44,788 nt of DNA from Pyrinomonadaceae bacterium (GTDB taxonomy: Bacteria; Acidobacteriota; Blastocatellia; Pyrinomonadales; Pyrinomonadaceae): assembly GCA_013812905.1 (NCBI GenBank), contig JACCSP010000087.1, positions 1-44,788 on the forward strand. The letters are read 5' to 3'. The position numbers were made by a program, and so were the translations under genes. The notes beneath the pieces were generated by a model. That model saw nothing but the letters and a program-made list of their open reading frames with translations. It was not told where the DNA came from and made no database searches. Numbering within the stretch: the first letter of the stretch is position 1; every line of letters begins with the position of its first letter. Positions 1 through 44,788 of the stretch are shown here, one piece after another.

Positions 1-1
1 G

Positions 2-109
2 GTCGCTACCGCTCGCGGTTCCTTAGTAAGCGACGACATTGTTCGAGTTGAGGTATTTCGTAACTCGCTGAGTTTGGACAAAGCCTCTCAGTACCTCTCC
101 CATAAATGA
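2..109 (+). CDS. C-terminal end of an unrecognised upstream gene (partial)
   Basis: An open frame enters from the left edge and runs 35 codons to a TGA at 107-109, which overlaps the ATG of hemC (ATGA). This overlap is typical of translationally coupled genes, so the fragment is probably the end of a gene in the same operon. The visible residues end in KASQYLSHK and match no family I can name. hemA is a common neighbour of hemC, but this tail does not look like the usual end of glutamyl-tRNA reductase. That it is coding is inferred from the overlap and the open frame only. Confidence 0.5.
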   Translation, partial: VATARGSLVSDDIVRVEVFRNSLSLDKASQYLSHK

Positions 110-1062
110 AAAACCTTCTGGTAATCGGCTCACGGGGTTCTAAGCTTGCGCTCTGGCAAGCCAATTGGATCCGAACCCTTATTTCGCGCTTCCAACCGGA
201 AGTCAGGGCTGAGATTGAGGTTGTAAAAACTACGGGAGACGTAAAGACGGAACCGCTCTCCGTAATCGGCGGCAAGGGTGTCTTCACCAAAGAATTGGAA
301 GACGCACTACTCGATGGCCGAATAGATCTTGCAGTCCATTCACTAAAAGACTTACCGACCAACCTACCCGACCTGCTTACAATCGCGGCAATCTGCGAGC
401 GTGAGGACGCACGCGACGCCCTCGTGCTCAGGGAAGCACGAACGCTGGATTCAGTGAATGTCTTACCTCCACGCGCGTTAGTGGGTACATCCAGTCAGCG
501 GCGACTTGCTCAGCTGAAATATCTGCACCGCGGTGTTGTCGTTAAAGACTTGCGAGGTAATGTTGACACGAGACTGCGTAAACTCGATGAAGGACAATAC
601 GACGCGCTTATTCTAGCTGCAGCCGGACTACGCCGTTTGGGATTGGAAAGTCGTATCAGCACACTGATAACGACTGCCGAAATGTTACCTGCGGTGGGCC
701 AGGGAGCCCTGGCAGTCGAGGCGCGGGCGAACGACCATTCCACCATTGCACTTGTTAGCTCACTTAACCACGCAGCAACACAAATTGCTTGCGCCTCTGA
801 GAGGGCCTTCCTGCGCGCTTTAGGCGGTGGATGCCAGTTGCCTATTGCCGGCTATGCCGTTGTCTATCGCAACGAACTTGTACTTGAGGGTCTGATCGCA
901 GATCCGGCCGGCCAGGAGGTCGTGAGAGGCAAGCTAACCGGCCCAACAGCGGAGGCCGAAGAGATCGGCTCGCGATTGGCGCACCAGTTGCGGAGTCGCG
1001 GTGGGGACAGGTTGTTAGGGCAGCAAGGCATCCCTTTTCGCCAGGCTGATGGAGGTCTTTGA
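106..1062 (+). CDS. hemC: Hydroxymethylbilane synthase (porphobilinogen deaminase)
   Basis: This cytosolic enzyme condenses four porphobilinogen molecules into hydroxymethylbilane in tetrapyrrole synthesis. The 318 residues match the usual family length. Visible signatures are IGSRGSKLALWQ (7-18), the KDLPT motif with catalytic Asp82, the GTSSQRR substrate-binding loop (127-133), LRGNVDTRL (149-157) and GGGCQLPIAGYA, where Cys243 is the attachment site of the dipyrromethane cofactor. All key residues are present. The ATG overlaps the stop of the upstream frame, and hemD follows after 18 bases, so it lies in a haem operon. Both the family and its role are well established. Confidence 0.97.
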   Translation: MKNLLVIGSRGSKLALWQANWIRTLISRFQPEVRAEIEVVKTTGDVKTEPLSVIGGKGVFTKELEDALLDGRIDLAVHSLKDLPTNLPDLLTIAAICEREDARDALVLREARTLDSVNVLPPRALVGTSSQRRLAQLKYLHRGVVVKDLRGNVDTRLRKLDEGQYDALILAAAGLRRLGLESRISTLITTAEMLPAVGQGALAVEARANDHSTIALVSSLNHAATQIACASERAFLRALGGGCQLPIAGYAVVYRNELVLEGLIADPAGQEVVRGKLTGPTAEAEEIGSRLAHQLRSRGGDRLLGQQGIPFRQADGGL

Positions 1063-1080
1063 ACCCCCAGGATTCTCGTA

Positions 1081-1920
1081 ATGGCACCTACTAACAAAAC
1101 CCCTCGGACGAAGCAGTGGCCCAACAGTAAGCCACTTGACGGTCGCACCGTGGTTATCACACGCGCGCGAGCGCAAGTGGAAGGGTTTGTCGCCGAGTTG
1201 GAACAGTTTGGCGCGCGGGTAATCGCCTGTCCCACAATCGAAATCGATCAACCTGAGAGTTTTGAGCGTCTGGATGAGGCGATCAGCCATCTGTACGGCT
1301 ATGACTGGCTAGTATTCACAAGCGTTAATGCAGTTGACCATTTCCTCAAACGCTTCAAAGCAAGCAAACATGAGGTTATCGAAATCGATGACCTGCGAAT
1401 TTGTGCCGTGGGTGACGCCACGGCGGAAAGACTGAGAGAGGCACAACTGCATGTAGACGTCATACCACACGAATTCAAAGCAGAAGGCGTTTTTGAGGCG
1501 CTTACTCAATTCGTTGGCGGACAGGAAGCGGTAAGCGGTTTAAATTTCTTGATTCCGCGTGCCGCAATAGCGCGGGACTTTTTGCCGAGAGCTTTGGAAG
1601 CGGCTGGAGCCCGCGTTGATGTCGTTCCGGCGTATCGCACCCTACTCCCGGATCACCTTGACCGCGGCCGAATTTCTGCAATGCTTGCCGGAGGCGCGGA
1701 CTGCATCGCGTTCACCAGTTCCTCGACCGTCCGAAATCTTGCCCAACTCTTTGACACGCAGGATTTGAGTATGGTCCTCGAAGGAGTCGCCGTGGCTTGC
1801 ATCGGGAAGGTGACGGCCCAGACTGCCGCTGAACACGGATTGCCCACGGACATCCAGCCTGCGCAATTCACCATTCCTGAGTTAGCGCGCGCGATTGCCG
1901 AGTATTTTGGGCGCAAGTAA
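1081..1920 (+). CDS. hemD: Uroporphyrinogen-III synthase
   Basis: The enzyme closes and inverts ring D of hydroxymethylbilane to give uroporphyrinogen III, the step after HemC. It has the two-lobed fold: LDGRTVVITRARAQ near the N-terminus, the first lobe's YDWLVFTSVNAV (about 79-90), the second lobe's CIAFTSSSTVRNL (about 204-216), and a typical end with VACIGKVTAQTA. The family is poorly conserved in sequence, so the position right after hemC adds weight. The length of 279 residues is slightly above typical because of a short hydrophilic N-terminal extension. An internal start near residue 20 cannot be excluded. Confidence 0.93.
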   Translation: MAPTNKTPRTKQWPNSKPLDGRTVVITRARAQVEGFVAELEQFGARVIACPTIEIDQPESFERLDEAISHLYGYDWLVFTSVNAVDHFLKRFKASKHEVIEIDDLRICAVGDATAERLREAQLHVDVIPHEFKAEGVFEALTQFVGGQEAVSGLNFLIPRAAIARDFLPRALEAAGARVDVVPAYRTLLPDHLDRGRISAMLAGGADCIAFTSSSTVRNLAQLFDTQDLSMVLEGVAVACIGKVTAQTAAEHGLPTDIQPAQFTIPELARAIAEYFGRK

Positions 1921-2042
1921 GGTTCGCTTATCACCCACGACAAGCATGTGGTGTTCTAACCTTTCGTGTTTCCTTTGTGGTTCTGTGTGCTATGAAACAA
2001 AACCCACTTCGTGCGGTTCGAGCAAGTTCAACCGACCGTAGG

Positions 2043-2104
2043 CGATCCGCGTAATTACACAAAGCCACCCGAAGTCTTGTGATTTCGTAAGAGTTAGTGG
2101 ATCG
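2043..2104. repeat. Dispersed imperfect palindrome, copy 1 (most diverged)
   Basis: This lies in the 285-base gap between hemD and the sigma-54 activator. The left arm begins CGATCCGCGTAATTACACAA and the right arm ends TTTCGTAAGAGTTAGTGGATCG. It resembles the better copies at 29442-29515 and 33053-33120, which share the terminal CGATCC(A/G)C followed by an AAATCACAC-like stretch in inverted orientation. The right arm carries a few extra bases. Nothing else in the gap looks coding. A related half-sequence (TTTCGTGTTTCCTTTGTGG) occurs at about 1962-1980. Confidence 0.5.
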
Positions 2105-2205
2105 CGTCTAACTATCTTTAGTTTCGGTAAGGGTCGAGCCGTTCACAATGAGGACACTACTGATCAGCGGGAGGCTCGTCTTACTTCGTGCTAAACTGAG
2201 ACGCG

Positions 2206-3588
2206 ATGTCGTCCCGACGTATATTAATTATCGATCAGGATCCTCAGACTGGCGCTGCACTCAGCGCATTGATTGCCGGCTGGAATTACGAGGTGGTTTT
2301 GACGCAGAACAATGCTCAGGGTCTTGAGCATTTTGGAGACACGACACCGTCCGTAATCGTCGCGGGAAGTGCCGTTTCGACCTCGGAAGGTTTTGGTCTC
2401 TTACGTGAGATCCGGGCCTTATACCCCGACACGCCTGTCGTGTTAGCGACGGACCAAGGCTCCGTTGAGATGGCCCTCGATGCAATCCAGCACGAGGGTG
2501 CCTATCATTATTTCGAAAAACCACTTGACGCTGACAAGCTGCGACTGGTTCTTGACAGCGCAGTAGAACTAACAGAGGCGAAACGTGAGAACGAGCTGCT
2601 CCGACGCCAGCTCCAGGATCGCGGCGCCTTCGGTGAATTAGTCGGCAAGTCGGAATCGATGCGCGCCATCTACTCTCTGATAGAACAGGTCGCTCCGTCC
2701 TCCGCTTCAGTGTTACTGACCGGCGACTCAGGGACAGGCAAGGAATTGGTGGCCCGCACCCTGCATCAAAAGAGTCCTCGCCGAGACAAACCTTTTGTGG
2801 CTATCAACTGTTCCGCGATACCGGAGACGCTGATGGAATCCGAACTCTTCGGACATGAGAAGGGCGCGTTCACTGGCGCAGCCTCTCGCAGACAAGGCTG
2901 CTTTGAGCTCGCAGATACAGGCACGCTATTGCTCGACGAAATCGCAGAGATGCCGGCGATGTTGCAGGCCAAACTGCTGCGCGTAATCGAAGAACGAGCC
3001 GTGAGACGGCTGGGTAGCCGCAAAGAGATCAGCGTGGATGTACGCCTGCTGGCGGCGACCAATCGCAACCCCGAGGACGCTGTTCAGGCCGGCAGTCTTA
3101 GGGAGGACCTGCTCTATAGGCTTAACGTTTTTAGGATCGGCCTACCCCCGCTGAGGGAACGCAAAGAAGATTTACCACTTCTCGCGCAGCATCTGGTAAC
3201 TCAGCTGGCCGAGAAGCACAACAGGCCCGCACGCTTTCTTAGTTCCGGGGCGATCGCAGCCTTGCAGTATCACGCCTGGCCTGGGAATGTACGCGAATTA
3301 CGAAATGTGATTGAGCGTGCCGTCGTCATCTGTTCGGGGGAACAGATTGAGAGACACCATTTCGCGCCTTATCCAATCGAGCAACGCGAGCGGTTGCGCA
3401 GTGAAGATACGATTACCTTGCCGGTTGGCACTCCGCTGGAAGAGACTGAGCGGCAGATGATCATGCGCACTCTGCAAAAGACCAAGAACAACAAGACCCG
3501 AGCTGCAGTGCTACTGGGAATCAGTCTGAAGACCCTGCACAATAAACTTAATCTCTACCGGGACCGTGGTCTACTCCATGACGATTGA
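2206..3588 (+). CDS. Sigma-54-dependent response regulator, NtrC family, with degenerate receiver
   Basis: This is a transcription activator of RpoN-dependent promoters. Domains in order: a receiver-like domain (about 5-120), an AAA+ domain (about 144-370) and a Fis-type helix-turn-helix (about 413-452). The AAA+ domain has Walker A GDSGTGKE (173-180), the sigma-54 contact loop GAFTGA (220-225), Walker B LLLDEIAE (241-248) and the sensor II region WPGNVREL. The receiver keeps Lys105 and Thr82 of the switch. However, the position of the phosphorylated Asp falls in IVAGSAVS (51-58), which has no acidic residue; Gly54 aligns with it. The N-terminal acidic pair is D-Q-D rather than D-D. Classical phosphorylation is therefore unlikely. 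No histidine kinase is adjacent. rpoN lies at 17042-18649. Confidence 0.94.
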   Translation: MSSRRILIIDQDPQTGAALSALIAGWNYEVVLTQNNAQGLEHFGDTTPSVIVAGSAVSTSEGFGLLREIRALYPDTPVVLATDQGSVEMALDAIQHEGAYHYFEKPLDADKLRLVLDSAVELTEAKRENELLRRQLQDRGAFGELVGKSESMRAIYSLIEQVAPSSASVLLTGDSGTGKELVARTLHQKSPRRDKPFVAINCSAIPETLMESELFGHEKGAFTGAASRRQGCFELADTGTLLLDEIAEMPAMLQAKLLRVIEERAVRRLGSRKEISVDVRLLAATNRNPEDAVQAGSLREDLLYRLNVFRIGLPPLRERKEDLPLLAQHLVTQLAEKHNRPARFLSSGAIAALQYHAWPGNVRELRNVIERAVVICSGEQIERHHFAPYPIEQRERLRSEDTITLPVGTPLEETERQMIMRTLQKTKNNKTRAAVLLGISLKTLHNKLNLYRDRGLLHDD

Positions 3589-3589
3589 T

Positions 3590-3659
3590 ACCATGCCAAT
3601 TCCCATTTGAACTCAAGTGTGGACTACCGTGCGAACCTGCTTAGGAATTAGGGCATGGT
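3590..3659. repeat. Short inverted repeat downstream of the sigma-54 activator
   Basis: ACCATGCCAATTCC at 3590-3603 is mirrored by GGAATTAGGGCATGGT at 3644-3659, with a two-base indel. The arms enclose about 40 bases that are not coding. It starts two bases after the stop of the regulator gene. It could form a hairpin at the end of the message or be a small palindromic element. There is no T-tract, so a classical terminator is not supported. Confidence 0.5.
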
Positions 3660-3826
3660 GAAGTTCTTTGTGTGATTGGTTCCAGCGAGCCGGAACTCCC
3701 TCCTGACGCTTAGCAGCGCAATCCACCAATCTACATCCTTGTTAGTTAGCCCCTACGATTAATGGGCAAAATGAAAGAGTTATGGATTGGAAGTGGTTAA
3801 TGACGAATGAAGAGGAATACGAAAAG

Positions 3827-4516
3827 ATGAGAGGATACCAGGTTGGTCGTTCGTGCGTAGCTCGAAGAATATTGCAGGCTTCACTCTTCTTCTTGGTCTT
3901 CATGGCTTGGAACTCAATCCAGATTCGCGCACAACTGCCCAGTGGCGAGTCCGGCTCAAGCGCCCAAAGTGGAGACCCGGGAGACGCTGATTATAAGCTG
4001 AGGAGGGGAAACAATGAATTTGCCGTCTGGGGGGCGGGATCGTTCGACGCGCCGACGCTTATCGGGAACACCGCATACAGACCGACCGCGATGTTGGGCC
4101 TCAGGTATGGGAAGGTTGTCGGTACAACTGACTGGGCCACTTTCACGTATGTAGCGGACGTAATTCCGTTGCAGGTTGTCTTCGATCAGGAGGACGGGCA
4201 AGCGGCTCGGAGAAACGTATACGGCGTGGGCGCTAATTATGGCGGTCTGAAAATGTCTTTCTTGCGGCGCTACCGTGTAAAGCCTTTCGCTGGAATTAGC
4301 GGCGGTCTAATAGTCTACTCTCGGCCCGTACCCCTGGAAGGTAGAAAATTGAACCTCACCTACAGTCTTGACGCCGGCCTTGATATTTTCACCGGTAAGA
4401 GGCGGGCGCTAACCGTCGGGTATAAGTTTTACCATGTCTCCAATGCATTTACCGCGAAAACCAATGTCGGCACCAATGATAATATGATAAGCCTTGGGTT
4501 CTCTTTCTTCAGGTGA
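3827..4516 (+). CDS. Outer-membrane acyloxyacyl hydrolase, PagL-like (lipid A 3-O-deacylase family)
   Basis: PagL-type enzymes are eight-stranded outer-membrane barrels that remove the 3-O acyl chain from lipid A. The protein has a signal peptide (basic stretch, hydrophobic SLFFLVFMAW, then a cleavage region near IRAQ), alternating beta-strand sequence, and the signature YKFYHVSNAF near the C-terminus, which supplies the family's catalytic His and Ser. The third, acidic residue of the usual triad is unclear: the region after SNA reads TNVGTNDN. The chain ends in GFSFFR, an aromatic end typical of barrel insertion. I chose ATG 3827 because AGAGGA lies 10 bases upstream and the signal peptide then starts normally. 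An in-frame ATG at 3782 would add 15 residues. Confidence 0.75.
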   Translation: MRGYQVGRSCVARRILQASLFFLVFMAWNSIQIRAQLPSGESGSSAQSGDPGDADYKLRRGNNEFAVWGAGSFDAPTLIGNTAYRPTAMLGLRYGKVVGTTDWATFTYVADVIPLQVVFDQEDGQAARRNVYGVGANYGGLKMSFLRRYRVKPFAGISGGLIVYSRPVPLEGRKLNLTYSLDAGLDIFTGKRRALTVGYKFYHVSNAFTAKTNVGTNDNMISLGFSFFR

Positions 4517-4669
4517 GTGACAAACGGTCAAGGTCTGACAGAATTCATCGTCCGGCCTTCGATCTTGAGGCGTGGGGCCAATGAAAACACTCAAGGATTC
4601 TCCTCGCGCCGGTCAATTCCAGCCTTGATGCTTTCCTGATGATCGCAGAAGCAAAGTAGTCTAAGTGTA

Positions 4670-5536
4670 ATGCAAGTTATCATTTTCGGTGCTAGTGGAC
4701 TTGTTGGAAAAGAATTTACGAGACATTTTTCTAATAAGCATGAGGTGCTGGTGCTTACACATGATGACCTTGACATTACGGATCGCCAAGCGGTCAAGCG
4801 AACAATTCACAATGAACGCCCCGCATTGATAATTAATTGTGCTGTGCTTGGTGTAGATGCTTGCGAACTTGAGCCGTCACGAGCATGGGATGTGAACGTG
4901 TGCGGCGCAGAGAATCTTGCTCAAGCGGCATCTGACATTGACGCCGAGTTATTGCACCTCAGCACCAATTACGTTTTTGATGGGAAGCGGGAGGCCGACT
5001 CGTTTTACACAATTGAAGATTTTCCCGCACCAATCAATATTTATGGACGCACCAAACTCGCCGGCGAGCGCGCAGTGATGTCGGTTTGTAAGCGAAGTTT
5101 TATCGTTCGCACATCATGGGTTTTCGGTGTTGGTAAGAAAACCTTTTTAAGCACGGTGCATCGATCCTTGAATGCCGAAAGGCGGATTCGTGCGATTACG
5201 GATCTTTGGGCGAGTTCAACCTATGTGCGCGATTTAGCGGAGAGAGTTGACGAGATCTTACTATATCAGCACTACTCCACATATCACGTCGTGAATAGCG
5301 GGATCTGCTCGTACTATGATTTTGCTGTAGAAGCGGCGAAAGTCTTGAGAATTTCTGATACACGGATAACGCATTTGATCGAGCCTGTGAAGGTGTCCGA
5401 CATTCAGCCTGTCGCTCAACGTCCGCGTTATACACCGATGCGCTGTACGGTTTCGGAAGAAATTGGTCTTGCTCCGATGCGAGATTGGCGCACAGCAATC
5501 GTAGATTACATTCGTGCTGATTACCGTTCTAGCTAA
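4670..5536 (+). CDS. rfbD: dTDP-4-dehydrorhamnose reductase (RmlD/RfbD-like, NAD(P)-binding SDR)
   Basis: RfbD reduces dTDP-4-keto-L-rhamnose to dTDP-L-rhamnose, a precursor of cell-surface polysaccharide. The 288 residues show the Rossmann start IIFGASGLVGKEF (4-16), the DLDITDR motif (34-39 region), LSTNYVFDG (97-105; the family usually has STDYVFDG) and the catalytic YGRTK with Tyr125 and Lys129. Serine 98 completes the SDR active site. The other dTDP-rhamnose genes (rfbA, rfbB, rfbC) are absent here, so the gene stands alone; a related sugar reductase is possible. The 5' part is visibly more AT-rich than neighbouring genes, which fits the accessory character of this stretch. Confidence 0.8.
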   Translation: MQVIIFGASGLVGKEFTRHFSNKHEVLVLTHDDLDITDRQAVKRTIHNERPALIINCAVLGVDACELEPSRAWDVNVCGAENLAQAASDIDAELLHLSTNYVFDGKREADSFYTIEDFPAPINIYGRTKLAGERAVMSVCKRSFIVRTSWVFGVGKKTFLSTVHRSLNAERRIRAITDLWASSTYVRDLAERVDEILLYQHYSTYHVVNSGICSYYDFAVEAAKVLRISDTRITHLIEPVKVSDIQPVAQRPRYTPMRCTVSEEIGLAPMRDWRTAIVDYIRADYRSS

Positions 5537-5694
5537 CAGCCCGCGCCCCTTGCACAGAGGGTCGCAATTCAACAACATCTGCTGAAATGATTGAATTAGA
5601 AAGGGAGAGCGCTGAAGTCTGCTTTGTTTAAGAGGTCAAACCACCCGCAAGCTTCGTCACCTTACGGGTGGACTATCTCTCAAGTGTCACTTCT

Positions 5695-5850
5695 CTATCC
5701 GGCTTCGTCGCGATGTGATTTGCGCCGTTTGCGAATCGCCGCCCCGACTCCTGCGAGACCACTCCCCAGGAGCACCACTGTGGCCGGCTCAGGGACAGTG
5801 GTGACGGTCCCAGTGATGTCAATATGGGAATTTGTGCCGGTGGGGGGTGA
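5695..5850 (-). pseudogene. C-terminal remnant of a PEP-CTERM exported protein
   Basis: Read on the minus strand, the last 50 or so codons end in TVPEPATVVLLGSGLAGVG followed by the basic cluster AAIRKRRKS. This is the PEP-CTERM sorting signal: Pro-Glu-Pro, a hydrophobic helix and an Arg/Lys-rich tail, recognised by exosortase in Gram-negative bacteria. Upstream of about 5850 the frame stays open but stops resembling an exported protein and overlaps a winged-helix fragment on the other strand. I take it as the surviving 3' end of a gene cut at about 5850. No exosortase gene is in the window. Confidence 0.6.
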
Positions 5851-5853
5851 ACG

Positions 5854-6057
5854 TTGCTGCGAGCGGGTGAACCGGTCCACCTGCGCCCTCAGTCCTATGA
5901 GGTGCTCAAATACCTGGCCGAAAACAATGGGCAGACCCAACGACTCGAAGAGTTTTACAACAGGCATGTCACAGCGAATCATCTGTATGTCGGAGTAGGC
6001 GCGGAACTTTTGGAGGCGAGTTTTCCTTGCCGAACACCGATCAGCACCTGGCAATAA
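5854..6057 (+). pseudogene. Fragment of an OmpR/CadC-type winged-helix DNA-binding domain
   Basis: The plus-strand frame reads LLRAGEPVHLRPQSYEVLKY and continues LAENNGQ, the first half of a Trans_reg_C winged-helix domain as found at the N-terminus of CadC-like regulators. The segment after NNGQ does not resemble the expected recognition helix, and the frame stops at 6057. The usual start of such a domain is missing. It abuts the PEP-CTERM remnant on the opposite strand without a spacer. I read it as a truncated leftover, not a working regulator. Confidence 0.5.
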
Positions 6058-7248
6058 TTAACCACCATGCCGACTGGCCCCAGTGGGGCGGGCCTAACCG
6101 AGACTTCAAATCTGATTCGAAAAAACTTGCTAACCGTTGGCCTGCAGCAGGCCCGCGACGGTTATGGGTTCGTCCGCTGGGCGAGGGTCATTCGTCAATC
6201 GTGTCGGAAACCGGAAGGCTGTACACGATGTACCGCAGGGGAGCGCGCGAGTACCTCATTTGTCTTGAGGCGCGGAGTGGGAAGACACTGTGGGAGCATG
6301 CTTACGCTGCCCCTCTCTACCCAAAAATGGATATGTCCTACGGCTCGGGGCCACACTCGACACCGGTTGTCTCAGGGGAGCTTATTTTCTCCGTCGGTAC
6401 AACGGGTAAATTGCTCTGCCTCGATAAAACAACAGGTAAAGAAGTTTGGAGTCATGACTCTGGGGAGACTTTGGGGGCACTGTCATTAACGTGGGGTACT
6501 CAAGCAGCCCCGTTGCCTACAAGAACAAAATCGTAGTGCAGGTCGGCGGCGCGGGGCACAGTCTAATTGCGTTCGACCGCGCTGAGGGTAGTGTGGTCTG
6601 GAAGGCTCATAACTTTCGCAATTCCTCATCATCCCCGATCCTCATCAAGGTGGATGGCCAAGAGCAGTTGGTAGCGTTCATGCATGCAGAGGTGGTGGGT
6701 GTGGACCCGGAAAGCGGCAAATTATTCTGGGCACATCCGGTCGCCGCCGGGTGGAATTTCCATTTCAGTATCAGTACACCGGTGTGGGGTGAAGGTAACT
6801 TGCTATTTGTTTCTGCGGCTTATGGTGTCGGGGGGGGCGGGTTCTTCACCTTAGCCAAACCGACGGAAAAACCACAGTAGTGGAATTGTGGCAGAGTGAG
6901 AGGGCGCGCGTGCACAAGGAGAATGCAATCCGGGTCGGTGATGTTATTTACGCTTCGATCGGTCACTTAGGGCCGGCCTTTTTTACCGCCATGGATGTCA
7001 AGACGGGTAAAATCCTTTGGCAGGACCGAAGCTTCTCCCATGCCAGCTTCCTTTACGCGGATAACAAGTTCATCGTGCTCGACGAGGACGGCACCTTGGG
7101 GCTTGCCAGTCCGGCGGCTACGGGTTTGAATGTTCACTCGCGCGTGGAACTATTGGGCGGAACGGCTTGGACTGTCCCAACCCTCGTTGGATCCACCCTC
7201 TACGTACGGGACCGTAGGAGTGCAATGGCCCTTCAGCTGGGCCAATGA
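6027..7248 (+). pseudogene. PQQ-like beta-propeller protein, broken by two frameshifts
   Basis: Three consecutive frames make one protein. The first part contains DWPQWGGPNRDF, a typical start of secreted PQQ-repeat propellers, then LICLEARSGKTLWEH and LLCLDKTTGKEVW repeats. The second part runs from about 6470 (DFGGTVINVGYSSSPVAY) and the third from about 6840 (LSQTDGKTT, then DVKTGKILW). The first break is at about 6448-6470. The second falls at or near a run of eight Gs (6830-6837) followed by CGGG. No signal peptide precedes DWPQW, so the 5' end also appears lost. Related proteins are periplasmic and bind no confirmed cofactor. Sequencing error in the G-run cannot be excluded, but two breaks plus the missing N-terminus favour a pseudogene. 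Confidence 0.75.
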
Positions 7249-7430
7249 TCATACATCGAGGTTGATAGCTGCGACCCCTCTTCTGATATTCTGGACGGGA
7301 CTAGAGGGCACCGAAGCTAGTCGGCTGGCGGGCAGCTAAGAGGATTCAGTTTTTGAAATTTGTTTTGGCCGACGAATAACACTTACGGCAGCCTTGCCCG
7401 CGACGTGTGTTGGCTGCTAGTCAACGACTC

Positions 7431-8324
7431 ATGTCGGTTCTTCTCCTTTTTATCGATGGTCTAGGCATCGGTTCGCGTGGGATCTCTAATCCTCTTGACG
7501 GGCTCCAGAACGCGGCGCCCCTCGCCCTGTTCAAGAACGAAGCGCCAGTCACGCTCGATGGAGTTCTGGCGCCCACGGACGCCTGCCTCGGGATTGAAGG
7601 CCGCCCTCAGAGCGCATCCGGTCAAACTACTATTCTCACCGGCATTAACGCACCCGCACAGCTCGGTTATCACAAACAGGGTTTCCCCAACAAAGCTTTG
7701 TTGAAAATCATCCGCGAGCATTCTCTCTTCTTGAAACTCAAGCACGCCGGCGTTGCCCCAGTCACTTTCGCCAACGCCTATCCCAAGCGGTTTTTCGAAG
7801 ACCGGCCTCGCTGGGTCTCAGCTACGACCGCTGCCGTGGAAGCGGCGGCGCTACCATTCCGCACTGTGGATGATTTGCGCAGTGGTCGAGCCGTCTATCA
7901 GGATTTCACGAACAGGATGCTTATCGAGCGGGGCGAAGATGCCGTTTTGAGCACGGCAAATGAAGCCGCAGAGGTGCTCGCCGCCATCGCAAGCGAAAGC
8001 ATTTTTACACTGTACGAGTATTTTATTACCGACAAGATCGGGCATGCCCAGGACATGGAGGCGGCGAGAACTGTTTTGCAAAACCTTGCCCTGCTGATTC
8101 GGCAATTGCTGGCCCGTGTTGATTTGACGCGCACATCCGTTATACTCACGAGCGACCACGGAAACATCGAAGACTTATCCTTTCGCAACCACACGTTAAA
8201 TGAAGTACCTACCATAGTCTGGGGCATGAACCGTGATCGCATCGCGAGTCGAATAAAGAGTCTCGCTGATATCACACCTGCAATCGTCGAGAGTTTGACG
8301 GAGAAAGCGACAGCCTCAGGATGA
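7431..8324 (+). CDS. Alkaline-phosphatase-superfamily metalloenzyme (phosphoglyceromutase-like)
   Basis: The protein has the two-metal site of the alkaline phosphatase / phosphomutase fold: LLLFIDGLGIGS at the N-terminus (first metal Asp), SASGQTTILTG with the expected nucleophile Ser/Thr region, YEYFITDKIGHAQD (Asp and His ligands) and LTSDHGNIEDL (Asp-His ligands) near the C-terminus. It is shorter than cofactor-independent phosphoglycerate mutase, so the substrate is not clear. I prefer the ATG at 7431; an in-frame start at 7407 adds eight residues. Its stop overlaps the ATG of the MFS carrier by four bases (ATGA), so the two are co-translated. Confidence 0.75.
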   Translation: MSVLLLFIDGLGIGSRGISNPLDGLQNAAPLALFKNEAPVTLDGVLAPTDACLGIEGRPQSASGQTTILTGINAPAQLGYHKQGFPNKALLKIIREHSLFLKLKHAGVAPVTFANAYPKRFFEDRPRWVSATTAAVEAAALPFRTVDDLRSGRAVYQDFTNRMLIERGEDAVLSTANEAAEVLAAIASESIFTLYEYFITDKIGHAQDMEAARTVLQNLALLIRQLLARVDLTRTSVILTSDHGNIEDLSFRNHTLNEVPTIVWGMNRDRIASRIKSLADITPAIVESLTEKATASG

Positions 8325-9727
8325 GTTCGGGACAACCTGCTCCGCCAGCTGAGTCACAAGCCGCCGACAAGCTAAATAAAAACAATCCGCGCGAGATTTT
8401 CGGTTGGAAGATGTATGACTGGGCCAACTCCTCCTTTTCGACCGTGATTGTGGGCGCGCTTTATGGCCCCTACCTGACAGAAGTAACTCAACGCGTGGCG
8501 GGCGAGAACGGAGTGGTAGTCGAACTCGGCCCCCTGGGTGCGATAACGGCGAAGTCCTTTTTCCCGACCTGCGTTTCTATGGCTGTCTTTCTGCAGGTGT
8601 TTCTACTCCCTTTTCTGGGTTCAGTCGCCGATTACTCAAACCTCAAGAAGAAAATGATGGCCGTCTGCTGTTATATCGGTGTCCTGGCCACCTGCCTGAT
8701 GTTTTTCGTTACCGAACAAGTCTACTGGCTGGGCGGCGTGCTGTTCGTAGTTGCAAATCTCGCTTTCGGCGCGGCGGTAGTTTTCTATAATAGCTTTCTC
8801 AATGACATCACGACCGAGGATCAGCGCGACAAGGTGTCGAGTCGGGGATTCGCGTACGGTTATCTCGGCGGCGGCATCTTGTTGGGTTTGAGTTTTTTGC
8901 TGGTGAATAGCGCGAGCCGGTTTGGTTTGGATACGTTCATGGCAGTGCGTGTCTCCCTCCTGGCGGCGGGAATCTGGTGGGGTGGTTTTGCCCTTGTCTC
9001 GTTCGCCATGCTGAAATCGCGAGAACAAAAAAAAACATTGGCGACTGGAAAGTCTTACCTGACGGTCGGTTTCGCAGAACTTGGCCGAACGTTCAGAGAA
9101 TTGGCACGACTGCGCCATACTTTGCGATATCTGATCGGCTATCTCTTCTATAACGATGGAATTCAAACAGTAATCAGCATGTCCTCAGTTCTGCTGGCCC
9201 AGGAGCTTTTCGTCGCACAAGGCCTCGAAACGGACCAGTCGTTTCTATTGGGCATATTTCTGATGGTACAGTTCGTCGCCATCTTTGGCGCCCTGATCTT
9301 CGAACACCTCGCCTACGCAATCACCACCAAAAGGGCAATTTTGGTATCCCTCGTCTTGTGGTCTGGAGTAGTGATCTATGTATATAGCTTACTCAAGACT
9401 ACGACTGACGCCTGGGCGGTGGGAGTGGTAATCGCGATCGTTCTCGGTGGCTCGCAAGCCTTGTCGCGATCACTTTTCTCCCGGATGATTCCCAAAGGTC
9501 GTGAGGCCTCATTTTTCGGCCTCTACGAAGTCTCGGAGCGAGGCACTTCATGGCTGGGCCCTTTGTTGTTTGGCGCAGTGGTGGCAGCTACAAATTCCTA
9601 CAGGCAGGCTCTGCTGTCGCTAATCATTCTGTTCTTGGTTGGGACCATAATCCTTTACGTAACCGATACGGATCAGGCAATCCACGATGCCGGCAATCTC
9701 CTGCCCGAAGAAGCGGCGGAAGCATAG
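8321..9727 (+). CDS. MFS transporter, UMF1 / Atg22-like family
   Basis: This is a polytopic inner-membrane protein of 468 residues. The signature is the N-terminal IFGWKMYDWANSSF followed by a dozen hydrophobic segments, including VFLQVFLLPFLGSVADYS, GYLGGGILLGLSFLLV and FFGLYEVSERGTSWLGPLLF. That pattern marks the UMF1 family (Atg22-like, Pfam type), related to yeast vacuolar amino-acid effluxers. The bacterial substrates are unknown. It overlaps the upstream phosphatase-fold gene by four bases, suggesting a joint function that cannot be named from sequence. Confidence 0.85.
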   Translation: MSSGQPAPPAESQAADKLNKNNPREIFGWKMYDWANSSFSTVIVGALYGPYLTEVTQRVAGENGVVVELGPLGAITAKSFFPTCVSMAVFLQVFLLPFLGSVADYSNLKKKMMAVCCYIGVLATCLMFFVTEQVYWLGGVLFVVANLAFGAAVVFYNSFLNDITTEDQRDKVSSRGFAYGYLGGGILLGLSFLLVNSASRFGLDTFMAVRVSLLAAGIWWGGFALVSFAMLKSREQKKTLATGKSYLTVGFAELGRTFRELARLRHTLRYLIGYLFYNDGIQTVISMSSVLLAQELFVAQGLETDQSFLLGIFLMVQFVAIFGALIFEHLAYAITTKRAILVSLVLWSGVVIYVYSLLKTTTDAWAVGVVIAIVLGGSQALSRSLFSRMIPKGREASFFGLYEVSERGTSWLGPLLFGAVVAATNSYRQALLSLIILFLVGTIILYVTDTDQAIHDAGNLLPEEAAEA

Positions 9728-9760
9728 TAGGGAAATTTTTAGGGCTGAGGTTCGTGGGAC

Positions 9761-10072
9761 TTAACCCGCAAGCCTTCTTTTCTTTCCCGTTGCAGCTTTC
9801 GCAAGGCACTCCCGCGAACAATACTCTGACATATTTGAACCAGCGCCGATTGCACGCTCGGCTGGTATCCAAGTGCCGCAAGCTACGCACCGCACGAGTT
9901 TATTCTCAGTCTTGGTTGAGCCGCCGCGCGGGTTGGGAGAAGAAGTCGCGTCTAACGTCCCTTTGAATGCGGATGAAACTTTCCGCAGCAAGTCAAGGTA
10001 CGGTCGCAGACGCGAGTAGATAAGCGGAAAAACTAAGGCGAGCAGTGCGCCGATGATCAAATACTTTAACAC
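9761..10072 (-). CDS. Small membrane-anchored zinc-ribbon protein
   Basis: The 103 residues begin with one membrane helix (YLIIGALLALVFPLIY), continue through a polar linker, and end in a CVACGTWIP ... YCSREC arrangement, a CxxC plus CxxxC pair able to bind zinc. This layout resembles the PP0621-type family of short anchored proteins, whose function is unknown. It is convergent with the MFS gene, ending 33 bases from its stop. The zinc site is inferred from cysteine spacing alone. Confidence 0.65.
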   Translation of the reverse strand: MLKYLIIGALLALVFPLIYSRLRPYLDLLRKVSSAFKGTLDATSSPNPRGGSTKTENKLVRCVACGTWIPAERAIGAGSNMSEYCSRECLAKAATGKKRRLAG

Positions 10073-10168
10073 TTCTTCTGGAGTGCAAGCGTAAGCTTCG
10101 GTGAGAAGTTGTTCATATCAGGTTTCGAAAACCCCGTGATTCTGGGCGAAAGTCGTCGGGGACGACTT

Positions 10169-10444
10169 TTAGCTATTCTCATCGCTAGCCTTGGTCGGCA
10201 CGTAGGCCACATCAATAGCACGGCGCCTCGGGGCGGGATCCGTTGCACGCCGCCGTGGTGTAGTCTCTTTATTTCTCCGGTCCACACTTCCCGCCGGTAA
10301 GCCCCGTCCGTGCACGGCTTCTTCCAGGATGCGCGTGATCTCTTGAGAGAGAGTGCGATGCTCGGCGGCGGCACGCCGTCTGAGCGACTCCTTGAGGTGA
10401 TTGGGTACGTATGCGCCAATGAAGACGCCCTTCCGATTTGCCAT
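10169..10444 (-). CDS. Ribbon-helix-helix (Arc/CopG-like) DNA-binding protein
   Basis: The N-terminal half reads GVFIGAYVPNHLKESLRRRA, a beta strand then helix A, followed by EHRTLSQEITRILEEAVHG, helix B of a ribbon-helix-helix fold. The C-terminal half is basic and low in complexity, with a repeated PRRRA. AGGAGAG lies about 10 bases upstream of the ATG. Such proteins are often antitoxins or autoregulators, but no toxin-like frame lies next to it: the RNase P RNA gene is upstream and the zinc-ribbon gene is downstream. Operator and partner cannot be predicted. Confidence 0.7.
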   Translation of the reverse strand: MANRKGVFIGAYVPNHLKESLRRRAAAEHRTLSQEITRILEEAVHGRGLPAGSVDRRNKETTPRRRATDPAPRRRAIDVAYVPTKASDENS

Positions 10445-10512
10445 CTCGGCCTCTCCTTCAGGTTAAAATCACAATGTGGGAGTGTTGGAACGCTCTTTAA
10501 GCCCATGCATAA

Positions 10513-11030
10513 GAACAGGTCTGTAAGCCGAATTCTGTACTCCGATCTCAGCTGAGATCGGAGTAGCGATCATTCATCTAGTCCAACTGTTGCCAGCCGG
10601 ATCGAGCGACCTACCCGGAGGTCGTAGCAGCTTTACTGCTTCGGGCGGGCAGCCCTTTTTGACGCCTCCCTATTTGGTCTTGCACTGCGAGGAGTTTGCC
10701 TAGCCGCGCATGTCACCACGCGCGCCGGTGCGCTCTTACATTAAGCCCTTGCGGACCGCGCCGTTTCACCCATCACCTGCCTCAGCTTTGCGGCCTCCAC
10801 ACCGCCGAAGCGGTGTCCACCGGTGGCTTGCAAGCAGGCTGGTCTGTTCTCTGTTGCACTTGTCGTCGCTCCAAAATCTCAGACCTGAAATTTCAATCTG
10901 AGATTGACTTGGAACGCCCCGCCGTTAGCGGGCTCGCTGCCCTTTAGTGTTCGGACTTTCCTCTCCTGGCGGTTATCCCAAATCTGAAATCAAACCCGAG
11001 AAACGCCAGCAGCGACCGCCCGACCTGTTC
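10513..11030 (-). ncRNA. rnpB: RNase P RNA, bacterial type A, with extended hairpins
   Basis: The minus strand carries the conserved blocks of the catalytic RNA that removes 5' leaders from tRNA precursors: GAGGAAAGTCCGAACA, AGTGCAACAGAGAACAGACC, GTAAGAGCGCACCG, GCAAGACCAAATAGG and finally ACAGAATTCGGCTTACAGAC. The ends pair as helix P1 (GAACAGGTC at 11030-11022 with GACCTGTTC at 10521-10513). At about 518 nt it is clearly longer than the roughly 380 nt of E. coli. Extra length includes a long hairpin at 10867-10916, at the position of the short P9 arm, and a perfect 26-base palindrome at 10539-10564 near the 3' end. The exact mature ends are estimated. Confidence 0.95.
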
Positions 11031-11047
11031 TCATGCAAGGCTGACAA

Positions 11048-11074
11048 AGTATAACAAACCTGTGTTCAACAGGT
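11048..11074 (-). promoter_or_regulatory. Possible rnpB promoter -10 with adjacent inverted repeat
   Basis: On the minus strand TATACT (11053-11048) sits 17 bases before the estimated RNase P RNA end, a good -10 for sigma-70. No clear -35 box is visible. Its place is taken by a 17-base inverted repeat, ACCTGT-N5-ACAGGT (11058-11074), which could be an operator or chance. Support is limited to motif match and position. Confidence 0.4.
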
Positions 11075-11197
11075 ATAGCACGGACAGTGCGTGTTTTTAA
11101 CCCCGGGGCTTGCGGTTACTCATCTAGCACAAGATTTCAGTACCATCGCGATAAAGGCTTGGGCTCTAGCTACCAATTACTCAAGCCGTGGACTCGT

Positions 11198-11345
11198 GAG
11201 GTCACTACCACCTCGCGGTACCGGGTGGGCTCGGTTACCAATCAGTCAAGCTGCGGTCCCACAAGGTCAGACCACCGCGCGGTAGCGATTGGGTAAGGAC
11301 ACTATCCTTCCACCAACGACCCACCCGCGTGGTGGTACTGATGAC
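11198..11345. repeat. Cluster of three related palindromic repeat units
   Basis: Unit A (11198-11229) and unit B (11263-11293) are direct copies sharing GGTCA, ACCACC, CGCGGTA and a terminal TGGG. Unit C (11320-11345) is the same motif inverted (CCCACCCGCG then TGGTGGTACT). Each unit can fold on itself because ACCACC and GGTGG or GGGTGGG face each other. They fill the 380-base gap between rnpB and the CPBP-like gene, where no coding frame is convincing. Intergenic placement and multiplicity suggest a REP-like family. Confidence 0.55.
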
Positions 11346-11410
11346 TTCATCTAGGCGTAGCATCACGTTTGGTCAGCTCTCTTTTGCTGAGCAGAACGGG
11401 GCCGGACGGC

Positions 11411-12088
11411 CTAACCAAAATACTTGAACCCCACCCGTAGACTATTGATTGAACTTGATGGAAGCGCGAGCGCCAAAGCCAGCGAGGCAATTGTATGGGA
11501 AGCGGCTAAAGCGAAAAGGTTTGGTGCGCGCTGATAAGCATCGGCCCAGATAAGTCCCCCCAAAAATGTAACGAGGCTCAGCAGAGGGTTGGGCAGATGC
11601 ACTAGACCAAAGAGCAAGCCGACCAGCAGCGTACTTTTGAGACCTTCTCCTAGACCCATCTGGAGCCGGCGATTAATAAACCCCTGGAGAGCGTATTGTT
11701 GGAATAGCGCCCAGAAAGGCAACAGCAAGAACCGAGGTCTTAATGTCCGCGCGTTGAACTCGGAGCCGCTCAACCACCACCCAACAAGAAGAATTACTGC
11801 AATCGCGGCTAGAGTCGGCAAAAGCACAATGCGGCATGCGACAAAAAGATTGTCCAAACGAAAGCCGATTGCCTGAAAGCTCTCACCGTGGTAATAGTGT
11901 GAAAGCATCATGAATGCCACAGCAAGCAGGACAGGGATTGCAATTACTATTCTCCTTCCGCCGGCAAAGGGAAACAAAGCCCACTCCACCACCAGGCAGG
12001 ACGAGATCACCGCAGCCACTTCCCAGAGGGCCAACCCTCGCTCTGCGATTCCTGGGAACACGCAGTCAGAATTCTGATTTTTAGTCAA
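11411..12088 (-). CDS. CPBP-family (CAAX protease-like) membrane protein with altered active site
   Basis: The 225 residues form several membrane helices. The second and third CPBP motifs are present: [11 protein letters not shown] with a His, and AASHTIASL with a second His. The first motif, normally Glu-Glu followed by Arg, reads [14 protein letters not shown], so both glutamates are glutamines. CPBP proteins include glutamate-type intramembrane proteases such as Rce1, where the Glu is catalytic. The loss suggests an inactive or mechanistically different member. It starts eight bases inside the end of the upstream gene and is probably co-translated with it. Confidence 0.75.
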
Positions 12089-12581
12089 TATTCTTTACCC
12101 GGTAAGTTGAGCTGGTTTCCCTCGGTAGGGACTTTGACGGTTCGCGCGTGGCATCCGGAGGAACCACGAAACGGATAGGCTCGCCGACCAGTTGCAGGGT
12201 CTTCCGGGCACCTTGCGCGCTATCGTGTAACGCATAAACACGAGCTTCGTGCGGACCAGCTTGCACGGAGGTGATTGGGATGCTGTATCCATGCCACTCG
12301 TCTTCTGACCACCCTGCGGCAGAGACATCAGTGCGAGACTGGTTCGCCACCGCGCGACCGGCAAACTTATCATCCACGAAAAGCTGAACTTCGACTCGAT
12401 GCCAAGGTGTGCGATTGTTAACAACCCATCCCGAGATCGCGTTAGGCGTCGCTTCTCCCCACCCGTGAAAACGAGGAAAGGCATCTAGATAGAAGAAGAC
12501 AGCGAGACCAGAAACCAGCAGCGTTTCGACGATCGATTTGCCAATTAAGATATGAACCAGACTCAACGGTGGCTTCCTCAT
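12081..12581 (-). CDS. Membrane-anchored protein with beta-sandwich-like region, unknown function
   Basis: I do not recognise the family. One N-terminal membrane helix ([20 protein letters not shown]) is followed by an extracytoplasmic region rich in beta-strand patterns: [32 protein letters not shown] and [12 protein letters not shown]. This resembles Ig-like or carbohydrate-associated beta sandwiches, though without a diagnostic motif. It precedes and overlaps the CPBP-like gene by eight bases and follows the HPr-Enzyme I gene by 77 bases on the same strand. A working pair with the CPBP-like protein is likely from the overlap. Confidence 0.7.
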
Positions 12582-12658
12582 TTGGCTCGTTTAGATCTGT
12601 CCCGAATGTTGGAACCTTTGTCGTGGCTGCGTTTCAAGATCTCAATCTCGGGAACACT

Positions 12659-14734
12659 TCACTTGTCATCCCGAGGTTGCGGCATGCTATCGGGCGGAAA
12701 GATCTGCGCCCAACGGGCTCGAAAACGTTCTCGCACAAGATGTTCTACTTCGTCAGCCGTCGCACAGGCCAGGCACTCGCTGGCAATCGCTTTGGCGTCT
12801 CGGGAATTAATACGGGCAAGCGAGCGGCGCACACGAGGGATGGAAGCCGGTGTCATACTCAAGTCGACTGCGCCCAACCCTATGAGCAAAGCGGCATACG
12901 CTGGAGTCGACGCCATCTCTCCACAAACGATCGCTGGAATACCTGCCTGCTTCGCCGCCTTCAGGGTTTGGTAGATGCTGCTCAATACAGCGGGGTGCAG
13001 GGTCCGAAACCAACCAGCAACGTGATCGCTACTACGATCGACTGCAAGCGTGTATTGCACAAGATCGTTTGTGCCCAGTTCGAAAAAATCCACGCTGCCA
13101 GCGATTCTATCAGCAGTCAAAACAGCCGAAGGGACCTCGATCATTGCACCGATTCGAACCTGGCCGTGCCGCAGACCGTGTTTTCCAAGCCTGGACTTTT
13201 CTTCCTCAATTATCGCCCTTGCGCTTCTAACATCACCGACGTCCGCCACCATTGGCAGCACAATGTCCAGACGGCCCTCCGCCGCGGCCCGAAGGATAGC
13301 TCGCACCTGGGTGCGCATGATCTCTTTGTGGAACAAACCGAAGCGTATCGCACGCAAACCCAGCGCCGGGTTTCGTTCCGGCTCGGCCATGAGGTCGCCC
13401 GCATACTCGCCACCGAGGTCAAAAAGACGAACAATCGCACCATCATCGCCTGCGAGTCTGGCAATCTCGGCATACGCAGCGTACTGATCGTCTTCCGAGA
13501 CCATGACCCCCCCGCGGGAGAGTAAAAACTCGGAACGATACAGCCCGATCCCTCGTGCGCCATATTTGCGCACACCGGCAAATTCGGCAGGCACTTCCAC
13601 ATTAGCGCGCATTCGAATCTCCAGGCCATCCAAGGTTAGCAGAGGGCCGTCTTCTGCCGGCGGCGTCTCAACCGAAGGACTAGTGGCTTGTTTACCAACT
13701 TCCGACAGATATCCCTCCAGGGTTGTTGGCAAAGGATGAAGAATCACTTCTCCACCCAATGAATCTACAATGATCTGATCCCCGGTGCGGGCGCGGCGGA
13801 AGAAATCTCGTAAGCCCACGACGGCGGGGATGCCGAGGCCTCGCGCAATTATGGCGGTGTGGGAGGTCCATCCGCCGCTGTCTGTGGCAATTGCCCGGGC
13901 GTAGTCAAAGTCCAGCTCAGCCACCGCGGAAGGAAGAAGATCTTGCGATACAATCACTGCGTCTTGTGAAAGCTTGCGCCGCGGCCTTTGTTCGCCACTT
14001 AGCGCCACGAGCAAACGCTGGACAACATCTTCGATGTCAGACTCGCGTTCGCGCAGATAGTTGTCCTCAATCTGCGAATACATAGTAATGAGGTGATCGC
14101 CCACCACTCTTACAGCCCACTCAGCATTGGCGTGCTCCTGCGATATCTGTTTCTCGACATCGCCAAGCAGCTTTTCGTCTTCAACTAACAGCAGGTGCGC
14201 GTCAAAAACGTAAGCGTGGTCTTGGCCCAGATCCTTTGCGGCTCGCTCTCTGACGGCCGTCAATTGACGCCGGGCCAGAAGGAGAGCCGCTCGAAAACGC
14301 CGCAGTTCACCATCTACTTCCGCCGCGTCGAGGCGGGAACGATAAACGTATTTCGTGCCGCTGTGCATCCGCAGCACTCGGCCTATGGCAATCCCCTCAG
14401 AGACTCCCAGACCCTTCCAACGGATCTCTGAACGCTCAGTCCGCGCGGGGCGCGCTACAAGAGAAGGCTCTCCGAACCCGCTAGCGAAGAGATGGCCCAG
14501 CTCGACTAGCGCTTTTTCTTCGTCAGGGCCCTCAGCGATGGCCCGCAACTCAGTCCCGCGACTCGCCGCCAACATCAGGACGCTCAGAATTGACTTTGCA
14601 TCGGCGCTGCGGCCCCCTTCCTGACGTTCCAGCCGCAAGCTACTTTCAAAACAGCTGGCCACCCTTACCAACTTTGCCGCCGCTCGGGCGTGCAGACCGA
14701 GCTGCCCGGTTACGGTGAACGTACGTTCGACCAT
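12659..14734 (-). CDS. ptsI: Fused HPr-Enzyme I of the phosphotransferase system
   Basis: This protein starts the PTS phosphorelay: Enzyme I takes phosphate from PEP and passes it to HPr. The first 88 or so residues are HPr, with active His15 in GLHARAA and a regulatory-type Ser48 in AKSILSV. Enzyme I follows from about 105. It has phospho-His292 in GGWTSHTAIIARGLGIPAVV, GIGLYRSEFLL of the PEP site, FFELGTNDLVQYTLAVDRSS and the conserved VCGEMAS cysteine loop. All catalytic residues are present. HPr and Enzyme I are normally separate. The EIIA gene ends on the base before this start. With no IIB or IIC nearby, a regulatory phosphorelay is likely. Confidence 0.95.
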   Translation of the reverse strand: MVERTFTVTGQLGLHARAAAKLVRVASCFESSLRLERQEGGRSADAKSILSVLMLAASRGTELRAIAEGPDEEKALVELGHLFASGFGEPSLVARPARTERSEIRWKGLGVSEGIAIGRVLRMHSGTKYVYRSRLDAAEVDGELRRFRAALLLARRQLTAVRERAAKDLGQDHAYVFDAHLLLVEDEKLLGDVEKQISQEHANAEWAVRVVGDHLITMYSQIEDNYLRERESDIEDVVQRLLVALSGEQRPRRKLSQDAVIVSQDLLPSAVAELDFDYARAIATDSGGWTSHTAIIARGLGIPAVVGLRDFFRRARTGDQIIVDSLGGEVILHPLPTTLEGYLSEVGKQATSPSVETPPAEDGPLLTLDGLEIRMRANVEVPAEFAGVRKYGARGIGLYRSEFLLSRGGVMVSEDDQYAAYAEIARLAGDDGAIVRLFDLGGEYAGDLMAEPERNPALGLRAIRFGLFHKEIMRTQVRAILRAAAEGRLDIVLPMVADVGDVRSARAIIEEEKSRLGKHGLRHGQVRIGAMIEVPSAVLTADRIAGSVDFFELGTNDLVQYTLAVDRSSDHVAGWFRTLHPAVLSSIYQTLKAAKQAGIPAIVCGEMASTPAYAALLIGLGAVDLSMTPASIPRVRRSLARINSRDAKAIASECLACATADEVEHLVRERFRARWAQIFPPDSMPQPRDDK

Positions 14735-15214
14735 TTAATCGTTTCCGCTCTTCTGAGGGGTGAGAAGGTCCCCCGCGACATAAATACCCTGGCGTCCGAG
14801 ATCGCAAACGCGCCGCGCAATCTCATTCAGCGATCCTTGCCCTGATTGGCTTCCGAGTTTGATAACCATTGGCAGGTTTATCCCGGTGATTACTTCCACT
14901 TTGCCATCGTCGAGGAACATCGAAGCGATGTTTGTCGGGGTGCCGCCAAACATGTCGGTCATCAATAACACTCCGGCACCCTGTGAAACTCTGGTGATGG
15001 CGCGCTGCACTTCGTCGCGCGCGGCATCCACGTCGTCATGCCACCCGATGGAAACAGCGGTGATATGGGAGATAGGGCCGATAATCATTTCCGCGGCCGC
15101 CAGCAGTTCACCTGCCAGATGGCCGTGGGTAACGATCACACCCGCAACTACTCGTTGATCGTCACGGACAGCTCTTTGTTCGGGATTGGTGCTCAAGTAT
15201 TTTCTCCTCGTCAT
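14735..15214 (-). CDS. PTS EIIA component, mannose/fructose (EIIA-Man) family
   Basis: The protein accepts phosphate from HPr. Active His30 lies in VIVTHGHLAGELL, and the conserved LLMTDMFGGTPTNIA is the second half of the family's active site. In the E. coli rpoN locus the corresponding place is held by ptsN, an unrelated EIIA type, so a different EIIA seems to fill that slot here. The first 22 residues are unusually long and polar. A TTG at 15196 with GAGGAG seven bases upstream may be the true start. No IIB, IIC or IID gene is visible, so sugar uptake is not implied. Confidence 0.9.
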   Translation of the reverse strand: MTRRKYLSTNPEQRAVRDDQRVVAGVIVTHGHLAGELLAAAEMIIGPISHITAVSIGWHDDVDAARDEVQRAITRVSQGAGVLLMTDMFGGTPTNIASMFLDDGKVEVITGINLPMVIKLGSQSGQGSLNEIARRVCDLGRQGIYVAGDLLTPQKSGND

Positions 15215-15255
15215 TAGGCCGAACCGAGCTTAGGTCCGTGCCCGGGCCTTGTTTT

Positions 15256-16179
15256 TCACCTGCGGCGGCTGGCTAGTTTAATGTCGCGGTGAATGGCATG
15301 CGCATCAAAGCCTGCTCGCCTCAGTTTCGCCGCGAGTTCGTTGGCGACCATGACCGAACGATGACGCCCACCAGTGCAGCCGATTCCAACCGTCACATAT
15401 GACTTGCCCTCACGCTTGTAAAGCGGCAACAGATAATCGAGCAAATCGCTGAAGCGACGCAGAGTCTCCTCGACCTCTGGTTGCGATCGCAGATATTTGA
15501 CCACGCGGCGATCGTGGCCCGACAGACGCTTAAGGTCCGGCACAAAGTGGGGATTCGGCAGATGTCGGACGTCAAAGAGCAGTTCCAAATTTCCAGGGTT
15601 ACCGTATTTGTGACCAAAACTTAAAACCTCCACCCGCATCGAGCCACCCTTGCCGTCGGGACTAAACCGCTCGAGAAGCAGGTTGCGGAGCGTATGAACT
15701 GTATGTTCGGAGGTGTCGATTATATTGTCGGCGACGGAGCGTATCCGCGACATAGCGGTTCTCTCGGCACGTATAGCTCGCAGTAAACCTGGGCCACTGT
15801 CCGCAGGGTGAGGTCTACGAGTCTCGCTGAAGCGGTGCTGCAGGATCTCGTCAGACGCCTCTAGAAAAAGAACGTAGACCGCGAGACCTGTAGCGCGCAA
15901 GGCGGAAAGTTGCTTTTCGAAGCCGGCCAGGAATGAACCTTCGCGAATATCAATGACCAACGCGGCCCGACTAATACCCTTTCCATCTTCGCTCCCTGTG
16001 ACCAAACGGGCGAACGTTTGCAGCATCGTGATCGGTAGATTATCGACGCAGAAAAACCCCAAGTCTTCGAAAGCATTTGTGGCAGCAGACATCCCCGAAC
16101 CGCTCAGCCCGGTGATGATAACGATATTGGGCGTACCTTGGCTGCTCTGCGACACAGGTGTACTTTTTTTTCGAACCAT
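15256..16179 (-). CDS. rapZ: RapZ-family nucleotide-binding protein with altered P-loop
   Basis: RapZ (YvcJ) proteins bind nucleotides and small RNAs; in E. coli RapZ controls GlmZ/GlmY and amino-sugar supply. This copy has the family's FEDLGFFCVDNLP (37-49), a second-half SFGHKYGNP and the GIGCTGGRHRSVMVA signature near the C-terminus, which marks the RNA-binding domain. The P-loop reads GLSGSGMS (24-31), with Met30 replacing the Lys that contacts phosphates. The codon is ATG instead of AAG, a single-base difference. The rest of the protein is intact, so nucleotide binding may be weak while other roles persist. It lies between hpf and the EIIA gene. Confidence 0.93.
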   Translation of the reverse strand: MVRKKSTPVSQSSQGTPNIVIITGLSGSGMSAATNAFEDLGFFCVDNLPITMLQTFARLVTGSEDGKGISRAALVIDIREGSFLAGFEKQLSALRATGLAVYVLFLEASDEILQHRFSETRRPHPADSGPGLLRAIRAERTAMSRIRSVADNIIDTSEHTVHTLRNLLLERFSPDGKGGSMRVEVLSFGHKYGNPGNLELLFDVRHLPNPHFVPDLKRLSGHDRRVVKYLRSQPEVEETLRRFSDLLDYLLPLYKREGKSYVTVGIGCTGGRHRSVMVANELAAKLRRAGFDAHAIHRDIKLASRRR

Positions 16180-16393
16180 ATGCCTGGTAAACCTAGATGG
16201 TGACTCTGGAGCCAGTTTACTACGAAATGAGTTCTCGTTTGCGGCAGACTAAGGGGCAGGTGCAGGCGGGGATTCGCAGGTCAGAAATATTCTGGTTTTC
16301 AACAGCGAAAGTTCTCCAGCGTCGCGAGCCGCTGCGCGACGCGATGGAACGTATTTCGCAACGGGTCATGGCAACCGGACTACAGTTGGAAGG

Positions 16394-16927
16394 CTAGGGT
16401 TCAATTAGTCCGAAGTTTCCATCCTTGCGTTTGTAGAGCACTCCCAGTCGATCGGTGTCTGCATCACGAAAGACCACAAACTGGTTGGTTTCAGAGGAGA
16501 GCCGCAGCGCTGCCTCTTCGGCCGTCATGGGCTTGACTGAGTAACGCCGCGCCGCGATGATCCTTGGGGGCGTTGGGGTGGCTTCGAGTTGCCCATCTGG
16601 CTGGGGCGCCACCGCTGCAGTAGGCCTCCTCGCTTGTTTGCGGTCAATGATTTTCTTCTTAAGCTTGAGACCTTGCTTCTCGATCTTTGCAATGGCGCGG
16701 GTTAGGGCCATGTACATGTCGGCATTAGTGTGCTTGGCTGTCAAGGTGTGATCGCGCCAGTGAACTATCACTTCGGCGATGTGACGAGTTTTCTCTACCT
16801 CAATAATCACGTGCGTCGATGCTGTTGTATCGTTGAAAATATGCGCCAACTTTTTAAAATGGCTCTCCACGTGCTTCCGTAGGCCGCTGGTAACCTCGAC
16901 GTGGCGGCCCGTGTACTCAAATCTCAT
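16394..16927 (-). CDS. hpf: Ribosome hibernation promoting factor, long form
   Basis: The protein binds the 30S decoding centre in starved cells. Residues 1-100 carry the S30AE fold (MRFEYTGRHVEVTSGLRKHV, then a beta-alpha pattern ending KIEKQGLKLKKK). A proline-rich linker follows, and the C-terminal domain VVFRDADTDRLGVLYKRKDG is the dimerisation module of long HPFs that make 100S dimers. At 177 residues it matches the long class rather than the 95-residue E. coli HPF. Position directly downstream of rpoN is the classical one. A 214-base gap to rapZ holds nothing recognisable. Confidence 0.95.
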   Translation of the reverse strand: MRFEYTGRHVEVTSGLRKHVESHFKKLAHIFNDTTASTHVIIEVEKTRHIAEVIVHWRDHTLTAKHTNADMYMALTRAIAKIEKQGLKLKKKIIDRKQARRPTAAVAPQPDGQLEATPTPPRIIAARRYSVKPMTAEEAALRLSSETNQFVVFRDADTDRLGVLYKRKDGNFGLIEP

Positions 16928-17041
16928 AACTCCGGTTCCATCCTCGATGCTTCACATATAGTAGTGGCTGTTAGACTCAAGGCTTGTCTGACACTAGGGC
17001 TGGTCTCAACGAAACTGAAACTTCAGCCGTTTGCTGGGCCA

Positions 17042-18649
<1,608 letters not shown>

Positions 18650-18738
18650 TCCTTAGGAAAAAGGCTATTGTGATATTGTCTTTGCGCCTGAACGCCTGGG
18701 GGATTATAACCGATTATCTGGTGGTTTGCGCGACAGTT

Positions 18739-19566
18739 TCACATCCGGAATTTTTCGCCGAGGTAAAGTTTTCGAACCTCGGCGTCTTCTGTCAAGTCTC
18801 TCGGCGCGCCCGAGCGGAATATGCGACCTTCAGCCATTATGTAGGCGCGATCCGTAACGCCCAGCGTTTCGCGAACATTGTGATCGGTAACCAGAATTCC
18901 GATGCCCCGCTGGCGTAGGTACAGTATGACATTCTGAATGTCATCCACAGCCTTGGGGTCGATTCCAGCAAAAGGCTCATCGAGGAGAATGTATTGCGGG
19001 TCTGTTGCAAGCGCCCGAGCTATTTCCGTTCGTCTTCTTTCGCCACCAGACAAAGCATCACCACGCGTGTTGCGCACTTGGGCGATTCCAAATTCTTCCA
19101 ACAGCTCTTCCAGTCTGGTAAGACGCTCGCGCCGGCGCATTCCCATTGTTTCGAGTACCGCGAGAATATTCTGCGCGGCCGTCATCTTGCGAAAAATGGA
19201 TGGCTCCTGTGGAAGATAACCGAGACCCAACCGCGCTCGAAGGTACATGGGTAGCCCAGTAATATCACGTTCACCTAAGCGTACGGTGCCACGGTTGGGC
19301 TGCTCGAGGCCTACAATCATGTAAAAGGTGGTAGTCTTCCCAGCGCCATTGGCACCTAGCAATCCAACAACCTCCCCCTTCTCCACATGAAGACTGACGT
19401 TATCGACCACCCGACGTTTCCCGTAGCTCTTTTCAAGATGAAGCGTTCCCAGAGCGGAAGCAGAAGGTGTCTCGGGCGGAAGCCCCGGAGTCGCGCCAAT
19501 TCCCCCAAGACTTGATGGCTCCTTGGTAGATATCGCGATTTCCACGTCATCTGTCTGAGTGGCCAT
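18739..19566 (-). CDS. lptB: LPS export ABC transporter ATPase LptB
   Basis: LptB powers extraction of LPS from the inner membrane with LptF/LptG and LptC. Walker A is [10 protein letters not shown], the LptB hallmark [13 protein letters not shown] follows, then the signature [15 protein letters not shown] and Walker [13 protein letters not shown]. About 38 extra residues precede the usual start, where the sequence becomes [12 protein letters not shown]; the true start may be internal. It follows the LptC-like gene after 24 bases and precedes rpoN, the same order as in Proteobacteria. LptF and LptG are not in the window. Confidence 0.95.
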
Positions 19567-19590
19567 TTTGTTGCCGGCTTTCCAGGCGAC

Positions 19591-21927
19591 TTACTGCTTC
19601 TTAGTCACCTTGTGGGTTGAACGCACGCGTCCCGGCGACTGTGGTCCCCTGATATCGTCCGCGATCACCCTAGCGTCCCTCACATAGACGGTCAAACGAC
19701 CACCTTCGGTACTACCTGTCTCCGAGTCTTCGACTCGCGCTGGGTTTCCTTTCAGCACGGCGACTTCGTCGGCCGTCGTATACTGCATCCAGTCTCCACT
19801 GCCCTTTCTGTTTGGTTGTGTTAGCACAACGTTTCTTTGGGCAATAGTCTTTTCCACTTCGCTCGTCTCCCTGGCGAGATACACATCCGCGACGCCGCTC
19901 GTCACGCGATCTGTAGTAGTACGGATATCGACGTTGGTCTCGTAGTGCAGCAGCCGGTTGGGGTCCGAATACGACATTGACTCGGCTGAAGCGAAGACTG
20001 GCACAGTGCTGCTCGCGCCTTCAACTCGGCGCCGGGCGTTATAGAGCGCACTCTGTACGCGGCCAATCGCCTCCATTTTCTTATCGTTGACATATATCGT
20101 CAGTTTGTCAGCCCGGACGAAATTATCATCCTGCCAAGCGCGAGCGTTGCCGGTATAGATCGCGACGCCGACCGGGTGGTGAAATTCGCCGCGATCGCCG
20201 ACAACATACACGGGACTCTTAACTTTGGAGAAGGGAGTAGCGCCGTTGGTTTGCTCCTGGCTGTAGTAGGTTGTGGCGGTCTTTCCGCGACCGTAGGAAA
20301 TCTCATCCCGGAGGTTTGAATCCAGTTCGATGGCTTTAGTGCGCGCGCGAGAATCCCAAACGGTTGGCTCGCCCCCTCGCATGCGGATGACTTCCTCGGA
20401 AGCGGCGTAAGAGATGCTTGAGGCAACTCCATTGCGATCGTTCTCGTTAAACTTTGCGTTTCCCACCGCATCCAGACGGTCAACATTCTGAGTCTCCCTG
20501 GCAAAAACGGCGGTGATTTTCTGCGAGGTAAGTGTGCGCGTGCCTTTTTTCTCGCCGGGCTGCGTCGGCTCGACTACCGCCTTTGCGCCTCCTGTTGCCG
20601 TAAATGTCCGCGCCAAGTTCCCGATTTCGAAGAAGTCGCAATCGAAACGAGGGGCGGTGAGGGTTTTGCGGTCTGAGTTGGCAGATTTCACTGCGGGATC
20701 CACGAACAACTCTGCATTGCCGAGCGCTTCGGCTTTCTCCAGGTCGCGGCCGGTCACCCGCCAAAAAAGTTTAACGGAATCGGCGCTGAGCCGTTTATTT
20801 GCCGAGCGAGGATCGTTTGCTCTCGACTTAGGGGCTGCGAGATTGATCACCGATCGGCCTTCCGTGCGCATCTCTCGCAGCAAACTGCGTTCACCCTGAG
20901 CCTGGAAAGTAACTTCGATCAGCTTGGCCGCGGTCGCTTGCATTTCGGCATCAGCACTAAGACTCTTGGCTCTAGCCTCCCTCAAAGCGAGGGCGCGTTC
21001 CAAGCGCTGATCTTTGTCGAGAAAGAAATCCATGTCTACAGAATTCACTTCCGCCGCGCGCCCTTCTTCCGTCGATCGCAGATATGAGTTGCCTCGTAGC
21101 TCAACTTTCTGAAGGCGCTTCTGCTCATTCAACGTGGCAAAGAGGTTATCGCCACTCATGACGTCGCGATCCTGCTCAGCTGTCACGCCTCCGAAAAAGG
21201 ACAGCTTCATCGCGGCCTGCTCGAAGGTGGCATGAGCCGAACGAATTGTTACCGGGCGGGAGCGCGACGAAGCAGTTTTGGCATAAGGGTCTTTCACTGC
21301 CTGTGGTGCCACCGTTATTTCAACGCCTTTCTTTAGTTCAAGCTTCTTATTTTTCGTCTCGACGACAGCGCCTGTTGATCTCCCTGAAACATTCTCGCGT
21401 GTGAACGTCACGGGGACGTCAGTCTGTGCGATTTCGGTGGCCTGGTTGTATGAGAGCGATTCGGTATTTACCTTCAGCGCGTCTTTAGTCTCAATTTTCA
21501 CGCTGCCGAGGAAAGTGATCACTGAATTTTTCTGATCGTAGATAGCCCTGCTAGCGGAAATCTGATCGGGCTTATCGCCTTCGGGGGGATAAACCGACAG
21601 GCTTACTGTTTCAAGTTCATGGTGGCCGTCAGAGTAAGTAATGTCACGCGAAGCCTTGAGCAGCAGGTACAATCGATCGCCTTTGGTGACGCGTTGTTCA
21701 TAGCCCTCAATAATGCCGGTGATCTCTTTTGACAGCTCTGGAGTCTCTGACTTTAGGCGAAAAGGCTTGTTGTTGCGGAGACGGTAATAGGAAATGGCGA
21801 TGAATGCGATCCCCACCGTGAGTATGAAAATCGCCACGGTGCGTGCAATCAGAGGAAACCGCGCCCGCAGCCCAATCGCAAAAGCTCTTTTTCGTGTTAT
21901 CTCCTGCATGCACTCGCTCAATTGCAA
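19591..21927 (-). CDS. lptC: LptC-like LPS export protein with extended OstA/LptA-like region
   Basis: An N-terminal membrane helix (about 28-47, VAIFILTVGIAFIAISYYRL) is followed by an LptC domain (about 60-190) and then by beta-rich OstA/LptA-like stretches with recurring patterns such as ITFLGSVKIETKDALKVNTE, ARDVRELRGNSYL-type segments and AIYTGNARAWQDDNFVRADK. At 778 residues it is about four times the length of E. coli LptC. It may therefore combine inner-membrane LptC with the periplasmic LptA bridge in one chain. The downstream lptB gene supports the role. An ATG at 21909 (residue 7) is an alternative start. Domain borders are estimated. Confidence 0.85.
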   Translation of the reverse strand: MQLSECMQEITRKRAFAIGLRARFPLIARTVAIFILTVGIAFIAISYYRLRNNKPFRLKSETPELSKEITGIIEGYEQRVTKGDRLYLLLKASRDITYSDGHHELETVSLSVYPPEGDKPDQISASRAIYDQKNSVITFLGSVKIETKDALKVNTESLSYNQATEIAQTDVPVTFTRENVSGRSTGAVVETKNKKLELKKGVEITVAPQAVKDPYAKTASSRSRPVTIRSAHATFEQAAMKLSFFGGVTAEQDRDVMSGDNLFATLNEQKRLQKVELRGNSYLRSTEEGRAAEVNSVDMDFFLDKDQRLERALALREARAKSLSADAEMQATAAKLIEVTFQAQGERSLLREMRTEGRSVINLAAPKSRANDPRSANKRLSADSVKLFWRVTGRDLEKAEALGNAELFVDPAVKSANSDRKTLTAPRFDCDFFEIGNLARTFTATGGAKAVVEPTQPGEKKGTRTLTSQKITAVFARETQNVDRLDAVGNAKFNENDRNGVASSISYAASEEVIRMRGGEPTVWDSRARTKAIELDSNLRDEISYGRGKTATTYYSQEQTNGATPFSKVKSPVYVVGDRGEFHHPVGVAIYTGNARAWQDDNFVRADKLTIYVNDKKMEAIGRVQSALYNARRRVEGASSTVPVFASAESMSYSDPNRLLHYETNVDIRTTTDRVTSGVADVYLARETSEVEKTIAQRNVVLTQPNRKGSGDWMQYTTADEVAVLKGNPARVEDSETGSTEGGRLTVYVRDARVIADDIRGPQSPGRVRSTHKVTKKQ

Positions 21928-22666
21928 GGTACGGCATGCCGTGCCCTTGCTTATGCTTGAATGCGAACACTCTGGCTGCTCGCAAACATTAACCTAGCGC
22001 AAGGCGCGCCTCTTGCACCGACAATTGCTGAAAGGCGTCATCGGCACCTGTTGCTATATCGTACATTCTATTCTTGGGCCGTTGGCCATCGCCCCTTTGT
22101 TCTTTATCCGCCGAATTGCACCAAATTGTCTCCAGCGCGCGCCCCGCGGCCCCGCTAATATGCGTTTCGAGATGATTCGCTCTAATTAGACGCGGTTCGG
22201 ACTTGATTCGCAAGTTATGAGTCAGAAACACGGGACGAGGGTTGCGACTGCTGGATGCAGACAGTTCCCGCTTATTAAGATTGAGCAGCGTGTATCCAGG
22301 TGGAACGCTCTCTTTTTCGCCAGACAGGTGGTGATCAGATATCCTGCGGCACCACGGTACAGGTGCCGTCCGCATTGGTAAGCACCGCAGATAAGAGCCG
22401 CTTCAGTCTGATCGACTTTTGCTGCAGACATGCCACAGCTTCTGTCGTCCCGAGCATCCGGTAAGGGTCGGGAAGCTGATCGTAGGAGCGTTGGAGGAAA
22501 GCCCGGGCCGAACGTTCATCACCACATCGGGGTTGAATCACGAGGGAGGCTATATTTGGAGATGTCTAAAACGGGGCGAGGGAGGCGGCACGGTTTGTAT
22601 CTTGCAAGACCAAGATCCGGCGTTTGGCAGTCAATAGTCGGCCATCAGTCGCTATTAGTTTTCAGT
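21928..22666. other. Intergenic region, nothing firmly recognised
   Basis: This gap of about 740 bases lies upstream of the lpt operon and downstream of the PilZ gene. Short open frames exist on both strands, the longest 128 codons on the minus strand, but none has a ribosome-binding site, family resemblance or normal composition. The lpt operon promoter should lie here, though I see no clear -35/-10 pair. Confidence 0.5.
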
Positions 22667-22993
22667 TTACTCGGCAAACCAACCATCTGTGTCGAGTAGC
22701 TTAACACCGATCCGCCGACTCTTGTCCATTTCGTCCGTCCAGGCACCATTAACCTGCGCCTCAAGCTTTCGCCCAAATGGAGGCGTTAGGGTGACGACAG
22801 ATCCTACAACGACTTCTTCGTCGAGAATGATCGTGGCTCCGGCACGACTGATCTTAATGGCTTGCGCTTTTACGTGGAAACTCTTGCCGGCGGGCGTGCT
22901 TCCTTCGACTTCGAGAGCAAATTCGACAGGAACTCGGGGACTGCGGGGCCGTTGAGATGGACTCGTCTCCCCTCGGGGGTCTTTCGTATTCAT
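22667..22993 (-). CDS. PilZ-domain protein
   Basis: PilZ domains bind cyclic di-GMP. This 108-residue protein consists of a short polar N-terminus and one PilZ domain. The binding motif appears as RPRSPRVPVEFAL (RxxxR-like) and KISRAGATI (a (D/N)xSxxG-like turn, here with Ser-Arg-Ala-Gly), followed by the strand IGVKLLD. The match to the second motif is partial, so ligand binding is not assured. The window also encodes an HD-GYP protein (33195-35036), the type of enzyme that degrades cyclic di-GMP. Confidence 0.8.
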   Translation of the reverse strand: MNTKDPRGETSPSQRPRSPRVPVEFALEVEGSTPAGKSFHVKAQAIKISRAGATIILDEEVVVGSVVTLTPPFGRKLEAQVNGAWTDEMDKSRRIGVKLLDTDGWFAE

Positions 22994-23364
22994 TCAAACT
23001 CACCGCCCTTGATCCATTGGTAATTGATTCTACAGGCCCGAAGATTCAGGCCAGGCATGGGGAGCAAGGCCGAAGCCAGTGTACCCGAATCTACCAGGTT
23101 ATGGTCACTTTTTTCGCCATGGAGCAGCTAGGGCAACAGCCGACTTTTACGGCAACAGCCCGACCGTTAAGGAGGACGTTAAATCTGCACATTTCTGAAA
23201 TCGGCGACGAAGGTTTCCAGAATCAGTGAAATGCAGTATGACATCAGGGAAACTCGATATTGGCAGGCATTCAACCACAGAATCGAGGAGGTAGGTGCTG
23301 AAAGTCCATGAATAGTTCTCAACGCCACTCGGCAGGCAAAAGATTGGTTGCAAGGCGGAGGTGC
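22994..23364. other. Intergenic region, nothing firmly recognised
   Basis: This 371-base gap separates uppP from the PilZ gene, both on the minus strand. No convincing coding frame is visible. A small direct duplication, GGCAACAGCC(C)GAC, occurs at about 23131 and 23152. I see no clear terminator. Confidence 0.4.
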
Positions 23365-24285
23365 TCAGCTGACGCCTGCAGTAATGTAGCCACCAGCGAG
23401 CGCCAGCAGGATAAAGACGCCCACAATCAAGCGATATCCAATGAAGATACCCGTGGAATGAGTGCGCAGGAACCGGAGCAAGAACCAGATCGACGCATAA
23501 CCGACCAAACCCGACACGACGGTCGCGACAGCCAGCGACCCATAAGTTCCTGTTGGCAGTTTGATCAGCGCTTCGTTTAGTTCCAGCAGTCCGCTGGCGG
23601 CGATCGCCGGGATAGAGAGCAGAAAGGAGAACCTTGCCGCTGTCTCACGCGTTTGCCCCGCGAACAAACCGCCCATCATCGTCGATCCCGATCTGCTTGA
23701 GCCTGGAATGAGCGCCAACACCTGTGCTAAGCCGACCGAGAGTGCATCCCAAATTGTAAGATCCTCCATCGACCGGTTTCGTTTGCCAACCAATTCGGCG
23801 ATCCCTAACAGGATTGCGACCACAATCATCATCGTCGCAATCAACCAGAGATTCTTCGTAAAAGTACCCTCAATTTGTTTCTTAAAGACCAGACCCACAA
23901 TGCCCACCGGAATTGAACCAATCATTACCAGCCAGCCCAGCCAGGCATCTTGCGACAGTCTGGAGGTCGGGCGTTTCGAATCAATTGCCTGATCACCAGC
24001 CAGGTTTCGCATTGTTGGACTTCGCAAGAGGGCCAGATGATCGACAACGAAAGCGCGTGAGATGTTAACGATGTCTCGGGCAAAATAGACAAGTACGGCC
24101 AACAGCGTTCCCAGCTGAATCACCGCGATCGCAGCGGTAGTTTGCTCCGCTTTGAGCATCTCCTCGATACCTTCAAAAAGCCCGACCGCGCGCGCCGCAA
24201 AAACTAAATGGGCCGTGGAGCTGACAGGAATGAATTCGGTTAAACCCTGGACAATACCAAGAAGGATAGCTTGAAATAATGTCAT
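23365..24285 (-). CDS. uppP: Undecaprenyl-diphosphatase (BacA/UppP)
   Basis: UppP is an inner-membrane enzyme that dephosphorylates undecaprenyl pyrophosphate to recycle the lipid carrier for peptidoglycan and O-antigen. Both catalytic motifs are clear: QGLTEFIPVSSTAH (13-26) and LALIPGSSRSGSTMMGG in the second half. The protein has about eight hydrophobic segments. At 306 residues it is longer than the usual 265-270, mainly through a polar insertion between the motifs (about 88-117, including DSKRPTSRLSQDAW). Such insertions occur in other members and should not stop activity. Confidence 0.96.
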   Translation of the reverse strand: MTLFQAILLGIVQGLTEFIPVSSTAHLVFAARAVGLFEGIEEMLKAEQTTAAIAVIQLGTLLAVLVYFARDIVNISRAFVVDHLALLRSPTMRNLAGDQAIDSKRPTSRLSQDAWLGWLVMIGSIPVGIVGLVFKKQIEGTFTKNLWLIATMMIVVAILLGIAELVGKRNRSMEDLTIWDALSVGLAQVLALIPGSSRSGSTMMGGLFAGQTRETAARFSFLLSIPAIAASGLLELNEALIKLPTGTYGSLAVATVVSGLVGYASIWFLLRFLRTHSTGIFIGYRLIVGVFILLALAGGYITAGVS

Positions 24286-24378
24286 GAAGTCTTCAGATTC
24301 CGGGGTTAGTTTTTTTTTGAGCTTTGTGCTTTGTCCCTAGAGTTGCATGACGCGAAAAGCATCTTTTATTTCAGAAGA

Positions 24379-24406
24379 ACAAAGTTCCAAGTACAACGTT
24401 CCAAGT
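24379..24406. repeat. Two-unit 14-bp tandem repeat at the SDR 3' end
   Basis: ACAAAGTTCCAAGT (24379-24392) is followed at once by ACAACGTTCCAAGT (24393-24406), with 13 of 14 bases identical. It sits between uppP and the stop codon of the dehydrogenase gene. No function is evident. Confidence 0.6.
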
Positions 24407-24411
24407 TCGTT

Positions 24412-25182
24412 TTATTCCCGAAAAGAATTTCTTCTTGAGATCCAATCATACAGTGAAGTCGGCATGATCATTCCGGCGCGCACAACACTTGCGAGCTGCC
24501 ACGGAAATGCATACGATTTCTTTTTTTTCTCAATTGCTCGCAGGATCTTCCCCACGGCCACATCGAGCTCCATTAGAAAGGGCATCTGAGCGTGACGACC
24601 GGCGGTAAGAGGAGTCTTGATAAAGCCAGGATGAATTATCGTCACATCAATTCCGCGCGGCTGTAAGTCCAGCCTCAAACTTTCAAAAAACGCGGACACG
24701 GCGGCCTTGCTGGCGCAGTAGGCCGCTGACTTGGGCAGGCCCCGATAAGCTGCCAGACTCGAAATCACTACCAATTGCCCGTGGCCCTTCGCCACCATAT
24801 CGGGAATAACAGCGGCCACGCTGTTCGCCGCTCCAATCAGATTTACATTGATCACACCTGCTACTTCGCCGGCTCGCAGCTCCGCGGCATCGTTCGTCGA
24901 GCCGATTCCCGCGTTTGCTATGAGGACATCGATAACCCCAAACCTTTCGCGAAAGCGATCCGCAGCTGCTTCAACAGCATTCGCATCCCGTACGTCACCG
25001 GGCAAAGCGACCGCTAGGCCACCGAAGGATTCAATCTCCGCTGCAATCTCCAACAGCGTCTCCCTACGTCGCGCAACCAAACCCAGTCGAGCCCCACGTC
25101 GGGCGAGTTCAACCGCTACTCCCCGTCCGATGCCAGACGAGGCCCCGGTGACCATCACGACTTTATCCTGCCAGTAGCTCAC
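24412..25182 (-). CDS. Short-chain dehydrogenase/reductase
   Basis: A classical SDR of 256 residues. The cofactor motif is VTGASSGIGRG (11-21), NAG occurs at the fourth strand (LIANAGIG), and the catalytic set is Ser in VVISSLAAYRG with YCASK (Tyr and Lys). ARR after the second strand suggests NADP preference. The C-terminus after 220 is longer and basic (KKKKSYAF, then a hydrophobic stretch), typical of SDRs near fatty-acid or polyketide-type reductases and of membrane association. The substrate cannot be inferred. Confidence 0.92.
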   Translation of the reverse strand: MSYWQDKVVMVTGASSGIGRGVAVELARRGARLGLVARRRETLLEIAAEIESFGGLAVALPGDVRDANAVEAAADRFRERFGVIDVLIANAGIGSTNDAAELRAGEVAGVINVNLIGAANSVAAVIPDMVAKGHGQLVVISSLAAYRGLPKSAAYCASKAAVSAFFESLRLDLQPRGIDVTIIHPGFIKTPLTAGRHAQMPFLMELDVAVGKILRAIEKKKKSYAFPWQLASVVRAGMIMPTSLYDWISRRNSFRE

Positions 25183-25314
25183 TGGAGTTCGCGTGCAACT
25201 TTGAATGCGGCGCCTTGTCGCCGCTTTCGTCCCACGATCAGAAATCGGTTATGTACCTACGACTTTTTACGGTCTTAACTTGGCAGGTTGGAAAGCGGCG
25301 ACCGGGCGTGCGGA

Positions 25315-26976
25315 CTAAACCTGCAGGACCACCGGCATGATCACCGGCCGCGCCCCTGTTAGCTTCTGGATGAATCGCTTCAATTCAACGCGGATGTGTT
25401 CCTTAAGAAGAGTCGCGTCCGATAGTGTCTGGCGTGAGGCGCCGGCGATCGCAGCCGCAACAATTCGTTGAGCGTCTTTCAGGTTGCCATTCGAGGAATC
25501 AAATCCGCGCACGCCGTGCGTGACAATTTCCGGGTCACCATGCAGCGCACCGGTGTCCGCATTGAGGGTGACGATGAGCGTAATCATGCCATCGTAGGCC
25601 ATCTGCTTGCGCTGGCGGACGGTCTCGCTCTCAATCTCTTCAAACCCAGAATCATCGATGAAGGTGCGGCCAATCTCCCGCTTGTTGACGACGGCAGCTC
25701 GTTCGCCATCAAGTTCCAGCACGTCACCGTTCTCGATGAGGATAATATTCTCTTCTGCGTATCCGAGGTGATTTTTGACGAACTCTTTATGGCGAAACAA
25801 CATGCGATACTCGCCATGAATCGGCACCACAAACTTAGGGCGCACGGCTTCGGTCATGATGCGAATGTCTTCCTGTGAAGCATGGCCACTAACGTGAACC
25901 AGACGCCGCTTCTCTTCAATGATGTTCGCACCACGTTTGTAAATGAAGCCAATCATCCGCGAAATCACCCGTTCGTTTCCCGGGATGATTCGCGCCGATA
26001 GCACAACCGTGTCACCCTCTTCGATGGTCATTCCCTTGTAGCTCTGAGTCGCCATCTGCGAAAGAGCCGCGCGCGATTCACCCTGCGAACCGGTGACGAG
26101 AAACACGATCTCATGGTCGCGCATCTCTTTCGCTTGATTGAAAGAGACCAGCAAACCGTCGGGGACATCCAGGTAACCTAAACGGTCCGCGATTTCTACA
26201 TTTTTCAACATCGACCGGCCCAACACGCAAACCTTTCGGTTAAATTGTTGCGAGATATCCAGGACGATCTGCAGTCGATGAATCGAGGAGGCAAAAGCGG
26301 CGACGATAAGCCTGCCCTTGGCCTCGGCAAAGATCTCTTCAAAGGCGGGAATCACCGCCCGTTCCGACGGGGTGCGCCCGGGTACGGTAGCGTTGGTTGA
26401 ATCCGAAAGGAGCGCGAGCACGCCTTCCTGGCCGTAGCGCCGGAAGGAGCGCAGATCAATCGGTTCGCCAATCACCGGCGTCTCGTCCACCTTGTAGTCG
26501 CCGGTATGAATAATCGTGCCAACCGGAGTCTTAATCGCAAGCGAGAAGCAATCGACCAGCGAATGAGATACGCGAATGAACTCGACAGTAAAAACGCCGA
26601 TTTCAACCACGTCCCGCGGCGCTACCCTATGGACAAGAGTGTCGCCCACTAAGTTGTGCTCTTCGAGTTTGCTTTCCGCCAGGCCAGCCGTGAAATGGGA
26701 ACAGTAGACGGGAACGTTGAATTTCTTGAGGATGTAAGGCAGCGCTCCCAGATGGTCTTCGTGGCCATGGGTGAGCACTATCGCAGTGATATTGTCGCGA
26801 TACTCCTCAAGGAAATCGAAATCGGGAATGCAAACGTCAACGCCATAAGCGGTCTCTTCGGGAAAGCCCATACCGGCATCGAGGATGAGCATCTCATCTT
26901 CGTACCGCACAGCCATGCAATTCATACCAAACTCGCCGATACCGCCGAGCGGAATGATCTCTAGGACGCTACTCAC
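25315..26976 (-). CDS. rnj: Ribonuclease J
   Basis: RNase J is a metallo-beta-lactamase/beta-CASP ribonuclease with endo- and 5'-3' exonuclease activity in mRNA decay and rRNA maturation. The N-terminal GGIGEFGMN (11-19) is family-specific. The metal site is HGHEDH (70-75), and later motifs include SDSTNA, FASSIHR, TGSQGE, VSGHAS and VPIHGEYRM, together the beta-CASP set. The 553-residue length is typical. The C-terminal domain follows from about 450. A TATACT on the minus strand at 27069-27064, about 90 bases before the start, may be its -10 box; the -35 is poor. Confidence 0.97.
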   Translation of the reverse strand: MSSVLEIIPLGGIGEFGMNCMAVRYEDEMLILDAGMGFPEETAYGVDVCIPDFDFLEEYRDNITAIVLTHGHEDHLGALPYILKKFNVPVYCSHFTAGLAESKLEEHNLVGDTLVHRVAPRDVVEIGVFTVEFIRVSHSLVDCFSLAIKTPVGTIIHTGDYKVDETPVIGEPIDLRSFRRYGQEGVLALLSDSTNATVPGRTPSERAVIPAFEEIFAEAKGRLIVAAFASSIHRLQIVLDISQQFNRKVCVLGRSMLKNVEIADRLGYLDVPDGLLVSFNQAKEMRDHEIVFLVTGSQGESRAALSQMATQSYKGMTIEEGDTVVLSARIIPGNERVISRMIGFIYKRGANIIEEKRRLVHVSGHASQEDIRIMTEAVRPKFVVPIHGEYRMLFRHKEFVKNHLGYAEENIILIENGDVLELDGERAAVVNKREIGRTFIDDSGFEEIESETVRQRKQMAYDGMITLIVTLNADTGALHGDPEIVTHGVRGFDSSNGNLKDAQRIVAAAIAGASRQTLSDATLLKEHIRVELKRFIQKLTGARPVIMPVVLQV

Positions 26977-27521
26977 TTTTAGTGTTTACTCTACTCTCAG
27001 GGGAAAAGCCAAAGCTTCGCGTAACTCTCGACATAAGCAGGGGCGCGAGCAACCAAGCAGACTAGTATAGCACACGGTGTAGTCGAAGACTTCCGCGCTC
27101 AGAGGTGCAGGTGCTTCCGCGGTTGGTACAACCAGCGGCATGCTAGTCAACTGAGAAGCGCGGAGCGAACCAGGGTCAACCAGTGGCAGAGCCCAATGGC
27201 TGTGGAACGCGACCTGGTCATGCAGATTAGGGTAAGAGCGTGCAATACACTTGGACAACCTCCAGCCGGGCATGAGGTTCGGGTTCGCCGGAGCTACTTT
27301 GGACCAGTTCCTGGGTGGTCCGTGGCGAAGCCAACGGGTCACAAATGGTTCCTGCACACGCAACCGTGTTGAAGACAAATGGTGCCGTGTCGAACGGTTA
27401 ACTGGCTTCTTCTGGAGTTGGTGTGGCCCCTCAGACACTCGCATCACTTGCTCGATGGCAAGAAATCCAAGTAGCCTAACCTGTTTGTCCATTTCCGTTT
27501 GATTTAGATTTCTCGACTTCC
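26977..27521. other. Intergenic region between rnj and the acetyltransferase
   Basis: This 545-base gap separates divergent genes. A 190-codon open frame runs on the minus strand through most of it, but its composition (rich in Arg, His, Ser, Pro and Trp), lack of any known motif and absence of a ribosome-binding site argue against a gene. It probably contains the rnj promoter (TATACT at 27064-27069, minus). I saw no tRNA or known small RNA. Confidence 0.45.
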
Positions 27522-27992
27522 ATGCCGGACATGCTCGTAAATCTTCTGACATTGCCACCGTTGGAGTTGCAGATCGAGAGAATGGCCAAGGGTGGAATCA
27601 TTCTTCGCCGGGCGCAGCCGTTTGAAATCACTCTGGTACGGTCCTTTGTCGAGCAACATTTCTCAGTCGCCTGGGCGGATGAAATCTCAGTAGGGTTTGC
27701 CAACAAACCGGTCTCGATATACATCGCGATTCTTGAAAAACAAATAGTCGGGTTCGCGGCTTACGAATGCACCCGGAAGAATCTCTTTGGGCCCACCGGT
27801 GTAGCAGAAATAGCGAGAGGAAAGGGTGTAGGCACGGCACTGCTTATCGCTTCCCTCTGGGGACTTCAGGAGTTGGGTTATGTTTACGGCATCATCGGCG
27901 GAGCCGGACCGACCGAGTTCTATGAAAAGGCGGTCCGCGCGATTGTAATTCCGAACAGCGATCCTGGGATTTACACGAACCTTATGAAATAA
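27522..27992 (+). CDS. GNAT-family N-acetyltransferase
   Basis: The 156 residues carry the acetyl-CoA pyrophosphate loop in EIARGKGVGTALL and the preceding strand IVGFAAYECTRKNLFGPTGV. The end, IIGGAGPTEFYEKAV followed by IPNSDPGIY, marks a distinct bacterial GNAT subgroup with no assigned substrate. The first 25 residues are outside the domain, so an internal start at ATG 27582 (MAKGGIILRRAQ) is possible. The P450 gene follows 45 bases downstream in the same direction. Confidence 0.88.
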   Translation: MPDMLVNLLTLPPLELQIERMAKGGIILRRAQPFEITLVRSFVEQHFSVAWADEISVGFANKPVSIYIAILEKQIVGFAAYECTRKNLFGPTGVAEIARGKGVGTALLIASLWGLQELGYVYGIIGGAGPTEFYEKAVRAIVIPNSDPGIYTNLMK

Positions 27993-28037
27993 GTTTGCAG
28001 CAGTTTCATCACTTCCCGGCCTTCGGGTTATTGAGAT

Positions 28038-29423
28038 ATGGCCACCAGAATGAAAAGCGATAAAGAGCTTCGTAAATCCGTTCAGCCGGCACGGGCGCCG
28101 CTTCCGCCGGGTCCCGAAGGTCACTCAATCCTGGGTGTTATGCCCGAATTCAATCGCGACCCCCTGGAATTCATTAAGGGCTGCCGTGACTACGGCGATG
28201 TCGTTCGCGCCCGCTTTCTCTATGTTACAGCTTACTTCCTCTACCACCCCGACGATATCGAGTATGTCGTTTCAACCCACGCTAAAAACTTCATCAAGTC
28301 GATGTCGTTACGGTCCAACTTCTTTCAGCGCCTGGTGGGCAATGGACTCTTGACGAGTGAAGGCGAGGTGTGGAAGCGCCAAAGACGTCTGGTCCAACCC
28401 GCGTTTCACCGCCAACGAATCAGTGCCTACGGTGATGTGATGGTCGATTACGCCCGCCGCATGATTGCGGCGTGGCGCCCCAACGAGGTCCGCGACATTC
28501 ATCGCGACATGATGCGTCTCACGCTGGAGATCGTCGTCAGGACACTTTTCAACGCGGATGTATCACAGGACGCCGACAAAGTCGGCCGAGTGCTCTCACA
28601 GATCGTCAAACCGTTCGCCTCGCAAGCAACGATTAAGTGGATTTTGGATAATCGCCTGCCCACCGCCGCTCACCGACGTTTTCATCGAGAGGCAAGGCAA
28701 ATAGACGACATCGTTTATCGAATTATCGCTGATCGCCGGGCCAGTGGCCTAGACCAGGGCGATCTTCTCTCCATGCTTCTTCAAGCTCACGACGAGGACG
28801 GCAGTAAAATGACTGATAGACAGCTTCGTGACGAGGTGATGACTATCTTCCTGGCGGGCCATGAAACCACCGCGCTGACTCTTTCCTGGACCTGGTATCT
28901 GCTGGCCCAAAACCGCTTCGTCGAACAAAAATTTCATGCCGAGCTCGACGACGTGCTGGGCGGACGACCGCCAACAATGGATGACCTTCCGCGGCTCAAG
29001 TACACAGACATGATTGTCCGGGAAGCGATGCGACTCTATCCACCGGCGTATGGATTAGGCCGGGAAGCAATTGATGAATGTGAGATTGGTGGGTTTAGAG
29101 TGCCTCGGAAAACGCAAATTTTCATGTTTCAGTGGGCAACGCAACGCGACCCTCGTTTTTTCCCTGAGCCCGAAGCCTTCCGCCCGGAGCGTTGGACCGA
29201 AGAATTTTCCGGCAGCCTGCCCAAGTACGCTTACTTCCCTTTCGGCGGCGGGCCGCGGTTCTGCATCGGCAATACATTCGCTACGATGGAGATCGTGCTG
29301 GTGCTTGCGACCATCGGCCAACAATTCACATTATCCCTCGCGCCTGATCATCCCGTGTCGATCCTTCCTGCCATGTCGTTGCGACCAAAAGATGGGATTC
29401 GTGTCGTAGTCGAAAATCGATGA
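28038..29423 (+). CDS. Cytochrome P450
   Basis: A haem-thiolate monooxygenase of 461 residues. The haem-binding loop is FGGGPRFCIGN with ligand Cys409. The I-helix oxygen-activation motif is AGHETT (273-278), and the K-helix is EAMR (Glu329, Arg332). The sequence resembles the soluble fatty-acid or terpenoid-oxidising bacterial P450s of the CYP102/CYP110 type, with no membrane anchor and no fused reductase. A redox partner gene is not adjacent. The substrate is unknown. Confidence 0.96.
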   Translation: MATRMKSDKELRKSVQPARAPLPPGPEGHSILGVMPEFNRDPLEFIKGCRDYGDVVRARFLYVTAYFLYHPDDIEYVVSTHAKNFIKSMSLRSNFFQRLVGNGLLTSEGEVWKRQRRLVQPAFHRQRISAYGDVMVDYARRMIAAWRPNEVRDIHRDMMRLTLEIVVRTLFNADVSQDADKVGRVLSQIVKPFASQATIKWILDNRLPTAAHRRFHREARQIDDIVYRIIADRRASGLDQGDLLSMLLQAHDEDGSKMTDRQLRDEVMTIFLAGHETTALTLSWTWYLLAQNRFVEQKFHAELDDVLGGRPPTMDDLPRLKYTDMIVREAMRLYPPAYGLGREAIDECEIGGFRVPRKTQIFMFQWATQRDPRFFPEPEAFRPERWTEEFSGSLPKYAYFPFGGGPRFCIGNTFATMEIVLVLATIGQQFTLSLAPDHPVSILPAMSLRPKDGIRVVVENR

Positions 29424-29441
29424 TCTGACCGACAATAAACA

Positions 29442-29515
29442 CGATCCACCAAATCACACAAAACCGCACGAACGGATGCTTCACTTCGAGTTATTTCGTG
29501 TGATTTCGTGGATCG
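29442..29515. repeat. Dispersed imperfect palindrome, copy 2 (best preserved)
   Basis: Left arm CGATCCACCAAATCACACAA and onward (29442-29463) and the right arm (29493-29515) pair at 20 of 22 positions, around a 29-base loop. It lies in the intergenic space between the convergent genes for P450 and RsmA. A long hairpin is expected on either strand. Related copies are at 2043-2104 and 33053-33120. The element carries no reading frame. Confidence 0.8.
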
Positions 29516-29569
29516 CTTTTTCCATGCTCACCACATTCTCAGCAACCTGGTTCGTCTGGGCGCGGCTTG

Positions 29570-30400
29570 CTACTCCAACAACCGGGTTATTCGTGCCCAT
29601 TCTTCGAGCGTCAGAGTCTCCGCACGTCTGCGAAGATCGACTTCTGCCTGACAAAGCACAATACTTGCGCCTCCATGCAGTTTGATTAGTTCCTGCAACC
29701 TGGGCGGGGCCGAGCGGAGGTTGTTGAGAATCGTCTTTCGTCTCTGGGCAAATCCGGCGCTGACCACCCGCCAAAGCAAAGCCTCATCCTTGACTGCGAA
29801 AGCGATACGGGGCCGCACCTTCAGTCTAACTACGCTGCTCCACACCTTCGGTATCGGACGGAATGCGCCTGGGGCTACATCAAAAAGCTTTTCCGTTTCG
29901 CAGTAAGCCCCTACAACAACCGAGAGATAGCCGCGATCGGTTGAACCCGCAGGTGCGGCGATCCGCTCAACGACTTCTCGTTGCAGCATTAGGACCATTT
30001 CCGTCAAACAACTTCGCTGCTCGATCAAGCGCTGCAGAATTGCGGTAGAGATGTTGTAAGGAAGGTTGGCGACCAGACGAGCTTGATTCGCAGGCTTTAT
30101 CACGAAGCAGAAATCGGTACTGAGTGCGTCGCTGTGAACGAGTTTGAAGTTCCGGCTGGAACCGAATCTTTCCAACAGCCCGGCTATCAAGTTCCTATCA
30201 AACTCGATTGCCACCACCGCTCCCGCGGTTTCGACAAGTTGAGCGGTGAGAGCTCCGCGTCCGGGGCCGATTTCAATAACTGTTTCATTGGACTTAGGAT
30301 CTAACGCCTGTATGATGCGATCGACGATTTGGCTGTCGTTGAGAAAGTTTTGACCTAGGCGCTTCGAAAGACGGTGCGTGAGGGTCGGGCTACCTTTCAT
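29570..30400 (-). CDS. rsmA: 16S rRNA dimethyladenosine transferase RsmA (KsgA)
   Basis: The enzyme dimethylates two adjacent adenines near the 3' end of 16S rRNA. The N-terminal LGQNFLND, the SAM-binding VIEIGPGRGALT, the IEFDRNL acidic motif and the catalytic NLPYNIS are all present. The length of 276 residues is normal. Its ATG overlaps the stop of ribD by four bases, so it is translated from the ftsY-ribD transcript. The C-terminus holds the small helical domain with the usual basic character. Confidence 0.96.
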   Translation of the reverse strand: MKGSPTLTHRLSKRLGQNFLNDSQIVDRIIQALDPKSNETVIEIGPGRGALTAQLVETAGAVVAIEFDRNLIAGLLERFGSSRNFKLVHSDALSTDFCFVIKPANQARLVANLPYNISTAILQRLIEQRSCLTEMVLMLQREVVERIAAPAGSTDRGYLSVVVGAYCETEKLFDVAPGAFRPIPKVWSSVVRLKVRPRIAFAVKDEALLWRVVSAGFAQRRKTILNNLRSAPPRLQELIKLHGGASIVLCQAEVDLRRRAETLTLEEWARITRLLE

Positions 30401-31503
30401 TCGGTGTCCCTTGCCTCCGCCGGATACGCCGTCACTTCAATATCGCGACCGCGCTGGACCATCTCAACGTCGACAAGGTTGAGGGCGTCAATCAGCCTTT
30501 CTGCGCCATGACCCCCGATTACGCTGGGAGCGTCACGACCTCCAATGATTACCGGTGCCAGAAAGAAAGTGACTTTATCCACCAATCCTGAGTCTATGAG
30601 ATTTCCAGCGACAGTCGCTCCGCCTTCAATCAGTACACTCTGAAAAGATCGCTTTCCCAGTTCCTCCATGACGGCCAGGAGATCGCGTCCTTTGAAACTG
30701 TCCCACACAATCTCAACACCTCGCATCTGCAGGACTTCGGCCTTCCTTGTTTCAGCTGACTGACTGGTAAATATCAAAACCGGCGCCTCCTTTGCGGTTT
30801 GCACCAGCCGGGACTCGGGATTGGTTTGCAGTCTTTCATCAAGCACCACGCGAGTGAGCGGCCTCCTCCTCGGCTTGCCAGAGCGATCGGTTAACAAAGG
30901 ATTGTCAGCCAGAGCAGTGCCGGCCCCGATTAAGATTACGTCGTACTCCTGCCGCAACTCGTGTGCCCGCGCACGCGATTCCTCACCGGTGATCCAACGA
31001 GAGTCGCCGGTGCGAGTAGCGATCTTGCCATCTATAGATGTGGCCAACTTCAGATGGAGGAAGGGCCTGCCGGTCTTCATGAAGTGGAAATATTTTTCGT
31101 TTAACTTCTTTGCTTCCCGAGCCATCAGTCCGCTGCTCACTTGAAGGCCCGCTGAGCGCAGATGGTCAAAGCCTCTGCCGGAGACCATCGGGTTTGGATC
31201 TTCGAGGGGCGCGACCAAGCGTTTTATTCCGGAGGCAATTAAAGCATCTGTACAGGGCGGTGTCTTTCCGAAGTGGGCGTGAGGTTCAAGGGAAACATAT
31301 GCAGTTGCGCCCCTGGCTGTGCCTCCGGCCTGCTCAAGCGCCAGAGTCTCCGCGTGTTTTACGTCTTCGTAGACGTAGAAACCTTCCCCAATTACTTCAC
31401 CTTGCAAGGTCGTAATCACGCAGCCGACGAGAGGCCCAGGACTTACCTGGCCGGCTCCTTTTGCGGAGAGGGCAAGGGCACGGGCCATCATCCGATGATC
31501 CAT
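30397..31503 (-). CDS. ribD: Bifunctional riboflavin deaminase-reductase RibD
   Basis: RibD carries out two steps of riboflavin synthesis: pyrimidine deamination (N-terminal) and ribose-side-chain reduction (C-terminal). With ATG 31503, numbering matches E. coli. The zinc site has His50-Ala-Glu52 and Cys84 (GKTPPCTDAL), but position 75 is His in SLEPHAHFG instead of the usual Cys. The substrate motif VSPGPLVGCV has Gly in place of Asn. The reductase domain starts near 130 with KLATSIDGKIATRTG and has VLIEGGATVAG. GGAG lies just upstream of the chosen start. A GTG at 31554 would add 17 residues. The gene lies between ftsY and rsmA. Confidence 0.93.
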   Translation of the reverse strand: MDHRMMARALALSAKGAGQVSPGPLVGCVITTLQGEVIGEGFYVYEDVKHAETLALEQAGGTARGATAYVSLEPHAHFGKTPPCTDALIASGIKRLVAPLEDPNPMVSGRGFDHLRSAGLQVSSGLMAREAKKLNEKYFHFMKTGRPFLHLKLATSIDGKIATRTGDSRWITGEESRARAHELRQEYDVILIGAGTALADNPLLTDRSGKPRRRPLTRVVLDERLQTNPESRLVQTAKEAPVLIFTSQSAETRKAEVLQMRGVEIVWDSFKGRDLLAVMEELGKRSFQSVLIEGGATVAGNLIDSGLVDKVTFFLAPVIIGGRDAPSVIGGHGAERLIDALNLVDVEMVQRGRDIEVTAYPAEARDTE

Positions 31504-31559
31504 GCCGCTCCATTCCTCAAGTGCGCCACCGTCTGTCGCTATCCTTGGTTGCACGATTC

Positions 31560-32897
31560 TTATTCGAAAAGCCCGTTCACGTAAAGCTCCGGATCAAAAA
31601 CCACCAGATCATCGACCTTCTCACCGATCCCGGCATAACGGATAGGCAAGTTCAGTTCGTTTGCTATGGCCACCGCAATTCCCCCTTTTGCCGTTCCGTC
31701 TAGTTTGGTTAAGACAATCCCGGTAACACCCGCAACCTTAAGAAACTGACGCGCCTGCTCCAGCCCATTTTGGCCGGTCACCGCGTCCACGACCAGCAGG
31801 GTCTCATGAGGCGCACCCTCGACTTCTCTGCCCGCCACTCTCTTCATCTTTTCCAGCTCAGCCATCAGGTTCGATTTATTGTGTAATCTGCCCGCTGTAT
31901 CAACTATCAGCACGTCAGAACCTCGCGACTTGGCTGCTTTAAGGGAATCAAAGAGCACTGCAGCCGGGTCAGTTCCCTGCTTCTGCTGAATCAGGGGGAC
32001 TCCCGTGCGCTCGGCCCAAATTGCCAGTTGCTCCGAAGCAGCCGCACGGAAAGTGTCGGCTGCACAAATGAGCACGTCGTTTCCTTCGGCCTTGATTCGC
32101 TGCGCCAGTTTGCCGATGGTGGTAGTCTTGCCTACACCATTTACTCCCACAACCATCATGACGTAGGGAAGCACGTTCGTCGGAAGTGTCGTTTCGGAGG
32201 CCACACCCTGGCTCTCGGACGCTCGCAGAATTTTTAAGAGCTCCTTCTTAATTGTCTGTTTCAGCGCCTCGAGATCATTAATCTGTTTTCTGGCAATCCC
32301 GCGTCTGACTGTTTCCAGAATGTGGTGCGTTGTTGCCACACCGATGTCTGCGGCAATCAACGCTTCTTCGAGTTCATCGAGCAACTTCTCATCGATTTGC
32401 TTGAGTCCTTGAAAGACAGTGTCTAGCCGTTCTGAAATGGACTCACGCGTGGCTGCGACAGCTCTACGGAAACGGGCCGAAAACTCCTGCTCAAGCAGCG
32501 CCTGCTGGGCCTGTAGTTCCTCCATTGAGAGGTGTAGTCCAAGGATGGAAGTAGCAAACGGCGAACGACTGGGAACTGGTTTCTGCGCCAATGGGTCTTC
32601 GCGCAACCGCGGCTCAACCTGGATCGATTCAGGTCTGGCTTCGTTCGTGGCAGGCAACTCCGGAACTCGAGATTCAGTTGCAATTTGAGTGGGGGTCGGA
32701 GATGGTCGGGCCCCAGTCGTGACGGGCTCTAATACCGGTTGCTCCACCACGGCGCCCTCCGATTCTTTATGAATCATCAGCTCCGAACCGCTCAGTGAGG
32801 TAATCGGCTCGTCTTCACGACTCTGGCTAACCGGCGGTTCATTCAGGCCCAAGGTTACAAACTGATCCTTACCTTTGCGTCTCCAAAAAAGCCCCAT
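31560..32897 (-). CDS. ftsY: Signal recognition particle receptor FtsY
   Basis: FtsY is the membrane-associated GTPase that receives the SRP-ribosome complex. The N-terminal 140 residues are polar, acidic and proline-containing, as in the A domain. The NG domain follows: G1 [15 protein letters not shown], the insertion-box [12 protein letters not shown]3 [13 protein letters not shown] and G4 [10 protein letters not shown]. Length is 445 residues. It is the first gene of a probable operon with ribD and rsmA. A promoter at 32949-32978 gives a leader of about 45 bases. Confidence 0.97.
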
Positions 32898-32948
32898 AAT
32901 TTGTTCCGCTTCTGATCCTTATGAAAATTAGAGTAATTGAAGTCTTTG

Positions 32949-32978
32949 ATTATAAACGCAACAGCCGCATCCTCACAA
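32949..32978 (-). promoter_or_regulatory. Probable sigma-70 promoter of ftsY
   Basis: On the minus strand TTGTGA (32978-32973) and TATAAT (32954-32949) are 18 bases apart. The -10 is perfect and the -35 matches four of six. The predicted start is near 32942, about 45 bases before the ftsY ATG. Confidence 0.6.
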
Positions 32979-33052
32979 AATGGACGCGGCTGCTCTATGT
33001 ATCCTAGTTTGAAGAGTGCAGCTCTCGCACCAGCCAGCTGCACCGTCAAGCA

Positions 33053-33120
33053 CGATCCACAAAATCCCACAAAAGAGCACTAGAAAGATTTCGTGTTGGT
33101 TGGTGTTGTTTCGCGGATCG
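33053..33120. repeat. Dispersed imperfect palindrome, copy 3
   Basis: The left arm CGATCCACAAAATCCCACAA (33053-33072) and the right arm ending TTTCGCGGATCG (33109-33120) reproduce the ends of the copy at 29442-29515, with a more diverged centre rich in GTTGG. It lies between the HD-GYP gene and ftsY, downstream of the first and upstream of the ftsY promoter. No reading frame is associated. Confidence 0.65.
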
Positions 33121-33194
33121 CTGTGTCGGTCGCAACTTGCTTAGACACCAAGGGAATTGTGGGCTGGCTCCGGGGACACGAAACACCGACAAAA

Positions 33195-35036
33195 CTACGG
33201 CAGAACACTAGCAACGGGCACGGCCTCTGGCTCTGTGAGTGGGACCTCCACAACTCGTGGTTCTGCTGGCGTTCGCTTCTTCAGCCGCACCGAGCCGGGT
33301 CGAATCTGACCATCGGTGCACGCTGCTGAAAAGGCGGCGACTACGCCGGCATCGTAGCGAGTACCAACAAAACTCTGTATTCGCTCGACTGCATCTTCGA
33401 ACTTCATTGCCCGTTGGTAGGGCCGATCCGTAGTCATAGCGTCGAAGGTATCAGCTACTGCCACAATTCGGCCCATCAGCGGAATTTCGTCGCCCTTGAG
33501 GCCCTGCGGATAACCTTGGCCGTCCATCATCTCGTGATGCATATACATCCCCGGCAGAAAATCTTTAATCGCGGGAATCTGGGACAGGATCTTGTAACCC
33601 TTCTGTGGATGCTGCTTCATAATCTCGTATTCTTCATCTGTCAGCGCAGCGGGCTTTTTCAATATACTGTCGTCGATTCCAATCTTGCCCACATCGTGCA
33701 GCAAGGCGCTGACTCTTATCTTCTCGCATTCGTCTTCGGGCAGATCTAACCGCTGGGCGATTGCTATCGACACTCTCGACACCCTCTCCGAGTGACCACG
33801 TGTATAAGGATCTTTGCCATCGATTGCCGCAGCCAGGGCCTTAACCGTTCCAAGGAAGAGCTGTCTATTCTCTTCAACGGAGCACTGCAGATCCTGGATG
33901 AACCGTTCAAGCTGGTCCGTCATGAGATTGAAAGAACTGCCCAGGTCTCCCAGTTCTGTCTTGCTGCGAATTTCGATGCGCTGAGAAAAGTCGCCCGAAG
34001 CAATTCGATGCGCGCCGGCCGCCAGCTCTTGAACCGGGTTAGTTAATTTCTTGGCAAAGAAGAACCCAAGGAAAATTGTCAGTAATCCCGCAACCAAACT
34101 TATCCAAAGCGTTTGCCAGCGCATGCCTGTCACGGATTTCAATGCCGCAGCTTCGTCCTGAATAGCGATCACTCCAAGACGGAGGGAGTCTTTGTCTAGC
34201 TCTGCAGTCGCGTAGGATCCGAGCATCTCTAGTTTTCGACCGTCCCGCATCGCACTGAAGGGAGCCAGGGCTGATTGCACCTGACCGCCCGATTCCTGCC
34301 AATCCTGAACCACTTTGAGATCGGTCATCGGCTTTGCCGAGAAGGCAACGCTGGCTTCGGGATGGGCCACCGCTCGTCCGTTTTGATCCACGACAAACAC
34401 AACGGGCAAACCTGCCTCGAGCAATTCCCGCTCACTCTTGGAAGTTAGTTGCTGAACAGCCTTAAAGACTTCCTGGAATGAAACGATTGCAACCACCGCC
34501 GCGAGCACATCGTTGTCACCCATTACGGGTGCCGCGACAGTCAGCGCCATTTCCTGACCCGAACGAATGATTTGTGGCCGGCTCACCACCAGGCCTTTCC
34601 CACTCATTGTTGCAAGCACTTCGCTTACTCGCTCGTCGACTTCCTCGCGCTTAATGACGTCTGGCTGAAATGCCCTATGAAGTTCTCCTTCCACCGGCCA
34701 GATAGCGAGGGCGATTAAGTTGGGATCCTCCTGCAACGTCTTCTGCAGCTTCGCATCGTACCCTGGATGATTTAAGGAACTGATTCCTCCCGAGATTTCG
34801 AAGGCCCTTGCCAGGCCTGAGACGACGTCTCGATACCGCTGTCCATAAAGCTCAATCTGGCGCGCCTTGTCTTGAACCAACTGGGCCTGATAACGTCCCT
34901 CTACCGAGCGCAATTCCTGTGCGCTTCGGCTAGAAAGGAGTATTCCTGCAAATGCCAGTGGCAACAGGCCCGCCAACAACAGCACGCCAAGGACTATGTA
35001 GAGGAGGCGAATGCGCCCAAGGTTCACAAACATCAA
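33195..35036 (-). CDS. Membrane HD-GYP phosphodiesterase with sensor and HAMP domains
   Basis: HD-GYP enzymes hydrolyse cyclic di-GMP. The protein has a first membrane helix (11-33), an extracytoplasmic Cache-like sensor (about 40-300), a second helix (308-327), a HAMP region (about 330-383) and the HD-GYP domain (about 400-575). The catalytic residues are visible: HDVGK (447-451) and HHEMMDGQGYP (500-510). The last 40 residues are proline- and charge-rich and lie outside the domain. It should sense an external signal and lower cyclic di-GMP. The PilZ protein at 22667-22993 is a possible downstream reader. It has its own promoter at 35117-35145. Confidence 0.93.
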   Translation of the reverse strand: MMFVNLGRIRLLYIVLGVLLLAGLLPLAFAGILLSSRSAQELRSVEGRYQAQLVQDKARQIELYGQRYRDVVSGLARAFEISGGISSLNHPGYDAKLQKTLQEDPNLIALAIWPVEGELHRAFQPDVIKREEVDERVSEVLATMSGKGLVVSRPQIIRSGQEMALTVAAPVMGDNDVLAAVVAIVSFQEVFKAVQQLTSKSERELLEAGLPVVFVVDQNGRAVAHPEASVAFSAKPMTDLKVVQDWQESGGQVQSALAPFSAMRDGRKLEMLGSYATAELDKDSLRLGVIAIQDEAAALKSVTGMRWQTLWISLVAGLLTIFLGFFFAKKLTNPVQELAAGAHRIASGDFSQRIEIRSKTELGDLGSSFNLMTDQLERFIQDLQCSVEENRQLFLGTVKALAAAIDGKDPYTRGHSERVSRVSIAIAQRLDLPEDECEKIRVSALLHDVGKIGIDDSILKKPAALTDEEYEIMKQHPQKGYKILSQIPAIKDFLPGMYMHHEMMDGQGYPQGLKGDEIPLMGRIVAVADTFDAMTTDRPYQRAMKFEDAVERIQSFVGTRYDAGVVAAFSAACTDGQIRPGSVRLKKRTPAEPRVVEVPLTEPEAVPVASVLP

Positions 35037-35116
35037 CCAGGCCTATTATTGAGTCAGTGTGCGGAATCGAGGGACTTCCAGGAAAGTTATCGAGTGCCGG
35101 GATTCCAGCACCTTTC

Positions 35117-35145
35117 ATTATCCTCGTGCCAACTATGCATGTCAA
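35117..35145 (-). promoter_or_regulatory. Sigma-70 promoter of the HD-GYP gene
   Basis: On the minus strand TTGACA (35145-35140) and GATAAT (35122-35117) are separated by 17 bases: a consensus -35, optimal spacing and five of six at -10. The predicted start near 35110 gives a leader of about 75 bases before the gene at 35036. It lies in the 387-base divergent gap; no equally good promoter is visible for the ECF operon on the other side. Confidence 0.75.
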
Positions 35146-35423
35146 TGATGTTGAATGTTTAACTCACTGGTCGGTAGGATTTTAACTCATATCTAGGCCC
35201 GAGGACGGCCCGCGGACCAGCGGGGCAAATCGCTCGGGGAAGGCATAAAATTGGTGAGCGAATCGATAAAGTAAACGTCGGGGATTGGTCCACCTCCCAG
35301 CCAATGTTGATTTGTCGGCCTAAGAGCAGCTGTCCGCGTCTAAACTGGTGAGCGCAATAGCTTAGTCCGCGCTCGACCTGGAAATCGAAAGCGGGATGAG
35401 CGATCAGGCAAAAGTAAAACAGG

Positions 35424-36002
35424 ATGGAAACCGTCACGAGCGACGAGCAGATCGTAAAGCGCGCTCTAACAGGAGATGCTGAGGCTTTCGGCGAGATAGT
35501 ACAGCGCTGGGAGCGCAGGATCTTCGCCCTTGCCTACGGCATGCTTGGTCGCGAGGAAGACGCGCGCGACGCAACACAGGAGACTTTCCTTGCGGCTTTC
35601 CGAAATTTGCGAGGTTTTCGCGGAGACGCGAAGGTCTCCTCATGGTTGCATAGGATTGCAGTAAACCAGTGCATTACGCGTCAACGCCGGGCGAAGGTGA
35701 GAAATGAGGCAGCAATTGAAGATGAAGAGGAAAGGCATACATCAAGCTTCTCTTCCCCTTTGGAGCTTTCTCCGGCTCGACTGGCTGAGGGAAGAGAAAG
35801 CATTGATGCGGTTAGACTCGCGGTGAACAGTCTCCCGCTGGATTTACGTCAAGTAATACTGATGAAGGAATTCGAAGAGCTGACTTTTCGAGAGATAGCT
35901 GTAGCCCTGGATTTGCCGTTGAGCACGGTGAAAAGTCGTCTGTACACAGCGATGCGACAGTTGCAGATGCGACTTCAGAAATTCGGTAATGAAGCAGCAT
36001 GA
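35424..36002 (+). CDS. ECF-family RNA polymerase sigma factor (RpoE-like)
   Basis: The 192 residues contain region 2 (FGEIVQRWERRIFALAYGML to the -10 recognition part DARDATQETFLAAFRNL) and region 4 (LPLDLRQVILMKEFEELTFR and DLPLSTVKSRLYTAMRQL). Region 3 is absent, as expected for the ECF class. It overlaps the next gene by four bases (ATGA), and that gene encodes a zinc-finger anti-sigma factor, the typical partner. Release of the sigma factor probably follows envelope stress. The operon continues to a Spy-like protein. Confidence 0.95.
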   Translation: METVTSDEQIVKRALTGDAEAFGEIVQRWERRIFALAYGMLGREEDARDATQETFLAAFRNLRGFRGDAKVSSWLHRIAVNQCITRQRRAKVRNEAAIEDEEERHTSSFSSPLELSPARLAEGRESIDAVRLAVNSLPLDLRQVILMKEFEELTFREIAVALDLPLSTVKSRLYTAMRQLQMRLQKFGNEAA

Positions 36003-36745
36003 GGTGGCAGAACTCGATGTATAAAATACCCGATGTTCCAACTTGTAAACGTGGAACCGATCTGATTGCGTTTCTCTATGGCGAAACCGATGAACTTGCC
36101 GCGCAGGATTTTGAACGGCATCTTCTGAATTGCGCTGAATGTGAATCGGAACTCGGCGCTTTCAAACAGATTCGATCCTCCGCCGTCGCCTGGCGACAAG
36201 AGTCGCTGGGCGCTGCTACGGCTAGTTGGGTCGCTGCCCCACGAGCCGCTGACAGAGCGTCTGATCCTGGCAAGCCCTCGGCGATAGCTGCTGTCAGAAA
36301 GTTCTTCGAGCTTTCGCCTTTGTGGATGAAGGGCTCGGTAGCCTTCGCCTCTGTTCTATTTTGTGCACTATTCGTACTCGCGCTCGCCCATCTTTTCCAG
36401 AGTCCACCACTTGTCGTGGCCGGAGATGAGAAACGATACACAGAGAAGGAGCTGCAGGCGAAGATCGAAGATGTTTTGAAATCTGGACTACCGGATCGTG
36501 AGGCTCAGAATCGTGAGGCTCAGAAGCTACCCGTTCTGCCTTCTGTTGCAGCTGACAGCGACCAGCAAGTTAAGTCTCGAAGAAGAGGCACCAACCCGTC
36601 AAGTGCGCGCGTTCCGACCCATCCGCAGGTTAAGCGTGGTCCGCTGACAAAGTCCGAGCGGGAGCAATTGGCTGCCGATTTGAGGTTGATATTTCCGCAC
36701 GATGATACGGATCTCGATCTTTTGTGGGACGGGATTAATCAGTAG
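35999..36745 (+). CDS. Membrane anti-sigma factor with zinc-finger (zf-HC2) domain
   Basis: The N-terminus has the anti-sigma zinc-binding pattern: Cys16, then HLLNCAEC with His41, Cys45 and Cys48. A linker precedes one membrane helix (about 112-133, SVAFASVLFCALFVLALAHL), and the periplasmic part ends in a basic, low-complexity region and an acidic C-terminus. It should hold the ECF factor inactive at the membrane. The periplasmic end contains a short duplicated stretch, (D/Q)REAQNREAQK, near 168-176. A start at ATG 36017 is possible, but the overlap with the sigma gene favours 35999. Confidence 0.88.
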   Translation: MRWQNSMYKIPDVPTCKRGTDLIAFLYGETDELAAQDFERHLLNCAECESELGAFKQIRSSAVAWRQESLGAATASWVAAPRAADRASDPGKPSAIAAVRKFFELSPLWMKGSVAFASVLFCALFVLALAHLFQSPPLVVAGDEKRYTEKELQAKIEDVLKSGLPDREAQNREAQKLPVLPSVAADSDQQVKSRRRGTNPSSARVPTHPQVKRGPLTKSEREQLAADLRLIFPHDDTDLDLLWDGINQ

Positions 36746-36795
36746 GCATAAATGCGAGGGTGCCACCGATCGATTCTGCTCAGGAGTTAACCAGA

Positions 36796-36993
36796 ATGCG
36801 ATCTCTTAGATTGGAATGTCTCGCGGGTCAGGAAGTGGACTGGCGCGCCATCGACGCTGCCCCGCTGGGCATCCCGGACTTCCCTGCTTACCTGGCGATG
36901 GAAGTCGGCGCCGGTAAACCACCCTTCCTCACCTGCAAATTTGAGCAACCCAAGTGGTTCTCGACCGAAGTGAATCCAGGAGTTTCTAACTGA
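36796..36993 (+). CDS. Small protein of unknown function in the ECF operon
   Basis: A 65-codon frame starts at ATG 36796, nine bases after AGGAG (36782-36786), and stops seven bases before the Spy-like gene. A GTG at 36760 would add 12 residues. I recognise no domain. The protein has no signal peptide or membrane helix, is slightly acidic, and contains DAAPLGIPDFPAYLAMEVG. Its fit in the operon and good ribosome-binding site support it as a gene. Confidence 0.6.
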   Translation: MRSLRLECLAGQEVDWRAIDAAPLGIPDFPAYLAMEVGAGKPPFLTCKFEQPKWFSTEVNPGVSN

Positions 36994-37000
36994 GGTAAAC

Positions 37001-37576
37001 ATGAACATGATTAGAAGAGCAATCTTATCGTTGGTGGCGGCTGCCTCGGTGCTCGTCGCGGCTCCATCCTATTCATTGGGCGCCTATCAACATGAAGAAC
37101 CGGACTCTCAACAACGTCCGCCTGGTGATGATCCGGTCAGGGAATTGAATCTAAGCCCAGAACAGCGCGAGCAGGTTCGCGCAATTCGTGAGCAGTTGCA
37201 GGCAGAGAGAGCAGCGATCAATCAACGTTTACGCGAAACGAACCGGGCCCTCGAAGAAGCATTGGACGCCGATAGCCCTGACGAAAGCTTGGTCGAACAA
37301 CGTTTACGTGATGTTGCAGTCGCCCAGGGGGCGGCAATGCGGATGAGGGTGTTGAGTGAGGTAAGAATTCGACGCGTGCTGACTCCCGAGCAACTGAACA
37401 CGCTGCGAACGTTGCGCCAAAACGCACGAAGCCTCAAGAGAGAACGCCAGCGCGACAATATGGAAATGCGGCGCCAGGAAAGGGTCGACAGGCAGCGGGG
37501 CCAACCAAACCGGCGCAATGGCTTAGGTCCCCTCTTCCCTAGAAGAGGTGGCCAGCAAGAAAGGATTCGCCCTTAG
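37001..37576 (+). CDS. Spy/CpxP-like periplasmic protein (LTxxQ family)
   Basis: A signal peptide (about 1-28, AILSLVAAASVLVAAPSYS) leads to a highly charged helical protein. The two LTxxQ-type motifs are LSPEQREQ and LTPEQLNTLR, separated by about 75 residues of helix rich in Arg, Gln and Glu, as in Spy, CpxP, ZraP and CnrX. These act as periplasmic chaperones or stress sensors. A basic tail with RRQERVDRQRGQPNRR follows. Its place behind a sigma/anti-sigma pair suggests it is the stress sensor or effector of that system. Confidence 0.82.
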   Translation: MNMIRRAILSLVAAASVLVAAPSYSLGAYQHEEPDSQQRPPGDDPVRELNLSPEQREQVRAIREQLQAERAAINQRLRETNRALEEALDADSPDESLVEQRLRDVAVAQGAAMRMRVLSEVRIRRVLTPEQLNTLRTLRQNARSLKRERQRDNMEMRRQERVDRQRGQPNRRNGLGPLFPRRGGQQERIRP

Positions 37577-37605
37577 CGCGACTCACAACCTACGCCCGGA
37601 ACTGG

Positions 37606-37634
37606 CCGGTCGAGTCTTATCTTGACCGGTTTTT
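37606..37634 (+). terminator. Rho-independent terminator of the ECF operon
   Basis: CCGGTC (37606-37611) pairs with GACCGG (37624-37629) around a 12-base loop and is followed directly by TTTTT. It lies 30 bases after the stop of the Spy-like gene. Confidence 0.75.
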
Positions 37635-37870
37635 CCTATTTAACCGCCGACAAAGCAACGTTTAGCGACGCGGGTCAATGGTTATCACTTGACGCATCGC
37701 TTACAATTTGCGCATGATAGGTTGCTCTGTCTTAAGCATCTGTGTATTAAGAGACCCAAGGCAATCTTGACCCATTACTCGCCCGACGCGTCTCCTTTCC
37801 GCGACAAAGTGATCGGGAAGCTCCGAAGGGTTACGCGCGGTTTAAGACCCGGCTCCCATACCACCTTAGA

Positions 37871-38641
37871 ATGAACTTAGCTACGCGCGCGCTGCTGGAA
37901 CTGCAGGAGACGACGTTGCTGGCGGCTCGCGCCGCCCGCGGGTTAATAAAACGTCCGCGATACATTCAGGAAATGATCGATCAGATGGACGTCGTCGGGG
38001 TCGGCTCCCTGACGATTGTTCTGCTGACCGGATTTTTTACTGGCGGCGTTTTGACGCTGCAAACATTTCCCACGCTGCAGTTCTACGGCGCGCAGTCGCA
38101 AACCGGGCGGCTGGTTGCCATCTCCCTTGTCCGTGAGCTGGGACCAGTCCTTACCGCTCTGATGGTCACCGGGCGAGTGGGTTCCGCTATCGCGGCCGAG
38201 CTTGGCTCGATGACGGTGTCTCAGCAGATAGACGCGATGCGCGCCCTCGGTACCGATCCAGTGCGGAAACTGGTAGCGCCGAGAATAGTCGCCCTGGTCG
38301 TTATGTTGCCTTTACTTACCGTTATCGCCGATGTGGTTGGTATTGGGGGTGGTGGTCTGGTGGCCACTAGTCTCTTCGGACTTTCCATGAGCCAATTTTT
38401 GACTTCTGTTCGTGATGGCATCACCACCGATGATATTATTGGCGGGGTAATCAAGCCGATTTCCTTCGCCCTGATCATTGGGTCGATTGCTTGCTACAAG
38501 GGATTGAGTACGGACGGAGGCACGGTAGGAGTGGGACGGGCAACAACGACGGCGGTGGTTACAGCTTCCATCGTCGTGATTATCGCGGATTTTTTCCTGG
38601 CTCGAGCAATTCAGTATTTCCTCGGAATGCCGACTGTTTAG
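37871..38641 (+). CDS. mlaE: MlaE-family ABC transporter permease
   Basis: MlaE is the inner-membrane permease of the Mla system, which moves phospholipids between the inner and outer membranes. The protein has the family's five to six hydrophobic segments and the signature LVRELGPVLTALMVTGRVGS followed by AIAAELGSM. The motif RALGTDPVRKLVAPRI is also typical. At 256 residues it is a standard member. mlaF follows after 15 bases and mlaD is third. mlaB and mlaC are not visible, as in many non-proteobacterial systems. Confidence 0.95.
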   Translation: MNLATRALLELQETTLLAARAARGLIKRPRYIQEMIDQMDVVGVGSLTIVLLTGFFTGGVLTLQTFPTLQFYGAQSQTGRLVAISLVRELGPVLTALMVTGRVGSAIAAELGSMTVSQQIDAMRALGTDPVRKLVAPRIVALVVMLPLLTVIADVVGIGGGGLVATSLFGLSMSQFLTSVRDGITTDDIIGGVIKPISFALIIGSIACYKGLSTDGGTVGVGRATTTAVVTASIVVIIADFFLARAIQYFLGMPTV

Positions 38642-38656
38642 CCCTATTAAGGAGTT

Positions 38657-39556
38657 ATGTCTCTAGTGGTAGGACAAGCAAGACGCCCCGTCGTAGACCC
38701 TGGCGACGACGCCGCACAGTCGACATTTGCGGAAATGGACAATAAGGACCGTATCACCCCGGCGATTGAGTTTCGGGATGTCTATCTCTCCTTCGACGAT
38801 CGCACGGTTCTCAAAGGCCTGAGCTTTAAGGTCCTGAGGGGCGAAACCAAGATCATTCTCGGTGGGTCTGGTGGCGGGAAGTCTACCATCATCAAACTCG
38901 TCCTTGGTCTATTGAAACCTGACTCCGGCTGCATTTTTGTGGATGGTGAGGACATCACGAATTATAACGAAACGCAGATGATGAGTGTGCGCAAGAACAT
39001 CGGGATGGTTTTTCAGGAGGGCGCTCTCTTCGACTCACTATCTGTCTACCACAACGTTGCATATCGTTTGCACGAACAGGGTGTGTCTGAGGAAGAAGTT
39101 GAACCCGAGGTGCGGCGCATGCTGCGGTTCGTGAACCTCGAGGATGCCATCGACAAAATGCCCGCGGAACTCTCCGGGGGCATGCGCCGAAGAGTCGGAA
39201 TCGCGCGGGCACTAATCGGTGATCCCAAAATTGTGCTGTTTGACGAACCCACTGCCGGCCTAGATCCACCAACGGCTCGGACCATCTGCGAACTGGCGAT
39301 GAAACTGCGGGATCTAGAAGACGTATCTTCGATTTTTGTGACTCACGAGATGAATAATGTGGAATATCTATGTTCCGAATACGCGGTGGTTGACGATGAA
39401 GGAAAGGTGGTTTTTGAGCGCGAAGGCGAGCGGCTTTGCTTAACTAATAGCAAGGTTATGATGATGCGCGATGGAAGTATCATCTTCAGTGGGACCGACG
39501 AAAGGCTGCGACGCGCCGAGGAACCCTACATTCAGAAATTTCTTCGAGGACACTAA
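38657..39556 (+). CDS. mlaF: MlaF-family ABC transporter ATPase
   Basis: This is the ATPase of the Mla transporter. Walker A is GGSGGGKST, the signature is [15 protein letters not shown] and Walker B is [13 protein letters not shown]. The start is uncertain: ATG 38657 has AAGGAG only two bases before it, GTG 38666 would fit that site better, and ATG 38735 ([16 protein letters not shown]) is where homology usually begins. The extra N-terminal stretch is not conserved in the family. A small inverted repeat occupies the gap to mlaD. Confidence 0.94.
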
Positions 39557-39570
39557 GAAAGGACGAAAGA

Positions 39571-39632
39571 TGAAGACGGAAGGATGACAAGCCAGGTGTG
39601 AACTGAGTTCATGCTTCATCCCTCCGTCGTCA
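39571..39632. repeat. Inverted repeat between mlaF and mlaD
   Basis: TGAAGACGGAAGGATGAC (39571-39588) pairs with TTCATCCCTCCGTCGTCA (39615-39632) at 15 of 18 positions around a 26-base loop. It occupies most of the 92-base gap between two genes that should be co-expressed. No T-run follows, so it is not a typical terminator. It could attenuate or stabilise the message, or be an inserted palindromic element. Confidence 0.65.
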
Positions 39633-39648
39633 CCCTTAAATTACCGCC

Positions 39649-40794
39649 ATGCCACGATCAAAAAAGACCGTTTCATTTCGAGAGCTGCGCGTTGGATTCT
39701 TTATCCTGGCAGCAATTGCGGTCCTGGTTTTCCTGATTCTCAATGCGTCGGGAGATATCAATCCTTTCAGCAAGAAGCTTCATCTGAAAGCTCGCTTCAT
39801 GGATGCCAATGGCCTGCGTGAAGGATCGGAAGTGCGCCTGGCAGGCGTCCGGGTCGGTAAAATTGATGAGATTGCGCTAATGCCTCCCTCTGAGGCGCCC
39901 AATGCGCCCCGGGTCGAAGCACTAATGACCATCGACTCCACGATCGATGGACGCGCGGCAACCGAAAGAATTCGCACCGATTCGACGGCCCAGCAGGGCT
40001 CTCCAAGCTTGCTTGGCAACGAGATGCTCATCAACATCACTCCCGGTACGGCATTGGGCCAGCCCGTGAAAGACTACGCAATCCTGCCTTCATCTACGTC
40101 AAACACCGTGAATGACTTTGCTACTTCAGGCACTGATCTAGCCCAGCGGCTCAGCAAGTTGTCTGATGAAATTAACGGCATTGTTGGTGACGTTAAGGAA
40201 GGCAAAGGAACTGTTGGTCGACTGTTTAGCGATGAAGCGCTGTACAATAATCTTAATGCTACGATTCGGGAGACCGAGGACGTGATGCGTCAGGTAAGAT
40301 CCGGCAACGGATCCGCGGGAAGGTTTTTAAATGATCCTGCGCTCTACAATAATGCCAACGACATCACTATCCAGTTACGGAAAATCGCAGAGGATCTGCG
40401 CGCTGGGCGCGGAACCGCGGGCAAATTCTTAACTGACGACGAACTCTATAATCGGATCAATCGCAGTGCCGATCGTCTTGATCGGTCGATCAGTCAAATC
40501 GATCTCATGATCGCGGACGTGAACGCTGGTCGGGGCACAATTGGTAAGCTAATCAAGGATGAGCAGATTTATAACGACGCTCGGGCAGCTATTGCTCGCT
40601 TCAATACGACCGCGGAACGAGTAGACAACGTGGTGGCTGCGGCTCAAAGAGGTGAGGGCAGCTTTGGAAAATTGTTAACTGACGACGCGCTCTACTCCAA
40701 TGTCAACCAGCTCTCATCCGAAGGTGTCAAACTCATCTACGACTTTCGACAGAACCCTAAGAAGTATCTAACGGTAAAGTTTGAGTTGTTCTAG
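39649..40794 (+). CDS. mlaD: MlaD-like MCE-domain protein with C-terminal repeats
   Basis: MlaD-type proteins form periplasmic MCE rings that bind phospholipids for the Mla transporter. An N-terminal membrane helix (about 15-32, GFFILAAIAVLVFLIL) is followed by the MCE domain (about 43-148, including ARFMDANGLREGSEVRLAGV and QGSPSLLGNEMLINI). The C-terminal half has five copies of a motif close to G(K/R)G(T/S)xGKLxxDxxLY, beginning at residues 185, 219, 253, 294 and 335. They are separated by helical linkers and may form a coiled or needle-like extension. The length is 381 residues against about 183 for E. coli MlaD. Confidence 0.92.
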   Translation: MPRSKKTVSFRELRVGFFILAAIAVLVFLILNASGDINPFSKKLHLKARFMDANGLREGSEVRLAGVRVGKIDEIALMPPSEAPNAPRVEALMTIDSTIDGRAATERIRTDSTAQQGSPSLLGNEMLINITPGTALGQPVKDYAILPSSTSNTVNDFATSGTDLAQRLSKLSDEINGIVGDVKEGKGTVGRLFSDEALYNNLNATIRETEDVMRQVRSGNGSAGRFLNDPALYNNANDITIQLRKIAEDLRAGRGTAGKFLTDDELYNRINRSADRLDRSISQIDLMIADVNAGRGTIGKLIKDEQIYNDARAAIARFNTTAERVDNVVAAAQRGEGSFGKLLTDDALYSNVNQLSSEGVKLIYDFRQNPKKYLTVKFELF

Positions 40795-40822
40795 CAAATT
40801 GCAGCGGTCATCATTGAATTTC

Positions 40823-42268
40823 TTAAGCGCGTGTATACAAGTTGATTACGCGTTCGATGGCCCGTCGACAAACCACACAAAATGAATTTGTGCGCGTAAA
40901 CATGATGCAGTCTACTTCTGGCCGGTAATAACCTTTCGCCTCGTAGATAGCGCCTTCGAAGGCTCCGACCCTGCCGAAATACTTTTCTCTGGCGAAGAAA
41001 GCGCGCTCAAACTGCGCCACCTCAAGAAATAGAGCTTCCATTACCTCTTCCGGGCGGTTTTCGTTGCGTATCACGCTTCTTCGTTTCTGGTACTCACGTG
41101 AGTGTTTTTCAAATTCGTCCTTGTTCCAGGGCGTGGGAATCGGAGTGCCGGGGGTGATCAAATCTTGCCACTTGAGATCTTTAGGATCTAGAAGCGCGGT
41201 GGCATTGGGTTCCCACGGCTCGATGCGTTCTGTAGCCGGAGCATAAGCTACTGGAGAAGTGTAATACTCGTCGGCCAGCCCGGCGAAGTGATGTCCGAAC
41301 TCATGCACAAACACGTAGGGCGCCTGATTGCTCTGCGCGGCTACGGTGCCATAGAGACCAAAGATGCCACCGCCGCCATAGGTCCTATTATTGGCAAGAA
41401 TCTCAACGAATTCATACGGAGCAAACGAAGCGACTTCGCGAAAAGCACGGTTATCGAACGTCAAGAGGTAACGTTCTGATCCAAAGGCATCGTATGTCGC
41501 GCCGAGCGGCGTGCGCCGGTAGATCTTGCTCGACGGTCGCGAAATCCCTGACTCAGATGATGGGGGACAAATAGCCCAGACATTAAAATCCTTGCGCCGT
41601 TCTTTGAAGGGTGAGGTGGCCCATAATACGTTCAGCAGCCGCCGGGCGTCCTGCTCAAACTTCTTCTGTTCCGAGTATTCGTAACCATCCCCCAAAATTA
41701 GGAAATCAACCTTGTCGGCGGGATCGCCGTTCTTCTCCAGCTCGATTAATGGCCCAGGCGAAGGATGTTTAGAACGATCGATAAAGATATCTTCAGGATC
41801 GATCGTAACGGACCAGATTTCCCGGAACGTATTGTTTGCATCTCGCTTTTTCAACACCATCTGGACAGCCTTGTCGGGCGCCGGAAATCTGACCGATTCA
41901 TGAAAAGTTCGGTTCGCTTTCTTTGCCTCGCCGGTGGTCTCCCACTCGCCGTAAATTGAGGCGAAGCCGCGCGAATAGATAACACGGTTGGTGTTGCGAT
42001 CAATCACCTCGAACAAATACTTCCCGAGATTACTGGGATCAACAAGTTGGCGCGGATTTCCAGGCCAGGGCAGAGGCTCGATTATGAGCTTGTCCAGACT
42101 AAAGAATTCTTGTGTGGAGTTGCCCGTGTGATAGTAATCAAGCCGCATCGTTGCCGTGGCAGCGACGGCAACACCCGTTAAGGTGAAGAGCCAACACAAG
42201 AGCATCGATGCGATAGCTAAACGTAGGACCCAGCAGTTGACTGTTTTAAGCGCGAATGGAATAGTCAT
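40823..42268 (-). CDS. M64 family metallopeptidase (IgA-peptidase type)
   Basis: A secreted or membrane-linked zinc peptidase of 481 residues. An N-terminal hydrophobic segment (about 12-38) acts as a signal or anchor. An M64 N-terminal beta domain (about 40-155) precedes the catalytic domain, whose zinc motif is HEFGHHFAGLADEYY (His322, Glu323, His326, with Asp333 in the third-ligand region). The C-terminal CIMFTRTNSFCVVCRRAI has cysteines typical of the family. Clostridium ramosum IgA peptidase is the named member; in free-living bacteria substrates are unknown. It follows the MidA-like gene after 40 bases in the same direction. Confidence 0.92.
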   Translation of the reverse strand: MTIPFALKTVNCWVLRLAIASMLLCWLFTLTGVAVAATATMRLDYYHTGNSTQEFFSLDKLIIEPLPWPGNPRQLVDPSNLGKYLFEVIDRNTNRVIYSRGFASIYGEWETTGEAKKANRTFHESVRFPAPDKAVQMVLKKRDANNTFREIWSVTIDPEDIFIDRSKHPSPGPLIELEKNGDPADKVDFLILGDGYEYSEQKKFEQDARRLLNVLWATSPFKERRKDFNVWAICPPSSESGISRPSSKIYRRTPLGATYDAFGSERYLLTFDNRAFREVASFAPYEFVEILANNRTYGGGGIFGLYGTVAAQSNQAPYVFVHEFGHHFAGLADEYYTSPVAYAPATERIEPWEPNATALLDPKDLKWQDLITPGTPIPTPWNKDEFEKHSREYQKRRSVIRNENRPEEVMEALFLEVAQFERAFFAREKYFGRVGAFEGAIYEAKGYYRPEVDCIMFTRTNSFCVVCRRAIERVINLYTRA

Positions 42269-42308
42269 GGCATATGCCCCTTTGTCTTCGTTTTCAATAT
42301 GGCTCTCC

Positions 42309-43433
42309 CTACAGTTCCTCCTGGTAAGGAGCGTCAGGTGGATGTTCTTTATTCTGAACCAGCACCTGAAAACTCTCCGCCAAGCCGCCGGGCAAAATCA
42401 TTTCGCGCGCGGATGTGCTCGCGCGTAATCGCTCGGATTCTCGCGGCGTTTCCTTGGCTCTTAGCTCCATTTCTACTAGCAAGCCGGCATCCAGCAGGAA
42501 TCGATCCTGGCGTTCGAAGGCGATCACTCGCAACCCGTGGCTTGCCCCAACCATTTTAACAAACGACCAATCCACGGAGCTGGTGATGTCCTGCTGACCT
42601 GGTTGGAGCAGAACATCACCCGAAATCTGATGCTTGTGGAATGCTCGGATACTTCCCTCTCGTCTTCTTGCTCCATTGTAAAGAACTGAAGCTTCAGTGC
42701 CGTAGTCTACGGTAATCAAATAGCCCGATCTGAGTTTACTGGAAACTAACTCAAGCCAGGTCTCTATTTCCAAATTTACGTCCTCAATTTGACCTTCACC
42801 AAGGAGAATGCCAAGCCGTCCAAAATATTCGCTGAGTCGGGGCGTCGATAGCTGGCCAACTGTCCACTCAAAACTGCCGCTTTCGTTTACCGCCACATGC
42901 AGCTCACGCAGCTCACCTCCCTGCATGGTTACTCGATGGACCGGAAAAGCGTCTAGCAGCTCATTTGAGAAGACTATCGCGTGCTCGAGGGGATTTAGCG
43001 CCGCTAGCGATTTGACTTCAACTTGAGTCCCGAATCGCTCAAGTCTCAGCCTTGCGCGCGATGAGGAGTCCGGGCTGGATTCGTCGATGAAGTAGTGGGT
43101 TTTGGAGAAAATACCGGGGAAGCGCAGTTGTAACGTTTCCAGGACAGTCTCCGCAAAATTGCCGGTGCCCGCTCCCACTTCAACTATCGTCAACGCTGCG
43201 GGTGAACCTAGATCATGGTAAAGTCTCGCGAAATAGCGGGCGAACGTTGCAGCAAAAAGAACACTTCGTTCCGGGCTGGTGCGGTAATCACCTTGTCGGC
43301 CCCATCTTTCTCGATCCGAGCGGCAATAATAGCCTTGGTCAGGATCGTAAAGGGCGGATTTCATCCACTCGTAAAAGGTAAGGGAACCTTCCGAAAGGAT
43401 TCGTTCATGCAAAGAGTTGGTTAGCGCTGACAT
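42309..43433 (-). CDS. SAM-dependent methyltransferase, MidA/NDUFAF7 family
   Basis: Mitochondrial NDUFAF7 (MidA) methylates an arginine of complex I; bacterial members have no proven target. The protein shows the family start ILSEGSLTFYEWMKSALYDP and DQGYYCR, RTSPERSVLFAATFARY, the SAM motif VEVGAGTGNFAE and the motif FSNELLDAFPVHRV. At 374 residues it is of normal length. No respiratory complex I gene is in the window. The M64 peptidase follows after 40 bases. Confidence 0.92.
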   Translation of the reverse strand: MSALTNSLHERILSEGSLTFYEWMKSALYDPDQGYYCRSDRERWGRQGDYRTSPERSVLFAATFARYFARLYHDLGSPAALTIVEVGAGTGNFAETVLETLQLRFPGIFSKTHYFIDESSPDSSSRARLRLERFGTQVEVKSLAALNPLEHAIVFSNELLDAFPVHRVTMQGGELRELHVAVNESGSFEWTVGQLSTPRLSEYFGRLGILLGEGQIEDVNLEIETWLELVSSKLRSGYLITVDYGTEASVLYNGARRREGSIRAFHKHQISGDVLLQPGQQDITSSVDWSFVKMVGASHGLRVIAFERQDRFLLDAGLLVEMELRAKETPRESERLRASTSAREMILPGGLAESFQVLVQNKEHPPDAPYQEEL

Positions 43434-43602
43434 CGAGGCAGCTAGCGATTTGCCAGGTCGTCTTTTGTCCAGGAGGCCCGTCGTGTTTTTGGTAGCACTG
43501 GAGGGCTGACGAATCTCTGCGGTAATAGGGAGTGATCTCCAACCAGTCGCGAGATTTTTTTGTGCTGACGGTAAAGCTGCCGGCGCGTGCCTGCCTTACG
43601 TT

Positions 43603-44112
43603 TTATGCGTGACGATCAAATAGTACACCTTGGGAACCTACTGGCAAGAGGGCCAACGCGCGGCCTTGAAACTCAAGCGCCCGTACCAGTGTGTCCAGAA
43701 GCAAACTAATCAACGGGCGCATTTCCCCGAAGGGTGTGGCAATCTTCTTCAGCAGATCCGCATCTCCGGCGAAGCAGGCAAACGCATGTTTGCGCGTTTC
43801 TTCCACTTCACTCAGATATTCTATAACACGCGCGCTTGTCGAGAGTGTCTCCGGCAAGGTCCACTCGAAAGGATCGTCCCAAAGATTCGAAGTGATCCCA
43901 CCGCAGGTCTGCTCCACGACCCCGGCACTTCTCAGAATAAACGAGCCCACAGACTCCGAATCGCTCTTCCCATAAGAGGTGCCATAGAGAATATCAACCG
44001 GGATTGTTTTAATGAGTTTGTAAGAGCGTGCATAGAGTCGCTCAAACTCCATATCAAAGCTTTCAATCGCGATCCGTTCGGGATGGGTTTGAAGGCTTAC
44101 GACTTCACTCAT
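43603..44112 (-). CDS. Unknown helical protein, possibly DinB-like
   Basis: With ATG 44112 the product has 169 residues; a start at 44166 would add 18. The sequence is mostly helical, with FDMEFERLYARSYKLIKTIP near the N-terminus and a long helix RPLISLLLDTLVRALEFQGR at the end. The arrangement resembles a DinB/YfiT four-helix bundle, but the usual three metal-binding histidines are not clear, so the family call is tentative. It stands alone between the MidA-like gene and the lipoprotein gene, all on the minus strand. Confidence 0.6.
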   Translation of the reverse strand: MSEVVSLQTHPERIAIESFDMEFERLYARSYKLIKTIPVDILYGTSYGKSDSESVGSFILRSAGVVEQTCGGITSNLWDDPFEWTLPETLSTSARVIEYLSEVEETRKHAFACFAGDADLLKKIATPFGEMRPLISLLLDTLVRALEFQGRALALLPVGSQGVLFDRHA

Positions 44113-44209
44113 CACTAAAACTATAGCCGGGACACCTGAGTAATTGATCTGTGCTAAGCACAGCAATCGAGTTTACTTCGCAGACTAGCTTCTTCGGCTG
44201 CTTTTGTTA

Positions 44210-44563
44210 CTACTTACCTTTTACCTGCCGGTCGGTTTCCTGCAGCACGGTACCGAAGCTTCTGCCTCCGAAGGTATAACCTGTGTAAACCTTGCCCTTG
44301 GCGCCCACTCTGGAGCCACGCGACGGCACACCGCGGGTCGATACCACCCAGATTCGGCCGGTCCCATCATCGATCTCGTAGGCTCCGTTGCCGAGCACCC
44401 CGTAACTATCCGTTACGTTACCCACGATGCCAACTTCTTTATTCCGATAACGGCCGGGGTCGGCGTTGATCCTCGAGATGGTTTCCTGTTTCGGACAGGC
44501 AGTTAAGAGAACCGCTCCCATTAGAATTAGCGAGCCCAATGCCAGTCTTTTTGTTAAAAACAT
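44210..44563 (-). CDS. Small lipoprotein with OB-fold-like domain
   Basis: The N-terminus is a lipoprotein signal with lipobox LLTAC, giving Cys23 as the lipidated residue. The mature part of about 95 residues is predicted to be beta-rich: KEVGIVGNVTDSYGVLGNGA, YEIDDGTGRIWVVS and RVGAKGKVYTGYTFGGRSFG. This pattern is typical of OB-fold domains of the BOF/tRNA-anti type found in periplasmic proteins. The function is unknown. AAAGGAG occurs just upstream of the ATG. Confidence 0.8.
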   Translation of the reverse strand: MFLTKRLALGSLILMGAVLLTACPKQETISRINADPGRYRNKEVGIVGNVTDSYGVLGNGAYEIDDGTGRIWVVSTRGVPSRGSRVGAKGKVYTGYTFGGRSFGTVLQETDRQVKGK

Positions 44564-44704
44564 ACGCGTCTCCTTTCAAAGAATTAAATTATCGGGAGAG
44601 CGCCGCATTTAGATCGCAACTCCAAACGAATCAAAGAGAGTGCGGCGGTGTAGAGATGCTAACGAGGGGCGAACCGTTTACCCTAAAACTTGACATTCAG
44701 TCAG

Positions 44705-44788
44705 CTACTTGCCAAACCAACCGATGGGCCTGCCTGAGAGGTCCACCCAGACGCTCTTCACATGTGTATACATCTCCAGAGCATGCTT
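44705..44788 (-). CDS. C-terminal end of an aldehyde dehydrogenase (partial)
   Basis: The last 27 codons of a minus-strand gene enter from the right edge and stop at TAG (44707-44705). The residues ALEMYTHVKSVWVDLSGRP, then IGWFGK, match the conserved end of NAD(P)-dependent aldehyde dehydrogenases of the betaine-aldehyde type. The active site lies outside the window, so the substrate cannot be inferred. Confidence 0.75.
   Translation of the reverse strand, partial: KHALEMYTHVKSVWVDLSGRPIGWFGK

Follow-up and report, generated by a model that had tools for sequence, protein, structure and literature searches.

A self-complementary genomic heptad repeat has probably lengthened outer helix tips of RNase P RNA in Pyrinomonadaceae and their relatives

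The DNA analysed here, a stretch of 44,788 nucleotides referred to below as the window, belongs to a bacterial genome assembly (G000, the source genome) that spans 3.79 Mb over 347 contigs and is listed as 98% complete. It carries rnpB, the gene for RNase P RNA, the essential RNA enzyme of tRNA trimming, and several arms of this RNA contain units of a degenerate heptad, TYTSARA (e.g., TCTGAGA, TTTCAAA, TCTCAGA), whose reverse complement is the same degenerate word. The features are as follows.

10508-11031, minus strand: rnpB, class A RNase P RNA, 524 nt (cmscan match to RF00010, 251.6 bits, cut-off 100, model positions 1-367; the single match in the genome)
10966-11008, minus strand: P3 arm, 43 nt, with heptad TTTCAGA (anchored segment; fold -24.3 kcal/mol, z -5.3)
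10867-10916, minus strand: P9 arm, with exact heptads TCTCAGA and TCTGAGA (anchored segment; fold z -4.1; near-match to the 21-base heptad pattern)
10778-10836, minus strand: P12 arm, 59 nt, GC-rich, heptad-free (anchored segment)
10706-10722, minus strand: P14 arm, 17 nt, insert-free (survey of length and GNRA loop in rnpB RNAs)
10582-10605, minus strand: P18 arm, 24 nt, GCAA loop, insert-free (survey of rnpB RNAs)
10538-10565, minus strand: arm at the P19 position, a perfect 28-base palindrome (palindrome scan; fold -21.3 kcal/mol, z -5.8; position from the RF00010 alignment)

At 524 nt, the gene encodes a full-length RNase P RNA of the bacterial class A type, and since it is the sole RF00010 match in the genome, it should be the working gene, as far as sequence can tell. 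The original prediction had placed an enlarged rnpB of about 518 nt, with all conserved blocks kept, at 10513-11030; this was borne out, with a full-length model match, while the extent and strand are those given above. Relative to the RF00010 model, large insertions lie in P3, P9, and P12, and smaller ones in P13 and in the P15-P17 module, the arm of the latter being the hairpin that the model aligns there, whose exact identity is unsure. An additional hairpin, the 3'-most of the RNA, lies past the 3' strand of P2 in this alignment, and we take it to occupy the P19 position. P19 is described as extending the stacking of P2 (PMC12974513).

Three relatives in the same genus (G003, G010, and G015) have compact rnpB genes, and compared with these, the source gene is longer by about 90-120 nt, mainly through P3, P9, and P12: +30 nt in P3 (vs. 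13 nt in all three), +9 to +21 nt in P9 (an anchored segment of 47 nt vs. 26, 38, and 27 nt), +37 to +53 nt in P12 (vs. 6, 21, and 22 nt), and 0-9 nt in the palindrome arm, which at 27 nt (vs. 18, 20, and 27 nt) is no longer than the longest of these. The GC-rich P12 thus accounts for about half of the added length, roughly as much as P3 and P9 combined. Exact TYTSARA heptads number three, one in P3 and two in P9; at least three were seen in 1 of 2000 letter shuffles of rnpB, and the four overlapping near-exact tandem heptad pairs of the gene were matched by none of 2000. The P3, P9, and palindrome arms each fold better than all 200 of their 200 shuffles.

Individual hairpins had also been predicted. 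The one at the P9 site, 10867-10916, was recovered as described (-24.4 kcal/mol with flanks), and the perfect 26-base palindrome at 10539-10564 proved exact, being the core of the 28-base one; the next-longest perfect palindrome in the window has 16 bases. This palindrome contains no exact heptad, only TCTCAGC/GCTGAGA, which is one letter off, and the same place in several relatives is occupied by heptad hairpins of 57-95 nt. The word AATCTGAAAT, said to recur at 10981, does stand there, in P3, but it occurs once in the window and recurs only as a similar word.

Short tandem arrays of TYTSARA are spread over the source genome and occur throughout its family. The pattern of three units in a row (21 bases) has 10 overlapping exact matches in the source genome, compared with none for the reversed pattern, and 41 overlapping matches per strand, compared with 2 for the reversed control, when up to two mismatches are allowed, in keeping with the earlier expectation that the word would be repeated in the genome. 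The exact pattern is present in 13 of 16 genus genomes, in 92 of the 119 family genomes, and in 104 of the 162 genomes of the class, whereas the reversed control hits five genomes of the family and five of the class. Outside the class, few genomes of the phylum sample have the repeat (8 of 178, among them the TYTSARA-rich G331 with 58 array sites per strand), and the control hits a single genome there, G166, four times. With the reversed control near zero, the heptads are not chance AT-rich words.

Array sites lie mostly between genes: in stretches of the source genome, 15 of 20 merged sites are intergenic, the rnpB site among them, compared with about 15% non-coding DNA (p = 2e-9, with a crude gene model), and three of the remaining five are at the upstream edge of a possibly overlong reading frame. 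The units are degenerate heptads whose order and number vary, and the arrays differ by eye. Seven-base periodicity prevailed among the intergenic arrays that trf reported in 264,581 bases (period 7, 60 arrays; period 6, 15; period 8, 6), in stretches that, except for the window, were picked because they contain TYTSARA-like arrays. Tandem seven-base units are therefore dispersed between genes here, as in STRR-like heptameric repeats. At gathering scores, the only Rfam RNAs at arrays in 18 stretches of the source genome and the window were three tRNAs and rnpB. As a possible second invaded RNA we considered tmRNA, which contained no heptad in any of 13 genomes of the genus. The source genome also has several more intergenic heptad families (ATTGCCR, GTCCAAW, and others) in stretches L189-L206 and the window, and some of their arrays are inverted pairs tens of bases apart (e.g., L195, 15655/15703; L203, 5229/5272). 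Intergenic heptad arrays of this kind, of TTTGTGC and AAGTTCC/AAGTACAAAGTTCC, lie at 24316-24408 of the window.

The rnpB gene could be read end to end in ten genomes of the genus. Seven of these have arrays (G000, G002, G004, G006, G007, G011, and G014, with 10-57 array matches), and their rnpB genes are 524-671 nt long and contain 3-14 heptads; the three without any TYTSARA array have heptad-free genes of 403 nt (G003), 433 nt (G010), and 428 nt (G015). These ranges leave out the partial genes of G005, G012, and G016. That these three relatives have no heptad-bearing arms agrees with the expectation of the original prediction that relatives would lack the additional stems. In G012 and G005, rnpB is cut, yet heptad-bearing, and no rnpB match was found in G001, G008, G009, and G013. 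The piece in G005, a genome with 7% contamination, may be a contaminant contig, because it resembles the gene of G017 (genus g3) and contains a run that would yield both array hits of G005.

The longest rnpB genes are those of G006 (671 nt), G011 (667 nt), G004 (630 nt), and G137 (624 nt), and 9 of the 119 that were read exceed 550 nt. The lag-7 self-match differs little between compact (0.28) and enlarged (0.316) genes. Heptads are present in rnpB of all seven sampled genomes of genus g3, and heptad-bearing genes turn up here and there in two further genera, g9 and g6, as well as elsewhere in the class, outside the family (G048, G051, and G056), which suggests that heptads reached rnpB several times independently. 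A species-level genome collection, scanned for rnpB genes whose 3' arm contains two exact heptads, yielded five records, one each under the names Pyrinomonadaceae, Chloracidobacterium, and Acidobacteria and two under Blastocatellia. Within the family, an exact tandem pair is found in 17 of 104 rnpB genes, and arrays are present in 16 of those 17 genomes but also in 62 of the other 87, so that TYTSARA arrays look close to necessary, and far from sufficient, for inserts in rnpB. For example, G029 has 122 sites but one heptad in its 513-nt rnpB, and G094, with 143 sites, does not figure in the list of genomes with a heptad-bearing rnpB; G063 has an exact heptad pair in rnpB and no 21-base array in its genome. 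No rnpB match was obtained in 14 of the 119 family genomes. The gene of G117 was matched as two pieces, and G066 has two full-length copies (C73:64980-65455 and C108:1828-2308), reflecting either contamination or a true duplication.

Heptads occur at the tips of P3, P9, P12, P13, the P15-P17 module, and the P19 position, and in as many as five arms of a single RNA (G006, G017, G137, G138, and G140). P12, heptad-free in the source gene, has heptads in G002, G004, G006, G011, and G014, and the arm at the P19 position ranges from 15 to 95 nt in 113 RNAs. No heptads were found in P14 or P18 among the 111 and 117 RNAs, of 122, in which these arms were readable: P18 is 24-25 nt long with a GNRA loop in all 117, and P14 is 17-20 nt long in all 111, with a GNRA loop in 107. 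Helices were read by anchors, which are unreadable in many distant rnpB genes, so the assignment of heptads to arms draws on this genus, on genus g3, and on a number of other genomes, with a few arms unread even within the two genera. In class A RNA, P8 is the docking site for the GNRA loops of P14 and P18. The spared arms would be those with docking loops, and given these loops, such sparing is what selection on the fold would be expected to produce.

The inserted heptads fold well. Among heptad-bearing segments of at least 30 nt in 15 genomes of two genera, with P13 left out, 44 of 50 have z below -2. Arrays in rnpB have a higher pairing fraction than arrays elsewhere (0.75, n = 33, vs. 0.65, n = 28; p = 0.003), and the order of their units favors folding more strongly (median z -1.29 vs. 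-0.51; p = 0.019), although the energy per base did not differ significantly (p = 0.21). With flanks included, the mean z is -4.9 in rnpB and -2.0 elsewhere, the rnpB segments in that comparison containing the native stem.

The genomes with compact rnpB (G003, G010, and G015) have 58, 29, and 9 sites (both strands) of a different heptad family, ATTGSCR. Arrays of that family are absent from G014, so heptad families come and go independently. Exact tandem pairs of TYTSARA were found in 19 of 122 rnpB genes, and pairs of the four other heptad families tested in none. A simple reason for the tolerance of TYTSARA in rnpB would be that its runs self-fold: because the degenerate word reads the same on both strands, runs tend to pair with themselves in any unit order, and because they self-pair, the repeat can grow in a hairpin tip without breaking the arm beneath it.

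Heptads are thus present in several helices of rnpB, differ between clades, are absent from the three array-free members of the genus, and fold as predicted hairpins. We consider it likely, though well short of certain, that the outer helix tips of rnpB have been lengthened largely by TYTSARA, a mostly intergenic simple repeat of the same genomes, and as part of this explanation the source gene would be a class A RNase P RNA gene in single copy and otherwise ordinary, with outer helices lengthened at their tips. The pattern reads as repeated helix-tip growth by self-complementary heptads, and neither as one old structure nor as one mobile palindrome. Counting against this explanation are two features of the source gene, its palindrome arm, no longer than that of one compact relative, and its enlarged but heptad-free P12. 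Replication slippage and template switching at hairpins could add seven-base steps to the tips, and selection in rnpB would keep paired arms and remove changes that unpair an arm as well as inserts in P14 and P18. As to stepwise growth, no pair of genomes was found in which the inserts differ by a single unit. The variation of the inserts among close relatives argues that they may be tolerated.

The original prediction had favored the insertion of a mobile palindrome into a structural RNA. REP elements are linked to Y1 transposases, and a REP- or MITE-like palindrome moved into rnpB arms by such an enzyme is the form of this explanation that we weighed. The prediction is partly supported, in that relatives without heptad arms exist and the word family is repeated genome-wide. 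Short palindromes lie between genes here, as in the REP elements of PMC3733652. Y1 genes are present in these acidobacterial genomes as well. Within the genus the association looks strong: the array-free genomes have 0, 0, and 1 Y1_Tnp matches, and each of the remaining 13 has 4-15. It weakens across the family (rank correlation 0.32), where Y1 and arrays co-occur in 82 genomes, Y1 without arrays in 18, arrays without Y1 in 10, and neither in 9 (p = 0.013); of the 119 family genomes, one of the 10 with arrays but no Y1 match at 1e-10, G133, has 72 sites. At the flanks of Y1 genes it is weaker still: a repeat flanking the transposase gene, as in REP systems, was seen in 1 of 40 neighborhoods (up to 1 kb on each side, some clipped by contig ends). 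Moreover, the arrays are mostly intergenic and vary in length and unit order, and no fixed palindrome appears to have been copied, so that a Y1 transposase was set aside as the mover and the mobile palindrome seems to us improbable. The Y1 matches of the source genome itself (e.g., G000:C170:13586-13905) are short and weak, the best at 2.9e-11, and may be decayed; several relatives have nearly full-length Y1 transposase matches.

We regard as equally improbable that the long arms are an old class A extension, inherited in the family with compensatory changes. Small clades do share inserts in which pairing is kept: G007 and G012 have 31 pairs and no broken ones in the insert at the P19 position, and G004 and G011 have no broken pairs in P9 and P3, with a few two-sided changes, in pair counts taken from consensus folds of two or three sequences and biased toward intact pairs. 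However, the same stems in all relatives, the outcome named beforehand as fatal to the idea of an insertion, were not seen. The three compact members of the genus are without inserts, the inserts consist of a genome-wide repeat, and the two enlarged clades differ in sequence and length at the same tip. This last observation leans toward growth that may have been separate in the two clades, although fast turnover could look identical.

The compact genomes cluster within the genus in two shallow trees, one of the rnpB core (305 columns, 49 of 121 rnpB) and one of tmRNA (13 genomes), both without support values. Because the three group together, the association between arrays and length may be a single event. 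In one history, the repeat disappeared from the genomes of the compact clade and from their rnpB at once; in the other, inserts arose independently in each of the two enlarged clades. Loss in the compact clade is no less possible than gain in the others.

A new function of the long arms favored by selection, such as protein docking, folding in cold or salt, or regulation, with the repeat as raw material, would accommodate the better pairing of arrays in rnpB and the presence of heptads in up to five arms per RNA; yet neighbors differ in sequence, length, and the arms used, and the compact clade manages without long arms, so that we rate this explanation marginally below the two preceding ones. 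An artefact of assembly or binning, for which one could cite that all five named records are metagenome assemblies and that the G005 piece resembles genus g3, is very improbable given that related inserts recur in separate assemblies with the conserved core intact and that 103 of the 105 family genomes with an rnpB match have a single one.

Growth of the helix tips by TYTSARA may have a wider meaning. It is conceivable, and we offer it tentatively at somewhat less than an even chance, that a self-complementary repeat is a ready-made source of helices, that TYTSARA was the only tested heptad family tolerated for this reason, and that it has repeatedly built RNase P RNA expansion segments at free tips while sparing the GNRA arms P14 and P18. 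If true, this would be a present-day, sequence-traceable case of structural RNA growth by accretion. The origins of expansion segments are mostly inferred from deep comparisons, with the source sequence lost; in the acidobacterial rnpB, a likely source repeat is still in the genome, genus members with and without it exist, and the ribozyme can be assayed in vitro.

The closest precedent comes from heterocyst-forming cyanobacteria, in whose rnpB Vioque reportedly described repeats in 1997, which are said to be tandem heptamers. These would likewise be genome-dispersed tandem repeats inside an RNase P RNA gene; the acidobacterial case differs in phylum, in its self-complementary unit, and in affecting several helices of one RNA. 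Intergenic heptameric repeats are described for Xanthomonas (GGGAATC) and Nostoc (GGGGA(T/C)T) in PMC4692102. Like TYTSARA, they are degenerate and vary in length and sequence among close relatives, but they are G-rich and quadruplex-prone, and the main text does not mention rnpB (PMC4692102). The Rickettsia palindromic elements (PMC10969869) are likewise palindromic repeats within functional genes, but they are about 150 bp long and lie in protein genes, in contrast to heptad runs in a structural RNA. The RNase P RNA expansion segments of PMC12974513 are likewise lineage-specific added helices on an older structure that is kept, while the additions to rnpB are traceable to a repeat of the same genome.

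In our literature search we found no account of a repeat-built rnpB in Acidobacteria or Pyrinomonadaceae, a weak absence with subscription papers largely outside its coverage. Repeats in rnpB and intergenic heptads are already known, and, with the same weakness, self-complementary heptads in several rnpB helices appear not to be matched in the literature. RNase P RNAs are given as 250-550 nt long, with a class A mean of 374 nt, in PMC7191817, and the G006 gene extends them past this range, to 671 nt. The model search stopped short on rnpB of G011, where the full gene has 667 nt, and gene finders may cut such enlarged genes short.
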